From: Hahella ganghwensis DSM 17046
GTDB lineage: Bacteria; Pseudomonadota; Gammaproteobacteria; Pseudomonadales; Oleiphilaceae
Reading direction: 5' to 3'
NCBI RefSeq assembly: GCF_000376785.1
Contig: NZ_AQXX01000105.1
Location: 1 to 59,549, forward strand
Length of the DNA: 59,549 nucleotides
The first letter of the stretch is position 1; every line of letters begins with the position of its first letter. Below the pieces are notes generated by a model. The model ran no database searches. It saw only the letters and a program-made list of their open reading frames with translations, and had not been told where the DNA came from. Positions 1 to 59,549 of this stretch are shown here, piece by piece. Made by a program: the position numbers and the translations under genes.

Positions 1-184
1 CATTGCCTCGAAAAGCCTGGCCGTCATCTCTGCGATGTTCCCTTATCCAGCGGCCCAGCATATTGGGGGTAATCCCAAGGCTTCGAGCAGCATCGGTTTG
101 ACTGTAGCCTTGATCCAGAACCAGGCTGATGGCATCCAATTTAAATTCTTTTGAGTACTTCTTTCGTGTGGTCAATTTCTTCAT
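1..184 (-). CDS. IS3-family transposase OrfA, N-terminal part only
   Basis: Reading the minus strand from the ATG at 184-182 gives a protein beginning MKKLTTRKKYSKEFKLDAIS, followed by a helix-turn-helix segment (residues ~25-45) with the sequence GYSQTDAARSLGITPNMLG and then RWIREH. This is the N-terminal HTH of IS3-family OrfA, which binds the element ends; OrfB (the DDE integrase) is normally made by frameshifting. Only 61 codons are in the window. Family assignment is from recognisable sequence pattern; the subgroup is not determined. Confidence 0.85.
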   Translation of the reverse strand, partial: MKKLTTRKKYSKEFKLDAISLVLDQGYSQTDAARSLGITPNMLGRWIREHRRDDGQAFRGN

Positions 185-230
185 CTCCAGTTAGGGGTAT
201 TATCCTTAACTGGGTTGGTCTGTTCTATTA
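1..230 (-). mobile_element. End of an IS3-family insertion sequence (cut by window edge)
   Basis: The first ~230 bases hold the start of a transposase OrfA and its upstream region on the minus strand. The rest of the element lies left of the window. Just upstream of the OrfA start is a small inverted repeat (CCAGTTA at 188-194, TAACTGG at 208-214). The exact outer end cannot be fixed without the other terminus; it lies between about 224 and 240, where the downstream glycohydrolase reading frame becomes recognisable. The element interrupts that gene. Confidence 0.75.
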
Positions 231-847
231 GGCCACGTCATAAGGATCCTAAAGCGACAATAGCGTCCCTGGCAATTGCACAGGCCGCGTATATGGCAGC
301 CCAGGGTGAGGTTGTAACAATCCAGAACTATCGTAATCAATTAGCGGCACTGATTAACGATGAAGATAACAATTCTGTCAGAGAGTTCCACTCACTTATT
401 GATTTGATCAATCAAAATTTATCTCTGAATGAAACAGAGTTTGCCAAAATATTGAAACAAGAGAATGGTATTAGCGGGTACATATACCACACCGTGCCAA
501 TGGTCTTATTTATCTGGTTAAGACACCAAAGAGACTTTGAAGGCGCGATGACCTCAATGATTCGATTAGGAGGGGACACTGATACTACCGCTGCCATCCT
601 AGGCGGCGTGGTTGGAGCAGGCACCGACAAATCCGACATTCCAAGGGACTGGTTGGATAACATCATGGACTGGCCCATATCTGTTAACTATGTCAAAGCT
701 TTGTCGGCGCAACTGGTACAGTGTAAACAATCCAATACCAAAGCTTCCGTAGCCCTCCTGCCCGGGCCATTGATTTTTTTACGCAACATGATCTTTTTAG
801 TGATTGTACTATTGCATGGTTTTAGGAGATTGCTGCCTCCTTATTAA
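225..847 (+). pseudogene. ADP-ribosylglycohydrolase family protein, 5' end removed by IS
   Basis: About 205 codons are open to the stop at 845-847. The motif GGDTDTTAAILGGVVGA (near nt 572-622) is the C-terminal metal-binding signature of the DraG/ADP-ribosylglycohydrolase family, enzymes that remove ADP-ribose from proteins or small molecules. Family members usually run to about 300 residues and need an N-terminal acidic metal-binding motif, which is absent here because the sequence upstream belongs to the insertion element. An in-frame start inside the IS end (215) could produce a hybrid protein, but without the N-terminal metal ligands it should be inactive. Convergent with rtcR, 24 bases apart. 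The last ~35 residues are hydrophobic and unlike the usual family end. Confidence 0.7.
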
Positions 848-871
848 CACTCTCCATAACATTTTCCCAGG

Positions 872-2491
872 CTATGGCTTTCCCTTTAGCGGTATATCCT
901 TCAGCTCAATATCAAATCGCTGCAACCAGGACTTAATTCGATGCGTATCATTCATCTGTTTACGGCGTAGCCGGGACTTCTCGAAAAGTTTTCGGCTGGC
1001 TTCCGCATAGGAAGATGATTGCCTAATGGTATCAACGACCAACTTCAAGGCATGCAGATCGATTGAATCCATATGACCAAGGATGTCTCGGCCGAGACAA
1101 TCCAAAGAATCCTTTTCAGATGAGTCTTTCCACTCTCCAACATCCCCATACCATATGGCTTTCAGCCTGGAAATTTCCCTCTCTACATCATCCGTTCGAA
1201 TCACGCCACCATCAGACAATGTGGTCATTCGCCTGACACTGGCGATCAAATCCCGAAAATTTCCAGTCCATAAGGATTCAGGCCGAGAAGCAAATTCGAC
1301 AAAGCGTTTCCGTGCATCAGGAGCAATTCGAAATCGTTGCTCAAGCGTCCGGCTAACCTGATCGAGCTCATAATCCAGGTTAGGTTCCAAGTCTTCCAGT
1401 CGCTCCTTTAATCCTGGCAACGTGAAAGTCCATAAATTGATCCTCGCCAGCAAATCTTCCCTAAATACGCCTTGTCGACATGACTCACGAAGGTCACGAT
1501 TAGTCCCCGCAATCAACTGGAAACGACTCTCCTGTAACCGGTCACTCCCCATAGGATAAAACGACTGATTTTCGATCGCAGACAGCAGCATGGCCTGCTC
1601 CTCCAAACCTAATTCCCCTATTTCATCCAGAAACAGCAGTCCATTATCCGCTCTCTGCAGTAACCCTTCCCGGCTTTCCAAAGCTCCGGTAAATGCCCCC
1701 TTCCTATGCCCAAACAATGCTGACATAGCATTGTCCCCCATCAGGGTGGCGCAATTGACTTCTACATAGTCGCCGCTGATTTGCGCAGTTTTGTGTTTTA
1801 ACGCATAAATTCGCCGGGCAAGGTCTGATTTTCCTGCACCAGTGGGCCCCATTAGCAAAATGGGATAAGGGCTACGCCGGCTGATAATCTCCAATTCCTC
1901 GATCATCTGATTAAACTTCAGATTTAGCGTTGGAATTCCCCTTTTAAGATCGTTTTCTTCTGCTTCTTTCTGCCGACGTACCCGTTCTGCAACGGCATCG
2001 TATTTGGAAAGATCCAGATCAATCACCTGAAACCTGGCCACCCCGCCTTTTTCCCCCGGCGCGGTTTGAAGAATTTTTCCCGGAAAATAACGTCCTTCCA
2101 CCAACTTATAGATACAGATCTGCTGAATATGCGTGCCAGTGGTGATGTGGAACAGATATTCATAGTCCGATCTGAAGGTTGCGGCTTCCTTCTCAACGAA
2201 ATCCACCAGCGTCAAATGTACCTCGGCCAGCTCCCAGGGATCTCCGAACTTCACCTGATGAAGGCTGACACTGATATCGCTATTCAATTGCTCTATATCC
2301 TCTTTGACTTCCTCCGCCAGCAACTGCTCGTTGTCATAAAGAAGATGAATCTGTGTAACCCCAGCCATCTGCGCCAGCGACACCGTTGGCCGCCAACGTC
2401 GTTCAAACCGCTTCTCATAAGCTCCGCGACGCTTGGAAGCTCGATCCAGTCGCTGACCGACAATCGAATAGATAACTTTGGGGAATGTCAT
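872..2491 (-). CDS. rtcR: RtcR, sigma-54-dependent activator of RNA repair genes
   Basis: Codes for 539 residues, the normal RtcR length (~530). Residues 1-180 form the CARF-type sensor (starts MTFPKVIYSIVGQRLDRA), which in characterised RtcR proteins senses tRNA fragments with 2',3'-cyclic phosphate ends. Residues ~185-430 form the AAA+ sigma-54 activation domain with Walker A GPTGAGKS, the sigma-54-contacting GAFTGA loop (in KGAFTGALESREG) and Walker B GLLFLDEIGE. The last ~100 residues hold a helical DNA-binding part. In Escherichia coli and Salmonella rtcR is divergent from rtcBA or rsr-rtcBA. Here it is divergent from a sigma-54 promoter that leads into a tRNA array; rtcB and rtcA are not in the window. 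All key activator motifs look intact, so the protein should be functional. Confidence 0.95.
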   Translation of the reverse strand: MTFPKVIYSIVGQRLDRASKRRGAYEKRFERRWRPTVSLAQMAGVTQIHLLYDNEQLLAEEVKEDIEQLNSDISVSLHQVKFGDPWELAEVHLTLVDFVEKEAATFRSDYEYLFHITTGTHIQQICIYKLVEGRYFPGKILQTAPGEKGGVARFQVIDLDLSKYDAVAERVRRQKEAEENDLKRGIPTLNLKFNQMIEELEIISRRSPYPILLMGPTGAGKSDLARRIYALKHKTAQISGDYVEVNCATLMGDNAMSALFGHRKGAFTGALESREGLLQRADNGLLFLDEIGELGLEEQAMLLSAIENQSFYPMGSDRLQESRFQLIAGTNRDLRESCRQGVFREDLLARINLWTFTLPGLKERLEDLEPNLDYELDQVSRTLEQRFRIAPDARKRFVEFASRPESLWTGNFRDLIASVRRMTTLSDGGVIRTDDVEREISRLKAIWYGDVGEWKDSSEKDSLDCLGRDILGHMDSIDLHALKLVVDTIRQSSSYAEASRKLFEKSRLRRKQMNDTHRIKSWLQRFDIELKDIPLKGKP

Positions 2492-2695
2492 TGAAATTTA
2501 CACCTGCAGATAAACAGTTATCGAAAATTTGTCCCATTAATCACACATGACAGATTTCAGCATGATACTCATCCAATTAAAAACTATCAAAATATATAGT
2601 GAAAACCATTAATTCTATTTAAAAAGATAAATAACTTTGCTTTCGTATTATAAAATCATCCGCCAATCTCTTTTATTTAGACGTTTCCACAAAGC

Positions 2696-2711
2696 TGGCA
2701 CGGTGCATGCA
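2696..2711 (+). promoter_or_regulatory. Sigma-54 promoter facing the tRNA array
   Basis: TGGCACGGTGCATGCA matches the -24/-12 consensus TGGCACG-N4-TTGCW in all but one position, with the invariant GG (2697-2698) and GC (2709-2710) separated by exactly ten bases. The orientation is away from rtcR, so transcription would begin near 2722-2724 and run toward the tRNAs. The AT-rich 204 bases between it and rtcR (2492-2695) are the expected place for RtcR enhancer sites, but I could not identify a clear palindrome there. The motif is seen directly; its use by RtcR is inferred from position. Confidence 0.87.
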
Positions 2712-2794
2712 TACTTATATAACAACTAATACAGAAAGGCTGCTATTCAGCAAAGAGATATAGCCGACTGTTTTTCATTATTTTGGGATTCAAC

Positions 2795-2959
2795 ATGAGA
2801 CACGATCTTTCTACAACATATTGGCCAGCAGACAATAAAGGTGAACATCGCCTCTATGCCTACGGCCTGCGTGCGCTCAATAAGAGCACCGAACAATCGT
2901 GTCATCTGAACCTCATTGCCAACCATGGCATACAGAGCAAATTTATAGGACCTTCCTGA
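2795..2959 (+). CDS. Possible 54-residue leader protein, unrecognised
   Basis: The first ATG after the predicted sigma-54 start opens a 54-codon frame beginning MRHDLSTTYWPADNKGEHRL and ending in a TGA at 2957-2959. The ribosome binding site is weak (TTGGGA about 9 bases upstream). I do not recognise the protein, and it contains no motif of RtcA, RtcB, Rsr or a slipin. It could be a decayed fragment of a larger gene, a leader peptide, or chance. Listed because it fills most of the otherwise unexplained leader. Confidence 0.3.
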   Translation: MRHDLSTTYWPADNKGEHRLYAYGLRALNKSTEQSCHLNLIANHGIQSKFIGPS

Positions 2960-2967
2960 ATTAACGT

Positions 2968-2991
2968 CTGGAGGGTCAACATGCCCTCCAG
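2968..2991 (+). other. Perfect 8-bp hairpin in the tRNA-array leader
   Basis: CTGGAGGG and CCCTCCAG flank an 8-base loop. It begins nine bases after the stop of the small leader frame and precedes the terminator-like hairpin at 3012. No poly-T follows, so it is not itself a terminator; it may be a processing or regulatory structure. Confidence 0.55.
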
Positions 2992-3011
2992 GATATCTGC
3001 ATATAACCGGA

Positions 3012-3046
3012 AACCTGGTGGGCTTTAACAGACACCAGGTTTTTTT
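3012..3046 (+). terminator. Terminator-like hairpin between the sigma-54 promoter and the first tRNA
   Basis: AACCTGGTG pairs with CACCAGGTT around a 12-base loop and is followed by a run of T (3040-3046), the form of a Rho-independent terminator read on the plus strand. It lies about 290 bases after the predicted sigma-54 start and 66 bases before tRNA-Tyr. Either it ends a separate short RNA, or it attenuates the tRNA transcript, or it is read through. Confidence 0.75.
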
Positions 3047-3088
3047 GTGCCCGAACAACCGTGATAGGAAGGTCACGGATTTGGGCAC
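3047..3088 (+). other. Nested stem structure just before the tRNA array
   Basis: An outer stem GTGCCC (3047-3052) with GGGCAC (3083-3088) encloses an inner stem CCGTGA (3059-3064) with TCACGG (3073-3078). It starts directly after the T-run of the terminator-like hairpin and ends 24 bases before tRNA-Tyr. Both stems are perfect. It could be a 5' processing structure or part of an antitermination switch; the function is unknown. Confidence 0.5.
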
Positions 3089-3112
3089 ACCCCGAATAAC
3101 TAAACTAGATTT

Positions 3113-3195
3113 GGATGGGCTGTCGATGGTGAGACAAGCAGACTGTAAATCTGTGGCCGAAAACTGCGGCGGTTCGAATCCGCCCCCATCCACCA
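3113..3195 (+). tRNA. tRNA-Tyr (GTA)
   Basis: Acceptor stem GGATGGG/CCCATCC with A73 and an encoded CCA. D arm GTC/GAC with GG in the loop, anticodon loop CTGTAAA, T arm GGCGG/CCGCC with TTCGAAT. The variable region is 13 bases, as expected for a class II tyrosine tRNA. First tRNA of the array; 16 bases separate it from tRNA-Ser. Tyrosine tRNA is a known target of colicin E5-type nucleases. Confidence 0.9.
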
Positions 3196-3211
3196 AATAA
3201 ATGATGCACAA

Positions 3212-3298
3212 GGTAGGTTGACAGAGTGGTAATGCACCGGATTGCTAATCCGGCGTCTTATAGGAGGCGCGTTGGTTCGAATCCAACACCTACCGCCA
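3212..3298 (+). tRNA. tRNA-Ser (GCT)
   Basis: Acceptor GGTAGGT/ACCTACC with discriminator G73 and encoded CCA; anticodon stem CCGGA/TCCGG with loop TTGCTAA. A long variable arm (GTCT...AGGC) is typical of serine tRNAs. The D stem is weak, with one mismatch. The T loop is the standard TTCGAAT. Confidence 0.9.
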
Positions 3299-3313
3299 AA
3301 ATTGATTAATCGT

Positions 3314-3390
3314 GGTCCTGTCGCTTAACAGGTTAAAGCACCGGCCTCATAAGCCGGCAGATGCAGGTTCGAATCCCGCCGGGACCACCA
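3314..3390 (+). tRNA. tRNA with CAT anticodon (Met elongator or Ile2)
   Basis: Acceptor GGTCCTG/CGGGACC (one G-U pair), A73 and encoded CCA; D arm GCTT/AAGC; anticodon stem CCGGC/GCCGG with loop CTCATAA. The three consecutive G-C pairs of an initiator are absent, so it is an elongator methionine tRNA or a lysidine-modified isoleucine tRNA. The T stem GCAGG/CCCGC contains an A-C mismatch at its third pair, unusual for a housekeeping tRNA. Confidence 0.82.
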
Positions 3391-3399
3391 ACAATTTTT

Positions 3400-3475
3400 G
3401 GGTCGATAGCTCAAATGGCAGAGCAAGGGCCTTTTAAGCCCGAGGTTGAGGGTTCAATCCCCTCTCGACCCACCA
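3400..3475 (+). tRNA. tRNA-Lys (TTT)
   Basis: A canonical cloverleaf: acceptor GGGTCGA/TCGACCC with A73 and CCA, D arm GCTC/GAGC, anticodon stem AGGGC/GCCCG with loop CTTTTAA, T arm GAGGG/CCCTC. Lysine tRNA with the UUU anticodon is the classical substrate of the PrrC anticodon nuclease. Nine bases after the CAT tRNA. Confidence 0.93.
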
Positions 3476-3481
3476 GATTGT

Positions 3482-3557
3482 TCCGGAATAGCTCAGTAGG
3501 TAGAGCGGACGGCTGTTAACCGCCAGGTCACAGGTTCGACCCCTGTTTCCGGAGCCA
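3482..3557 (+). tRNA. tRNA-Asn (GTT)
   Basis: Acceptor TCCGGAA/TTCCGGA with G73 and CCA, D arm GCTC/GAGC, anticodon stem ACGGC/GCCGC region with loop CTGTTAA, T arm ACAGG/CCTGT. U1-A72 with G73 fits bacterial asparagine tRNAs. Only six bases separate it from tRNA-Lys, which implies one shared transcript. Confidence 0.93.
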
Positions 3558-3562
3558 GAATC

Positions 3563-3638
3563 GAGGGTTTGGCCGAAAGGTGAAGGCGCAAGACTGCAAC
3601 TCTTGTATTTGCCAGTTCGAATCTGGCAACCCTCTCCA
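3563..3638 (+). tRNA. tRNA-Cys (GCA)
   Basis: Acceptor GAGGGTT/AACCCTC with discriminator U73, a cysteine identity element, and encoded CCA; D arm GCC/GGC; anticodon stem CAAGA/TCTTG with loop CTGCAAC; T arm GCCAG/CTGGC. Its 3' end is part of a perfect hairpin, CTCCAAT-TTTT-ATTGGAG (3634-3651), which hides the CCA in the precursor and may influence 3' processing. Confidence 0.92.
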
Positions 3639-3674
3639 ATTTTTATTGGAGCAAGTGTAAAGAACCAAGGATTT

Positions 3675-3750
3675 ACCCGTGTAGCTCAGCGAACAGAGCG
3701 TAGGTCTACGAAACCTGAGGTCGATGGTTTGAATCCATCCATGGGTACCA
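3675..3750 (+). tRNA. tRNA-Arg (ACG) with altered elbow pair
   Basis: Acceptor ACCCGTG/CATGGGT (one G-U), A73 and CCA; anticodon stem TAGGT/ACCTG with loop CTACGAA; T arm GATGG/CCATC. The T loop is TTTGAAT, so the near-universal C56 is T. The D loop AGCGAACA has GA where GG (18-19) is expected. The two changes match: G19-C56 becomes A19-U56, which preserves the elbow base pair. A34 would need TadA deamination to inosine. Confidence 0.88.
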
Positions 3751-3763
3751 GATTGATATTAAC

Positions 3764-3840
3764 GCGCAAGTGACGGAACAGGCATACGTACTGGTCTTAG
3801 AAACCAGGTTTTAAGGGTTCGACTCCCTTCTTGCGCACCA
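3764..3840 (+). tRNA. tRNA-Leu (TAG) without a long variable arm
   Basis: Acceptor GCGCAAG/CTTGCGC with A73 and CCA; D arm ACG/CGT with a leucine-like loop GAACAGGCATA; anticodon stem CTGGT/ACCAG with loop CTTAGAA; T arm AAGGG/CCCTT. Bacterial leucine tRNAs are class II with a variable arm of about 12-16 bases, but here the variable region is only GTTTT. The D arm still looks like a leucine tRNA, suggesting the arm was lost. Charging by LeuRS is uncertain. Confidence 0.85.
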
Positions 3841-3894
3841 TTTTAAAAACAGTAACGCTTTTAACTATACAAGAAAGTTTACAAAAGTGTTTAT

Positions 3895-3970
3895 TGGCCG
3901 CTGGCGCAATTGGCAGCGCATCTGACTTTGACTCAGAGGGTTTCCGGTTCAAATCCGGAGCGGCCAGCCA
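3895..3970 (+). tRNA. tRNA-Gln (TTG)
   Basis: Acceptor TGGCCGC/GCGGCCA with G73 and CCA, the U1-A72 pair being typical of glutamine tRNAs; D arm GCGC/GCGC; anticodon stem TCTGA/TCAGA with loop CTTTGAC; T arm TCCGG/CCGGA. Preceded by a 54-base AT-rich gap, the longest in the array, in which I see no promoter. Confidence 0.92.
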
Positions 3971-3976
3971 TTAAGT

Positions 3977-4312
3977 GGTGATCATTAGGGCCTGCTGACA
4001 CTTCGTGTGACGATCATGTTGAGCCTGAGAATAGGTCAATCGCGGCACAAGGAGAGACGTTTAGTTATTCTAAACGAACGACGAGTAACAAAGAGTGCCC
4101 TATTCTCAGGCTCAACCCGCAGGGCTGGGCCTCATTTTGCCCTCTACGGCATTGTCGGTCGCTTATGTAGATGACTACACCGCGCTCCCTCCTCTTTGCA
4201 GAAGGTAAAATGAGACTCCAGCATGATTGTCACACGAAGTGTCAGCAGGCCCGTGGCAGAGCGCCAGGTTGTGGCCCTGGAGATACGAGTTCGATCCTCG
4301 TTGATCACCCCA
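3977..4312 (+). pseudogene. tRNA-His (GTG) split by a MITE in the D arm
   Basis: The 5' part (3977-3987) supplies G-1 and acceptor GTGATCA; the 3' part (4253-4312) supplies the rest: D-stem 3' strand GAGC, anticodon stem CCAGG/CCTGG with loop TTGTGGC, T arm ACGAG/CTCGT, acceptor TGATCAC, C73 and CCA. G-1 opposite C73 is the histidine identity element. The two halves are separated by 265 bases with long terminal inverted repeats. The 5' strand of the D stem (expected GCTC) is not visible, so even precise removal of the repeat unit would not give a complete gene. Probably inactive. Confidence 0.85.
3988..4252. mobile_element. MITE copy 1, inside tRNA-His
   Basis: The terminal inverted repeats at 3988-4011 and 4229-4252 match perfectly over 24 bases and, after one mismatch, continue for six more. 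A second inverted repeat is nested inside (4018-4035 against 4098-4116). No transposase is encoded. The right half (about 4117-4225) is clearly related to the inner part of the repeat at 37381-37569. No target duplication is obvious. It could be mobilised in trans by a related transposase. Confidence 0.85.
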
Positions 4313-4382
4313 AATTTTATTTTCCATCAACTAACACGATTCACTTATATACTTATAGAAACAGCCATTCGAGGGCTTGGCT

Positions 4383-4937
4383 ATGATGATGAAACACCCC
4401 TTAATTTTAAAAATCACTGCTGGAGGGCAACCTCAGAGCTGGCTGACCGTCCATCAAGCGGCACAGCATCTGGTTGCCGGTAGGGTCGCCTGGTCATTTG
4501 GCGACACCGGCATCATTCTGAAAGGGGGCTTCAATAAAGTCGGCCTTCAATCCAGCCTGGGCATACCCGCCATACTGGCCAGTAAAAGTGACCACGCCCG
4601 TATCGCTCACTCAGTGCCATTCACCCGGCAAAACCTGTTCGCCAGGGACCGCTTTACCTGCATGTATTGTGGAAATAAACCATCTGAACGAGCTTTAACG
4701 ATCGACCATATCATCCCGACCAGCCGGGGTGGTCGGCACTCCTGGATGAACACTTGCGCCTGTTGTTTTGGCTGTAACCAGCGTAAGGCTGCATTAACAC
4801 CAGAAGAGGCTGGAATGGCATTATTGTCGGTGCCTTATGTGCCTAACAGGTACGAATACATGTACCTGCGCAATAGATATGTTCTGACAGATCAGATGGA
4901 TTACTTATCCAAGGGTTTTCGAAACTTCGTTGCCTGA
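4383..4937 (+). CDS. HNH endonuclease-like protein at the end of the tRNA array
   Basis: Codes for about 184 residues. The C-terminal half is an HNH/McrA-type nuclease fold: zinc knuckle pairs CMYCGN and CFGCNQRK surround the catalytic segment LTIDHIIPTSRGGRHSWMN, with the His-Asn-His/Lys elements present. The N-terminal ~85 residues are not recognised by me. I chose the first of three consecutive ATG codons (4383, 4386, 4389) because GAGGG at 4371-4375 lies seven bases before it; an in-frame TTG at 4377 sits too close. The gene begins 70 bases after the tRNA-His 3' end on the same strand, with no clear terminator between, so it may belong to the same transcript. Whether it acts on DNA or RNA cannot be told. 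Confidence 0.85.
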   Translation: MMMKHPLILKITAGGQPQSWLTVHQAAQHLVAGRVAWSFGDTGIILKGGFNKVGLQSSLGIPAILASKSDHARIAHSVPFTRQNLFARDRFTCMYCGNKPSERALTIDHIIPTSRGGRHSWMNTCACCFGCNQRKAALTPEEAGMALLSVPYVPNRYEYMYLRNRYVLTDQMDYLSKGFRNFVA

Positions 4938-4996
4938 CCATCAACACTTGCAAGACCAACAACATTTGCAAAACCAGCAATATCAGTAAAACCAAA

Positions 4997-5032
4997 CCAG
5001 TAAGTGACAAAGTCTTCCTTGAATCTTACTGG
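4997..5032 (+). terminator. Possible terminator after the HNH gene
   Basis: CCAGTAAG (4997-5004) pairs with CTTACTGG (5025-5032) across a 20-base loop, followed by a T-rich but interrupted stretch. It lies 60 bases after the HNH stop and may end the tRNA-HNH transcript; being symmetrical it could also serve the opposite strand. Confidence 0.5.
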
Positions 5033-5114
5033 CTTTCCATTTTCTCGGCTTACTGAAAAAATTCAATCGCCTGTTGCCCCCCCTTCTATCGAGAGACCTT
5101 CCGCTTAGAGCAGA

Positions 5115-6530
5115 TTACGAAAACGCCTTTTTCAACACGGGAATATTCTGGAGGACCAAAACGTCAAGTGCCAACAGTATGAGCAAAGCGACTCCAACAA
5201 GGGGAAACGCCAGACATAATGCCAGCCCAATACAAATAGCCCCTTTCCACAGTGGCATATCTACCGGGGCTGGTGGTGCAACCAACCTTCCCGCCTTGGC
5301 CGGACGGCGCATCCACCACATAATCACACCACTGACCGAGACAAATATCACCGACAGGCAAAAGATCGTATTTAAAGCAATATTCCATATCCCCATATCA
5401 CCTTCATGAAAGGCAATAGACACTGCCATCGCCTTCCCTCCCAGCGAATAGTCTTCATATTTCACATCTGCCAGTATTTTACCGGTGTGCTGATCAACAT
5501 GTACGGTCCGATCTGAAGTGGGGCTTGTCGTGTCATTACTCATCGAGTCCTGAGACAATGTCCAGACACCTTCCTTTCCCTGAGGCAGGTTCACCTGAAA
5601 GCGGCGATCTCCCATACCCAGTGCATAACCAAAGGCGACAACCGTATCAATATTGATTGGCGTCCCCGGAGCGAGTCCAGTAATACCAGCATCAGATCCG
5701 GATTCCGGCATGGCAGTCTGCTCCAGAGCCCAGGGAACATCTTTCATTGCACCATGATTCATGGAGGCATGGATATCATCAGACAATGGAACCTTATCCC
5801 ACTTTTCCGCAGGAAAAGTACTCCAGGCCTGAATAAAGCGTTCTCCCCATATCCCCGACCATGATAAGCCGGATAAGAAAAAAATAATCAACAGAGCGGA
5901 AATATAGAAGCCGATACTTTGGTGCAGAGATTTCCAGAGCGGCCGGCCACTTAATCGCAAATTCGGTATCAGAACATCTGCTAATCGCGTACTGCTCCGG
6001 GGCCACCATAGATACAGACCTGTCACAATCAACACCATTCCCAGCCCGGCCGCAATTTCAATCAGACGATCACCGGCATCGCCGATCAGCAGAGTGCCAT
6101 GAATATCGTTAGCCAGGTCATACCAACCAGCCCTCCGAGACCAGGAGCCTAGTACACTTGCGTCATATGGATTAACGGCAACCATAAGCGCCTCACCTTG
6201 AAGATCTACCCGAAACAGTGCCGCACCATCAGAGCCTAATGGACCAATATATTGCTTCAACACCCCACCAGGGATAGAAAACAAGGCAGCATCTGCCTGG
6301 TTTGATATCGGGACAGCCCCGCCTGCAGGTGCAACAGTATAAGCCTTTTCACCCTCACGCCCGTCGATGACACCAGCCCAAAGCATAATAAGGCCAGTTA
6401 CAGCCAGCATGCACAGGAACGGAATTACATAAAGGCCTGCATAAAAATGCCAGCGCCAGACTGCTCGGTAAAATTTTTCGCTTAACTTGAGATCTTTGGA
6501 AGGTAAAGATGAGTCATAATCCATTGCCAT
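5115..6530 (-). CDS. PepSY-associated transmembrane protein (putative iron-uptake reductase)
   Basis: A 471-residue inner-membrane protein. Hydrophobic helices occur near residues 28-52 (after HFYAGLY), 160-178, 205-227, 380-405 and 430-460, with PepSY-type extracytoplasmic segments between. Conserved histidines within or next to the helices (RWHFYAG, DIHGTLL, LHQSIGFY, AFHEG) are typical of this family and are thought to bind haem. Relatives (FpvG/FoxB/PiuB-like) reduce ferric siderophores at the inner membrane. No receptor or siderophore gene is adjacent, so the substrate is unknown. The start ATG at 6530 is followed within ten bases by a second in-frame ATG. Confidence 0.8.
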   Translation of the reverse strand: MAMDYDSSLPSKDLKLSEKFYRAVWRWHFYAGLYVIPFLCMLAVTGLIMLWAGVIDGREGEKAYTVAPAGGAVPISNQADAALFSIPGGVLKQYIGPLGSDGAALFRVDLQGEALMVAVNPYDASVLGSWSRRAGWYDLANDIHGTLLIGDAGDRLIEIAAGLGMVLIVTGLYLWWPRSSTRLADVLIPNLRLSGRPLWKSLHQSIGFYISALLIIFFLSGLSWSGIWGERFIQAWSTFPAEKWDKVPLSDDIHASMNHGAMKDVPWALEQTAMPESGSDAGITGLAPGTPINIDTVVAFGYALGMGDRRFQVNLPQGKEGVWTLSQDSMSNDTTSPTSDRTVHVDQHTGKILADVKYEDYSLGGKAMAVSIAFHEGDMGIWNIALNTIFCLSVIFVSVSGVIMWWMRRPAKAGRLVAPPAPVDMPLWKGAICIGLALCLAFPLVGVALLILLALDVLVLQNIPVLKKAFS

Positions 6531-6694
6531 TTTTATTTTCCATTCAATGAAAAGTCATTATGAAAGCCAACTGACTTTGAGCTGGAGAATAATAAGCAAC
6601 CTTATCTGGCAAGACCAGAGCCCCTTTGGCTTATGCGTGACTCATCTTAACCGCTGGATCAAGCAGGCCAAATGACCTGCTTGAAAAAGAAGGA

Positions 6695-7297
6695 TCAGGC
6701 CATTCCCTGTCCGTTAACTATCCCGCCCCACAATAGGTCCCACTGCACCGGCCATGCGGAAGTTGGGTCGTAGCGGAACTGAGACCGGACAAACCGTTGC
6801 AGAGTTCCCTCGATAACACTGACTAACAACTGCGCAGCGACGGTACTGGATACTTTCAGAGTCACCTCATTCTGGATTTCCGCATTTCGCATCAATGAGC
6901 GCAGTTCGGTCTCCAGCCTTTCAGTCAATGCCCTGGCACGCTGCTGAGTCCTGGGGTTTTCACCTACCAGTGCTTCACCATTCAACAGACACCCCAACCC
7001 AGGATTACGCTTGGCAAAAGTTAACCAAAGCATCGCCACTTTATTGACCTTATCTCGCAGTTCTTCTTGTTCTCCTGCAATAGTTTTAATGCGACTGAAC
7101 AGCGCATCTTCCATAAATTCCAACAACGCTTCGAACATTTTCGCCTTACTGGGAAAATGACGGTAAAGCGCTGCTTCTGATACTCCGACTGCCTCGGCTA
7201 ACTTGGCTGTCGTTATCCTGGCTCCACTTTGTTCCTGTAGCATTATTGCCAGGCATTCAAGTATCTGCTGTTTTCGCTGACCACGTTCGGCTTTCAC
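6695..7297 (-). CDS. slmA: SlmA, nucleoid occlusion factor
   Basis: A 200-residue TetR-like protein whose N-terminus (MKAERGQRKQQILECLAIML, then ITTAKLAEAVGVSEAALYRHFPSK) matches SlmA, the DNA-bound inhibitor of FtsZ that keeps the division ring off the chromosome. The helix-turn-helix covers residues ~28-50; the C-terminal helices form the dimer and FtsZ-binding region. In many gammaproteobacteria slmA lies near dut-coaBC or argB; here the upstream neighbour is thiG on the same strand, 190 bases away. Length and the HTH sequence agree well with the family. Confidence 0.85.
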   Translation of the reverse strand: MKAERGQRKQQILECLAIMLQEQSGARITTAKLAEAVGVSEAALYRHFPSKAKMFEALLEFMEDALFSRIKTIAGEQEELRDKVNKVAMLWLTFAKRNPGLGCLLNGEALVGENPRTQQRARALTERLETELRSLMRNAEIQNEVTLKVSSTVAAQLLVSVIEGTLQRFVRSQFRYDPTSAWPVQWDLLWGGIVNGQGMA

Positions 7298-7486
7298 TAT
7301 ATTCTCCAGATATACTGCTTCGAGAGAGGGGTTTATTCATTATTAATTCGGGCCCCTGAATAACGTCATAAAAAACTGCCAGCACAAAAAAATGCTGGCG
7401 ATCAAATGTAACTTATTCTGAGTAAGTCATCATTTTAAGCCAACATTTCATTGCGCCATGGCGACGCTGATAGTTTTTTGAATCCC

Positions 7487-8287
7487 TTAAAAGAAGGTTC
7501 CATCTATCGGCGACGATGCACTGGCGTACAACTTACGAGGCATCCTTCCCGCCAGGTAAGCATCGCGACCGCTTTCCACTGCAAGACGCATCGCCCGGGC
7601 CATTCTCACGGGATCCTGTGCAGCGGCAATTGCTGTATTCATCAATACGCCGTCACAACCCATTTCCATAGCAACAGTGGCATCTGATGCCGTACCCACT
7701 CCGGCATCCACCAGTATCGGCACCTTTGCATTTTCCAGAATGATACGGATGTTGTAGGGGTTTCGAATCCCCAACCCGGAGCCAATCGGCGCTCCCAGAG
7801 GCATAACGGCGATGCATCCAATCTCTTCCAGTTGGCGGGCAACCAGAGGGTCATCACTAGTGTAGACCATGACCTGAAATTCTTCTTTAACCAATTGTTC
7901 CGCCGCCTTAAGCGTTTGCACGACATCCGGGTAAAGTGTCTTCTGATCCCCCAGCACTTCCAGCTTTACCAGGTTATGACCATCCAAAAGCTCTCTCGCC
8001 AAACGGCAAGTTCGAACAGCATCATCGGCCGTGTAACAGCCAGCCGTATTTGGGAGTAGCGTATACCGCTCAGGCGAGATAACGTCCAACAAGTTAGGCT
8101 CGTCTGGATTCTGTCCCAGGTTAGTGCGACGAACCGCCATCGTCACAATATCCGCACCACTGGCCTCTATGGCTCTGGCGGTTTCATCAAGATCTTTGTA
8201 CTTTCCGGTACCGACCAACAATCTCGAGCTGTAGGTCTTACCGGCAATAATGAGTGGTTTGTCTTGTCCAGGTGTGTTTTGTGTCAT
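7487..8287 (-). CDS. thiG: ThiG, thiazole synthase
   Basis: A 266-residue cytoplasmic enzyme that condenses deoxyxylulose phosphate, dehydroglycine and ThiS thiocarboxylate into the thiazole of thiamine. The TIM-barrel signatures are visible: [11 protein letters not shown] near the N-terminus, the active-site lysine segment [24 protein letters not shown] for phosphate binding, and [11 protein letters not shown] plus [10 protein letters not shown] at the C-terminal side. It lies 53 bases downstream of the thiS stop and is transcribed with it. No TPP riboswitch could be recognised upstream of the pair. Confidence 0.96.
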
Positions 8288-8340
8288 GAGATGTACGCTC
8301 GTTTTATTATTGAGGAAAGTAGTGGAATCAGAGGAAAAAC

Positions 8341-8544
8341 TCAGCCTCCCCCTACAGCGCCCACCACTTCAATAATGTCTCCATCGTTCAACATCGTCGT
8401 GGCATGCAGACTTTTCGGAAGAATTTCTTTATTGAGCTCTACTGCCAGTCGCTTTCCGGTAAATCCCAAGCGATCCAGTAGCTCAGTCACAGAAACAGAA
8501 CCTTCCAGTTCCCGGCGCTCGCCGTTCAATTGGATATTCAGCAT
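8341..8544 (-). CDS. thiS: ThiS, sulfur carrier protein
   Basis: A 67-residue ubiquitin-like protein starting [15 protein letters not shown] and ending in the obligatory Gly-Gly (VVGAVGGG), which is adenylated and thiocarboxylated to deliver sulfur to ThiG. I prefer the ATG at 8544; a TTG five codons upstream would give an unneeded extension. First gene of a thiS-thiG pair. Confidence 0.93.
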
Positions 8545-8654
8545 AGTGGAGTCTACCAACTAATTGTTATTTGAATGTTACCAGCGGTCTTTAGTAAGTT
8601 GCCGTCTAAAGCATCGTGATGGTGTCGCTTGGCGTTAGTGGCGGTTGTCGCTGC

Positions 8655-9098
8655 TCAGGAATCATCAGTAGGGTCGCGATAACCCATAGCCCCCCAGATC
8701 ACTCCACTCCCCCAGAGAATCCAGCCGAGAATAAGGCTGATTCCCCCCAGAGGAACCCAAGGCCCTGATGCGCTTATGATCCCGAAAGACTTAAGATAAA
8801 GCAGGCCACAGAACATCAACAGACCCGCGATAAAACAACCTGTCACCACAACGATTACGCGTCTATGGCATAAAGAGGCAAGCAGGCAAAGCAATACTAC
8901 TCCAATACCATGCAAAGTATGGTAACGAAGTGCAATTGCAAATGTCGATGCGCCTTCCGGATAATGCTGTTGGACAATATGACTCCCCACCGCCCCCATG
9001 GCGACAGCAGTACCTGTCAATATCAACCCCAGTCCAAGCCCGATTCTCTGTCCGGGAGACAAGGATGCAATAAAGGCGGTTGCCCCAACACTATTCAT
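8655..9098 (-). CDS. DUF423 family inner-membrane protein
   Basis: A 147-residue protein with four predicted membrane helices (about residues 17-38, 60-78, 83-105, 115-137). The segment GAVGSH near residue 36 and RYHTLHGIGVVLL near 58 are typical of the DUF423/YgdD family. Its biochemical role is unknown. Same strand as apaH, whose stop lies 39 bases upstream, so co-transcription with the apaH block is possible. Confidence 0.85.
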   Translation of the reverse strand: MNSVGATAFIASLSPGQRIGLGLGLILTGTAVAMGAVGSHIVQQHYPEGASTFAIALRYHTLHGIGVVLLCLLASLCHRRVIVVVTGCFIAGLLMFCGLLYLKSFGIISASGPWVPLGGISLILGWILWGSGVIWGAMGYRDPTDDS

Positions 9099-9136
9099 GC
9101 CCCAGTCATCCCCCTGTGCTTACAGTCATTTCCGTA

Positions 9137-9943
9137 TTAGTCACGGCTTTCCACTTCAATATACTCACCTGTATCCACATTCATGGCCCGCAGATTCCCC
9201 CCCCATACACAACCGGTATCCAGAGCATGAAACCGGGTAACTCCGGTGACTCCCTGAATAGCGGCCCAATGACCGAACAGAATTTTCAGATCATCGTTCC
9301 TCGGGTACTGAAACCATGCTTTGAAGCCTTCCGGTGCGGTCTCCAGCCCCTGTTTATGAGTTAATTCCAGGCAACCCTGCTCGTCGAGAAAACGCATTCG
9401 GGTCAGATAATTGGTAATAACCCGCAACCTTTCCATACCTTGAAGGCTTTCATTCCAGCAGTGAGGCAGATTACCGTACATTTCACAGAAAAAATCATGC
9501 GCATGAGATCCGCGCACGACCTGTTCAACTTCTGCAGCCAAACTCAGAGTTTGCGCCACACTCCAATGATGCGGAACCCCCGCATGCACCACCATAAGAT
9601 GACGCTCTTCATCGTAATGAGCCAGCGGACACTCTCTTAACCACTCCAGCAATACCTCCGCATCTTCTGCATCATACAGCGCAGAAAGCGTATCCTTCTT
9701 CTTGCTCCTCTGTCTTCCGAAGTAGACCGCCAGGGCATGAAGGTCATGATTTCCCAAAACAGACATCACTGAATGCCGCAGAGAATATATCAGGCGCAAA
9801 GTCTGCAGCGATTCCGGGCCACGGTTAATCAAATCACCGGCAAACAGAATCTGATCCGCAGCCGGATCAAATTTAAGCTTTTCTAAAAGGCGTTCCAGAG
9901 CCTCACAGCACCCCTGAACATCACCGATAGCATAAACAGACAT
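9137..9943 (-). CDS. apaH: ApaH, symmetrical Ap4A hydrolase
   Basis: A 268-residue calcineurin-like phosphoesterase that splits diadenosine tetraphosphate into two ADP and can also remove Np4 caps from RNA. Metal-binding motifs appear in order: GDVQGC (residue ~7), GDLINRGP (~36), GNHD (~64) and later VVHAGV and FGHW. Sits 12 bases downstream of apaG in the classic rsmA-apaG-apaH order. Confidence 0.96.
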   Translation of the reverse strand: MSVYAIGDVQGCCEALERLLEKLKFDPAADQILFAGDLINRGPESLQTLRLIYSLRHSVMSVLGNHDLHALAVYFGRQRSKKKDTLSALYDAEDAEVLLEWLRECPLAHYDEERHLMVVHAGVPHHWSVAQTLSLAAEVEQVVRGSHAHDFFCEMYGNLPHCWNESLQGMERLRVITNYLTRMRFLDEQGCLELTHKQGLETAPEGFKAWFQYPRNDDLKILFGHWAAIQGVTGVTRFHALDTGCVWGGNLRAMNVDTGEYIEVESRD

Positions 9944-9955
9944 AAGGTTCCTAGA

Positions 9956-10342
9956 TCAGTGAAGCGTTCTTGGCGTCGAGAGTACGAATCTTGGAATCGG
10001 CGCAATAAATTCATGCCCGTCTTCGGCTTTCATGATGTAATGGCCTTCCATAGTACCGACTTCGGTCTCCAAGACACAGCCACTGCTGTACTCATAAATT
10101 TTACCCGGCGCAATCACCGGCTGCTGACCAACCACACCATCACCAGTCACCTCCTGCTGACGCTGATCACTATCAGTAATCAGCCAACGCCTGCTTAGCA
10201 ACTTAGCTGTCTTGGCACCGTGATTGGTAATCGTGATGTGATAGGCAAAAACATAATGATCATTATCCGGGTCAGACTGCGACGAAATATACTGGGTCCG
10301 CACCTGTACTTTAATGTCGTAAAGAGGGGATTCTTCGCTCAT
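9956..10342 (-). CDS. apaG: ApaG
   Basis: A 128-residue protein with an immunoglobulin-like fold, recognised by YVFAYHITITNHGAKTAKLL followed by RRWLITD and the glycine-rich GDGVVGQQPVIAPGKIYEYSSG. The precise function is unresolved (linked to cobalt/magnesium tolerance in enterobacteria). Lies nine bases downstream of rsmA and twelve upstream of apaH. Confidence 0.95.
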   Translation of the reverse strand: MSEESPLYDIKVQVRTQYISSQSDPDNDHYVFAYHITITNHGAKTAKLLSRRWLITDSDQRQQEVTGDGVVGQQPVIAPGKIYEYSSGCVLETEVGTMEGHYIMKAEDGHEFIAPIPRFVLSTPRTLH

Positions 10343-10351
10343 GGCTCCCGA

Positions 10352-11185
10352 TCAACTTTCGGTCAGTGGATGTTCCAAAACGTAGTCGGCAATATTCACA
10401 AAATCGCCAACACTCAATGTTTCCGGCCGCGCCTGAGGGTTTATCCCCAAGCTCTCCAGTCCGTTGGTATCAATCTCCTTTTTCAAGCAGTTTCTCAGTG
10501 TCTTACGACGCATGGCAAACGCCTGGCGGACCACCCGGGATAGTACCTTCTCGTCACGACATGGGTATGGCTTCTCCGGATGAGGTACCAGCCTGACAAT
10601 CGCTGACCAGACCTTAGGAGGCGGATTGAAGGCGCCAGGCCCCACATTGAACAGAGACTCCACCCGGCAATGATATTGAGCCATCACGCTTAGCCTGCCA
10701 TAGGATCCGTCACCGGGCTTCGCTGCAAGCCTGTCCACCACTTCCTTCTGCAGCATAAAATGCATGTCGCTGACGACAGGGCCCAGCTCCAGCAAATGAA
10801 AAATCAGCGGTGTTGAAATGTTGTACGGAAGATTGCCCACCAGCCTGAAAGGCATGCCTTCCTTCACCAGTGTTTGAAAGTTGAACTTCAGGGCATCCGC
10901 TTCAATAATGTTGAAATTCGGATAGTTAAAAAACTTTGTGCGCAACACAGGGATCAGATCCCGGTCCAGCTCAACAGCCGTCAGCGCAACTCCTGTATCC
11001 AGCAGAGGCTCCGTCATTGCTCCCAATCCAGGACCAATCTCCACCAGCAGCTCTTCAGCGCCTGGGTTAATTGAACGCACAATACGGTCGATGACCGTCA
11101 TATCATGCAGAAAGTTCTGTCCAAAGCGCTTTCGGGCCTGATGACCTGCTGGCTTTCGAGAACCACGAGAAGAATAATTAGACAT
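10352..11185 (-). CDS. rsmA: RsmA (KsgA), 16S rRNA dimethyladenosine transferase
   Basis: A 277-residue SAM-dependent enzyme that dimethylates A1518 and A1519 of 16S rRNA. Motifs: [12 protein letters not shown] at the N-terminus, the SAM loop [10 protein letters not shown], and the catalytic NLPYNIST. I start it at the ATG at 11185, giving [20 protein letters not shown], rather than at an in-frame start 19 codons upstream inside pdxA; the shorter form matches the family. Its start overlaps the end of pdxA by eight bases, indicating translational coupling. Confidence 0.95.
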
Positions 11186-12212
11186 CCAGAGACTCCATGG
11201 ATGAAGATTGTCTGGCCTGACTCGATACCATATCAATGGCACATTGCAAAGCCGTTTTTAAACTGCCGACATCCGCCTGCCCGGTACCGGCGAGATCCAG
11301 CGCAGTACCGTGATCGACAGACGTCCGTATCATCGGCAGCCCCAGGGTGATATTGGCCGCTTTGCCAAATCCCTGATATTTCAATACCGGCAATCCCTGG
11401 TCATGATACATAGCCAGTACTGCATCAGCATTGTCGAGGTATTTCGGCGTAAACAGGGTGTCAGCAGGTAAAGGACCTGTCAGATTCATGCCCTTTTTCC
11501 GTAGCCGTTTAAGACAAGGCTCAATAATATCGATTTCCTCTCGTCCCATGTGTCCGGACTCTCCAGCGTGCGGGTTCAGCCCTGCTACAAGAATATGAGG
11601 CCTGGGAATTCCAAATTTCACCTTGAGATCCTGATCCAGTATGGTGAGTACCTGTTCCAGACGTTCATCTGAAATAAGCCCTGACACCTTTGATAAAGGT
11701 ACATGTGTTGTCGCCAACGCAACCCGCATCACATCAGATGCCAGCATCATCACCACTCTTGGTACCCGGGTCAGTTGCTGCAGAAACTCTGTGTGGCCCG
11801 TGAATGAAATGCCCGCGTCATTAATCACACCTTTATGCACAGGAGCCGTCACCAATGCATCAAACTCGCGACTCAGACAACCAGTGATGCTTCTGCGTAG
11901 AGTATCCAGGACATATTGAGCATTGGCAGGAGACAAGCGTCCCGGTTCAGGGGAAGATTCGCAGTGTACAGGCAAAACAGTCGCAACACCGGGCTGGGAA
12001 GGGAGACCATCTTGCCGCGAGGCAACGAAAGCCTCAGGATTATATAGCTCCACTTTCAGAGGCAACCCGAGTAACTCAGCCCTTTTCTGCAACATATCAG
12101 GGTCGCATACCAGCACCAGATGTACAGGCCAGCTCTCCTGAAGCATCTGGACACAGATGTCCGGACCTATGCCCGCGGGCTCACCGGGAGTGACCGCAAT
12201 GATCATAACCAT
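11178..12212 (-). CDS. pdxA: PdxA, 4-hydroxythreonine-4-phosphate dehydrogenase
   Basis: A 344-residue NAD-dependent enzyme of pyridoxal phosphate synthesis. Recognisable segments are [13 protein letters not shown] at the N-terminus, FTGHTEFL (metal-binding His), LNPHAGESG, and [15 protein letters not shown] (metal-binding His). Two starts are possible (ATG 12212 or 12206). Its 3' end overlaps rsmA by eight bases and its start is 33 bases downstream of surA. Confidence 0.95.
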
Positions 12213-12245
12213 ACCTAAATTGTTGGATAGTTCAGCCTCAGGAGC

Positions 12246-13517
12246 TTATATTTTCAATTCAACAAACGCTTCGTCGCGAATTTCACCCAGCCAACTCTGT
12301 AACTCTTCCTCGTAACGACGGCGATGCAACGTCTGTCTGGCCTGATTCGCCTGCACGCGGTCACCGATATCCGCCGTTCGCCGGTCCTCAACTGTCAGGA
12401 TATGCCAACCGTAGCCCGATCTGAACGGCTTACTGATCTGCCCGACCTGCGTCTGCCCCATAACACGCTCAAATTCCGGCACCATTTCCCCCGGGCTCAC
12501 CCATTCCAAAGATCCTCCGGCACTGGCACTTACCGCATCATCAGAGTTTTCCCTGGCAAGTTTGGCAAACTCCTCTCCCGAATTGGCACGATCATACAGA
12601 CTGTCAATCATAGACTTGGCTGCCGCATCATCGCGTACTTCATTGGGCATGATCAGAATATGGCGAACCTTGGCCTGGGTCACCAACTTGCTTGACCCTC
12701 CACGCTTATCAGTGAGTTTGACCAAATGCACACCACCACTGGTTTCAAGTGGTTCAGACACTTGCCCAGGCTGCAACTTGGGAACAACCTCTGTAAACAG
12801 CGTTGGTAACTCGTCTCGCTTACGCCACCCCAGGTCACCCCCTTCCAGTGCGGTGGATGAGGAGGAATAGGTCGCCGCCATCTCTGCAAATGAGCCACCT
12901 GAATGCAGTTTTTCGATAATTTCTTTCGCCAGCTCAACATTATCACGACCGGAATCGTTACTCAGAAGAATATGGGAGATGCGGTATTCTTCCTGACTAT
13001 TTGCTTTACCGGTCGCTGACTTCAGAAAGTCTTCCACTTCTTTTTCGGTGATACGAACACGGGGATTGACCCGGCGCTGCTGTAATCGGCCAATCAGCAT
13101 TTCCCGCTTCACCTGAGCACGCGCGCCCTGATAAGTGACTCCGTCCTGAGCTAACTGCTGCTGAAACTCATCCAAGCTCAGCCCGTTCTGCTGGGCAATA
13201 CTCTCCATGGTCTGGTTAAGCTGGGAGTCACTGACACGGATCCCCATCTTTTCGGCCATCTGAAGCTGTATCTGCTCCACAACGAGCTGATCCAACAACT
13301 TTTCGCGCATGACGTTTTCCGGCGGCAGAGGCGTGCCCTGCGCCAGAAAACGCTGCTTGAACATACCGACCCTATCATCGAGCTCAGACTGCAACACGAC
13401 ACCATCATCGACAATGGCAATCACACGATCCAAAGGCTTGACGTCCGCCATGGCCGGTCCGCCAGACAGCCCTAACAGGCAGATCAGCAGCGTAGAAATA
13501 AAAATCTTCTTCAACAT
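12246..13517 (-). CDS. surA: SurA, periplasmic outer-membrane protein chaperone
   Basis: About 423 residues from the chosen start. A signal peptide (MLKKIFISTLLICLLGLSGG...AMA) precedes the SurA N-terminal chaperone domain (residues ~25-180) and two parvulin-type prolyl isomerase domains (about 190-290 with EEYRISHILL, and 300-395 with AKVRHILI). SurA escorts outer-membrane proteins, including LptD, to the BAM complex. The ATG at 13517 is preferred because it starts at the signal peptide and avoids overlapping lptD; in-frame starts exist further upstream to 13631. Adjacent to lptD, the usual arrangement. Confidence 0.95.
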   Translation of the reverse strand: MLKKIFISTLLICLLGLSGGPAMADVKPLDRVIAIVDDGVVLQSELDDRVGMFKQRFLAQGTPLPPENVMREKLLDQLVVEQIQLQMAEKMGIRVSDSQLNQTMESIAQQNGLSLDEFQQQLAQDGVTYQGARAQVKREMLIGRLQQRRVNPRVRITEKEVEDFLKSATGKANSQEEYRISHILLSNDSGRDNVELAKEIIEKLHSGGSFAEMAATYSSSSTALEGGDLGWRKRDELPTLFTEVVPKLQPGQVSEPLETSGGVHLVKLTDKRGGSSKLVTQAKVRHILIMPNEVRDDAAAKSMIDSLYDRANSGEEFAKLARENSDDAVSASAGGSLEWVSPGEMVPEFERVMGQTQVGQISKPFRSGYGWHILTVEDRRTADIGDRVQANQARQTLHRRRYEEELQSWLGEIRDEAFVELKI

Positions 13518-13590
13518 AACTAACAGGTTTTCATTCATTGATGTGTTGTTCATAAATATGCACAGGAATTTTCTACCGTTGATCACGCGA

Positions 13591-16044
13591 TCACCATTGA
13601 TATCGCTCATCGCGATAGTTTTCCCGGGCATTGTAATTCTTTAACCCTGTGGACAAGGCTGACTCATCGCCAGTTCCCAGGCCTCCTAAACCGCGAAGCT
13701 GGAATCGAAGGAATATTCCGTGATCCAGCCGACTCTCTTCATTATCCTCATCTTCCAGGTAACTCCGGGCGACCAACTGCACCCGCCAGCAACAATCACT
13801 GTATTCTACACCTGCGAGGGTACCGATGGTACGATGCCGGCGCAGATCAAAAAGCCAGCGTCCCAGCAGGCTGACCGAGTCCGTCACCGGAAACAATGTG
13901 GATATATCAGTCTGTTCAATGTGATCATTGGGATTATTGCTGGTTATCGAATAACGATGACTCAGGTTCAGCAGCTTGCTGTACTCCGCATCATGGAAGG
14001 AAAGCGTGGACGTTCCCTTCTCCGTTCTGGATTCCTGCGCATCCCATAATCCACTGATTTTGATATCCGTATTCTGATTGGGTCGCCACAGCAATTCGCC
14101 GGCATAAGGAGATTCACTCTCGGTCACGCCTCCACTGCCATTGAGATCAACTTCACCGTCTTCGTAATAGAATATCTGTCCGATGCTGGCCCGAAAGACC
14201 TCTATGCCACTATCCATATCATTAAAGCGGGTTGTCACCCCGGCACTTAACCGGTTGTTGTCGCCAACCCGGTCTCCTCCGACGAAACGGTCTTCCTTGA
14301 ACAGACGGGAATAACTGAAAGTGGGCACCGAGGTATCAAAGTCTGGAACGTCGTCCTGTTCACTTTCCGGAGAGTAGACATAGAACAGACGTGGTTCCAG
14401 GCTCTGGTTATAGTCGTGGTCAAACATCTGGACAGTACGGTCGAAGTAGAGCCCACTGTCGATACGGTAGAAAGGAACCGTCCGACTGATATGACTGTCA
14501 TTCCCTTCCGGCTCGTCCTCAAGCAGGTAGTCCGTGTGATCCAGTCGAATACCCGGTTTAAAATATCCCCATACCGGACTCAAATCGAGTTCTATATCCG
14601 GCTGGGTGCGCCAGCGACTACCATTAGTTCGCCTGATTCCAGTGATATTTTCATTATCCCGCCAGAAATAGGTGTATTCCGATTCCACCCCATAGTTGAA
14701 CCACTCACTGCGGTCATTCCAGTCCAGCGTTAGCTGTGGCAACTGATAATAGGGGTAATCGCGCTCAGCAATACCGTCATCTATCGTCTGATACCCAGAG
14801 ACTCTGCTGCGAAAGCTCAGCGTCTCACCTCCGTAGTTCACGTCCCATGATCTTTTGATATGAGAGGTTTCAGCAATCTCGAGAGTGCGGTTGAGATCGT
14901 TGAGATACTCGTTATCCCCCACGGCATTGTAATCAATGGTTGAACGCCAGCCATCCGCTATCCGGTATCGGTTCTCGAAGTCGAGCGCCCAACGATTACC
15001 ATTATTTTCATCCGGAAATTCCTTAAGAAACTCACTATCGTGGTAAAGGTAACCCAGTCTCAATTCCGAATAACTGTCCTTCGTCAGCCAGCGTCCCTCC
15101 ACCTCGTTCAACAACCCTCGGCCATGGATATAACGGGGCGAGTAGGTTGCATCATAATCTGGTGCAAGGTTGAAATAATAAGGAACCCCCAGGCTGATCC
15201 CTCTGCCGGTATTGGAGGTTTCCAGAGTGGGAAACAGAAAACCGCTACGTCGACGGTCGTCTATTGGAAAGGCAAGGTAAGGAAAATACATCACTGGAAC
15301 ATCCAGTATCCGCAAGCGCATATGTTTCGCGTTGCCTTCCCCCTTCTCTCTGTCCAGAACGATCTCGCTGGCAATCAGCGACCAGGCTCGACTATCCGGC
15401 GCACAGGTGGTAAAGCTGCCAGTTTGGATCACCACTTCCTGAGTACCCGAGCTGCTCAGGCCATCGGCTTCGCCCCGGGCATGACGGTCATGCAACACAT
15501 AGGAGGAGTTTTCAAGACTGAAATCGGCGGTGTCGAGATTATAAGAGGCAGATGTACCGTGCACAGCCAGCCCTGGCGCTCGTCCAGTAATATTGCCTTC
15601 TATCCAGGCCTTATTGGTTTGTCGGTCCAGCGTGGCTTTATCCGCTTCCAGCCACCACTCCCCCTGTTGCAGCTCGACATTTCCCCAAAGCTCTATCGTA
15701 CTTTCAGGCTTGGCACTGGCCTTGTCCGCCATGGCTTTAAGCAAAGTGGAGTTCTCTTCTACCCTGTAACCTTCAAATCCATAGGCGGGAGCGACGTATG
15801 TCCCATCACAATAGGGTTCAAGATTAGTCAGATGCGCGCCGGATAACTGTTCTCTGGCCACCCAATCCTGGGATGCCGCTGTGACAACCAACTCTTCCGC
15901 ACCAGCAACTCCAACCGGCAACAGGCATATCCCGGCGCAAGCCTTTAGCAGGGAACGCAGATTACAATAGGTGTCGAGTTCAGATTTAGCCCGGTTATTA
16001 TGTCGTATCATCCATACTGCCTGGTTCAGCTTGTGTTTTATCAT
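13591..16044 (-). CDS. lptD: LptD, LPS export outer-membrane protein
   Basis: 817 residues. A probable signal segment (residues ~30-49, ending GVAGAEE) is followed by an OstA/LptA-like beta-jellyroll (about 105-240) and a large C-terminal beta-barrel. The four cysteines needed for the two long-range disulfides are in place: C79 (EPYCDG), about C213 (TTCAPDS) and the pair CC near 753 (YSDCCWRV). With LptE it inserts lipopolysaccharide into the outer leaflet. The N-terminal extension before the signal peptide is a little long; a second ATG at residue 12 could be used. Confidence 0.95.
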   Translation of the reverse strand: MIKHKLNQAVWMIRHNNRAKSELDTYCNLRSLLKACAGICLLPVGVAGAEELVVTAASQDWVAREQLSGAHLTNLEPYCDGTYVAPAYGFEGYRVEENSTLLKAMADKASAKPESTIELWGNVELQQGEWWLEADKATLDRQTNKAWIEGNITGRAPGLAVHGTSASYNLDTADFSLENSSYVLHDRHARGEADGLSSSGTQEVVIQTGSFTTCAPDSRAWSLIASEIVLDREKGEGNAKHMRLRILDVPVMYFPYLAFPIDDRRRSGFLFPTLETSNTGRGISLGVPYYFNLAPDYDATYSPRYIHGRGLLNEVEGRWLTKDSYSELRLGYLYHDSEFLKEFPDENNGNRWALDFENRYRIADGWRSTIDYNAVGDNEYLNDLNRTLEIAETSHIKRSWDVNYGGETLSFRSRVSGYQTIDDGIAERDYPYYQLPQLTLDWNDRSEWFNYGVESEYTYFWRDNENITGIRRTNGSRWRTQPDIELDLSPVWGYFKPGIRLDHTDYLLEDEPEGNDSHISRTVPFYRIDSGLYFDRTVQMFDHDYNQSLEPRLFYVYSPESEQDDVPDFDTSVPTFSYSRLFKEDRFVGGDRVGDNNRLSAGVTTRFNDMDSGIEVFRASIGQIFYYEDGEVDLNGSGGVTESESPYAGELLWRPNQNTDIKISGLWDAQESRTEKGTSTLSFHDAEYSKLLNLSHRYSITSNNPNDHIEQTDISTLFPVTDSVSLLGRWLFDLRRHRTIGTLAGVEYSDCCWRVQLVARSYLEDEDNEESRLDHGIFLRFQLRGLGGLGTGDESALSTGLKNYNARENYRDERYQW

Positions 16045-16421
16045 TCAGCCCCAGATTCAATGATGTGGCCCTGCCCAGCCCAAAGAGGCCTGACCGAATA
16101 AGAAATTCAAAAAGGAACACATGATACTCATGCACAGGTGCCCAGTACAGCAGCCATATAACAATGACGAGGATTTAACCCGATAGTGGTCAACAACTGC
16201 GAGCCATATTCCCTCCACGCCCCCTGACTCATCCTGTCCATCTCTGATATGCTCGGTGCCTTCCTGATTACACGCTCTGGTTAAAGTCAGGCTAAACTCA
16301 ATAACCATGGCGACAACAATATCCTGGACTGATGATTTTCACATGACCCGGGATCAAGACCTCAGTAACAACAGTCAGTCGTGTGATTTCACAAGGCTCT
16401 GAAATCATCACAGGAGATGCC
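16045..16421. other. Divergent intergenic region between lptD and the patatin gene
   Basis: 377 bases holding the promoters of two divergent genes. I see no RNA gene, terminator or convincing reading frame. The strand-minus frame at 16057-16308 is discussed under rejected items. Promoter elements could not be assigned confidently. Confidence 0.5.
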
Positions 16422-17591
16422 GTGGCAACATCCGACGCCCCTACAAGTTCAAATAAAGCCGCCCTGGTATTAACTGGAGGCGGAGCCAGAGCGGCCTACC
16501 AGGTGGGCGTACTGAAAGCCATCTCAGACCAGTTGCCGGATCTTCACTTCCCTTTTCCCATTATCTGCGGCACCTCTGCAGGCGCGATAAATGCGATAGG
16601 GATCGCCGCCAGCGGCGACATTTTCCGACACAGCGTCGAGCACCTGGAAGAACTCTGGAGTGAACTAAAGACTGACAAAGTTTACCGATCAGATTTTTGG
16701 GGTATGACCAGACGCATGGGGTACTTCATTAAAGCCGCCCTTGGCGGCGAGGAAAGGGAAATGCCGGCATCAATGCTGGATAACAGCCCTCTCCGTGAGT
16801 TTCTCAATTCCCATATAGATTTCAACAAGCTCTCCAGCAATATCAGTGATCGCGAAATTGATGCCGTCTGCGTCACCGCCTGCGGTTACCGAAGCGGCCA
16901 AAGCATCAGTTTTTTTCAAAGCAAAGACCATATCACGGGCTGGCATCTTGGTCAGCGGGTTGGAGTTAAAACGATCATGAACGTGGATCATCTGCTGGCT
17001 TCCTCGGCGATTCCCACAATTTTCCCACCGGTGAGGATCAACCGGGAATACTTCGGGGATGGCGTTGTACGCAATATGGCACCGCTCAGCCCGGCAGTTC
17101 ACCTGGGAAGTGACCGCATTCTATTGATCGGCGTCAGTGCAAACCGTGTCATGGCCCCCGTACGCAAGAAACAGGAAAAGTTTCCTCCCCTGTCGTATAT
17201 CATGGAACACATGCTGAATGGCGCGTTTATCGACGTGATTGAAAACGATGTCGACAAAGCCCTGCTGATCAATCAATTGATCAAAGCCATCCCTCAGGAA
17301 AACCTGGAAAAGTTCGGCATAGATCTGCGCCCTTTGGAAATTCTGAATATCTCCCCCAGCCAGCCGATCGACGAACTGGCCCTTCAACACATTAAGGAAC
17401 TCCCTGCCACCGTGCGCAAGTTTGTTGGTCAGAATAATGAGAATCCGGAAGGTGGCGCCAGTCTGGCCAGCTACCTGCTGTTCGAGGGAGGATTCATGCG
17501 CGACTTGATCAAACTGGGATATATGGATGCTCAGTCCCACGCCCGACAGATTGAAAACTTCTTTCGGCCAGACCTGTCAGCCGAGATTTGA
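16422..17591 (+). CDS. Patatin-like phospholipase
   Basis: About 389 residues. The patatin catalytic features are visible: the glycine-rich oxyanion loop LTGGGARAAYQVGVL, the nucleophile elbow GTSAGA (Ser near residue 57) and the catalytic Asp in the DG motif FGDGVVRN (near 220). A C-terminal ~150 residue part is of the type found in DUF3336-less bacterial patatins. It probably cleaves phospholipid or acyl lipids in the cytoplasm, as there is no signal peptide. I prefer the GTG at 16422 because AGGAG (16412-16416) is five bases upstream; an upstream GTG at 16383 has no ribosome site. Confidence 0.88.
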   Translation: MATSDAPTSSNKAALVLTGGGARAAYQVGVLKAISDQLPDLHFPFPIICGTSAGAINAIGIAASGDIFRHSVEHLEELWSELKTDKVYRSDFWGMTRRMGYFIKAALGGEEREMPASMLDNSPLREFLNSHIDFNKLSSNISDREIDAVCVTACGYRSGQSISFFQSKDHITGWHLGQRVGVKTIMNVDHLLASSAIPTIFPPVRINREYFGDGVVRNMAPLSPAVHLGSDRILLIGVSANRVMAPVRKKQEKFPPLSYIMEHMLNGAFIDVIENDVDKALLINQLIKAIPQENLEKFGIDLRPLEILNISPSQPIDELALQHIKELPATVRKFVGQNNENPEGGASLASYLLFEGGFMRDLIKLGYMDAQSHARQIENFFRPDLSAEI

Positions 17592-17653
17592 AGTGACTAC
17601 AATACGCCCCTGAATCCTATCCATGTATCAATGAATTACAAGGCAGTCCGTCT

Positions 17654-18361
17654 GTGTCCGGCAAACCCAGATTTCAACAGGTCAAAGATTTCCTACTGAG
17701 CGGCATTGAGAATCAGCGCTATCCGGTGGGCAGCCGGATACCAACGGAAATGCAGCTCGCCCAACAATTCAATGTGAGCAGAATGACGGTCCACAAGGCC
17801 ATTCGCGATCTGGTTAATGATGGCCATCTGGTACGTTACCAGGGACAAGGAACCTTTGTGTGCGAATCCAAGCCGACTTCGTCTTTTGCAGATATTCGCA
17901 ATATCGCAGAGGAAATTACAGGTCGCGGACATCAGTACAGCAATCGGATTATCAGACTGGAACAGGTGACAGCCTCGTCTCAGATAGCGACCCAGTTGGG
18001 CATACGAACGGGCTCTGATGTTTTCCACAGCCGTATTGTCCACCTTGAAAACAATATTCCCATCCAGTTGGAGGAACGCTACGTCAACCCAATCTTTGCT
18101 CCGGACTATCTGGCACAGGACTACCAATCAATTACGCCAAACCAATACCTGAGTGAAACCTGCCCAGCCTCTGATGCAGAACACATTATTGAAGCAATTC
18201 TCCCCGACGAGCTGAGCTGCGAACTCCTGGAAATCCCAACCAATGAAGCCTGTCTGCGCGTCCACCGGAGAACCTGGAGCCAGCAGCATCTTATCAGCAG
18301 CGCTTTCCTGACCTACCCGGGCTCACGCTACCGACTGCAATCGGAAAGTCATTTCCGCTGA
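17654..18361 (+). CDS. hutC: HutC, histidine utilisation repressor
   Basis: A 235-residue GntR/HutC-family regulator with an N-terminal winged helix (residues ~8-75; RIPTEMQLAQQFNVSRMTVH followed by KAIRDLVNDG) and a C-terminal UTRA ligand-binding domain, which in relatives binds urocanate. Starts with GTG at 17654. Located directly upstream of hutI on the same strand, with two HutC-type palindromes in the intergenic region, consistent with repression of hutIGUH until urocanate accumulates. Confidence 0.93.
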   Translation: MSGKPRFQQVKDFLLSGIENQRYPVGSRIPTEMQLAQQFNVSRMTVHKAIRDLVNDGHLVRYQGQGTFVCESKPTSSFADIRNIAEEITGRGHQYSNRIIRLEQVTASSQIATQLGIRTGSDVFHSRIVHLENNIPIQLEERYVNPIFAPDYLAQDYQSITPNQYLSETCPASDAEHIIEAILPDELSCELLEIPTNEACLRVHRRTWSQQHLISSAFLTYPGSRYRLQSESHFR

Positions 18362-18415
18362 TCCCACTTTACCCCTGGCGGCCTTGCCTCGTACTTAACT
18401 TTCGCCCCTCATATT

Positions 18416-18425
18416 TGTATATACA
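18416..18425. promoter_or_regulatory. HutC operator, copy 1
   Basis: The perfect palindrome TGTATATACA lies between hutC and hutI. It is the core of the operator known for HutC in pseudomonads. It is 182 bases before its identical partner at 18598. Confidence 0.75.
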
Positions 18426-18597
18426 TTAAAAATTTCAATGTCTCCTCTATGCACTCAATCAGATTCCAGCCTCGTCATCAGACAAAACAACAACCAACCA
18501 TAACAGACTGATTAAAAACACTTTACTGTCTTTATAATTTGAGTCTATGAAAACCCGCCGCTTTCATAGTTGCAGCACACAGTTTTTTACCGTTAAA

Positions 18598-18607
18598 TGT
18601 ATATACA
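18598..18607. promoter_or_regulatory. HutC operator, copy 2
   Basis: A second perfect TGTATATACA (extended AATGTATATACATT) sits 32 bases before the hutI start. Its position between the predicted promoter region and the start codon supports direct repression and also supports the downstream choice of hutI start. Confidence 0.78.
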
Positions 18608-18639
18608 TTTACAACAAAAGCTCAGGAACCTGTATCAAC

Positions 18640-19857
18640 ATGCAATGGTGGATCAACGCAAAACTTGCCACATGCAGCGCGACTCCTCTGCCGGCTGACA
18701 GCTATTACGCAATCGGAGTGTCAGAAGGCTACATACAGCAACTTGTCCCAATGTCAGATTGGTCCGAGATAAAGGCCAATCAGACAGAAGCAAGCGTCAT
18801 GGATGTCAACGGTCGTCTTGTCACCCCCGGGCTGATTGATTGCCACACCCATCTGGTTTTCGCAGGTCATCGTGCAGAAGAGTTTGAAAAGCGGTTAAAC
18901 GGTGTCAGCTACGCCGAAATTTCCCGGCAGGGAGGCGGAATACTCTCGACGGTACGCGCAACGAGATCGGCCTCTTTCGACGAACTGATGGAAAGTTCCA
19001 CCCCCAGATTACTCGCTCTGATGTCAGAAGGTGTGACGACGGTCGAAATCAAATCCGGCTACGGACTTAATCTGGAAACTGAGCTGAAGATGCTCAAAGT
19101 GGCCCGGGCATTGGGAGATAAGTACCCCGTTCGAGTCAAGACCACTCTACTGGCCGCCCATGCATTGCCGGAGGAGTTCAAAGGTCGGTCAGATGACTAT
19201 ATCGACTGGGTATGCCGGGAAGCCATTCCAGCTGCCGCTGGTGAAGGTCTGGCAGATGCCGTTGATGTTTTCTGTGAAAGCATCGCTTTCTCCCCAGAAC
19301 AATGCCAAAAGGTTTTTGAAGCAGCCGTTCATTATGGCCTGCCGATCAAAGGCCACATGGAACAGCTCACTCTTACCGGAGGGTCCAAACTGGCTGCATC
19401 CTATCAGGCACTTTCGGTAGATCACGTGGAATATCTGGATGAGGAAGGCGTCGCTGCCATCGCGGCTTCAGGTACGGTCGCAACAATATTACCTGGTGCA
19501 TTCTATTTCCTCCGTGAACGCCAGTTACCCCCGATAGAATTACTGCGCCGTTACGAAGTCCCGATCGCACTGGCCAGTGATCTGAATCCGGGCTCTTCCC
19601 CACTGGCTTCTCTACGGCTCATGCTCAATATGAGCTCCACACTATTCGGTCTCACCCCACAGGAGAACCTTGTCGGAGTTACCCGCCACGCGGCCAAAGC
19701 GCTGAATGAAGAAAACAGACTTGGGCAGTTGCAGGAAGGATTTGCAGCCGACTTTATCGTCTGGGACCTGCAGCATCCCGCTCAGCTCAGCTACCAGTTT
19801 GGCACTCAGGACCTTTATCAACGTGTGATTCATGGAGCGGTCAGCAATGACTTTTAA
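18640..19857 (+). CDS. hutI: HutI, imidazolonepropionase
   Basis: A 405-residue amidohydrolase for the third step of histidine breakdown, opening imidazolonepropionate to N-formimidoyl-glutamate. Metal and substrate motifs: [16 protein letters not shown] near residue 66, KSGYGL near 147, GHMEQL near 236, ASDLNPGS near 310. I start it at ATG 18640 (AGGA 12-15 bases upstream); the in-frame ATG at 18547 would put a HutC operator inside the coding region. Overlaps hutG by 11 bases. Confidence 0.96.
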
Positions 19858-20938
19858 GTCCAAAACTCAGAACACTCCTTTCAATCAGTCTCTCTGGCAG
19901 GGACGAATCGATACCGCTGACGGCGAAAAAGCCCGCCGCTGGCATCAGATGATTCAACCTTTTGCGGGCAATACCGATGCCGGAGTTACCTTGATTGGCT
20001 ATCCCTGCGACTTGGGTGTTGCTGCCAACAAGGGCCGGACAGGAGCATCCGAGGGCCCTGACCAGCTCCGCCGTGCACTGGCAAAGCTGCCCTGGCATCA
20101 CACCGGCAAAGTATATGATGCGGGCAATATCCAGGTGCAGGCAGGTTTGGCGGAAACCCAACAGCAGTTGGCAGAATGTGTCGCAGATGTTTTGCACCAC
20201 CAGTGCCTGCCACTCGTGATTGGTGGCGGTCACGATGTCGCCTGGGGAAGTTTCCAGGGCCTGCGTGCCTTTATTCTGGAGCAAAGCAGAACAGGCAAAG
20301 CCGATCTACCAAAAATCGGCATTATCAACTTCGATGCTCATTTCGACCTACGCAGCGACAGTGAGGGCCCCAGCTCAGGCACGCCCTTCTACCAGGTTGC
20401 CCGGGACTGTTCAGAACACGGTCTTGAGTTTCACTATGCCGCAGTCGGCATCAGTCGTCTGGCAAACACTCAATCTTTATACGACCGCGCAGACGAATTG
20501 AAGGTTACCTGGATTGCGGACACGGACGCAGGCATTCATCAGATTGCGAATGCCGTTGAGCGCATGAAGGAATTTCTCGACCAGATTGATGCCGTTTACA
20601 TCACGATCGACATGGATGCTTTTCCAGCCTCTGTCGCCCCCGGCGTTAGTGCTCCCGCCCCTCGGGGAATCAGCGTGGAATTGGTGGAGACTCTTCTGCA
20701 ACAGATCAGAAGCAGCCAGATCCCGGTTCTGCTGGCAGAAATAGCCGAGTTCAACCCGTCGTTCGATATTGATGATCATACCGCTAGGCTGGGTGCCAGA
20801 TTGGCCGCCCTCCTGACAGACATACTGGAACATTCCAGAGTTCGTGGTTCGCTGTCCGGTCTCATGACCGAACTTAAGCACAGTACAACCACATCCAATA
20901 ACAACAGCGAAGCTTCTTCGCATACCCAACACGATTGA
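19847..20938 (+). CDS. hutG: HutG, formimidoylglutamase
   Basis: A 363-residue ureohydrolase-fold enzyme that releases glutamate and formamide from N-formimidoyl-glutamate using two manganese ions. The metal ligands lie in [19 protein letters not shown] and [18 protein letters not shown]. The start ATG at 19847 overlaps the 3' end of hutI and has GGAG nine bases upstream. The presence of this hydrolase rather than HutF plus a deformylase points to the four-enzyme pathway. Confidence 0.95.
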
Positions 20939-20951
20939 GGAGGTGACGTTC

Positions 20952-22673
20952 ATGTCCGATGCCAAAAACCAACATACAGCAGACCCCCGACAGGATTCAA
21001 GCAGGGTCATCCGTGCACCACATGGTACTGAGCTAAGTGCAAAATCCTGGTTGACTGAAGCTCCACTACGGATGCTGATGAACAATCTGGACCCGGATGT
21101 TGCTGAGCATCCCCAATCTCTGGTGGTTTACGGCGGAATCGGCCGGGCCGCCCGGAACTGGGAGTGTTATGACAAGATTGTCGAAGTCCTGAAACGCCTG
21201 GAAGAGGATGAAACATTGTTGGTCCAGTCCGGTAAGCCCGTCGGCGTTTTCAAAACCCATCCGGATGCGCCTCGTGTATTGATCGCCAACTCTAACCTGG
21301 TTCCTCACTGGGCGAACTGGGATCATTTTAACGAGCTGGATAAAAAAGGCCTGATGATGTACGGCCAGATGACCGCAGGGTCATGGATCTACATAGGCTC
21401 CCAGGGCATCGTTCAGGGCACCTACGAAACATTCGGCGCTGTTGCTCGCCAGCATTTCGACGGCAACGCCAAAGGCAAATGGGTCCTGACTGGCGGGCTT
21501 GGTGGTATGGGTGGTGCCCAACCTCTCGCGGCAACGATGGCAGGCTTTTCCATGCTCGCAGTGGACTGTGACCAGACCCGTATCGAATTCCGCCTGCGTA
21601 CCCGTTACCTGGACAAACAAGCCAAAGATCTGGACGAAGCATTGACCATGATTCACCAGGCTCAGGACAACGGGGAGGCGGTCTCCATTGGCTTATGCGC
21701 CAACGCTGCGGATATTTTCGCAGAACTGGCCAGCCGTGGAGTAGTACCCGACGTTGTCACAGATCAGACCTCTGCCCACGACCCATTAAACGGTTACCTG
21801 CCCCAGGGTTGGACAATGGAGTACGCAGCGGAACAACGCCACAAAAACCCTCAGGCGGTCGTATCTGCCGCAAAAAAATCCATGGCTGTACAGGTTCAAG
21901 CCATGCTGGACCTGCAAAAAGCCGGTGCCGCAACACTGGACTATGGTAACAACATTCGCCAGATGGCATTGGAAGAAGGCGTCAGCAATGCCTTTGACTT
22001 CCCAGGGTTTGTGCCAGCCTATATTCGTCCGTTGTTCTGCCAGGGTATTGGCCCATTCCGCTGGGCGGCGTTGTCCGGCGACCCTGAAGATATTTATAAG
22101 ACCGATGCCAAAGTGAAGGAACTGATCCCAGACGACCCTCACCTGCATCAATGGCTGGATATGGCCAAAGAACGTATTGCCTTCCAGGGTCTGCCTGCCC
22201 GTATTTGCTGGGTTGGACTGAAAGATCGTGCGCGCCTGGGTCTGGCGTTCAATGAGATGGTGCGTAACGGCGAGCTTAAGGCGCCAGTCGTCATCGGACG
22301 CGACCATCTGGATTCAGGCTCCGTCGCCAGCCCCAACCGCGAAACAGAAAGCATGTTGGACGGTTCTGACGCTGTATCCGACTGGCCACTTCTAAATGCC
22401 ATGCTGAACGTTGCCGGTGGTGCAACCTGGGTGTCCCTCCACCATGGCGGTGGTGTTGGCATGGGCTTCAGTCAGCACTCTGGTGTGGTCATTGTCTGTG
22501 ACGGTACTGACGCGGCTGAACAACGTATTGCCCGCGTACTGAGAAACGATCCGGGCACTGGCGTCATGCGTCATGCAGATGCCGGTTATGATATCGCCTG
22601 GGATTGCGCCAAAGAAAACAGTCTTGACCTTCCTATGCTGGACACAGCTGATGACAAAGCAGGAGATGTCTGA
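20952..22673 (+). CDS. hutU: HutU, urocanate hydratase
   Basis: A 573-residue NAD-dependent hydratase converting urocanate to imidazolonepropionate. The NAD-binding stretch [12 protein letters not shown] is near residue 180, and the family signature around the catalytic cysteine ([18 protein letters not shown]) is near 360. Start at ATG 20952 with the very strong ribosome site GAGGAGGTGA. Ends one base before the hutH start. Confidence 0.97.
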
Positions 22674-22674
22674 A

Positions 22675-24213
22675 ATGAGTTACCCTATTGAATTGAATCC
22701 CGGGCAACTGACCCTGGCCGACCTGCGCCGTATCAGTCGTGAACCAGTCACCTTGTCATTGTCTGATGACACCTATGCCAACATGGAAAAGTCGGCTGAC
22801 ACCGTCAGCCGCGTGATGAAAGAAGGTCGCGTGGTCTACGGTATCAATACCGGCTTCGGACTACTCGCCAATACCCGAATAGCCGAGGATGAACTGGAAA
22901 CGCTGCAACGCTCCATTGTGTTGTCACATGCTGCCGGTACCGGTGAGTTCATGAATGACAATACAGTCCGTCTGATGATGGCACTAAAGATTAATGGCCT
23001 GGCACGCGGTTTCTCGGGTGTCCGCCGGGTGGTGGTCGACGCCCTGATCGCACTGGTCAACAAAGGGGTCTATCCGATTGTTCCCAAGAAGGGTTCTGTT
23101 GGTGCTTCAGGAGACCTGGCACCTTTGGCTCATATGAGCTGCGTCCTTCTGGGTGAAGGGCAAGCCCGCTACGAAGGCGACATTATCGATGCCCATACGG
23201 CCCTTGATATTGCGGGCCTGCAGCCTTTAACTCTGGCCCCCAAAGAGGGACTGGCATTGCTTAACGGCACACAGGCCTCAACGGCATTTGCTCTTGAAGG
23301 TCTTTTCCACGCCGAAGATCTATTCGCCGCAGGTGCGGTTACAGGAGCATTGACCGTTGAAGCGGCACTTGGCAGCCGAGTGCCGTTTGACGCAAGAATT
23401 CACGAAGTGAGAGGACAGCCTGGTCAGATTCAGGTGGCCGCTCTTTACCGCCACCTGCTGGAAGACACGTCAGAGATTGCCCGTAGCCACACCAACTGCG
23501 GCAAGGTACAGGATCCTTACTCACTCCGCTGCCAACCTCAGGTGATGGGCGCCTGTCTCGATCAAATCAAGCACGCCGCTGGTGTTCTGGAGATTGAAGC
23601 CAACGCGGTATCAGACAACCCACTGGTATTCGCGGATGAGAATGAAATCCTGTCCGGAGGTAATTTCCATGCTGAACCGGTGGCCATGGTCGCAGACAAT
23701 CTGGCACTGGCCATTGCAGAAATCGGCTCCTTGTCTGAACGCCGTATGGCACTGCTGATCGACAGTAACATGTCGAAGCTTCCACCATTTCTGGTAGAGA
23801 ATGGCGGCGTCAATTCAGGCTTCATGATTGCACAGGTCACCAGCGCGGCACTGGCCAGTGAAAACAAGAGTCTGGCTCATCCCGCCAGCGTCGACAGTCT
23901 GCCCACATCCGCCAACCAGGAAGACCATGTCTCCATGGCAACCTATGCCGGAAGACGTCTGCATGATATGGCTGACAACACCCGTGGCATCCTGGCTATC
24001 GAGATCCTGGCTGCAGCACAGGGACTGGATTTCCGTAACCCTCTGAAATCATCACCACTGGTTGAGCAGGCCCGGAAAGCTGTACGTGGCGTTGTCCCGT
24101 TCTATGATCATGACCGTTATTTTGGTCCTGACATCGAGAGAGCCAAAGAGTTGCTGGCATCCGCCCATCTGAACAGCTGGATGCCCAAAGAGCTTTTACC
24201 AAGTTCTCGCTAA
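22675..24213 (+). CDS. hutH: HutH, histidine ammonia-lyase
   Basis: A 512-residue lyase catalysing the first step, histidine to urocanate plus ammonia. The Ala-Ser-Gly triad that cyclises to the MIO cofactor is intact ([15 protein letters not shown], near residue 143). The active-site tyrosine segment YGINTGFG lies near 55. Start at ATG 22675 with AGGAG nine bases upstream. Last gene of the hut operon, followed by a terminator. Confidence 0.97.
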
Positions 24214-24258
24214 CTGAACTGGTCAGAGCTGAAAGCAGCTTGGATTGATACGACCGCG

Positions 24259-24290
24259 AAAGGGTGAGTCTTTGATTCGCCCTTTTTTTT
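24259..24290 (+). terminator. Terminator of the hut operon
   Basis: AAAGGGTGA pairs with TCGCCCTTT (one G-U) around a short loop and is followed by eight T. It lies 45 bases after the hutH stop and gives a clean end to hutIGUH. Confidence 0.85.
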
Positions 24291-24420
24291 ACTTCCACTC
24301 ACAGAAATCTGTCAAATGGTAGGTCTCTATCACCCGTCGTAGCCCCGTAACCTGATCGGCTTATAATTCAGACCACAATTATTTCAAGCCACTATTAATT
24401 CAAACCACTATTCGCACAGC

Positions 24421-25200
24421 TCAGTCGGATGTGTTCCATGGCAATATTCCTGTATAGAGCTCCTTAAGCCTGCCGCTACTTCTCAGTTGTTGCATGCCCT
24501 GATCAAATTTCTTTTTCAGGTTGGCACTGTCTGGGTATTTCTTTGAAAACAACAAATAGAGGAAATCCCGCCGCAACATTTCTGGGTGATACTTAATCCG
24601 CTTCCTTTCCTCCGGAGAAAAATGCTTGTTCAACATGTGTCTTCCAACGACAACATCCATAGGAAACAAATCTATACGGCGATTCAACAGCAAGCTCAGG
24701 TTAGCTTCATCAGAAGGGCTTCGATATATATTGAACACACCTTGCTTTTCCGCTCGGGAAAAACGTTTACCGTAGTTATATCCCAGAGTAACGCCTATCA
24801 AGAGTTTTTCTTCCCGTTCCTGTTGCCAGACTTCATCGGGCATAACGGGGTTTTCCACGGAATAAAAAAATACCAGGCGTTCTTCAATAATAGGCTTCTC
24901 ACTGAACAGGAAATCTTTTTCCCGGTCGGTAGTTTTTTCCCAACCAATCGTCGATTCGATTGCCCCTGCTCGGGTTGACTCCAGACTTCTATTCCAGGGG
25001 TAGAATTGATATTCCACTTCAAGCCCTGCCTGTGCAAAGGCTTCTGTCACAATTCTTGAAGCAACACCATAGTCAGGAAGCTCCTGAGAAAAATAGGGCG
25101 GCCATTCACCAGATGCGATATGCACCACGTCTCTGTCTTTCGCAGACCCTAAGCAGCTAATCGCGCCTAACCATAAACAAATCAATATTCGATATAACAT
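24421..25200 (-). CDS. Family 3 extracellular solute-binding protein
   Basis: About 259 residues. A signal peptide (MLYRILICLWLGAISCLGSA) is followed by the two-lobed binding-protein pattern: VHIASGEWPPYFSQEL at the start of the mature part, and LLIGVTLGYNYG at the hinge. Orphan members of this type, without an ABC permease nearby, are common in Vibrio and Oceanospirillales; the ligand is unknown. I prefer the start at 25200, at the signal peptide, rather than 25242. Convergent with hutH. Confidence 0.8.
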   Translation of the reverse strand: MLYRILICLWLGAISCLGSAKDRDVVHIASGEWPPYFSQELPDYGVASRIVTEAFAQAGLEVEYQFYPWNRSLESTRAGAIESTIGWEKTTDREKDFLFSEKPIIEERLVFFYSVENPVMPDEVWQQEREEKLLIGVTLGYNYGKRFSRAEKQGVFNIYRSPSDEANLSLLLNRRIDLFPMDVVVGRHMLNKHFSPEERKRIKYHPEMLRRDFLYLLFSKKYPDSANLKKKFDQGMQQLRSSGRLKELYTGILPWNTSD

Positions 25201-25442
25201 GTCGGTAAAACAGATTCCTCTAGAATCGTGACTATCAGTCAAATATTAGACCAAAACGGACCCGTTATTTTTATTTAGGTGAAGTTAGATTTTCTCATGC
25301 ACTCGCTCCCCTCTCATTGCCTGAGCGGCGAATTCAGCCTCTCTGCATCATTTCTTTCATTACCATATCGAACTCGAGCTTGCCTCAACTTTTGAGGATC
25401 AATAAAATCTCCTATTTAATCAATATCAATGGACCGATTATT

Positions 25443-26756
25443 ATGAGGATGTGGTTGCCGCTTTTGGGAAGCCTGCTTCTATCAGCTTGCGGCGGAGGCG
25501 GGGAAGGCGCTCACGGGGACGGCATACCACGCGGACTCGTATCCTCAGGGAAACATACCATGGAACTGACGATGAAGAGCGTCAACCTCTGTGGTGTTGA
25601 ATCTCCTTATCAAAACTATCAACTGGCCATCTACGACGATCAAGGAAGAATCGAAAACCAATACACGCCTGATACTGATGGTCATATTGAAACCGAAATA
25701 AATAGAAAAACGGCTGATATCGGAATATTTACCCGGAGCACGAATAAGACCAGCGAAGATACTGAGGTTCTTATCTTGTCTAACTTTCCGATCAGCGACC
25801 TTGGAACCCTCTATGTTTCGTCCTTTGACAGTACCGACTGTCTCTGCGAAACCGCCGATGTTATCGTCAGCCCTTCCAGCGGTTCTTCCGAAAAAATCAG
25901 CGCACCTTATCGCAGTTTGATTAACTCCAGTCCGGAAAATACCAACACATACCAGAAGACTCAATTGTGTGCCAAGCAAGGCGAGAAGACGATTCCTCTG
26001 ATGGTTGCCCACGCTGATTCAAATTCAGGAAAAGTCCTCTATAAACTGATGCCTAATCCTTATTCACGTGTTTTCGCCGGTGAACTCGTTGTTGATATGC
26101 AGGGAGAAGGCTCGCCAGGCAGAGAGTTACCTATCACCGGAAAAGGAGGTGATTCTGCCAGGGCTTTATATTCAGTAGACAGTGTGCACAGCCTATCCGT
26201 AGAGTCAGCAGGTATGCCTTATATCAGTGTTCTGGACGATGAAGATGGCCATGTAAAGAAGCTTAGTGTCACCGTTAGCCATCAGGAAGCTCCCTCTTCA
26301 GACGCTTTTCCTTTCCAACATTGGCACCAGATCATTCCACTTGATAACTCAACCGATGCCATTCAATACTCAAAGCCTGCACTTGATCCAGCGACGCTGG
26401 CCAATAACATGGAGCTGTCAGATACCGAGTATGACACTCATCAACTTAACGGCAGCTTCCTTCAGGTATTGCAGTTATATACAGTCACCGATAAAAGAAC
26501 GGATGCATGGCATTACTTTTTGCCACTGGATGGGCATAAGCCTAAGCATTATGAGGTTCCCCTGGGCTTTTCGACAGCATCTGGTCACTACCCCAAAAGC
26601 CCTGGGCTACAGGAATTTGATGTCAGATCAATCAATGATGTGGAACACTTGAAAGAGCTTTATACATCTGAGTGGCTATCTGTTTTCATCAGAAAATCCC
26701 CTACGCCGATAAGACCCCCCGCAGCATACAGCACCGTCAACATTGCCACGATGTAG
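25443..26756 (+). CDS. Predicted lipoprotein, unknown function
   Basis: A 437-residue protein starting MRMWLPLLGSLLLSACGGGG, a clear type II signal with lipobox LSAC. The mature part has paired cysteines (NLCGVES, DCLCETAD, LCAKQG) and many short beta-strand-like stretches, suggesting extracytoplasmic beta domains. I do not recognise the family. An in-frame start at 25317 exists but would bury the lipoprotein signal. No operon partner. Confidence 0.8.
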   Translation: MRMWLPLLGSLLLSACGGGGEGAHGDGIPRGLVSSGKHTMELTMKSVNLCGVESPYQNYQLAIYDDQGRIENQYTPDTDGHIETEINRKTADIGIFTRSTNKTSEDTEVLILSNFPISDLGTLYVSSFDSTDCLCETADVIVSPSSGSSEKISAPYRSLINSSPENTNTYQKTQLCAKQGEKTIPLMVAHADSNSGKVLYKLMPNPYSRVFAGELVVDMQGEGSPGRELPITGKGGDSARALYSVDSVHSLSVESAGMPYISVLDDEDGHVKKLSVTVSHQEAPSSDAFPFQHWHQIIPLDNSTDAIQYSKPALDPATLANNMELSDTEYDTHQLNGSFLQVLQLYTVTDKRTDAWHYFLPLDGHKPKHYEVPLGFSTASGHYPKSPGLQEFDVRSINDVEHLKELYTSEWLSVFIRKSPTPIRPPAAYSTVNIATM

Positions 26757-26827
26757 GCTCGTAGTGCAGCCTGTCGGAACCTTGTCAGCCGGATCAGGAA
26801 TTAAACCTTTCTGAAGTCTGATCTGAC

Positions 26828-27049
26828 TCAATCAGGGACGTAGTTGCCTGTCAGCCTTCTCAATATTGTCTGCAGTTCATCAACACTCATGTCAATGTGC
26901 TCCACAACCCTGCCATATAGCATCGGCGTGGGCACATTGCGTCCGTTCCTCTCCTGCTGTATCTGGTTCAGGCAGTAAAGGACAATACGCTCTTTTTTCG
27001 TGAGCCCGTCACGAGCGTCCGGAATATTATCGTAGCTCTCCACAGACAA
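26828..27049 (-). CDS. Small conserved-looking protein of unknown function
   Basis: A 73-residue protein rich in charged residues (LTKKERIVLYCLNQIQQERN) with a predicted helical, winged-helix-like pattern ending in DELQTILRRLTGNY. The start appears to be TTG (27049) with GGGG five bases upstream; a GTG two codons later is an alternative. It sits between the lipoprotein gene and the nos promoter region, divergent from nosR. Function unknown. Confidence 0.55.
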   Translation of the reverse strand: MSVESYDNIPDARDGLTKKERIVLYCLNQIQQERNGRNVPTPMLYGRVVEHIDMSVDELQTILRRLTGNYVPD

Positions 27050-27240
27050 CGATCCCCTCTAAGTGTCAATGAGATACATCATTGTCCATGTTTTCAGAAA
27101 TACAACAAGGCTTCAGAGCCAACCTCCGTGAGGGCTGATTACAGTGTATATAACGGCATAGGTGCATACCCCTAATGAGGTATCACCACGCTTTATCATA
27201 TACCACCGAATACGTACGCCCCCCCTCTTTCCGGGCAGCA

Positions 27241-27254
27241 TTGACATGCGTCAA
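27241..27254 (+). promoter_or_regulatory. FNR/DNR-type box upstream of nosR
   Basis: TTGACATGCGTCAA is a perfect inverted repeat of the Crp/FNR class. A TAGGCT hexamer at 27277-27282 could serve as -10, which puts the box centre near -41.5, the class II activator position. This fits control by low oxygen or nitric oxide through an FNR/DNR/NNR regulator. Confidence 0.75.
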
Positions 27255-27319
27255 TTCATCCCACTTACAGCTCGCTTAGGCTCCCTTACAACAAACTCAT
27301 AGCCTAAAGGAAGTTTCAG

Positions 27320-29464
27320 GTGACTGTTTTCTTGCGTAGAGATCACCTATGCCGATGGATATGTTTATTCCTGTTGTCCCTTATTTGTGGGCACACCGTT
27401 GCACAGGGGGATAAAGGTCTTCAACGCATCGCTACGGTTTTTCCGGGCTATGATCAGCTTATCCCCAGCACTTCCCTCTCCTCTGTCAATCAGATCAGTC
27501 AAAACGACAAGGTTCTGGGTTACGTATACCAGACCCATGATATCGTCAAAATCCCAGCTTACTCCGGAAAGCCGGTTAATATTCAGGTTATTCTGGATAC
27601 AGAAGGCAAAATAAAAGATGCATTTGTTCTGGAACATCACGAACCCATTCTTCTCGTAGGTATTCCCGAGCAAAAGCTGTTTGATTTTGCTGCGGCATAC
27701 AAGGACATCAATGCCGCGCAAAGAGTCGTCGTGGGTCACTCCACAGATCCTTCCAGCATATCCGTCGATGCCATCACCGGCGCAACAGTGACCGTTATGG
27801 TAGTAAATGAATCCATTATGCGCTCAGCCCACAAGGTGGCGGCATCCCTGGGGTTAATCGACAATCGCTATGCGGATCGCAAAGGCAATAAGCGAGCCCG
27901 GATACGTGCTGGTAAATTTATCCCATCGAACTGGACCGAGCTGACCGGAGACGGTTCTATCCGCCGTCTTCACCTGACCAAAGGGCAAATCGATAAGGCA
28001 TTCCAGGGTACCGAAGCGGAAGGGATTGGAGAGGCATCGAGCGATGCGAAGAACGACACCTTTATAGATCTCTACTATGCCTACCTCAATGCTCCCACAA
28101 TCGGTCAAAACCTGTTGGGAGAGAAACAGTTCCAATGGTTAAAAGAAGAACTGAAGCCGGGTGAACATGCTATCGCGGTCATGGCTCGCGGGGAATATTC
28201 ATTCAAGGGTTCAGGCTATGTCAGAGGAGGCATCTTTGACCGGGTGCAGCTGCGTCAGCATGGCGATTTGGTGAGTTTCCGGGATCTGGACTACCAACGG
28301 CTCAGCGACGTCTATGCTGAAGGTATGCCGGATCTCCGGGAAATGGCAATTTTTATCATACGCTCCCAATATGAATTTGACCCCGGCAGTCCCTGGGATC
28401 TGGAGCTGCTGGTACGTCGCCAAACAGGACCAATCGATGGAGTCTTCACCAGTTTTTCAGGTTCCTACAAAATACCGGAAAGTTTCATTGAACGCCCCAC
28501 CCCGATCGTATCCGCCCCGCCGCAAGATGAACCTGTCTGGGTATCAATTTGGCGTAACAAAAGCCTGCAGATAGGCATAGTGATTACCAGCCTGGCAATT
28601 CTGATGACGATACTGTTCCTGCAGGATTATTTCGTCCGCTTCCCACGACTTTTACATAATCTGCGTCGTTTCTATCTGATATATACCGTCGTATTCCTTG
28701 GCTGGTATGCATTGGGCCAGCTGTCCATCGTCAATGTGCTGACCTTTGTACACGCTGTTATGCAGGACTTTCATTGGGAGCTGTTCCTGATTGATCCGGT
28801 GATTTTTATTCTCTGGACCTTTACTGCAGCCACCATCCTGCTTTGGGGACGGGGAGTCTTCTGTGGTTGGTTGTGCCCATTCGGAGCCCTGCAGGAACTG
28901 ATCAACGAAGCAGCCCGCAAACTCAGAATTCCTCAATTTGATTTACCTTTCGGCCTCCATGAACGCCTGTGGGCATTGAAATACATCGTCCTTCTCGTGC
29001 TGTTTGGTATCTCACTGGAATCCATGGCCACAGCAGAGAAGTATGCCGAAGTAGAGCCTTTTAAGACTTCAATCACTCTCATGTTCCAACGTGAATGGTG
29101 GTTTGTGTCCTATGCCGCACTGCTTCTCTTCATTAACGTGTTCACCCGCAAGTTCTACTGCCGCTACGTTTGCCCGTTGGGCGCGGCACTCGCGATCCCG
29201 ACCAAATTCCGGTTATTTGACTGGCTGAAAAGACGTAAGGAGTGCGGTAACCCCTGCCAACTCTGCGCCGTGGAATGCGAGATACAAGCCATTCACCCAG
29301 ACGGACGAATCAATGCCAATGAATGCCATCACTGCCTGGATTGCCAGATGACCTATCACAACGACCAGAAATGTCCGCCCCTGGTGTTGAAACAAAAACG
29401 GCGGCGCAAGAAAGCAGCTTCACAAGACCACGAAATGATTCCTGTAGCACAGCTTGATGACTGA
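27320..29464 (+). CDS. nosR: NosR, electron donor/regulator for N2O reductase
   Basis: A 714-residue membrane protein. A signal/first helix (residues ~10-28) leads into a periplasmic FMN-binding domain with the flavinylation motif DAITGATVT (threonine near 160). Membrane helices follow from about residue 410. Cysteine clusters CGWLCPFGA (~513) and CRYVCPLGA (~613) belong to the NapH-like module, and CGNPCQLCAVEC plus CHHCLDCQMTYHNDQKCPP (641-690) carry two 4Fe-4S-type sites. It starts with GTG at 27320, with AAAGGA upstream. First gene of nosRZDFYL. Confidence 0.96.
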   Translation: MTVFLRRDHLCRWICLFLLSLICGHTVAQGDKGLQRIATVFPGYDQLIPSTSLSSVNQISQNDKVLGYVYQTHDIVKIPAYSGKPVNIQVILDTEGKIKDAFVLEHHEPILLVGIPEQKLFDFAAAYKDINAAQRVVVGHSTDPSSISVDAITGATVTVMVVNESIMRSAHKVAASLGLIDNRYADRKGNKRARIRAGKFIPSNWTELTGDGSIRRLHLTKGQIDKAFQGTEAEGIGEASSDAKNDTFIDLYYAYLNAPTIGQNLLGEKQFQWLKEELKPGEHAIAVMARGEYSFKGSGYVRGGIFDRVQLRQHGDLVSFRDLDYQRLSDVYAEGMPDLREMAIFIIRSQYEFDPGSPWDLELLVRRQTGPIDGVFTSFSGSYKIPESFIERPTPIVSAPPQDEPVWVSIWRNKSLQIGIVITSLAILMTILFLQDYFVRFPRLLHNLRRFYLIYTVVFLGWYALGQLSIVNVLTFVHAVMQDFHWELFLIDPVIFILWTFTAATILLWGRGVFCGWLCPFGALQELINEAARKLRIPQFDLPFGLHERLWALKYIVLLVLFGISLESMATAEKYAEVEPFKTSITLMFQREWWFVSYAALLLFINVFTRKFYCRYVCPLGAALAIPTKFRLFDWLKRRKECGNPCQLCAVECEIQAIHPDGRINANECHHCLDCQMTYHNDQKCPPLVLKQKRRRKKAASQDHEMIPVAQLDD

Positions 29465-29491
29465 CTACGAAACCCGACAGGAGTAATAGGT

Positions 29492-31387
29492 ATGAAAAAA
29501 GAAGACAACGCGCACCCCGATCAAGAAGCCCCCTCAGGCCTAAGCCGACGCAAATTTCTAGGCGCTACAGCAGTAACAGGCGTTACCGCAATGACGGGAT
29601 TAGGCTCCTCAGTGATGACACCGGAATCCTGGGCTGCTGCGGTTAAATCCGCACAGCAGAATGCCATGGTGGAACCGGGCGAGCTTGATGAATATTACGG
29701 CTTCTGGAGCGGCGGACATTCAGGTGAAGTCAGGGTCCTTGGGATTCCCTCAATGCGGGAACTGATGCGGATTCCGGTATTTAATGTAGACTCCGCCAGC
29801 GGTTGGGGGCTGACAAATGAAAGTAAGCAGATACTGGGAGATTCCTCCAAATACTCCAACGGCGACTGCCATCACCCTCACGTAACGATGACTGACGGCA
29901 AATATGATGGGAAATATCTTTTCATCAATGACAAGGCCAATACCCGTGTCGCCCGTATCCGGCTCGATATCATGAAGTGTGACCGGATCACCACCATCCC
30001 CAATGTTCAGGCTATCCATGGCCTGCGCCTGCAGAAAGTGCCCCGTACCAAGTATGTTTTCTGTAATGCAGAGTTCGTCATTCCACAGCCTAATGACGGC
30101 ACCGACATGGAAAAACTGGACAACCATTACACCATGTTCAACGCCGTGGACGCAGACACCATGGAAGTGGCCTGGCAGGTCATTGTAGATGGTAACCTGG
30201 ATAACACAGACGCAGACTACTCTGGTAAATATGTCGCTTCCACCTGTTACAACTCTGAAAAGGGATTGTTACTGGCGGATACCATGCGTAATGAAAGAGA
30301 TTGGGTGGTCGTCTTCAACGTTCCCAGAATTGAGGCTGCAGTAAAAGCCGGAAAATTCAAAACGATCGGAGATTCAAAGGTTCCGGTCGTTGACGGTCGA
30401 CACGGATCTGAATTGACCCGCTACATACCGGTTCCCAAAAACCCACACGGCCTCAACACCTCTCCGGACGGCAAATATTTCGTTGCCAACGGTAAGTTAT
30501 CCCCTACCGTCTCCATCATCGCCATCGACAAACTTGACGACCTCTTTGACGGGAAACTGAAGAGCGAACGCGATGTCATCGCCGCCGAGCCGGAACTCGG
30601 TCTGGGGCCACTGCATACCACTTTTGATGGTCGTGGTTTTGCCTACACCACTCTATTCATCGACAGTCAGATCGCTAAGTGGAACATTGCCGAAGCCATC
30701 CGTGCCTACAACGGTGAGAAGATCAACTACATCAAGCAAAAACTGGATGTGCAGTATCAACCCGGGCATAACCATGCCAGCCTGGCAGAGTCCCGGGATG
30801 CTGACGGTAAATGGCTGGTGGCCCTGTGCAAATTCTCCAAAGACCGTTTCCTCCCAGCCGGACCACTACATCCTGAAAACGATCAGTTGATCGATATTTC
30901 CGGCGATGAAATGGTGCTGGTACATGACGGTCCGACGTATGCCGAACCCCACGATTGTATTCTGGTGAGACGGGATCAAATCCGTCCCAGTAAAATCTGG
31001 CAACGGGACGATCCCTTCTTTGCCTCAGCGGTAGCCCAAGCCAAACAGGACGGGGTTAATCTGGATGCCGACAACAAAATTATCCGCGACGGCAACAAGG
31101 TCCGTGTTTATATGACCTCCGTGGCCCCGACCTATGGCATCACTGAGTTTCGTGTGAAGCAGGGTGATGAAGTCACCGTATACGTTACCAATCAGGACAT
31201 GGTGGAAGATGTCTCCCATGGTTTCTGTATGGTAAATCACGGCGTCAGTATGGAGATCAGCCCACAGCAAACCTCTTCGGTAACCTTTGTGGCCGACAAG
31301 CCCGGTGTGCACTGGTACTACTGCAACTGGTTCTGCCACGCACTGCATATGGAAATGCGTGGCCGAATGATCGTAGAGAAGGCCTGA
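29492..31387 (+). CDS. nosZ: NosZ, nitrous oxide reductase
   Basis: A 631-residue periplasmic copper enzyme reducing N2O to N2. The Tat signal SRRKFLGA (residues 18-25) marks a clade I enzyme, exported folded. The N-terminal beta-propeller supplies histidines for CuZ (including DCHHPHVT near 130); the C-terminal cupredoxin domain supplies CuA (HGFCMVNHG and [16 protein letters not shown]). Good ribosome site (CAGGAG) 12 bases upstream. The stop is two bases before nosD. Confidence 0.97.
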
Positions 31388-31389
31388 GT

Positions 31390-32736
31390 ATGACAACGGC
31401 TTTCCTGACAGATCCATCCCGGTACCGGTCGGTGCTCAGACAAACCGCCCTGTACATCCGTAACGGGATGATCCTGCTGCAATGGCTGAGCCTTGTGCCC
31501 GTCGTAGCAGCAGCGGATCTGCGGGAACTGCCGTTGCAGCAGAACAACGAAGGGGATTGGTATTTGCCGGCGGGTCAGTATGCCGGCAATTTCATGGTTT
31601 CCCGCAGTGTGGATTTTTATTGTGAAACCGGTGCCATTATCGATGCCAATGGAGAAGGTCATGCTGTTCGCATCAAGGCACCGGAAACCACTATCAGCGA
31701 CTGCAACGTACAAAATTGGGGACGCAACCTGACCGACCTCAATGCCGGGATATTTACCGAACGTCAGGCTGACAAAACCGTTGTACAAAATACGCAACTG
31801 GATGGTGCCGGATTTGGTATCTGGGTGGACGCAACGCCCAATGTCACCTTGACCGGGAACCGCATTCATGGAGACGAATCTGTCCGGTCCCAGGATCGGG
31901 GTAATGGAATTCACCTGTTCGCCGTCACTGGAGCCCTAGTCATCGGCAATGAGGTCTGGCATACCCGGGATGGGATTTATATCGACACCTCAAACGGCAA
32001 TACACTAAAAGAGAACTTCCTGCACGACCTGCGGTACGGCGTGCACTACATGTATTCGCATGATAATGAGGTCATCGGGAACCGCACACTACGAACCCGA
32101 ACCGGATACGCACTCATGCAAAGCCGCAAACTGACCGTCATAGGCAATCAGTCTGAGCACGACCAGAACTACGGCATCCTGATGAATTACATTACTTACT
32201 CCATACTCCGAGGAAATCGCATTACCGGAGTCAAACAGGGTACCGTGGGTGGATCCGCCATAGACGGCGCGGAAGGCAAAGCCCTCTTTGTTTACAACTC
32301 TCCGTTTAATGTGTTTGAAAATAATCTCTTCGAAGACAGCGACATCGGCGTTCATCTCACTGCCGGCTCAGAAGACAATCAGATAAACGGCAACGCCTTC
32401 ATAAACAACCAACGCCAGGTTAAGTATGTGGCCACCCGTCTTCAGGAATGGTCCTACCAGGGGCGTGGAAACTTCTGGAGCGATTATCTCGGCTGGGATC
32501 GCAATGGAGATAATCTCGGCGATATACCCTATGAACCAAACGACAACGTTGACAGGCTGCTTTGGACTTACCCCCAGGCCCGACTACTGATGAACAGCCC
32601 AGCGGTTGATGTCCTGAGATGGGCACAACAAGCTTTCCCAGTGGTGAAGTCACCAGGAGTCAGAGACAGCGCCCCTCTAATGCAACAACCCGATCTTGGA
32701 TTCATATCAACCAAGACAGCGGACAGAGGTAACTGA
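31390..32736 (+). CDS. nosD: NosD, periplasmic copper-site maturation protein
   Basis: A 448-residue right-handed beta-helix protein with repeated N-x-(I/V/L) turns such as [12 protein letters not shown] and [12 protein letters not shown] hydrophobic export segment lies near residues 25-42. NosD works with the NosFY ABC transporter to build the CuZ cluster, probably by delivering sulfur. ATG two bases after the nosZ stop; its stop overlaps the nosF start region. Confidence 0.94.
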
Positions 32737-32737
32737 T

Positions 32738-33721
32738 GTGATACATCTGGAAAATGTCACCAAGTACATGGATATGCCTTCAGGCAAGCCGGTAGTCGAT
32801 CGTCTCAGTCTGACCCTGGCCGAAGGCGAAATTCTCGGACTCTTCGGACACAATGGTGCAGGGAAAACCACCACCATCAAAATGATCCTGGGTATTCTGT
32901 CGGCAGATTCCGGCCACATAAGGGTTCTAGGCAATACACCACATGACACTCAGGTTCGCCGTAAAGTGGGCTATCTTCCGGAAAACGTTATGTTTTATCC
33001 ACAGCTGACAGGAAGAGAAACGCTAAGTTACTTCGCCAGGTTAAAGCAGGCCAGTCAGTCACAGGTAGAACAATTGTTACAGCAGGTCGGCTTGTCAGAC
33101 GCCGCCAACAGAAAGGTGAAGACCTATTCCAAAGGAATGCGCCAGCGCCTTGGTCTAGCCCAGGCACTTCTTGGAGAACCACAACTGTTGTTGCTGGACG
33201 AACCTACCGTCGGCCTGGACCCCATTGCCACCGGAGAACTGTACACACTAGTGGAACAATTACGCCAGACTGGTACCAGTGTCATTCTATGCTCACATGT
33301 GCTTCCGGGTGTTGAATCCCTGATAGACCGCGCAGCCATTATGTCCCGGGGACAACTGTTGGCAACAGGAACATTGGCAGAATTAAGAGACGGAGCCAGG
33401 CTCCCTGTTCGTATTCGCATCCAGGGCATTTCCCATAAGGATTCATGGTTTGAAAAATGGCAGGAATTCACAGGGCGTCCTCATCAGTTAAATGACCTTA
33501 CGACGGAGATCAGCATCAGCCCCGAACACAAGATGCCAATACTCAAAGACTTGATGGAGCATGCCCAAATAACCGATGTGGATCTTCATCTACCAGGATT
33601 GGAGGATATCTATCAGCATTTTATGTCAGGGCGACCATCGGCGACCGAGATGAGTGATGACCGATCTCACTCTGCTCCACTGCCCCTGAACACCTCCTGT
33701 TCCACGGAGAAAGTCGCATGA
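32738..33721 (+). CDS. nosF: NosF, ABC transporter ATPase
   Basis: About 327 residues. Walker [14 protein letters not shown]-loop region, signature [15 protein letters not shown] and Walker [14 protein letters not shown] are all intact. Partner of NosY and NosD in CuZ assembly. I choose the GTG at 32738, one base after the nosD stop, with AGAGG nine bases upstream. The 3' end overlaps nosY by four bases (ATGA). Confidence 0.94.
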
Positions 33722-34545
33722 ACACCATCTGGTTTATCGCCCAAAAAGAATTCAGTGACGGCCTGCGTAACCGGTGGATATTGGCCGTTACTCTGGTATT
33801 CGCCCTGCTCTCTCTCGGCATCACCTGGTTTGGAGCCGCAGCATCCGGTCATATTGGTTTCACCTCTATTCCGGCGACTATCGCCAGCCTGACCAGCCTG
33901 GCCAGCTTCCTGATTCCGTTGATCGCTCTGCTGATTGCTTATGATGCCATCGTGGGTGAAGAAGAAGGTGGCACATTACTCCTATTGCTGGCTTATCCAT
34001 TATCCAGGAGACAACTGCTATTGGGTAAGTTCTGTGGACATGCTCTGATACTGGGATTGGCCGCTCTGGCAGGATTCGGTTCTGCAGCATTGGCTATCGG
34101 CCTGTTTGCAGAAGAAGTAGATCTATTGGAAATGGCAGTCGCGTTTGGTCGTTTCGTTCTTTCCTCCACTCTACTCGGCTGGGTATTCCTGGCAATGGGT
34201 TATATTGCCAGCGCAAATGTCACAGAAAAGTCCCGCGCGGCAGGATTAGCACTGGCACTCTGGTTTCTATTCGTGCTGGTTTTCGACTTGTCATTACTGG
34301 CATTTCTGACCATTAGCCAGGGAAGACTGAGTCCAGAGATTCTCCCCTGGCTATTGTTGCTCAACCCCACCGACATTTACCGCCTGGTAAACCTCAGTGC
34401 AATGGCAGGATTTGGCGGTATAAGCGGTGTCTTGGCACTGGGGACGGACTTGCCGATCAGTGGAGGTCTCTGGATAGTATTAATCAGCTGGATTGCCATG
34501 CCATTAGCCTTGGCCAGTTGGTTGTTCAGCCGCAGAAATATCTAA
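33718..34545 (+). CDS. nosY: NosY, ABC transporter permease
   Basis: A 275-residue inner-membrane protein with six predicted helices (about 20-40, 52-76, 102-130, 137-160, 170-200, 245-268). The cytoplasmic coupling segment [20 protein letters not shown] is typical of the ABC-2 permease family. Start overlaps the nosF stop, so the two are translationally coupled. Confidence 0.94.
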
Positions 34546-34609
34546 GTTGTTTAAGGCAAGCTTTCTAACACGACACTTAATCACATATCTAATTTCAGTA
34601 GGAGCCAAC

Positions 34610-35119
34610 ATGTATCAGAGGAGCATTAGCTTACATCAACTTTTCTTAGCCCTGACAGTAGCGCTTTTTTTAATGCTAGGCGGCTGCTCGCCATCTGAAG
34701 CAACGGGACAATCTTCTACCATTGAGCCCGTCCGGATAGAAGCCGGTGATGAATGTCATATCTGCGGTATGGTGATTTCCCGTCAGCCAGGCCCCAAAGG
34801 CGAATTTGTCGGAAAAGATCGCCGCACCTATAAATTCTGCTCCACTCACGAGCTCTTTTTCTGGCTTCTTCAGCCGGAAAACCAGCATTTACAGGGCCGG
34901 GTATTTGTCCACGACATGGCCAGGGCCGATTGGAACAGCCCTGATGACTCCCATTTGACTGACGCGCGAACTGCCTGGTATGTCATCGGGTCATCAGCCA
35001 AATCCGGCATGGGCCCCACCATCGCTTCATTCAAATTTGCTGAAGATGCCCAAAAGTTCATCGAAAAATATCGCGGTAGGCTTGTGTCATTTGAACAAAT
35101 CACTCTGAACGAACTATAA
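34610..35119 (+). CDS. nosL: NosL, copper chaperone lipoprotein
   Basis: About 169 residues. Lipobox LMLGGC at residues ~18-23 gives an outer-membrane lipoprotein. The copper-binding segment ECHICGMVIS follows, as in NosL proteins that deliver copper to NosZ. I choose the ATG at 34610 with AGGAG seven bases upstream; an in-frame ATG at 34547 lies too close to the nosY stop. Last gene of the operon; nosX/apbE is not present here. Confidence 0.93.
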   Translation: MYQRSISLHQLFLALTVALFLMLGGCSPSEATGQSSTIEPVRIEAGDECHICGMVISRQPGPKGEFVGKDRRTYKFCSTHELFFWLLQPENQHLQGRVFVHDMARADWNSPDDSHLTDARTAWYVIGSSAKSGMGPTIASFKFAEDAQKFIEKYRGRLVSFEQITLNEL

Positions 35120-35470
35120 ACGAATACATCCGTATTCTAATAAACAGGACGGGCGGTTAAACAACACCTTTAACGGTTCAACGTTACAGGGATGATGCCT
35201 GGATACGATGCAGTTGTAGCTTCGTCCATTTTTTATTCGATGAATGAGTAACCGTTCACCATCTCCATTCCCCACCAGAATGCAGGCTCGCCGCTTATGG
35301 CTCATGGTTTTTTCAGCTTTCGAGGACCTCCAAGCAACCGCTGAAAAGCTGCCTGAGCTGCCATTGCCTCCTCAATGTTTTTCGGAGGTTCCCTAATACT
35401 CGAAGTGGCACACAACCCCACAGGAAGGAACAATCAACAGAAGCGGATGTCATGTAAGAGAGGGATAAAT
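35120..35470. other. Intergenic region after nosL
   Basis: About 350 bases with no recognisable gene. Short frames exist on both strands, but none has a ribosome site or a recognisable product. It may be decayed coding sequence. Confidence 0.4.
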
Positions 35471-35505
35471 AATCCAGTCGCAGCGATGCTGCCTGCGACT
35501 GGATT
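35471..35505. terminator. Bidirectional terminator between nosL and the peptidase gene
   Basis: A 13-base perfect stem (AATCCAGTCGCAG with CTGCGACTGGATT) around a 9-base loop, with T-rich sequence on the plus-strand side and A-rich on the other. Genes on both sides point toward it, so it can end both transcripts. Confidence 0.85.
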
Positions 35506-35518
35506 TTATTTTTAAGAG

Positions 35519-36925
35519 TTATAGAGGCCGACGCTGCATGCTTTCCTCTTCCAGCATTGCATTGTCATCCATACCAAAGCCTCTCAGCATCATGGGCGGA
35601 TCCTGAGGCGTCACACCAGTCCAGTTTTCAAGCATCTGATAGGCGTCTCTTTTGTCTTTCCAGTTCAGAGTGAGAATGTTCGCTCCGTGGTTGCCCCCTT
35701 TCACCATAAAGGTGTGGGTGCCACGAGCACTGGAATTAGGCATATAAAATGCCGCTGCCGTCCAGGGATCAATATCGCCATAAATCATCATGACATTCTC
35801 GCTTCTGACCGCTGTAAACCAGGCTATATCAGTCATCGGTCTGTAATCGAAGCGTTCGGTTGGCCACGAACTCACATAGGCACTGTAATCATTCGGATCA
35901 TACATCAGAAGGTCTTCCAAATGCTCAGTCAGCAACCGAGGATAGCCCAGTTGGGTAATCGCCTGGTAGAAGTAAGCCTCATATTGCTCCAGGCCAGTAT
36001 CCGTCACAAAGGTGAGAGGGCCCCAGCTCAGCATAAAGTTGAACAGCTCCTGATCACTGGCAGTATCGGAGGGAATATCATCGCAATAAGCAAGATCACC
36101 ATACTGGAAGAATTGGAAGTAAAGCTCACCAACCGTCAGGTCCAGAACACGATCCAGTCCCCCAGGCAAATTAAACTCCAGGCCATTCTGTGCGGCATAG
36201 GTCTGGATATAGGCTTTCATAGTCTCGCGACGCTCCAGCACGTTACGCTGATACTGTTTCAGGTCGTCGCGACAGGCTTTGGTACCCACCTGCTCCAGGA
36301 ATCTGACATAGCGAGGGTCGAGTCGTCCATAGCTTAGAGGTGCAACGAGTGCGACGGTAGCATCGACATCATCCGGGAAGAAACGACGATGATACATGGC
36401 CGTCATTCCACCCTTACTGGCGCCACGGGAAACCCATTTACCAGTGTAGAAAGGCCGGATTGCCTGAACAATACGGTGATGATCGTTAGCTGCCTGCTTG
36501 ATGGTCAGATACTGCCAGTCCATTGGATCCGGTCTCGATTCGGCAAAATACCGGTGCTCGATTTTCAACTGACTGGCATCCAATATCCGCGTCAGGTTGT
36601 ATCTGTAGGTGCTGACGGAAATATCGTATCCGTTGGTCGCCAATACCATTGGCGCTTCGACAGACTTGTGCAACAACACCATCCGCTGACTGAATGTCCC
36701 CATCATTGGATTTTCATGATCAATGGGTTGCTCGTAGCGGATCAGAATATAACGATAGCCACTGGGAGGATTATCCAGCTCTTCAGCTTCCATGCCCGGC
36801 ACTGCATTCAGATAATCCATAATATCCGGGGTTGGAAAAGGGTCAGCGTGGCTGATACTGCAAAACAGCAGGGCAAACAAAAACGATAACACTATAGGGA
36901 AATGTGATTTAGATTGCATATCCAT
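35519..36925 (-). CDS. Secreted S37-like serine aminopeptidase
   Basis: A 468-residue protein with a signal peptide (residues 1-27, ending SISHA). It shows an alpha/beta hydrolase fold of the peptidase S37 type (secreted tripeptidyl aminopeptidase, PS-10): YEQPIDHENP near 64, the nucleophile in SRGASKGGMTAMYHRRFF (Ser near 170), Asp in MIYGDIDPW and His in KGGNHGAN near 420. It probably trims peptides in the medium. Single-gene unit with its own terminator downstream. Confidence 0.82.
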   Translation of the reverse strand: MDMQSKSHFPIVLSFLFALLFCSISHADPFPTPDIMDYLNAVPGMEAEELDNPPSGYRYILIRYEQPIDHENPMMGTFSQRMVLLHKSVEAPMVLATNGYDISVSTYRYNLTRILDASQLKIEHRYFAESRPDPMDWQYLTIKQAANDHHRIVQAIRPFYTGKWVSRGASKGGMTAMYHRRFFPDDVDATVALVAPLSYGRLDPRYVRFLEQVGTKACRDDLKQYQRNVLERRETMKAYIQTYAAQNGLEFNLPGGLDRVLDLTVGELYFQFFQYGDLAYCDDIPSDTASDQELFNFMLSWGPLTFVTDTGLEQYEAYFYQAITQLGYPRLLTEHLEDLLMYDPNDYSAYVSSWPTERFDYRPMTDIAWFTAVRSENVMMIYGDIDPWTAAAFYMPNSSARGTHTFMVKGGNHGANILTLNWKDKRDAYQMLENWTGVTPQDPPMMLRGFGMDDNAMLEEESMQRRPL

Positions 36926-37380
36926 AGTTGCCTATTTTATGAAGTTCCTTTTTTCCAGGCTTAGAGCGGCTGCAGGGACAACCAGCTCAGGCAATGAATC
37001 TAACGATAAAGTGAACCGTCATATGCAAGAGTAGCTTTTATTATTCTTAAACTAAGAATCCTCAGCCGATCCATGCCCGGGATTTATTATATATTTACAT
37101 ATACAGATAAGTGACTATCAGTTATGAAAATCCCTCCTTCTGTATGAAGAACAGCCATTATAGACAGGAAGTAACATCCAGTTAAAGATAGGCCTATTCC
37201 CTATCGACCACATGGATTAGTCCCAGCAAAAAATCAACTCAACCTTTTATCTTAAAACGCCACTCTTTTACCCGTTAGCGCCATTACTACCGATAGTCAT
37301 CTTGTAGATCAAAAATCATACTTATACATTGCAGGTTCTCATGCTTTTACAGACATGATGTCTGCGGGCGTGAGGCTAGG
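36926..37380. other. Intergenic region upstream of the peptidase and toxin genes
   Basis: 455 bases, AT-rich, between divergent genes. It ends at the start of MITE copy 2. No RNA gene or believable frame seen; promoters of the peptidase gene must lie here. Confidence 0.4.
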
Positions 37381-37569
37381 GTTTGTTGACGTTTCATATG
37401 ATGCTCATGCTGGAGCCACATTTCGTTCTCTGCAAAGCGTAGAGAGTGCAGTGTAGTCACTCTACGTAAGCGATCAACAATGCCGCAAGGGGGCAAAATG
37501 AAGCCCAGCCTTGCTGGCTGGTGCCCCTTTTGAGGTTCAACATGTGCATCATATGAAACGTCAACAGAC
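37381..37569. mobile_element. MITE copy 2, upstream of the toxin gene
   Basis: The terminal inverted repeats (37381-37403 and 37547-37569) are 23 bases with one mismatch. Read on the minus strand, the interior aligns with the right half of MITE copy 1, including blocks around CATTTTGCCC, GCGGCATTG and CTTTGCAGA. The terminal repeats differ from copy 1 mainly by transitions, with matching changes on both sides. It lies 53 bases before the toxin start and could carry or disrupt promoter elements. Confidence 0.85.
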
Positions 37570-37622
37570 TCTGGGCTACCTATAAAAATAATTTACTTAA
37601 TTCAAACCGAGGTAGAACCATT

Positions 37623-38546
37623 ATGAAAACAGCCAAGGAATACTCCAAAGTACTTATTGGCCTTTGTCTTACAGCCGGTATGGCTCATGCGGGAGATACG
37701 ATTAAATCCTACACCAGTACGCTATATGAGCTAGATAACAGCGATGCGAGGAGCAAGAGAATCCGGCTGGTGTATACCGTTCAGAATGCATGGAATCAAA
37801 CCCATTACCCTGAAGGCATCAAAGAAGTGAAGTTGGTGCTCAATGGCGGTTCCGGATTTGATATGTCCAATGTCCCCTCCCGACAAACCCTTTACGAATC
37901 AGGAACCAGTGCAGACTACCGTTATACGATTCCGACCGCTTTCCAGCTGAAAGTCGGTTATCAGGGTGGCTCCAGTTTGCGTCACTTGACCCACGCTCCT
38001 GAGAATACCATCTCAAGTGCCCAGGTTAGCGAATCAACTGAGTTCAATCTGGGTTTCACATTGAATGAAGAGTCTCCCAGCATTAACGGTGGCGTGTCCT
38101 GGAGCACTCGGGTGACCTATAACCAGGAAGAATTCAAGACCGTCACTGACTTCAGTCAGTCGAATGAAGGTGTTACCTGGAATATTGTTAACCAAACTAT
38201 CAAACATCGTACTCCTCCCAAAGACAACCTCCTCTACGCGTGGACGTATCTGTTCTGGGGCTGCAGCATCAACAACCTGATCCCCACAAGCGAACTGCCA
38301 ACGGTTATGACCGCAGACTTCAAACCAGAAGCCGCCATTCTGTATCGTAAAAGGGACTTGAATGACGGACAGAATTCGTCTCAGTTGAAACTGGAGGCGA
38401 ACTGGCAGAAAACCCATTATCACTTCGCACGTGACTGGTGCAGTTTCTACTCTGATTTCAGCTGGAAAGGATATAACGACTACAGCGAGTGGACCAACGC
38501 CAGCCGGGTTGTCACCATTTCCTGGAACGACAGTCTTTATCACTAA
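37623..38546 (+). CDS. Leukocidin/haemolysin-family pore-forming toxin (putative)
   Basis: A 307-residue protein with a Sec signal peptide (MKTAKEYSKVLIGLCLTAGM, cut after AHA). The mature part resembles the cytolysin domain of Vibrio cholerae cytolysin/haemolysin: an early beta sandwich, the central GGVSWSTRVTYNQEEFKT followed by NEGVTWNIVNQ, and an aromatic-rich rim near the end (DWCSFYSDFSWKGYNDYSEW). Two cysteines (WGCS, DWCS) may form a disulfide. GAGG lies about ten bases before the ATG. No lectin domains follow. The next gene looks like a matching chaperone. The family assignment rests on remembered sequence patterns. Confidence 0.7.
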   Translation: MKTAKEYSKVLIGLCLTAGMAHAGDTIKSYTSTLYELDNSDARSKRIRLVYTVQNAWNQTHYPEGIKEVKLVLNGGSGFDMSNVPSRQTLYESGTSADYRYTIPTAFQLKVGYQGGSSLRHLTHAPENTISSAQVSESTEFNLGFTLNEESPSINGGVSWSTRVTYNQEEFKTVTDFSQSNEGVTWNIVNQTIKHRTPPKDNLLYAWTYLFWGCSINNLIPTSELPTVMTADFKPEAAILYRKRDLNDGQNSSQLKLEANWQKTHYHFARDWCSFYSDFSWKGYNDYSEWTNASRVVTISWNDSLYH

Positions 38547-38566
38547 TTACGACTTGATTTGATTGA

Positions 38567-38593
38567 CGCTATCGGGGGCCGCCCCCGATAGCG
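38567..38593 (+). other. Strong hairpin between toxin and chaperone genes
   Basis: CGCTATCGGGGG pairs perfectly with CCCCCGATAGCG over a three-base loop. It lies 21 bases after the toxin stop and 24 before the next start. With no T-run, it is not a classical terminator; it could stabilise the toxin mRNA end or reduce expression of the second gene. Confidence 0.75.
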
Positions 38594-38616
38594 CTCTCAA
38601 GAATCAGGAGGTATAT

Positions 38617-39249
38617 ATGCCCTTAAAAAAACTGGCACTGTTGGCAGTACCCGCTTGTCTAATGCTCACCGGCATTTACTTTTTCCAAACGGAGGAAGGC
38701 GCGGCCGACACCTCTCACGCCAGCCATTCCGCCGATTCCATTGCCATCGAAGACAGTTCTTCAAAGCTCTCAGTTACAAACGCTTCGACAGATCAGGAAG
38801 CCAAGGTAGTGGTTGAGGAAGACGTTGTCCCGCAGGATACCGGCCCCTGGATATCACAGGCCTCGACCGAGCTAAGCTCAGAGTTATATGACTATATTGA
38901 GTCAGAGCAACTGAAATACATTGATATCAGCACCTATCCGTTTGATCTGCAGACCGAGAAGGTTCTACGCAGTTTGTCGCAGTCCGGTGAAATACTGCTC
39001 TTTGATAATACTGAAGCCGACCGGCTCAGCGGTATTGCAGAGAAACCGGAAGACATTATTGCGGACTATTTTGGCACCGCCAGCGCGGCAGATGCGGTTG
39101 TCGCCACCAGTATAAGAACCAGCGGAGGGGGTACTCACTTTATGGTACTTCCCGTACCGGGTAATACTGAGCAAGGAGTCCTGGCCGAGGACATTAAAGC
39201 TGCTGTCGCTTTGCTTAAAGAGGAAAAGGAGAAAAAAGCAACGCTTTAA
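38617..39249 (+). CDS. Secreted haemolysin_N-like protein, probable toxin chaperone
   Basis: A 210-residue protein with an N-terminal signal/anchor (MPLKKLALLAVPACLMLTGI). A Ser/Thr/Glu-rich linker (residues ~25-80) precedes a compact domain with ELYDYIESEQLKYIDIS and GEILLFDNTEADRLSG. This pattern recalls the N-terminal pro-domain of Vibrio cholerae cytolysin, an intramolecular chaperone, and the VvhB-type partner of V. vulnificus haemolysin. Start at 38617 is set by AGGAGG eight bases upstream. In this arrangement the pro-domain would be a separate protein downstream of the toxin. Assignment is tentative. Confidence 0.6.
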   Translation: MPLKKLALLAVPACLMLTGIYFFQTEEGAADTSHASHSADSIAIEDSSSKLSVTNASTDQEAKVVVEEDVVPQDTGPWISQASTELSSELYDYIESEQLKYIDISTYPFDLQTEKVLRSLSQSGEILLFDNTEADRLSGIAEKPEDIIADYFGTASAADAVVATSIRTSGGGTHFMVLPVPGNTEQGVLAEDIKAAVALLKEEKEKKATL

Positions 39250-39275
39250 GCACTTACTCAAAGAAACCAAACTTC

Positions 39276-39324
39276 TCCCTGCCGGCGTCTGGGTTCAATT
39301 CCTTCAGGCACCGACAGGGTAGAT
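39276..39324 (+). terminator. Possible terminator after the toxin operon
   Basis: CCCTGCCGGCGTCTG pairs with CAGGCACCGACAGGG at 13 of 15 positions around a loop, followed by an imperfect T-rich stretch. It sits 27 bases after the chaperone stop, between convergent genes. Confidence 0.5.
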
Positions 39325-39372
39325 TTCTTGGCTGATACCATTAACCTCTAGAAGCTCAAGTCGAGACGGTTG

Positions 39373-39834
39373 TCATTTGACCTCAATATGCTCCACCCCT
39401 GCACGAACTTTGGCCAGCAACCTGGCAAGTTCCTTTCTCTCGGATGCCGTCAGATCTTTCAGAACCTGCTCTGTCAATTCCTCACCAATATCCCTGGCTT
39501 TACCAAGCTTGGGCTGCAGTGGCGCACGTAAATAGATCCAGGTTTTTCGTCTATCTGTTTCATCAACTTCCCGACGAATATACTGCAGGTTTTCCAGTTT
39601 CTTCAAAAGCACCGTCATGGTTGATTTGGTAACACCGAGAAATTCTCGAAGCTCAGTGACGGTCGCCTGACGGTACAGATTCAGATACATCAGAATGTCC
39701 GCATGACTGACGGATAAATTGGCATCCAGTTCAGACTTGAGCTGCCGCTCCAGCAACCTCTGCACCGCCTTGTTGATCACCGAGATCTGAAAAAATAACG
39801 CTTTGTCGTCCAAAGAACTTTCACCCTGCTTCAT
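39373..39834 (-). CDS. MarR-family transcriptional regulator
   Basis: A 153-residue winged-helix protein. Recognition elements TVTELREFLGVTKSTMTVLL and the wing RREVDETDRRKTWIYL are typical of MarR. Divergent from an enoyl-CoA hydratase gene, with tandem GTAC-based palindromes between, so it most likely represses that gene and itself. The ligand may be an acyl or aromatic CoA ester or acid, by analogy only. Confidence 0.88.
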   Translation of the reverse strand: MKQGESSLDDKALFFQISVINKAVQRLLERQLKSELDANLSVSHADILMYLNLYRQATVTELREFLGVTKSTMTVLLKKLENLQYIRREVDETDRRKTWIYLRAPLQPKLGKARDIGEELTEQVLKDLTASERKELARLLAKVRAGVEHIEVK

Positions 39835-39946
39835 TGTTTTGGCATCAGAACAGCTTTTTCACACCGGAACAATTGTTTTCACCCAGAACATAAGCATTGC
39901 AAATTCAGCCCAATCAAACCAGTGATCAGTTGCTCGAGACATATTA

Positions 39947-39981
39947 GTACGATACAGTACCATTATAGTACGTCATCGTAC
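39947..39981. promoter_or_regulatory. Tandem palindromic operators for the MarR regulator
   Basis: Two adjacent imperfect palindromes built on the same half-site: GTACGATACAGTAC (39947-39960) and GTACGTCATCGTAC (39968-39981). Their centres are 21 bases apart, two helical turns, so two dimers would bind the same face. They lie in the divergent promoter region. Confidence 0.7.
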
Positions 39982-40020
39982 CATGTTGACGTCTATCCAA
40001 ACAATAACGGAGAAAAGCAC

Positions 40021-40854
40021 ATGAGCACGTATACCTACCATGATCTGGTCAATCGATTTTCAGAAACGGAATCCCAATATGTGAAACTGAGCATCAGAGG
40101 CCATTATGCACTGATCACGATGAACGACCCTGATCGTCTGAATTGCCTGAGCGGCCCCATGACTGTTCAGTTATTGGAGAAATTGACACAGGCATCCACC
40201 AATAACGATGTCCGGGCGATTATCCTGACCGGATCGGATCCGGCGTTCAGCGCAGGAGGCGATATGGAACTCATGCATATGGCACACGACAGTATCGGCC
40301 AACAGTCACCTGAAGGGGTGACGATCATGCGGAACTGGATACGTTATCAGTTCGGAGGGATCGCCAGATTGATCAAGCATTCCGAAAAAACCGTTATTTC
40401 AGCCATCAATGGTGCGGCGGCAGGTGTTGGGCTTTCCTTTGCCTTTGCATCGGATATCCTGCTCGGTTCAGAGAAAGCCCGGATTGTTCCTGCGTTTGGA
40501 AAGATAGGATTGACACCGGAGGTTGGTACCAGTTGGTACCTGACCCGCAAACTGGGCTATCAACGAGCCATGGAATACTATTTGGAAGGTCGGGAAATAT
40601 CCGCCGATCAGGCCTTGGATCTCGGTATACTGAATCAGGTAGTCGCACATGATGACTTGATCGATGCTGCAATCGCCTACGCCGATAAAATCAATCAACT
40701 CCCCTCCAGTGTCGTCGGCATGACCAAAACCTTATTAAGAAGAGCTGCCGATATTACCTGGGATCAGGCCATTGAACTGGAAGAGTTTATAGAGCCGACA
40801 TGTTTCACCACTCAATATCACCAGGAGGCCGTCAGCCGATTTCTGGAACGCTGA
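40021..40854 (+). CDS. Enoyl-CoA hydratase/isomerase family protein
   Basis: A 277-residue crotonase-fold enzyme. The oxyanion-hole segments are visible: SAGGDMELMH near residue 78 and NGAAAGVGLSFAFASD near 130. It starts at ATG 40021 with GGAG nine bases upstream; an in-frame start at 39922 would run through the operators. It may act in degradation of a fatty, aromatic or hydroxy acid under MarR control. The substrate is unknown; no other beta-oxidation gene is adjacent. Confidence 0.88.
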   Translation: MSTYTYHDLVNRFSETESQYVKLSIRGHYALITMNDPDRLNCLSGPMTVQLLEKLTQASTNNDVRAIILTGSDPAFSAGGDMELMHMAHDSIGQQSPEGVTIMRNWIRYQFGGIARLIKHSEKTVISAINGAAAGVGLSFAFASDILLGSEKARIVPAFGKIGLTPEVGTSWYLTRKLGYQRAMEYYLEGREISADQALDLGILNQVVAHDDLIDAAIAYADKINQLPSSVVGMTKTLLRRAADITWDQAIELEEFIEPTCFTTQYHQEAVSRFLER

Positions 40855-41188
40855 TACCAGGATCTAACAACAGAAGTAACAATAGGACACCTTGTAGATG
40901 CGATAAAAAGCTGTGTATATCCTAACGCCATAGGTGACATATCATCCCAAAAGTAATAAAACCTGATTTAGATTTAAAATCCTATTGTGAAAATTGCTTC
41001 GCTTTATTAGAGTGCTTTTTGACCAGCACGGTTCACTCCAATAATAATCGTTGGCTGGCACAAGGGAACGGACACAATCTGTCCCCCTACCCTAGCAAGG
41101 CACAATAATATATTGCCTTTCCTTGCAGCACACCACTGACCGTGGACGACTGTAGAGGTAGGAATGGCTTCTATGGAAGGAGATACCA
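40855..41188. other. Intergenic region before the aminopeptidase gene
   Basis: 334 bases, AT-rich at first. I see no RNA gene, terminator or repeat; it should contain the aminopeptidase promoter. The strong ribosome site GGAAGGAGA lies just before the next start. Confidence 0.4.
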
Positions 41189-42751
41189 ATGAACAAGTAC
41201 CTACGACTGACCGTTCCAGCGTTGCTGGCGGCGTCGCAACTGGCGCAGGCAGAAGATGTCTGGATCACAACTGATACCGACGGTTTCAGTGCCATCCAAC
41301 GCCACTTCCCCGAAATGGTAGAACAAGCCACAGCCCGGACTTTCACCGCCAATGGAGTGTCCGCCTTTAAAGTCAGCGAAGATCAGATACCTGCCATCTC
41401 TGCCATGATGCACCGCGAGCTGAACCGCTGCGGTGGTTTTATCGCCCATGAATCCCAGGAGCTTGCACAAAGCGCTGCGCTATTCGGATCAATGATGGCC
41501 TCCGCTGCCGAAGTACAGCCACCGGATTACAGCATTGATAACGCTGAAGTGGTTATGGCCATGCAGAACGAGGTGAAGGAGCCCGATATCCGCTCCACTA
41601 TCCAGAGTCTGGCGAATTTCACCAATCGCTATTACACCACGTCCGGTGGATTACAGGGCGCTCAATGGATCAAAAACAAGTGGGAAACCCTGGCCGGCTC
41701 ACGGGATGACATTTCGGTTGAGTTCTTCAACCACAGTTGGCAACAGCCATCCGTTATTATGACGATTGAAGGCAAAACCGATCCTGATGAAATTGTCGTA
41801 CTCGGCGGACACCAGGACTCCATTGCCGGTTCCATCACGGGCGAGAATACTCGTGCGCCAGGGGCAGATGATGACGCTTCCGGCATCGCCACCCTGACTT
41901 CCGTCATCACCGCGATGACCGAAACCGGGTACAAGCCCGACAAAACGGTCATGCTGATGGCTTATGCGGCAGAAGAGGTCGGCCTTCGAGGCTCTCAAAA
42001 AATCGCGCAGTCTTTCAGTAATCAGGGCAAAAATGTCATTGGGGTTCTGCAACTGGATATGACCAACTACAAGGGGTCCAGTGGCGATATCTACCTGATG
42101 CAGGATTACACCAACTCCTCCCAGAACCAATTCCTGGCAGATCTTGCCAGCACCTATCAACCCTCCGTCACGGTGGGCTACAGTGAATGTGGCTACGGAT
42201 GCTCTGACCATGCCTCCTGGCACAACCAGGGATACGTTGCTTCATTCCCGTTTGAGTCTACCTTTAACGGCCACAACCCTCATATTCATACTGCCCAGGA
42301 CACTCTGGACAAAAGCGGTAATAACGCCGATCACGCGCTTAACTTCGGAAAACTGGCCGCCGCTTATGTGGCAGAGCTGGCCAAGGGTGACTTCACTGAC
42401 GACCCAGGCCCTGATCCCGATCCAGACCCGGATCCAGGCGATGAGACTATCGAAAACTTCGAAGGTAACGTCAGCAGAGGCGCTGAAGACCAGCTTGGTC
42501 CATTTAAAGTCGCCGAGGGCACAGACTTCAGTGCCGTTATGACGGGTACCAATGATGCCGATCTTTATGTTCGGGTAGGTGCAGCCCCAACGACAACCTA
42601 CTATGATTGCCGTCCCTATCTGAATGGTTCCTCTGAAACTTGCGAACTCAAGGTACCGACGGGTGAAGACGAGGTCTATGTAATGGTCAGAGGCTATAGC
42701 TGGTCATCTTCCAGCTATGAGCTCGAAGTGACTTACACTCAGATTCAATAG
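41189..42751 (+). CDS. Secreted M28 leucyl aminopeptidase with PPC domain
   Basis: A 520-residue exported zinc peptidase. Signal peptide residues 1-21. A propeptide-like region (22-~105) is followed by the M28E catalytic domain with metal ligands in GGHQDSI, GADDDASG, AYAAEEVGLRGS, QLDM and HIHTAQDT. A spacer of Pro-Asp repeats (near 403-415) leads to a C-terminal PPC domain (about 420-520), which is usually removed after export. Closely resembles the Vibrio proteolyticus aminopeptidase layout. Confidence 0.94.
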   Translation: MNKYLRLTVPALLAASQLAQAEDVWITTDTDGFSAIQRHFPEMVEQATARTFTANGVSAFKVSEDQIPAISAMMHRELNRCGGFIAHESQELAQSAALFGSMMASAAEVQPPDYSIDNAEVVMAMQNEVKEPDIRSTIQSLANFTNRYYTTSGGLQGAQWIKNKWETLAGSRDDISVEFFNHSWQQPSVIMTIEGKTDPDEIVVLGGHQDSIAGSITGENTRAPGADDDASGIATLTSVITAMTETGYKPDKTVMLMAYAAEEVGLRGSQKIAQSFSNQGKNVIGVLQLDMTNYKGSSGDIYLMQDYTNSSQNQFLADLASTYQPSVTVGYSECGYGCSDHASWHNQGYVASFPFESTFNGHNPHIHTAQDTLDKSGNNADHALNFGKLAAAYVAELAKGDFTDDPGPDPDPDPDPGDETIENFEGNVSRGAEDQLGPFKVAEGTDFSAVMTGTNDADLYVRVGAAPTTTYYDCRPYLNGSSETCELKVPTGEDEVYVMVRGYSWSSSSYELEVTYTQIQ

Positions 42752-42765
42752 CATCAATGGATACT

Positions 42766-42793
42766 ACCCACGGAGCCTATGAGCTCCGTGGGT
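42766..42793 (+). terminator. Terminator after the M28 aminopeptidase gene
   Basis: ACCCACGGAGC pairs perfectly with GCTCCGTGGGT around a short loop, followed by TTTATC. It begins 15 bases after the stop codon. Confidence 0.75.
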
Positions 42794-43108
42794 TTATCAC
42801 TCATTCAGCCCAAGGTATATCAATCAAACACACCGTCTTAACTGAGCATTTGTTTCAACCTGTTCATACCCAAAAAACCAGATAGTCTGCACATTGGTAA
42901 TGTGCATTGCACTTGCACCTATGTCCCCCTTCATCAAAAAGCACTTCCCCTCTATAGTGATCCCCGGTAATCGTAGTCGAGGCGATACTCATCAGGTTTA
43001 ATTGGAAATACATCCGGTTAATCTCCCTCAACCATGCAGCTGGCAGGCATAAGCATAAAAAATCGATGCTATGCGAGTGGGAACTTCATTTATGTAAAGG
43101 ATTAAACA
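42794..43108. other. Intergenic region with a 17-bp palindrome
   Basis: 315 bases before the CBM21-like gene. The palindrome GCACATT-GGT-AATGTGC (42889-42905) looks like a repressor or activator site and is followed by more GCA-rich repeats (TGCATTGCAC, TTGCACC). Nothing else stands out. Confidence 0.45.
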
Positions 43109-43942
43109 GTGAAAAGCTCAATATCATTGCTGCAATGCATTATGGCTCTTTTTCTAACACTCAGCGTCACCGTAACTTCGGCACAGGAAGTCGAACTGTT
43201 GAAAGCCGACTCCCGCATTCACGGGAAATATGGTTTTACCTGGCAGACCTACACCATGGATATCCTGGTGGACAATCTTGCCTACGAAAAGAAAGTCTCT
43301 ATCAGTTACCTCGATGATGATGGGCAATGGAAAGAGCTTGAGGCATCTTTCAGCCATATGGTCAGCCCGGAAAAAGAAGTATGGCAACTGTCCAGGACAC
43401 GCATGCTTCATCACCCGAATGAGCCGGCACAACAGCCACTAAACCTGATATTCAGGATAAAATACGAGGCTGATGGCAACGTCTACTTGGATGACAATCA
43501 ACAGCGGAACTATTTTATTTCGGCCGGGTCAGGCGAATATATCCGCCCCACTATACTGGTAGATTATGCTGGTGCCGTTGCCCCTTATGACACCAACTAC
43601 GGGGATAACAACACACACTTCGATGGCCGGTTCAGTGTCGGTGTACTGTTGAAAAACCTGGGCTACACCAAGGATGTCAAAGTCCACTATACAACCGATG
43701 ACTGGGAGACCACCCATATCAGTAACCTGTCTTTCCAACACGGCCGTATGCTGGGATATAGCTGGATTACTTACCCCAATCCCCACGGTGTTGAGTATTG
43801 GAGTATGACCACAACTGGCCCTGAAATGCAGGATATCTCCGTCGATCAGATTGAGTTTGTCATCTCTTATGAGGTTAACGGTCAAACTTACTGGGATAAT
43901 AATTTCGGACAGAATTACCAGGTATCAGTGTTGCATCACTAA
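43109..43942 (+). CDS. Secreted protein with two CBM21-like carbohydrate-binding domains
   Basis: A 277-residue protein with a signal peptide (residues 1-25, ending VTSA). Two similar beta-sandwich units follow, about 28-140 and 150-277. Both have an aromatic-rich V-x-N-L-x-Y-x-K-x-V pattern (ILVDNLAYEKKVSISYLDD; GVLLKNLGYTKDVKVHYTTD). The second ends with ISYEVNGQTYWDNNFGQNY, the signature of glycogen/starch-binding CBM21. There is no catalytic domain. Start GTG at 43109 with AAGGA upstream. It may bind storage glycan of a eukaryotic host or prey; the role is unknown. Confidence 0.75.
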   Translation: MKSSISLLQCIMALFLTLSVTVTSAQEVELLKADSRIHGKYGFTWQTYTMDILVDNLAYEKKVSISYLDDDGQWKELEASFSHMVSPEKEVWQLSRTRMLHHPNEPAQQPLNLIFRIKYEADGNVYLDDNQQRNYFISAGSGEYIRPTILVDYAGAVAPYDTNYGDNNTHFDGRFSVGVLLKNLGYTKDVKVHYTTDDWETTHISNLSFQHGRMLGYSWITYPNPHGVEYWSMTTTGPEMQDISVDQIEFVISYEVNGQTYWDNNFGQNYQVSVLHH

Positions 43943-43952
43943 TTAGTGATTC

Positions 43953-43990
43953 TGGCCCGTCCTGACAATATTTGTCGGGGTGGGCCTTTA
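43953..43990 (+). terminator. Terminator after the CBM21-like gene
   Basis: GGCCCGTCCTGACA pairs with TGTCGGGGTGGGCC (with G-U pairs) around a short loop, then TTTAC. It starts about ten bases after the stop codon. Confidence 0.75.
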
Positions 43991-44231
43991 CGAATCCAAT
44001 AAAATAAACTTACTTCAAGCTACTCGACAATAAACTCGCGTTCGTCTTGATCTGCCAGTTCAATAAAAATTCGTTGTCATCATATTTCCACATAATTCCT
44101 ACCAGAAAAGTCATTAATCAGCATCAAGATGCCAGGTAATTGCATCATGCTGTCGGACGCTAAGATCTCAATGATCATCGGCCGACAACCTGAATCAAAT
44201 AGCCCAATAGCCTGGACAAGGAATCTCATCA

Positions 44232-44609
44232 ATGAAATCAAAGCTTGAAGTCTACACACTGACGGTGTGTTTTTCCTGTGTGATTTGTCTACTCATCACC
44301 CTCTCCAGTGGAGGGTATTCGATGATCAAAATACTGTCACCTGAAACTACACTGAACACCTACCAATTCACCCGTTATCAATCCAACAATCTCTATTGGG
44401 ACAGACACCAATCTGACAAAGAAGAGGTCAAGAAACCATCAGAAAGTGAACTAACCAGCATGCGGCAGGAAGAGTTTGCACTCACTCTTGAATCAGAGTC
44501 CAGAGAAGGAAAACAGTCTCTGATTCAGTACCTGATATTTATAATAGTCAGTAGTGCTTTGCTCGGTGTTCATTGGACAATTCTCCGCAGACTGCAAGCT
44601 GCGGAGTAA
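44232..44609 (+). CDS. Small membrane protein of unknown function
   Basis: A 125-residue protein with hydrophobic helices at residues ~8-26 and ~99-117 and a polar, charged middle (KEEVKKPSESELTSMRQEEF). The layout predicts a periplasmic loop of about 70 residues between two anchors. AAGGAA lies 8-13 bases upstream of the ATG. I do not recognise a family. Stands alone. Confidence 0.65.
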   Translation: MKSKLEVYTLTVCFSCVICLLITLSSGGYSMIKILSPETTLNTYQFTRYQSNNLYWDRHQSDKEEVKKPSESELTSMRQEEFALTLESESREGKQSLIQYLIFIIVSSALLGVHWTILRRLQAAE

Positions 44610-44765
44610 TGTTTATTGCACACTTACCAGCGGGAATTATTTGCTCTTCTTACCTGTTTCAAAAGGCTGGAAGGTTCCAAAACCTCAATGACAAGGAACG
44701 AAGTTTCATACGATATCTGGTCCCAGGATAGAATATAGGACACGAAACTATAAAAATGCTCATTT

Positions 44766-44781
44766 GGCCCTCGTGAGGGCC
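44766..44781. other. Short perfect hairpin in an intergenic region
   Basis: GGCCCTC and GAGGGCC around two bases. The surrounding 276-base gap (44610-44885) is AT-rich; the hairpin is not followed by T, so it is not a clear terminator. Confidence 0.4.
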
Positions 44782-44885
44782 TGATATGATATATAGTATC
44801 TTTCCAGGTAACCCTTGTTTTTCTTATAATAACGCTCACTAAATCCATGCATTGTCGTTATTTAATTTAACCTAGGTTACTTCGA

Positions 44886-45656
44886 TTGACTTCCAATACC
44901 AAAGTCACGGCCATTCTTCTCAGCTATCTGCGCCCCGATAATATTCAAAGGATATTTGATGCATTAGCGGCTTCTGAGCACATTTCAAAAGTCATTGTTT
45001 CAAACAACAATCCTGACATTGACCTTAGAGAATACTTGAAGGACCACCCAAAGCTTTCTCTCAGGCAGCAGATAGTTCACTATCCGCCATGGATCAGGTT
45101 TGAGTTTGCAGTCCACGACGATGCGGAATATTTTATCTCAGTCGATGACGATTTATTTTTGACAACTGAGCAGGTTGATAGCTTGATTCAATCTCTATTT
45201 AACAATCCATCATCTCCTCACGGAGTTTGGGGCCAAAGAATTGTGAAGACCAATATTGGATTACAGGTCAGGGACAATATTTTTGGTGAAGATGGCCGCG
45301 TCGACGTTCTTAATCGAGCCTACGCCTGCACTAAAGAGCATGCTATTAATTCCTTTACCTTACTGAAACACCTGGGAATTAATCATGCTCGGAAAATAGG
45401 CATGTTTGAAGATGTGTTGCTAAGCTTCAGCTCCCCGGACAAGCCGATCATTCATAATCTTGGCGAACTGGCGGATTGCAACTCTTCTGCCGATCCGCGT
45501 AAAGCATTGCACCTGAAACCAGGTTTTTTTGGTCTGAGACAACAGATAGTATTGGATATTATTACAATTAAAGGCAACATCCCCTGGTTCTCTCCAGAAA
45601 GATGCGATCCAACTGAAACCATTCCACACTACCGAAAAAAAGTAGACTTCACTTAA
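44886..45656 (+). CDS. Glycosyltransferase, GT-A fold
   Basis: A 256-residue protein. VTAILLSYLRPDNIQRIFDA at the N-terminus, VIVSNNNPDI and the metal/nucleotide motif SVDDDLFLT (near residue 85) mark a family-2/64-like GT-A transferase. The start appears to be TTG at 44886 with no better alternative. It is convergent with, and overlaps by four bases, the neighbouring glycosyltransferase on the other strand. Lower GC than the housekeeping part. Substrate unknown. Confidence 0.78.
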   Translation: MTSNTKVTAILLSYLRPDNIQRIFDALAASEHISKVIVSNNNPDIDLREYLKDHPKLSLRQQIVHYPPWIRFEFAVHDDAEYFISVDDDLFLTTEQVDSLIQSLFNNPSSPHGVWGQRIVKTNIGLQVRDNIFGEDGRVDVLNRAYACTKEHAINSFTLLKHLGINHARKIGMFEDVLLSFSSPDKPIIHNLGELADCNSSADPRKALHLKPGFFGLRQQIVLDIITIKGNIPWFSPERCDPTETIPHYRKKVDFT

Positions 45657-46876
45657 TAGTAATATCCACTATCTATTAATAGGTTTTTTACCGTATTGCG
45701 TTGCCACTCACTGGTCATATGCATATAGTTAATATTATTTTGAGTATTTGATTGAAATTGCCCTATAGCGTTTAGTAAATTTCGTAATACCGATTTAACC
45801 CGGTCGACATCCTGGGAGTTAAGATGCACGGCCATACCACTAGCTTCAGCCCTATCAGCAGTAACTTGTTGTTCATGATGGTTTGGAAACAACAACTGCG
45901 CTCTACCCGCCAACACACTCTGACCAGTCAAAGAATTTCCTCCGTGATGAACAACCAAATCACACCATGCTAGTGCTTCTTCGATAACAAATGGCGAATC
46001 GGATACTGTAAACCCTGGTCGCAGATAATTTTGAACTTGGTGGTGCTTAACCCCCGGCACAAATGCAATCACTTCAATATCAAGAGACGAAAGTGCGTCC
46101 ATTGCAGTATCAAAAAACACAGATTCTGTTTTCAAATAAACAAAGATCCTAGGTGCTGAGTTTCTATCAGTTTTCTCAATCCCGCGACAACTCTGAATAC
46201 CATTAATTGGCCCCAAGTAATGAGCGTTTAACCTATAACCGTAGGCATCTAATTCTGGAATACTGGTAATTATCGTCTGATCGGTCAGAAATAGTTCATT
46301 CAGGGTTTCCAATGTTGGGCTTCCGAGCCTCGCCAGAGCTCGGTTCAAGTTATCCAGCACACTCAACTGATAATCCTTAGGAATAGGATCAGGATACCTT
46401 TCTCTGAATTCCATCAAAGTTTTATTAGGGTCAGGCTCAGCGAAGCTACTTCCGATACTCACGCGCTTTATTGATGACCCTACTGAGGCTGCAAGAAGTC
46501 CGGGGGCAAACTCAGACACGATCAGTGAGGGGTTATGACTATCGATAATGGCTTTCCATCCACTGATACAACGTTGCAAGCAATTCAGATCAGTAAATCC
46601 AATATTATAGAGAATTCCAGCAATATCGTGTGGCTGCAAAAACTTTGCCCGCTCACGACGAGACCAAGGTGGAGCTTGTATGATTTTAATGAGAGGGTTA
46701 TTGATCACAGTCCATGCAGCCTTTTTATTCCTTACAGCAATGGCAATTTCAAAGCCCTCTTCCAGAAGAGTTTCTGCAACAAAGTTCAGGTTGTTCAGAT
46801 GGCCCAACCCTTCGCCCCACTCCCAACCTAGCAATGCAGTAGGCTTTTGCGCTCTGGAAGTTTCACTTTTATCCAT
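45653..46876 (-). CDS. Glycosyltransferase, GT-B (UDP-glycosyltransferase-like)
   Basis: About 407 residues. The N-terminal part (LLGWEWGEGLGHLNNLNFVA) and the C-terminal donor-binding part (LVVHHGGNSLTGQSVLAGRA followed by QLLFPNHHEQQ) are typical of GT1/MGT-like transferases that glycosylate small molecules or peptides. I prefer the ATG at 46876 because a run of G lies 5-10 bases upstream and the family signature starts soon after. The frame remains open to a TTG at 46990. Follows the radical SAM gene in the same direction. Confidence 0.8.
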   Translation of the reverse strand: MDKSETSRAQKPTALLGWEWGEGLGHLNNLNFVAETLLEEGFEIAIAVRNKKAAWTVINNPLIKIIQAPPWSRRERAKFLQPHDIAGILYNIGFTDLNCLQRCISGWKAIIDSHNPSLIVSEFAPGLLAASVGSSIKRVSIGSSFAEPDPNKTLMEFRERYPDPIPKDYQLSVLDNLNRALARLGSPTLETLNELFLTDQTIITSIPELDAYGYRLNAHYLGPINGIQSCRGIEKTDRNSAPRIFVYLKTESVFFDTAMDALSSLDIEVIAFVPGVKHHQVQNYLRPGFTVSDSPFVIEEALAWCDLVVHHGGNSLTGQSVLAGRAQLLFPNHHEQQVTADRAEASGMAVHLNSQDVDRVKSVLRNLLNAIGQFQSNTQNNINYMHMTSEWQRNTVKNLLIDSGYYY

Positions 46877-47004
46877 TTCGATCCCCCCACTCAGCACTAA
46901 CGCACTAGAGTCATATAGGTCAACTTTATCTGCCATCTTTCCTAATTCAGGAAACAGCTTTCGAAAGTTCTGCTCTCGAGACTGGTCCAATATCCCCGTG
47001 TTTT

Positions 47005-48141
47005 CTAAAAACTGGCCCCTAAATCAGCACACCTTTCTTCCCTTCCCATATATTGAATGATTCCATGTAAAGCCTTTTTAAGTGAGCTACATGGACGACT
47101 AGTTTCGATGTACTCGTAAAGGCGATTCTTCGCTTCTGTTTTCAAGTCTGAGGGTAAAACCTGGATATCAAGATAGGGTGGCCAATCGAGGCAGGTGAAA
47201 CCTATAGGATAGTTTCCATTTTCATCCGAGCAAATAATATTAAGCCGTATAATTTCAGAGGTATGGAATGCTAAATCTAGAATATTGAAAACAGAAACGA
47301 CGAAGTGAATATCTCTTCTAACATGAGTTAGAAGTTGTCTAACCTTTTGCACGTTGGCTAACCATCTTTCCCAATCCAGCCCCTGGCGTATGTATTCTCC
47401 TTTTTCCCCAACGCCATCCAGACTCAGATGCAAATTCTCGTTTTCGAACTGTTGCCACAACTCCAGCACATTCCAATGCTTATAGTTCAAACGACTCAAA
47501 TTGGTTGTATAGCTTAATATTATATCAGTTCGCCCCATCTGAATAAGGCGTTCTAAAAACTTGTACTGAGCCTCAATCAATAATGGCTCACCACCTGCGA
47601 AACTTATCTCTTTTAATCCCGAGAGATCGCTATCGGATATGCACTGGTTCAGAGATTCATATTTTTCTAATAAATCGATATCCAGATTGAGAACTTTCGA
47701 GTCAACGGGAAAATCAGGGTAGATGAGATTATGCTCATCTCTCCATGCACTTGAGCTAAAGCCATTGCATGATCGACATTTCAAGTTACAAGTGTTGGAA
47801 AAGCGAAGGTCGACAGACCGTAAAGTGACGAAATACTCTGACGGATTACGTCTAGGTGAGTCAAATTCTTCTTTAAACAATTGATTGCTGCCCAGTCTGA
47901 ACGAGGCTAATCCAAGTTCCTCAGATTTCTTACAAGGCAAACATTGCTCAGGCCATTGTCCTTTCAACATTTGGCGACGAATGGAATGCATACTTGGATG
48001 ATGTAAAAACTCTGAAGGAGTAGTTTCCGAAAGCTTTTTTTGGGGAATCTGCGGAATGCAGCATGACTGGAGACTACCGCTAACTCCAACATACACATGG
48101 AGCCACGGAAGGATACACAAAGAACTATACGTCTCAGACAT
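47005..48141 (-). CDS. Radical SAM protein with N-terminal twitch/SPASM-like cysteines
   Basis: A 378-residue protein. The 4Fe-4S motif CNLKCRSC (near residue 117) and the SAM-binding FAGGEPLL (near 180) define a radical SAM enzyme. The N-terminal region (residues 8-70) has further cysteines (CILPWLHVYVG, SCCIP, CLPCKK), resembling the twitch domain normally placed after the core. Related proteins modify peptides or sugars. Between a methyltransferase (upstream, 72 bases) and a GT-B gene (downstream), all on the minus strand. Confidence 0.82.
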   Translation of the reverse strand: MSETYSSLCILPWLHVYVGVSGSLQSCCIPQIPQKKLSETTPSEFLHHPSMHSIRRQMLKGQWPEQCLPCKKSEELGLASFRLGSNQLFKEEFDSPRRNPSEYFVTLRSVDLRFSNTCNLKCRSCNGFSSSAWRDEHNLIYPDFPVDSKVLNLDIDLLEKYESLNQCISDSDLSGLKEISFAGGEPLLIEAQYKFLERLIQMGRTDIILSYTTNLSRLNYKHWNVLELWQQFENENLHLSLDGVGEKGEYIRQGLDWERWLANVQKVRQLLTHVRRDIHFVVSVFNILDLAFHTSEIIRLNIICSDENGNYPIGFTCLDWPPYLDIQVLPSDLKTEAKNRLYEYIETSRPCSSLKKALHGIIQYMGREERCADLGASF

Positions 48142-48213
48142 ATACAGAACATCTCAACCCGACATCAACAATCAGGCTATTTATCAATTAATAGATCAAC
48201 AAAAATAGAAGTG

Positions 48214-49293
48214 CTATTTTATGGCAATAAAGCATGTAGCGACAGGATATTCGGGATGTGTTGCATCCAACTCATTGGCTGTTAACTCTTTAGCCGCAAC
48301 CCCCATAAAACTCGCAACAACAGTTTGGGGATTTCCATATACATCCAGCTCCAGTTGACTGAATTCTTTAAATAAATGCCGAACGCCATCAGGTAGTGGC
48401 CGCCAGTAGTCACCGGGAAAATTATGCAGCCTTTGCGCATTGGGAACCATGCCGAAACACTTTCCACCTTCCTTTAGCCAGTATCGAATATTCTCAGCCA
48501 CTTGCCATGGCGAATGGCAATGCTCAAGAACATTAAAAATAATAAGACTGTCTACACTTTCAGGTGCCAAGATTGAGCGATCATGGATATCCCCGACAAT
48601 ATTGACGCCCTCACCCGGCTCAATATCAACAGTTTGAAAGGATGTCACCCTTTCAAGACCATAGTTTTGCAGATTATCCGATACACCTCCAATTTCAATA
48701 GTCACCCCCTTAACTTGGTGACGAATGCAACTGACAAATTTATCGAGGTAGTATCGATCAATTGGTGTTCCACGAGAAAAACCGAATGAGTGGCAAAAGG
48801 GTGACTTTCTGTTGAAATCCCCCCAATCGAGATGGCCAACCACAGGAGAAAGTAAGCCAAGATCCGTCAGCTCTCCTACCCATTTCTTGAACTGGTCGAG
48901 CGAGAGGGGGGTAGTCCAAACTTGATCAAAAGACTTTTTGTAGAAAAGGCTGGTGAGTACTTGGCACGACTCTCTGCTTGAATCTGTAAGATCAAAATAA
49001 TCTTCACCCTTTTTGACAAGAAGCTGGCCGTCCCCTAAACAGATATGAAGTGAAGTAAGTTCCTCTGAAAGCCTTAACATCTCCAAAGAACTTTCCGTTG
49101 GGTTGCAGTTGCGCAGGCGGCGCAGACTTAGAAATGCCTTTTCCAGAGAACGTTCATGAATAAATGACTCGAGAACGCTCAAATATGCGGGATTGTTGAT
49201 CGGGGCGAAGTTTTCACTATCAGCATCAACCACTATGCAAGGCTTCGTATCTTTTAATATAAGCCCTCCTGTGAGGGAGAGATATTTATTCAT
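48214..49293 (-). CDS. SAM-dependent methyltransferase with extra N-terminal domain
   Basis: A 359-residue protein. The C-terminal ~190 residues are a class I methyltransferase: GTPIDRYYLDKFV, VTIEIGGVSDN, FQTVDIEPGEGVNIVGDIHD, IIFNVLEHCHSPW. The N-terminal ~150 residues are different, with a segment (LLVKKGEDYFDLTDSSRES and DLGLLSP) that looks like a small winged-helix/RRE-type peptide-binding fold, although this is a weak impression. First gene of the minus-strand trio. No good ribosome site is seen before ATG 49293. Confidence 0.75.
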   Translation of the reverse strand: MNKYLSLTGGLILKDTKPCIVVDADSENFAPINNPAYLSVLESFIHERSLEKAFLSLRRLRNCNPTESSLEMLRLSEELTSLHICLGDGQLLVKKGEDYFDLTDSSRESCQVLTSLFYKKSFDQVWTTPLSLDQFKKWVGELTDLGLLSPVVGHLDWGDFNRKSPFCHSFGFSRGTPIDRYYLDKFVSCIRHQVKGVTIEIGGVSDNLQNYGLERVTSFQTVDIEPGEGVNIVGDIHDRSILAPESVDSLIIFNVLEHCHSPWQVAENIRYWLKEGGKCFGMVPNAQRLHNFPGDYWRPLPDGVRHLFKEFSQLELDVYGNPQTVVASFMGVAAKELTANELDATHPEYPVATCFIAIK

Positions 49294-49625
49294 AATGTTA
49301 CTTCAGGAGGCTTTATTTCCTTCGCGATTGTATACAGGATCGTTAGAGAAAATTGACAAAGTATGCGGATAACAATATTTCAACGACTATAGTTTCCTAT
49401 CCGATTGCTTTTCTTGTATTACTCATCCATGACCCCTTTCAAGCAAACACAACGGGCAACACAATGGTAGTAACGAGTATCGGGGAGGGAAATGAGTTCC
49501 TTTCTGGCACGGGTCATCCTTGAACCTTAATACTGGATATTTAAATAGACAAAGGACTACAAGTTGAGTACAGCGTAGTCAATTGGTTTGTGGATGTCCT
49601 TTTTCTGTTTTGAACACCCTCAGAA
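49294..49625. other. Intergenic region between the methyltransferase and immunity genes
   Basis: 332 bases. It contains a long-loop inverted repeat AAAGGAC (49551-49557) with GTCCTTT (49596-49602) just beyond the immunity gene stop, which could be a weak terminator for that transcript. Otherwise I see nothing. Confidence 0.4.
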
Positions 49626-49991
49626 TCACCGATTAAAATAATTGTGTACTAACCAAAGACTATCAAATATGGTTTTCTTTTCTTTTTCTCGGTCTGCTCT
49701 TATCTTCATTTCAATTTCTTTGTCAGATAGATCTTCATAATAATCAGCTTTGTATATTCCACTCGAAAAGCAAATCAAATCATCTTCATTCTTAGATGGA
49801 GACTTAACAGCTTCTTTCATATCTTCCTTTATTTCATCTGACAATACCTCCATTACTTTGTTAATATTTTCTTCAGTGCAAAGCCTAATCAAGCTATCCA
49901 CACTACTCTGCTTCGAGCCAGTTTCATACAAAGTCTTATAAACTTCAACTGCCTCAATCAGGACCTCATCGACAACTTTAGTCATAACCAA
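49626..49991 (-). CDS. Probable immunity protein for the Rhs toxin tip
   Basis: A 121-residue acidic, mainly helical protein (SDEIKEDMKEAVKSPSKNED; DLSDKEIEMKIRADREKEKK). It starts six bases after the stop of the Rhs C-terminal frame, on the same strand, and has the same AT-rich composition as the toxin tip. These are the usual marks of a cognate immunity gene. No known immunity family recognised. No signal peptide, so it would act in the cytoplasm. Confidence 0.7.
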   Translation of the reverse strand: MVMTKVVDEVLIEAVEVYKTLYETGSKQSSVDSLIRLCTEENINKVMEVLSDEIKEDMKEAVKSPSKNEDDLICFSSGIYKADYYEDLSDKEIEMKIRADREKEKKTIFDSLWLVHNYFNR

Positions 49992-49997
49992 GTCTCA

Positions 49998-52772
49998 TCA
50001 AAAACCATTACTCATCATTTTGTAAACAAGTTTGTCTGAACGCGCCACGGCTGAATCATGAAGCTCATCTATGTGCTTTTGAATAGAAGCAATTTGCATG
50101 CCTGATCTCATCTTCTTGAACAATCCGTTTAATTCATGAAACTCATGTCCTAAGACAGCAGTTATAGCCCTATCACTTTCAAAAATTGACTTCCTAACTT
50201 GAACAGTTACTGTTTTCCCACCGAAGAAGCTTTCGAACGTTTCTTTTTTGTTTATATTAAACCCTGGTGCTTTCGGATCATACTTTTTCCCTGGCAAATA
50301 ATATGCGTCCTTATCTTTATGCTCAATGTCGAATACTTTGTCTGAAATAGAAACAAATCTTATATTCAATCCATCATGTGTTTGCAACTCAACAATGTCC
50401 TCTCTAATTTTTTCAACATCGTCCAATGCATCACCAAAACCACCATGTCTTTCTGCAGTCCAAATTGCATCTTCTAGCGAACGAGAGCCATCAACATTTT
50501 TAGTCCAATAGCCTAACAATTGGGTAACATGCCCTCTTTCCCCAGAAGCCCCGATAAACTGTCTGAAACTTTGGAAATTTGCTCTACTGTTTCCGTTTAA
50601 CACCTTTGCGGTAGTCACAGATACTACCGCTGCCGTCATTAAAGGTGCCAACTCAGCAGCTCCCCAATCAGATATTTCCTCTTTCGCCAATCCAATTTCT
50701 TTCGCTAAAATTTTTTGTGCTCGTTTATCAGTAACAGCAAGATATGTCATGAGTTTGGTCTCTACCGACATCATATCTTTTGCAATCACATACTCTTCAG
50801 GGTTTGATATATAAGCTTTTAAGTCTCGCTCAACTGTTGAGAAATATTTTCCATCTTCACCAAGCTCGTAACCAACTAATCCAACAGCCATATTCCATAA
50901 TTCGCCAAAGAAACCAAGTTCTTCGACATTCTTTTCATAAGAGGAAAGCGTCTTACCAATCGATGAAGCATACATCTCAAATCTTTCATATGCCTCATCT
51001 GATAGACCTGTAGATTGCCTCATCGAATGTCCAATAACTGAATCCTGTTCTAAGCTTTGTGAAGTCTTTCTCCCCCCAGCAATCCCCGCCAAGGCCAGCG
51101 ATCCAATCGTATTCCCCAGCACACCCGCCATCATGCCAACGTAGTCCGGGCGATAATCTTTACTATCAAAGACAGCCGTTCGTACGCCTTCACTAACAGT
51201 CCCTGCTAGCAACCCATGAATAGATTCATGTGCTATCTTCGAGCTTCCCGCTAAAGAAGAGACGTAGGAATTAGCGGCGCCCCCGATTCCCTTATCTACC
51301 AATGTATTACCGGTATTCGAACCAAGTCCTGAATATGCTGTGCTGGTCAAGAAGGAAGTAGCCACATCCCGCCAACGGAACGTTTTCGCCGTGTCAGTGA
51401 TACTGCCAGCAGCATAGTTAGCTCCGGCAGCTACCGCCGCACTTCCAATATTGGTGGCTAACTGAGGTAAGTTATTAATTAGGGCGTAGGTGCCGAAACC
51501 GGCTGTCGCACCCGCTGTGATCCCACTCCGCACAACGTTTCTCAGCGAGAAGTGATCTTGTATTCCCATTCCCTTCGCTGCCACTTGCGACACGGCACTA
51601 CCGACCATTGCACCTGCCGCATAGCCTGCGGCGGTCGCAAAAGTGCTCCCCGCTGCAGACAGCACCGTTGTGGAAGTGGCCATAGCCCCAAGACCGAATC
51701 CTCCCGCTGTGGTCCCTGCGGTCCCCAAGGCAGTCATTGCATTGCCGATGGCAGTAGCTGCATATGGCGCAACAATCGCTGTCACCGCAACAGCAATGAT
51801 GGTCACTATAATCCCAGCCCCACCACACTTACCACCTTTAGGCGGTGGAGGGGGCTCTGGCAATGTCGGCGTGGTATCCCCAATCGCCAGCCCCGGATCA
51901 TAGGGCCGGAAAGTCCCCGCATTGTTGTGAACGTTGGTCACCACATTCGGGATCACCAGATTCAAGCCGGCTGTCAGCGTCTCGGCACCGGAGAATCCAT
52001 TCGCATCGGCCAGTAAGTACCACAGGCTGCTGTCTCCCCACTGGCTGGCGGCAATTGCCTGGAGGGTGTCTCCCTCTGCGGTGGTGTAATAGCTAGAAGC
52101 TTTGCCAGGGTACTCGGGGTTAATGGGCTGAAAGTTCTGATCGAAGTCCGCCGAAGTCACCGGTACGACCCGCTTCATATTGGAGTAGCCGATCCTTTCT
52201 TTGACATCAACTTCATAGCTGTGTATCCGTGGCTTATCGCCATTACCACCTCTCCAATACCGAGTTTGCTGCCCTATTACTTGGTTTTTATCGCCTGTAT
52301 TGGCCAGATGCTGGACATAGTCTGTCCGGGAGGCAACATCATCGTTACCAATATCACCACGTACAATCCCGTCAAGATAGAAGAACTTACGCCGGATAGG
52401 TTTCTCTTCACCTCGCGCTTCCCAGTCGATCTCATCCCGTTGGATAATCTGGCCGCGATGGTTATTAATGTAAGTCAGAGACCTGTCCTCAACATGGTCA
52501 AACACAAAGAGATTATGGCCGTTGGCGTTGTAGGCATAATAAGAAGTCCCTTTACCGACGTTGTCTCCTATGGCATCGATTTCTACGCGGCTTTCCTTAT
52601 AGCTGTCAAAGCGGTCCCGGGCGTTATAGAAGTAATTGGTTTGTACATCCAGTTCTTCTCCTGCCCCCTTATAGAAGGTGCTCTTCACCGTCGAGCCGTC
52701 ATTCAGGTAGGTGTAGGTCAGTGTCCGGGTTTTGTCGTCGCCTTTTTTCGAGCGAGTATAATCATGGACCAC
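49998..52772 (-). CDS. Rhs protein, C-terminal part: LysM domain, hydrophobic segment and toxin tip
   Basis: 924 codons from the first in-frame start (GTG 52772) after the TAG at 52815. It begins with the last YD repeats (residues 1-~200), then a LysM domain (TTAEGDTLQAIAASQWGD, ~230-275), a proline-rich stretch (TPTLPEPPPPPKGG), glycine/alanine-rich hydrophobic segments (~320-450), and a C-terminal ~350 residue tip that is much more AT-rich. The tip ends with VLGHEFHELNGLF and HIDELHDSAV, a His/Glu-rich pattern that might bind metal; its activity is unknown. It is in the same frame as the upstream Rhs segment and would be one protein without the stop codon. Confidence 0.8.
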   Translation of the reverse strand: MVHDYTRSKKGDDKTRTLTYTYLNDGSTVKSTFYKGAGEELDVQTNYFYNARDRFDSYKESRVEIDAIGDNVGKGTSYYAYNANGHNLFVFDHVEDRSLTYINNHRGQIIQRDEIDWEARGEEKPIRRKFFYLDGIVRGDIGNDDVASRTDYVQHLANTGDKNQVIGQQTRYWRGGNGDKPRIHSYEVDVKERIGYSNMKRVVPVTSADFDQNFQPINPEYPGKASSYYTTAEGDTLQAIAASQWGDSSLWYLLADANGFSGAETLTAGLNLVIPNVVTNVHNNAGTFRPYDPGLAIGDTTPTLPEPPPPPKGGKCGGAGIIVTIIAVAVTAIVAPYAATAIGNAMTALGTAGTTAGGFGLGAMATSTTVLSAAGSTFATAAGYAAGAMVGSAVSQVAAKGMGIQDHFSLRNVVRSGITAGATAGFGTYALINNLPQLATNIGSAAVAAGANYAAGSITDTAKTFRWRDVATSFLTSTAYSGLGSNTGNTLVDKGIGGAANSYVSSLAGSSKIAHESIHGLLAGTVSEGVRTAVFDSKDYRPDYVGMMAGVLGNTIGSLALAGIAGGRKTSQSLEQDSVIGHSMRQSTGLSDEAYERFEMYASSIGKTLSSYEKNVEELGFFGELWNMAVGLVGYELGEDGKYFSTVERDLKAYISNPEEYVIAKDMMSVETKLMTYLAVTDKRAQKILAKEIGLAKEEISDWGAAELAPLMTAAVVSVTTAKVLNGNSRANFQSFRQFIGASGERGHVTQLLGYWTKNVDGSRSLEDAIWTAERHGGFGDALDDVEKIREDIVELQTHDGLNIRFVSISDKVFDIEHKDKDAYYLPGKKYDPKAPGFNINKKETFESFFGGKTVTVQVRKSIFESDRAITAVLGHEFHELNGLFKKMRSGMQIASIQKHIDELHDSAVARSDKLVYKMMSNGF

Positions 52773-52814
52773 TCGATTATCGGCGTTGTAGTCATACTCA
52801 TTACGACTCCAGGT

Positions 52815-52817
52815 CTA
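52815..52817 (-). other. In-frame TAG stop inside the Rhs gene
   Basis: On the minus strand the codons read VIHQ-TAG-TWSRNEYDYNADN. The frame before and after is the same and both sides are typical YD sequence. A CAG to TAG change explains it. It separates the toxin tip from the repeat shell. Confidence 0.85.
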
Positions 52818-54689
52818 CTGATGAATCACCTCATTGTCATCGGTATAATGAATATACTGATAGTGATTGACTGTACGTCCGAGTGCATCATTGTCGCGGT
52901 AGGCAATCTGACGGAAGCCATTCCCCATATCCACACTGCCGTTGTAACGGATACCTGTACCGGATTTGTTCTCGTACTCCGCATCGTGGAGCCAGACGGA
53001 CTCCACCCGGCTGTTGTCATCATAGACATACTTCTCATTGACCACAACTGGCCGTCCATCACTGTTCTTCAGGGCGCTGTAGCTGCTGGTTCGACGCCCC
53101 ATGGCATCATAGGTCAACTGGTAACCGGTATTGCCGGCCCGAATCTCACCACTGCTGTTGAGAGCCCCCATGGTCACCGTAAAGCGGTTTTCTTTATCGT
53201 AGAGATAATAGAAATCCTGAGTCTGTATATTCGCGCCCACACTATTCTCGGACACGATATAGTTATCGTAGACGGTTTTCACTCTGCGCCGGTTACCTAC
53301 CGCATCGTAGAAGTATTCCAAATTGTACTGACCAGAGTCTTCGATGGATTCGACCCGCCCCAAGGAATCGACAATGGTCTTCACTCGCCCTAACGCATCA
53401 TACGTTGCATTGACACTTTGATAGGGGACTCCAGTATCAGGAACTGAGGTATCATCAATGCTACTAAAGCCGTTATCTAGATAAGTTTCACTTATTACAT
53501 TTCCATTGGCGTCATACCTAAAATCTGCATAGCTATTAACTCCATCATCATGCACACGCCGGAGGCGGCCGTTAGCGTAATATTCGTAGCGAATATTCTG
53601 ATCTCTACGAGTTCGCAAATTGCTCTGAATTCCTGTGGAATCTTCAATCACGTTAGAGTCGTAATAAGTATTTGTGCTTCCGGTTTGTGAGGATAGCCAC
53701 CCCGCCTGATTGTAATTGTAGGTAAACAGGTGACCGCCCAAGTCCCGGTGTTCACGAATCCGGCCGAAGTAATCCACTTTATCCAACAGGGTGTGGGCCG
53801 CCTTGAAGTTGGCATCACTCTCAGAGTTCAGACCGTTGACCGTTTCTTTGGTAAAACCGCCCAGCCCATTGCCGATGGTCGCATCGTAGCCATAGTAATA
53901 ACTCGTCTCACGAGCTTCCCAGCGTGCGGCATTGTTATTGACATTACCGTCATCAAAACTGGTGTGCTGTATGACGCGGCCTTCACCGTCGTAGCGGTAT
54001 TTCTCCACATAGCTCAGGGCATTGGTATGGGTGATCCTGTTGCCTTGCTCATCATAGCCATAGGCATCGAAGGAATAGGCCGCCGACCGGGTACCCGTGC
54101 TGTAGGACGACAGGGACGCAAAATTCCGGGTTTCCGTTAACCGGTTTGCCTTATCGAAGTTGTACTGATGGTACTGACCGAGTTCATCGATCATCACCCG
54201 GCGATTCTCTAACGCGTCGTATTGATATGTTTTGCTGCCACCGGCAGCATCCCGCTCAGAGATCACTCTGCCACCGCTGAAGCTTTGGGTGCGGTAGTAT
54301 GCGCCTTGGTCCTGCTCCACGGAATAGCCTTCATCTCTGGCATTCAGGTAGCTGTTGGCATCGTCGGTCGCGACCATCTGACCCTGGGCATTGTAGTAAT
54401 AACGGGTGACCGGGTGTGCTTCCAGGGTTTTCAGTTCGCCATTGGCGACATGATCCTGGGCCACTTCCACTTTTGGGTCGATTTTGTGGGTTAAACGCCC
54501 CTGGGCGTCGTAGAAGGAATTGGTCTGGTTACCATTGCCATCGACTTCCGCAATCACCTCACCAAAGGCGTTATATCGCTGACGTTTGTGGATCTGGTAA
54601 CTGCTGTGATCCCCCAGAATCCAACTGGCGCGATAATTTTGAGCAACAGTCCTCTGTTGATTATTTTCCAGTGTCCAGTTTTCCAGGTT

Positions 54690-56060
54690 ATCCTCAATGA
54701 CAGCTGTATTATTTAGACCTGCGAATCCCTGCTTGTGTGTAATTACCTGTTTTTGGATCTTATATTTATAGTTACCCGCAGATCCTGACGAGTTAGCTAT
54801 GCTAACATCAGCCTTCGCCTCATTTAATACTGTGCTCCCGTTCTTGGTAACATACTCCAAGGCATAGTTGCCAGTAGTGGCTACAGGAATATAAATAAGT
54901 TTACTGTTTGCACTAGGATTTATGCCGTTAACAATAGTACCGTTTAACTTAGCGGATACAGTCGCACTCCCTGAATCATTGGGCTCACTTATTCTTATAT
55001 AACCCGTCGTATTTGTGCCACTGATAGTGGTTGCTATGTCAGAAGTAGCCCCTCCAATAGTATAGCTTTTCTGGAATAACAGCCGATTCCCCAAATCAGG
55101 CGCATGAATTTTTATAGTATGGGTATATGTACTTGATGCCTTTAAATGCGACTTACTGTGGGTTAATGTAGTTCCATTTACTGAAGAAATCAGAGAACTC
55201 CCGCTAGCCTTAGTACTTCCCACCCACAGCGAAGCATACAACTTAACACCCAAGTTTATTAATTGACTGGGAGGATTAACTTTGTAATTCGCAGTAAAAG
55301 AAATCTCCGTGGCTTGACCGTACAGGTAGTTTGTTCCCCATCTATCGATATTAACATTGACCGATGTTGAGCCTTTTCCGAAAGCTTTCACACTTCCTTT
55401 TTCATATTCTTTTATATAATTCGTAGTTGTCCTATTCTGAAAATATGCCCTGGCCATTTTGTGACTTATATCGCGATGTCCAGTAACCAAAAACTCCCCA
55501 CCTCGGTTCAAAGTCAAATTTACTACATAGTTTCCGTCATTAGAATCAAATACAGCTTCAGTTAGCTCTTCTTCACTTACATTAAAAGTTTCGTCAAAAA
55601 GATAACGTTGTGTTTCTATATCCCGATAGATATAGTTATGCGTTACATCATTACTGTCAGCCTCAGTAAATTTCCAAACCATTACAATTGTTTTAGTAAA
55701 TGTATGATTGCCATTTTCATCGAGACCATTGTCTACAATAGCCTCTCTCTTCCAAGCAGAATCATAACTATAGTTGTATGAAGTCAGATTTATATTTTCG
55801 TAAGACGATCCAACAATTACTAATGCATTAGACAACTCCATATCTTTGTCTATGCCACCTTTAACATCTGATAAATTAGAGCCTACACCAACCTGAGCTA
55901 TTACTGCTGGATCAGCCCCCGGGAGACTAGAGTAATATGTTGGCAGATCAACAGTGACATCAGATGTTTTTTCATTCTTGAATTGGATATTATCGGAGTC
56001 AGTAAATATGGGCTGACCTAATTCATTGAAGGTCATGCCTCCTACATCAGCCGTGCTTAA
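54690..56060 (-). other. AT-rich foreign domain inside the YD-repeat shell
   Basis: Roughly 450 codons without YD repeats, rich in Ser, Thr and Asn (for example SGSATVSAKLNGTIVNG), reminiscent of tandem beta-sandwich or Ig-like domains. The base composition is clearly more AT-rich than the flanking repeats. In-frame with them. Unknown function, perhaps receptor binding or a second cargo. Confidence 0.65.
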
Positions 56061-56601
56061 CTGCCAATCGTCAGGATTAATGCCAGACGTCCAACCACTG
56101 TCGACGAGATCCTCATGCAGTTGTGTTGTCAGCTCCTGATATTCGTGCGGCGCTTCAAAAGTATCCGTCAGGCGATTACGTTCATCAAACACACTCACCA
56201 TCATCTGGGTCTGCAGTACTGACAGGGCCTGCAGTTGCGCGGGGGTATCGATCTCCGCCAGGTTCAGCAGGTCACCCGCTTCGTTGGTCAGGTTGTCATC
56301 CACCAGAATAAATTCCGCCGTGGCATTGCCGTTCCGGTCATACAAATACAGCTGTGGAGCTCCGGTTTCCTTGTTGGTGCTGAACAGGCGACCGACCTTG
56401 TCGTATTTGTACTGTTCCTGGTACTGGCCATTGACCCCTTTGGCCTCGATATCCCCATAACCGTTATAACGGGTTTCGTGGCTCAGCCCCGTGGTATCCA
56501 CATGTTTGACTTCCCGGTTCTGGGCGTCATACCAGTACTGGTAGTGATAGGATTTGGTACTGTTGTCCGCCTGGGTCTGGGTCCACTGTTTCTGTACGCT
56601 G

Positions 56602-59549
56602 TTACCGAAGATGTCGGTCTTGTAGTGGGTCACCGCACCGGTGGCATCTTCTTCGGACTGCACATAGCCCAGCAGGTTGTACACCACTTTCTGGGTCTGG
56701 TCTTCGGCATCCACCGAGCCGTGGCGAGTGGTGCTGACCCAGCTCCATGGAGGCCCGGCCCAGTTCGTCATAGCGGATTTCGGTAGTACGCCCCATTACT
56801 CCGCCATCCCCCGGGGCAATGGTGGTGCGCAGGCGATCCAGGTCATCATAGGTGTATTCGGTGGTCCGGGTGGACGCACCGGTCTTCACCGGGGCATTAC
56901 CACTCAGGCTGTAGTCTGTCACGTTGTAGACGATATCCCGAATCTTACGACCCAGTTGATCATAATCCGCCACACTGCGACGATCCGCCTGTACCTGGCT
57001 GGCCAGGACATCTTCGTTGGCCAGATCGGCCAGGTCCTGACCCGCCAGTGCTGCTGCTTGAGTTTCTGCCGCCGAGCGCTGGGTTGCAATATTCGCCTTC
57101 AGTTCATCCAAAGTGGCGTACATCGCCGGATCTTTCGCCTCATAGGCATAACGGTATTCTTCGGTGATCTGCCCAAAACCATTCACCTTCCAGGTGGTGA
57201 GCGCATGATGGCGACTGACATTTAACGAACCCGCCGAGTCTTTGTCATAATGGATGACCCCGGCCTCCAGCTGAGCGGTTTTCTCGCCCCTTGAGTCGTA
57301 GACGTAACGGGTGGTATTGCCACGGCCATCGGTCTGGGCAACCAATTGGCCATTCCGGTCATACAGGTTGAAGGTCCGGATGGCACCGCTACTGTAGCCG
57401 TCATCATACAGACCACCAGCACTGCCACCCTGGGCCAGGGCGGCGATATCTTCTGCCTTGAGGGCCAGATCAAAATGGGTCTCAGAGCGGGTGCGGGTTT
57501 CCACCACCCGGTTATTCAGGTCATAGACCGAGGTCAATTCCCGATAGTCGTCGGTCTCCTGACTTAAGAAGTCGGCCAACAAATTGGTGCTGACGCTGGC
57601 GAGTTCTTCTCCGTACTGACGTTCCAGGATACGGTTGCCCTGATCGTCATAGGCATAGGTGGTCACTCCACCGGTGGTATTCACCTGAACCGTTAATCGG
57701 TTCAGGGCATCGTAGCTGAAGAGCAGTTTCTGTTTCGGTTCCAGCGCCGTGGTCGGGGTACCATTCTCATCGACCTCATAAGCTCTGACCACTTCCACCA
57801 GACGGTTGCCGAACAGGTCAAACTCCCGCGAGGTCACCTGACGCACATTGCTGTAGCTTCTCAAGCTGCCGGTGCTGCTGTAGTAGTCCATGCTGGTCAC
57901 GGCGGACCATACTGCCACTTCCCGGTTCAGTTTGTCGTGCTGGAACAGCGTTGTCCGGGTTTGCCCCGTGATGGTCTTGAAGCTCTGGCTGGCGGCATCC
58001 CAGTAGCTGCCCTCGGTAACCGCCACTTTGTTGCCAAAGGCATCGTAGCGCACCTGTTCGGCCAGTTGCCGTTCGGCCGTGTTGTTGATGTCTGAATTGA
58101 ACACCACCGTGGTGCTCGGCTGAATGGTCGCCGTGCGACGGCCCAGGGCATCGTACTGGTACTGGGTCACCTGGTTTTCCCGGTTGGTCCAGCTCAAGCG
58201 GTTACCGGCCGCATCATAGGTATACTGATCACTGACCACGATGCTGCTGGTTTTCCGGGCCTGTTCCTCCACCACCCGGCCCAGGGTGTCGAACACGCTG
58301 GCCGTTTGACGGTCATGGCTGGCATCACTGACCAGCAGGCTTTGCACCTGGGCCAGGGTCTTGCCGCTCAGATTGGTGCTGATCGGGGTATTCCAGGCGG
58401 TTTTCGACACCACCTGGCCACTGGCATTGTAGGCATAACCCTGCACATAGCCAGCCGGATCCACCTGCAGAGTCAGGCGATTGAGGGCATCGTAGAAGAA
58501 GTGGCCGGTATGGCCTTCGGCATCCGTCGACTGAATCAGGTTACCGAACGCATCGTAGTCACTCGATGTAGTGTAGCCTTCGCTATCAGTCTCGCTGATC
58601 TTGAGGCCACGGCGATCAAAATCCTGGGTGTGGCTGAAGATATCCTTCAACACTTCCACATGGGAGCCGCTGGGCAGGTAGTCCGGATTCAAAAAGCTCA
58701 GCGTGGTGGCATATTTGGACAGCCAGCTCGCCTGCTGACTTGCCCACAGGCTGCTGTCGTCGGCCAGGTATTTCTGCGCCAGGTTCTTCAGGCGGCTTAA
58801 TTCGCCTTGGGTCCACTCCGACAGGTTCGTGGTCAGCTCGTAATAACGGGGATCAATCACCCGGGTGATCTGACCAAAGCCGTTGTATTCATAGCCGGTG
58901 GTGCTGGCCTCGGCGGTCCCGGCCGCCTTGGTTTCCAGAACCACCCGGTTCAGTTCGTCGAACTCGAACGTGCTGATCTGGGCATTGCTCAGCCCTTCCC
59001 CGCTGACCAGTTGCACCACGTTGCCGAAGCGATCGTAGTCCTTGCGGGTCACCAGGGTCTGGCCGTTCACCTCCGGCACATGAATGCGTACCTGACGGTT
59101 CAGCGCATCGTATTCGTAACGGGTGGTGCGATCTCCGCCCTGGGCATCGTTGTTCAGGGTGACGCCACTGCTGACATAGTCCGCCGCGGTTTTCTCATAG
59201 ACAGAGACCGCCGTAGTGTAATGGGTTTCGCTCAGCAGGTTATCGAAGCTGTCATAGCGGTAGCGGATCACATAGCCTTGACGGTCTGCAGCCGCCACCT
59301 GACCATCATCCACCGAGTCTCTGGGGGTTAGTTTGGTGATCAGGCGGTTGTTGTCATCATAGGCAAAGGTCGTGGTGTTGCCCCGGGCATCGGTCACCGC
59401 AATCCGGTTACCCTGGTGGTCATAAGCATAGGTCTCCGTGATCCAGGTTTCGGTATTGCCCACCATCAGACGCTGGGATTGGCGAATGGTCTGGCCCCGG
59501 GCATCGTACTGATAGCGGGTCACCCGTGTCTGGCTGTCCGTGCTCAGGG
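56602..59549 (-). pseudogene. Rhs/YD-repeat protein, N-terminal-side part (continues off the window)
   Basis: The coding frame is open from the right edge to about 56740, with dense YD repeats (RYQYDARGQTIRQSQRL; TTYAYDDQGNRILERQYG). The frame then shifts: an extra C in the run CCC at 56738-56740 moves translation out of the repeat frame, and it stops at 56602 after about 46 nonsense codons. The start of the gene, and any N-terminal delivery domain (PAAR or similar), lies outside the window. Confidence 0.85.

Follow-up and report, generated by a model that had tools for sequence, protein, structure and literature searches.

The window, that is, the whole stretch of DNA of a marine bacterium analysed here (59,549 nucleotides), carries an rtcR gene at 872..2491 on the minus strand and, diverging from it on the plus strand, an array of tRNA genes and a gene encoding an HNH nuclease. 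The rtcR gene is intact, as an earlier note on this DNA had stated, with an ORF of 539 aa. Its product fuses an N-terminal RtcR/CARF domain (PF06956, 169.2 bits; Pfam cut-off 23.1) to a sigma-54 AAA+ activator domain (PF00158, 151 bits) and matches the PADLOC RtcR model with 655.4 bits. The NCBIfam RtcR equivalog gave 624.7 bits, under its cut-off of 650, and we therefore regard the protein as a divergent RtcR. It shares 86% identity with the RtcR of the sister species (G004) and about 45–53% with the other full-length RtcRs listed.

We then scanned the 59.5 kb on both strands for sigma-54 (−24/−12) promoters, requiring the GG and GC pairs. The best promoter-like site of the window, TGGCACGGTGCATGCA, lies at 2696..2711 on the plus strand, divergent from rtcR, and matches 11 of 12 consensus positions; no second site in the window scored at least 10. 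A point against the promoter is that its counterpart in the sister species keeps the −24 box but has a non-canonical −12 box. A sigma-70 consensus scan of positions 2300–5100 yielded two sigma-70-like sites, both on the minus strand. Both the near-perfect sigma-54 promoter and the lack of a sigma-70 promoter for the array, as read by the earlier note, thus hold up in these scans.

ARAGORN and Rfam each found nine intact tRNA genes on the plus strand between 3113 and 3970, spaced 5–54 bases apart: tRNA-Tyr(GTA) (3113..3195), tRNA-Ser(GCT) (3212..3298), tRNA-Met(CAT) (3314..3390), tRNA-Lys(TTT) (3400..3475), tRNA-Asn(GTT) (3482..3557), tRNA-Cys(GCA) (3563..3638), tRNA-Arg(ACG) (3675..3750), tRNA-Leu(TAG) (3764..3840; 77 nt, without a long variable arm) and tRNA-Gln(TTG) (3895..3970). 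The tenth of the ten tRNA or tRNA-like genes previously counted is a broken tRNA-His(GTG) (3977..4312, plus strand), whole in the sister species and split here by a repeat element at about 3986–4252 that has inverted ends and eight further copies in the genome, partial and diverged. The HNH gene follows on the array strand at 4377..4937, as had been noted; genes of this kind turn up repeatedly inside arrays of this type or at their ends, and the closest of the phage HNH families that its product resembles is phrog_16726 (E 4e-24). No YrlA-type Y RNA (Rfam RF02553) was matched in the window at the gathering score. All nine array anticodons are also present outside the array, which is thus redundant with the housekeeping tRNAs. 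The array tRNAs are 93–100% conserved in the sister species, and the spacers far less.

Leader ORF and predicted five-segment attenuator

Downstream of the promoter lies a leader ORF of 54 codons (2795..2959, plus strand), encoding what we call the test peptide, whose reading frame is kept in the sister species. Five plus-strand segments follow one another from its end. Segment A (2949..2956) consists of the last codons of the ORF, directly before the stop codon at 2957–2959; segment B (2970..2977) begins about 10 nt past the stop and can pair with A or C; segment C (2983..2992) can pair with B or D; segment D (3012..3023) can pair with C or, as the 5′ arm of a terminator, with E; and segment E with its U-run (3033..3046) is the terminator 3′ arm. 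The whole element spans 2949–3046, between the promoter and the first tRNA; neither it nor the leader ORF is among the parts listed by the earlier note. A covariance model of the attenuator, with the window among its training members, matches 2970–3049 with 71.8 bits.

Folded up to the terminator 3′ arm, 21 of 23 leaders form A:B + C:D (counted by eye, near relatives included; 22 of 23 by an automatic pair counter), with a median z of −3.8. The two exceptions, L376a and L374a, which the counter passed, form B:C at this stage, and L077a, which it failed, forms A:B + C:D. Covariation was assessed in an alignment of 11 sequences, some of them close relatives. For B:C and D:E, both sides changed at 6 of 15 pairs, and the covariation score was matched by 0 of 500 shuffles; for C:D, both sides changed at 3 of 8 pairs, and the score was matched by 9 of 500. 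Not all measures rose above the shuffles: the number of both-side-changed pairs was equalled in 25 of 500 shuffles (B:C, D:E) and 206 of 500 (C:D), and the pair-type count in 444 and 480 of 500, respectively. The predicted structures, a leader ORF followed by a mutually exclusive antiterminator and a terminator with a U-run, have by folding and covariation the architecture of a ribosome-mediated attenuator.

A four-segment trp-like attenuator, in which completion of the leader means ON, was also considered; it was set aside because 21 of 23 leaders form A:B + C:D ahead of the terminator 3′ arm and because segment A is situated at the stop codon. The predicted polarity is that a completed leader would switch the operon off and a stalled ribosome would permit readthrough.

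Recurrence of arrays and attenuators in other genomes

The search for tRNA arrays divergent from rtcR elsewhere, suggested in the earlier note, showed that the arrangement recurs. Of 7 Hahella genomes, 6 have a multi-tRNA array adjoining rtcR, and the tRNA sets of these arrays are of three kinds; one genome (G002) carries two arrays. Multi-tRNA arrays beside rtcR also occur in some other genera. A divergent-strand ARAGORN tRNA was found within 5 kb at 34 of 111 RtcR loci (mean flank 4.7 kb), the 34 including single tRNA-like genes and congeners; for control activator ORFs (mean flank 4.1 kb) the figure was 1 of 57. Ten of the calls (L061, L067, L282, L274, L279, L286, L291, L185, L108 and L098) are single 'tRNAs' beside rtcR; these were dropped as support for arrays and kept apart from them, yet remain within the 34. 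The gene at L061 is without a CCA end, and several of the ten stand in tandem or have an anticodon that is hard to assign. We read them as tRNA-like RNAs of the YrlA or Pelobacter type, although the L061 gene gave no YrlA match against Rfam at a lax threshold.

The recurring arrays come with sigma-54-like sites, and an array in G001 displaced to about 36 kb from rtcR has a site of its own. In array B, the first tRNA lies about 90 bp past the sigma-54 site, and there is no attenuator. A tree of the 111 RtcRs, less two dropped for length, united the RtcRs of arrays without rtcB in one supported group. The window locus itself lacks rtcBA, which in this genome accompanies a second rtcR; rtcB occurs at C138, beside that second rtcR, and at C144. 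The earlier proposal that RtcR controls tRNAs instead of rtcBA therefore fits the window locus but does not extend to L077 and L276, where the tRNAs lie downstream of rtcB-rtcA.

Attenuators also recur, with covariation, before other tRNA/HNH units. Some of these units stand behind sigma-70-like boxes, with no rtcR within the 10–19 kb examined, so RtcR would be one driver among others. At L283–L285, L377, L379, L380 and L080, an attenuator precedes an HNH gene with no tRNA detected. A search with the covariance model returned a match at E ≤ 0.05 in 116 of 351 genomes; matches below 41 bits were not counted. Nine matches outside the training set exceeded 50 bits. Six of these precede tRNA or HNH genes and three precede other ORFs, one of them transporter-like, and the RNA shape is therefore not specific to tRNA operons. 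Among six matches below 41 bits that were inspected, three (L384–L386) look like ordinary terminators; the others (L383, L387 and L388), together with L375 (58.2 bits), are attenuators before genes that we read from the sequence as transporter-like. A viral pattern scan gave eight stretches, none with an ARAGORN tRNA.

Codon content of the leaders and competing readings

We next compared the codons of the leaders with the tRNAs that follow them. Leader ORFs were picked by an ATG start and by a stop codon in the conserved position ahead of segment B, and the background was taken from same-locus ORFs of at least 250 codons (525 to 14,912 codons). L276b, L077b, L283–L285, L374, L376a and the HNH-only leaders, in which the start codon is unsure or no tRNA follows, were omitted, and the L077a array was counted as Asn, His and Gly only, leaving out a tRNA-Ile(AAT) call. 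Array-cognate codons exceeded background in 9 of 10 leaders, most strongly in L302 (p 8.5e-6), L378 (3.9e-4) and L276a (0.0016), these p values not being blind since some peptides were known beforehand. The match is weak in the window leader, where 23 of 53 codons are array-cognate against an expected fraction of 0.33 (p 0.074), and L382, tested singly, showed no enrichment. When leaders and arrays were permuted in six groups, omitting L382 and the relatives G004, L342 and L376, the true pairing ranked second of 720 permutations. Codon content thus tends to match the arrays over the leader set, but only weakly in the window itself.

Cells attacked by tRNA-cutting nucleases repair tRNAs. We propose that the window probably holds an inducible reserve tRNA operon under two serial controls, RtcR with sigma-54 and then the leader attenuator. 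With its CARF domain RtcR would presumably sense the ends of cut RNA, and it would then activate the promoter at 2696–2711, a step suggested by gene order, the promoter motif and recurrence. The start of the transcript would encode the leader peptide, rich in codons for the array tRNAs, and then the attenuator. A ribosome that finishes the leader would cover A at the stop codon, allowing B:C and the D:E terminator to form; one stalled early, because a tRNA of the array type is cut, uncharged or scarce, would leave A:B + C:D, and RNA polymerase could continue into the tRNA array and on to the HNH gene. Since the attenuator lies between promoter and tRNAs, activation by RtcR alone should not suffice for their transcription. 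The damage-inducible tRNA reserve proposed in the earlier note is still the best reading of the promoter, given the recurrence, the single RtcR group and the presence of rtcBA elsewhere; the intervening attenuator and the units behind sigma-70-like boxes were not foreseen in it. More tentatively, and with slightly less than even confidence, the arrangement may form a closed loop, in which a test message is written in the codons of the operon's own tRNAs and these are made only when translating it fails, RtcR acting as an AND gate that permits the test only when RNA is cut, with the HNH nuclease as an effector co-regulated by that alarm.

The attenuator might instead serve as a general translation-stress switch, sensing any ribosome stalling, for example by ribosome-targeting antibiotics, with the tRNAs aiding recovery and the codons untuned. 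Its predicted polarity is that of PA5471.1-armZ, similarly shaped attenuators precede transporter-like genes in the same order, and codons match the array weakly in the window leader and not at all in L382. Against this reading count the codon enrichment seen in 9 of 10 leaders and the rank of the true pairing, and we consider it rather unlikely. Phage tRNAs can act as nuclease bait or as nuclease-resistant substitutes, and an improbable alternative is that the array tRNAs are likewise decoys for, or resistant to, anticodon nucleases and not ordinary replacements. Their bodies are just 61–76% identical to the closest housekeeping tRNAs with the same anticodon, single tRNA-like RNAs adjoin other rtcR genes, and the array set includes tRNA-Tyr, His, Asn, Lys and Arg, all targets of tRNA nucleases. 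However, CCA ends are encoded in the array tRNAs, the discriminator base is that of the housekeeping partner in 8 of 9 (the exception being Arg, with A and not G), and the anticodon loops of the array Tyr, Asn, Lys, Arg and Cys tRNAs are identical to the host's, so these tRNAs would be expected to undergo cleavage and charging as the host's do. Least probable of all is that a tRNA island of phage or mobile origin came to lie next to rtcR and is not under its control: the diverged tRNAs, the phage-like HNH protein, the element that has broken tRNA-His and a GOLLD RNA enclosing one tRNA of the L302 array would suit it, but linkage to one RtcR group is repeated, displaced arrays retain the promoter, and phage and plasmid records cover the array at most in small part (13% at the best phage place, 20% at the best plasmid place).

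If the reserve-operon reading is correct, the locus would provide a genetically defined pathway for replacing tRNAs that answers to a damage sensor of the kind used in repair. It would also be a tRNA operon in which a leader peptide governs attenuation. To our knowledge, the Anabaena trn operon is the one described case of a dedicated tRNA replacement route, there for translational stress, and we found no report of a tRNA operon under leader-peptide attenuation in the literature searched. The locus lets the extension of the RtcR regulon to tRNA supply be tested, and the match between leader and array codons would offer a natural read-out of the tRNAs that these bacteria lose.

Relation to known systems

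In rtcBA and Salmonella rsr-yrlBA-rtcBA operons, RtcR activation accompanies tRNA cleavage, and a CARF-domain RtcR diverges from a sigma-54 promoter as it does here (PMC7790460, PMC9879122). The targets given there are ligase, cyclase, Ro60 or Y RNA, whereas in the window the candidate target is an array of CCA-ended tRNAs, with rtcBA at another locus. RtcR homologs with CoCoNuT defence operons, proposed to respond to tRNA fragments, likewise pair an RtcR-type regulator with a target other than rtcBA; those targets are protein-coding defence genes, and the excerpts of that report mention no tRNA array (PMC11090510). In Pelobacter carbinolicus, a 'mutant tRNA' diverges from rtcR upstream of rtcA-rtcB; it is a single tRNA-like gene with a buried CCA, perhaps non-functional in translation in its authors' view, and not an array (PMC3543383).

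The Anabaena trn operon is, as the window array would be, a reserve set of tRNA genes; it is repressed by TrcR, stays silent while growth is normal and responds to translational stress by induction (PMC10272220). Its regulator is a ribbon-helix-helix repressor; no RtcR was found in Anabaena, and the source, as excerpted, mentions no leader-peptide attenuator.

His-type leaders (RF00514) share the leader peptide and alternative hairpins, and several of our leaders match the Rfam His_leader model below threshold (best 46.0 bits; cut-off 49). In contrast to these, the control codons here are spread over many tRNA species, there are five segments with the stop upstream of B, and the predicted outcome of a completed leader is off. 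For this polarity the PA5471.1-armZ system of Pseudomonas aeruginosa offers a precedent: full translation of the leader leads to the terminator and stalling to readthrough, and armZ is switched on by a tRNA defect in a cca mutant (PMC13041342). There the promoter is constitutive and the attenuator acts on a drug-response regulator, whereas the one in the window would control tRNA genes.

Gene content of the rtcR-linked tRNA locus

Profile searches bore out the claim of an earlier note that rtcR is intact in the window (contig 105; genome size 6.56 Mb): the reading frame at 872–2491 on the minus strand is complete, and its product is divergent, scoring 624.7 bits where the NCBIfam cut-off is 650. 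The sigma-54 promoter described there also held at the motif level, as 2696–2711 was the sole window site with at least 10 of 12 consensus positions in a scan requiring the GG and GC pairs. AT-rich inverted repeats at 2582–2640, 5′ of this site and partly retained in the sister species G004, are a possible candidate for the RtcR binding site. Downstream of the sigma-54-like site lie nine tRNAs, an interrupted tRNA-His and an HNH gene, in that order. Nine of the ten tRNA or tRNA-like genes counted previously proved intact, and the tenth is a tRNA-His split by an inverted-end repeat element (3986–4252), of which the genome has eight other partial, diverged copies, including a second one in the window (37384–37520). 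The reported absence of a sigma-70 promoter likewise stood, a consensus scan of 2300–5100 giving no plus-strand sigma-70-like site. Convergent with rtcR, 215–847 encodes the C-terminal half of an ADP-ribosylglycohydrolase (profile positions 152–286 of 287), preceded at 1–190 by a stretch that, by eye, resembles an insertion sequence edge. The genome carries rtcBA at a separate locus alongside another rtcR; divergent from that second rtcR is a tRNA-Lys-like gene without CCA (locus L061, 5674–5748), reminiscent of the Pelobacter mutant tRNA.

All nine array anticodons also occur among the 42 other distinct tRNA sequences of the genome, where the closest such copy is 61–76% identical. The array tRNAs have encoded CCA ends, and their discriminator bases match those of the housekeeping partner in eight of nine cases, Arg being the exception. 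Between the window and G004, the nine tRNAs are 93–100% identical as against 42–83% for the eight spacers (five at ≤53%), and tRNA-His is whole in G004; we read this as purifying selection on the array tRNAs, which look functional and special from their sequences. The tRNA-Leu(TAG) at 3764–3840 is 77 nt long and lacks the long variable arm that bacterial tRNA-Leu usually has; arrays L276 and L382 also contain Leu(TAG) genes, of 79 and 77 nt.

Recurrence of tRNA arrays beside rtcR

RtcR is present in all seven genus genomes (own plus six), and the recurrence that the earlier note had proposed as a check was found: a multi-tRNA array adjoins rtcR in six of them. Array A (Tyr Ser Met Lys Asn Cys Arg Leu Gln His) occurs in the window's genome and G004, and array B (Met Cys Glu) in G001, G002, G005 and G006. 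Array C (Ser Ser Asp Leu Trp Gln) adjoins rtcR in G002 and G005 and is displaced in G001 (~36 kb from rtcR) and G006 (~7 kb), each displaced copy having its own sigma-54-like site in front. G006 (L342) has two copies of the promoter, leader and attenuator, one adjoining rtcR without tRNAs and a diverged one heading the displaced array. G001 (L072/L341) also has two promoter copies. In the remaining genome, G003, two tRNA-like calls adjoin an rtcR-rtcB locus.

Outside the genus, a tRNA array is divergent from rtcR in G547 (L302), tRNA arrays stand downstream of rtcB-rtcA in G548 (L276) and G051 (L077), and five tRNAs lie between the promoter and rtcB in an alphaproteobacterial MAG (L121). The G547 array contains a GOLLD giant RNA (L302:3767–4230; RF02032, 180.7 bits) that encloses tRNA-Ile. 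ARAGORN called a tRNA within 5 kb, in the divergent direction, at 34 of 111 RtcR loci versus 1 of 57 control ORFs encoding other sigma-54 activators (mean flanks 4.7 and 4.1 kb), where some of the 111 loci have little flank and the 34 positives include single tRNA-like genes and near relatives. Three rtcR genes (L262, L263 and L264) are on contigs classed as viral, with no tRNA in their fetched flanks.

Of the 109 RtcRs placed in a quick tree, the 11 from rtcB-less arrays fell within one 15-row group (SH-aLRT 98%), which also holds L297–L299 (rtcB and tRNA-Met) and L080 (attenuator and HNH); the rtcB-less array label requires two changes on the tree. The RtcRs of L276, L077 and L121, loci where tRNAs and rtcB occur together, fall outside this group, and the window/G004 pair sits on a long branch.

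The HNH protein encoded in the window is full length, and all 11 aligned members share its C-x2-C pairs, D110-H111 and N125/N134; it may be an effector that cuts DNA or RNA, or it may be a processing enzyme. HNH genes lie in or end the arrays of the window, G004, array C of G001, G002, G005 and G006, L276, L077 and G549; elsewhere they stand behind attenuators without a detected tRNA, and none adjoins array B. Each of the seven genus genomes has two strong HNH copies, one being the array's copy in six. The other copy in the window's genome has no ARAGORN tRNA in the 16 kb fetched.

Leader and attenuator ahead of the tRNAs

Alignment of the window with G004 revealed a part missed by the earlier note, a conserved leader ahead of the tRNAs. 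It comprises a 54-codon ORF (2795–2959), whose frame is shared with G004 despite two indels, followed by two hairpins, the second leading into seven U. Across 53 aligned codons, 6 differences are synonymous and 26 are not, indicating that conservation of the leader peptide itself is not strong. This leader-attenuator plan is shared by L302 and by array C, which has an RtcR about half identical to that of the window, and further attenuator copies precede tRNA/HNH units of L077, L276, L283, L284, L285 and L080.

Folding up to, and without, the terminator 3′ arm gave A:B plus C:D, the antiterminator fold of attenuator segments A–E, and the full RNA gave B:C plus the terminator D:E. By inspection, A:B plus C:D was the first fold in 21 of 23 leaders, with a median first-fold z of −3.8 (weakest −2.1) against dinucleotide shuffles. 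In 11 aligned sequences, B:C plus D:E was 93.3% paired with both-side changes at 6 of 15 pairs; among 500 shuffles, the observed covariation score was reached by 0, the number of both-side-change pairs by 25 and the pair types by 444. C:D was 84.9% paired with both-side changes at 3 of 8 pairs, and 9, 206 and 480 of 500 shuffles reached its score, pair count and types, so the antiterminator has the weaker covariation support.

Array-cognate codons exceeded the local background in 9 of 10 leaders with detected arrays, a set that includes relatives (window/G004, L073/L342, L378/L376) and was not tested blind. One-sided binomial p values were 8.5e-6 (L302), 3.9e-4 (L378), 0.0016 (L276a), 0.0055 (L376), 0.009 (G004), 0.02 (L077a), 0.055 (L342), 0.074 (window), 0.091 (L073) and 0.73 (L382, the exception). 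The true leader-array pairing ranked 2 of 720 permutations over six groups with one member each (window, L073, L302, L276a, L378 and L077a; L382 left out). The leader contains every array amino acid in 9 of 10 cases, the window's being without internal Met. We take this as good evidence over the leader set that leaders match the codons of their own arrays, and as weak evidence for the window alone.

A covariance model of B:C plus D:E, searched over 351 genomes of the order, gave nine non-training matches above 50 bits. Six precede tRNA or HNH genes: Cys Lys Gly Asn His on G547 contig 48, Lys Gly Asn Thr His on G723 contig 39, Lys followed by the contig end on contig 55 of its relative G669, and HNH with no detected tRNA in G524, G436 and G497. 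Three precede other ORFs, one more each on the G723 and G669 contigs and a transporter-like gene in G644. Weaker matches in G470 (42.1 bits) and G549 (41.8 bits) precede HNH, in G549 after Leu and Lys tRNAs. Around the matched tRNA/HNH loci, neither RtcR nor a same-family activator was found in the 10–19 kb fetched, nor a sigma-54-like site scoring ≥8 in the 900 bases upstream, where sigma-70-like boxes were seen by eye. Such boxes also lie, by eye, between rtcA and the leader in L276, L077 and L283–L285, and these rtcBA-linked units seem to have their own promoter. The attenuator-tRNA/HNH module thus extends beyond RtcR; an RtcR-type promoter precedes it in Hahella arrays A and C and in L302. 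Similar-shaped attenuators precede transporter-like genes in L375, L383, L387 and L388 of the same order.

Proposed regulation and known counterparts

Segment A lies in the last leader codons or within ~14 nt past the stop, and segment B starts ~10–18 nt after it. A ribosome at a stop codon shields ~10 nt beyond. A ribosome at the leader stop would therefore mask A largely or completely and keep B accessible, favoring B:C, D:E and termination, and one stalled earlier would permit A:B plus C:D and readthrough. We infer that the loci are off on leader completion and on upon stalling.

In the most likely reading, RtcR activation, which accompanies tRNA cleavage in Salmonella (PMC7790460), would initiate transcription of the array locus. 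The leader would then test whether the codons of the array tRNAs can be translated, and only failure would let polymerase through. In the rtcBA-linked versions, the gene order (rtcB, rtcA, attenuator, tRNAs) suggests that repair comes first, with replacement if needed. As rival readings, the leader could serve as a general translation-stress switch, the tRNAs could be decoys, or the locus could be a mobile relic.

No report of an RtcR/sigma-54 tRNA locus or a leader-attenuated tRNA operon was found in the literature searched, which covered few subscription journals, and the Anabaena report was the only one found there on a tRNA array with RtcB. In Pseudomonas aeruginosa PA5471.1-armZ, finished leader translation is reported to lead to the terminator and loss of the CCA-adding enzyme to induce the gene (PMC13041342); this polarity is the one predicted for the tRNA-array attenuators. 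Each ingredient has a known counterpart; what would be new is their combination in a tRNA operon testing its own codons.
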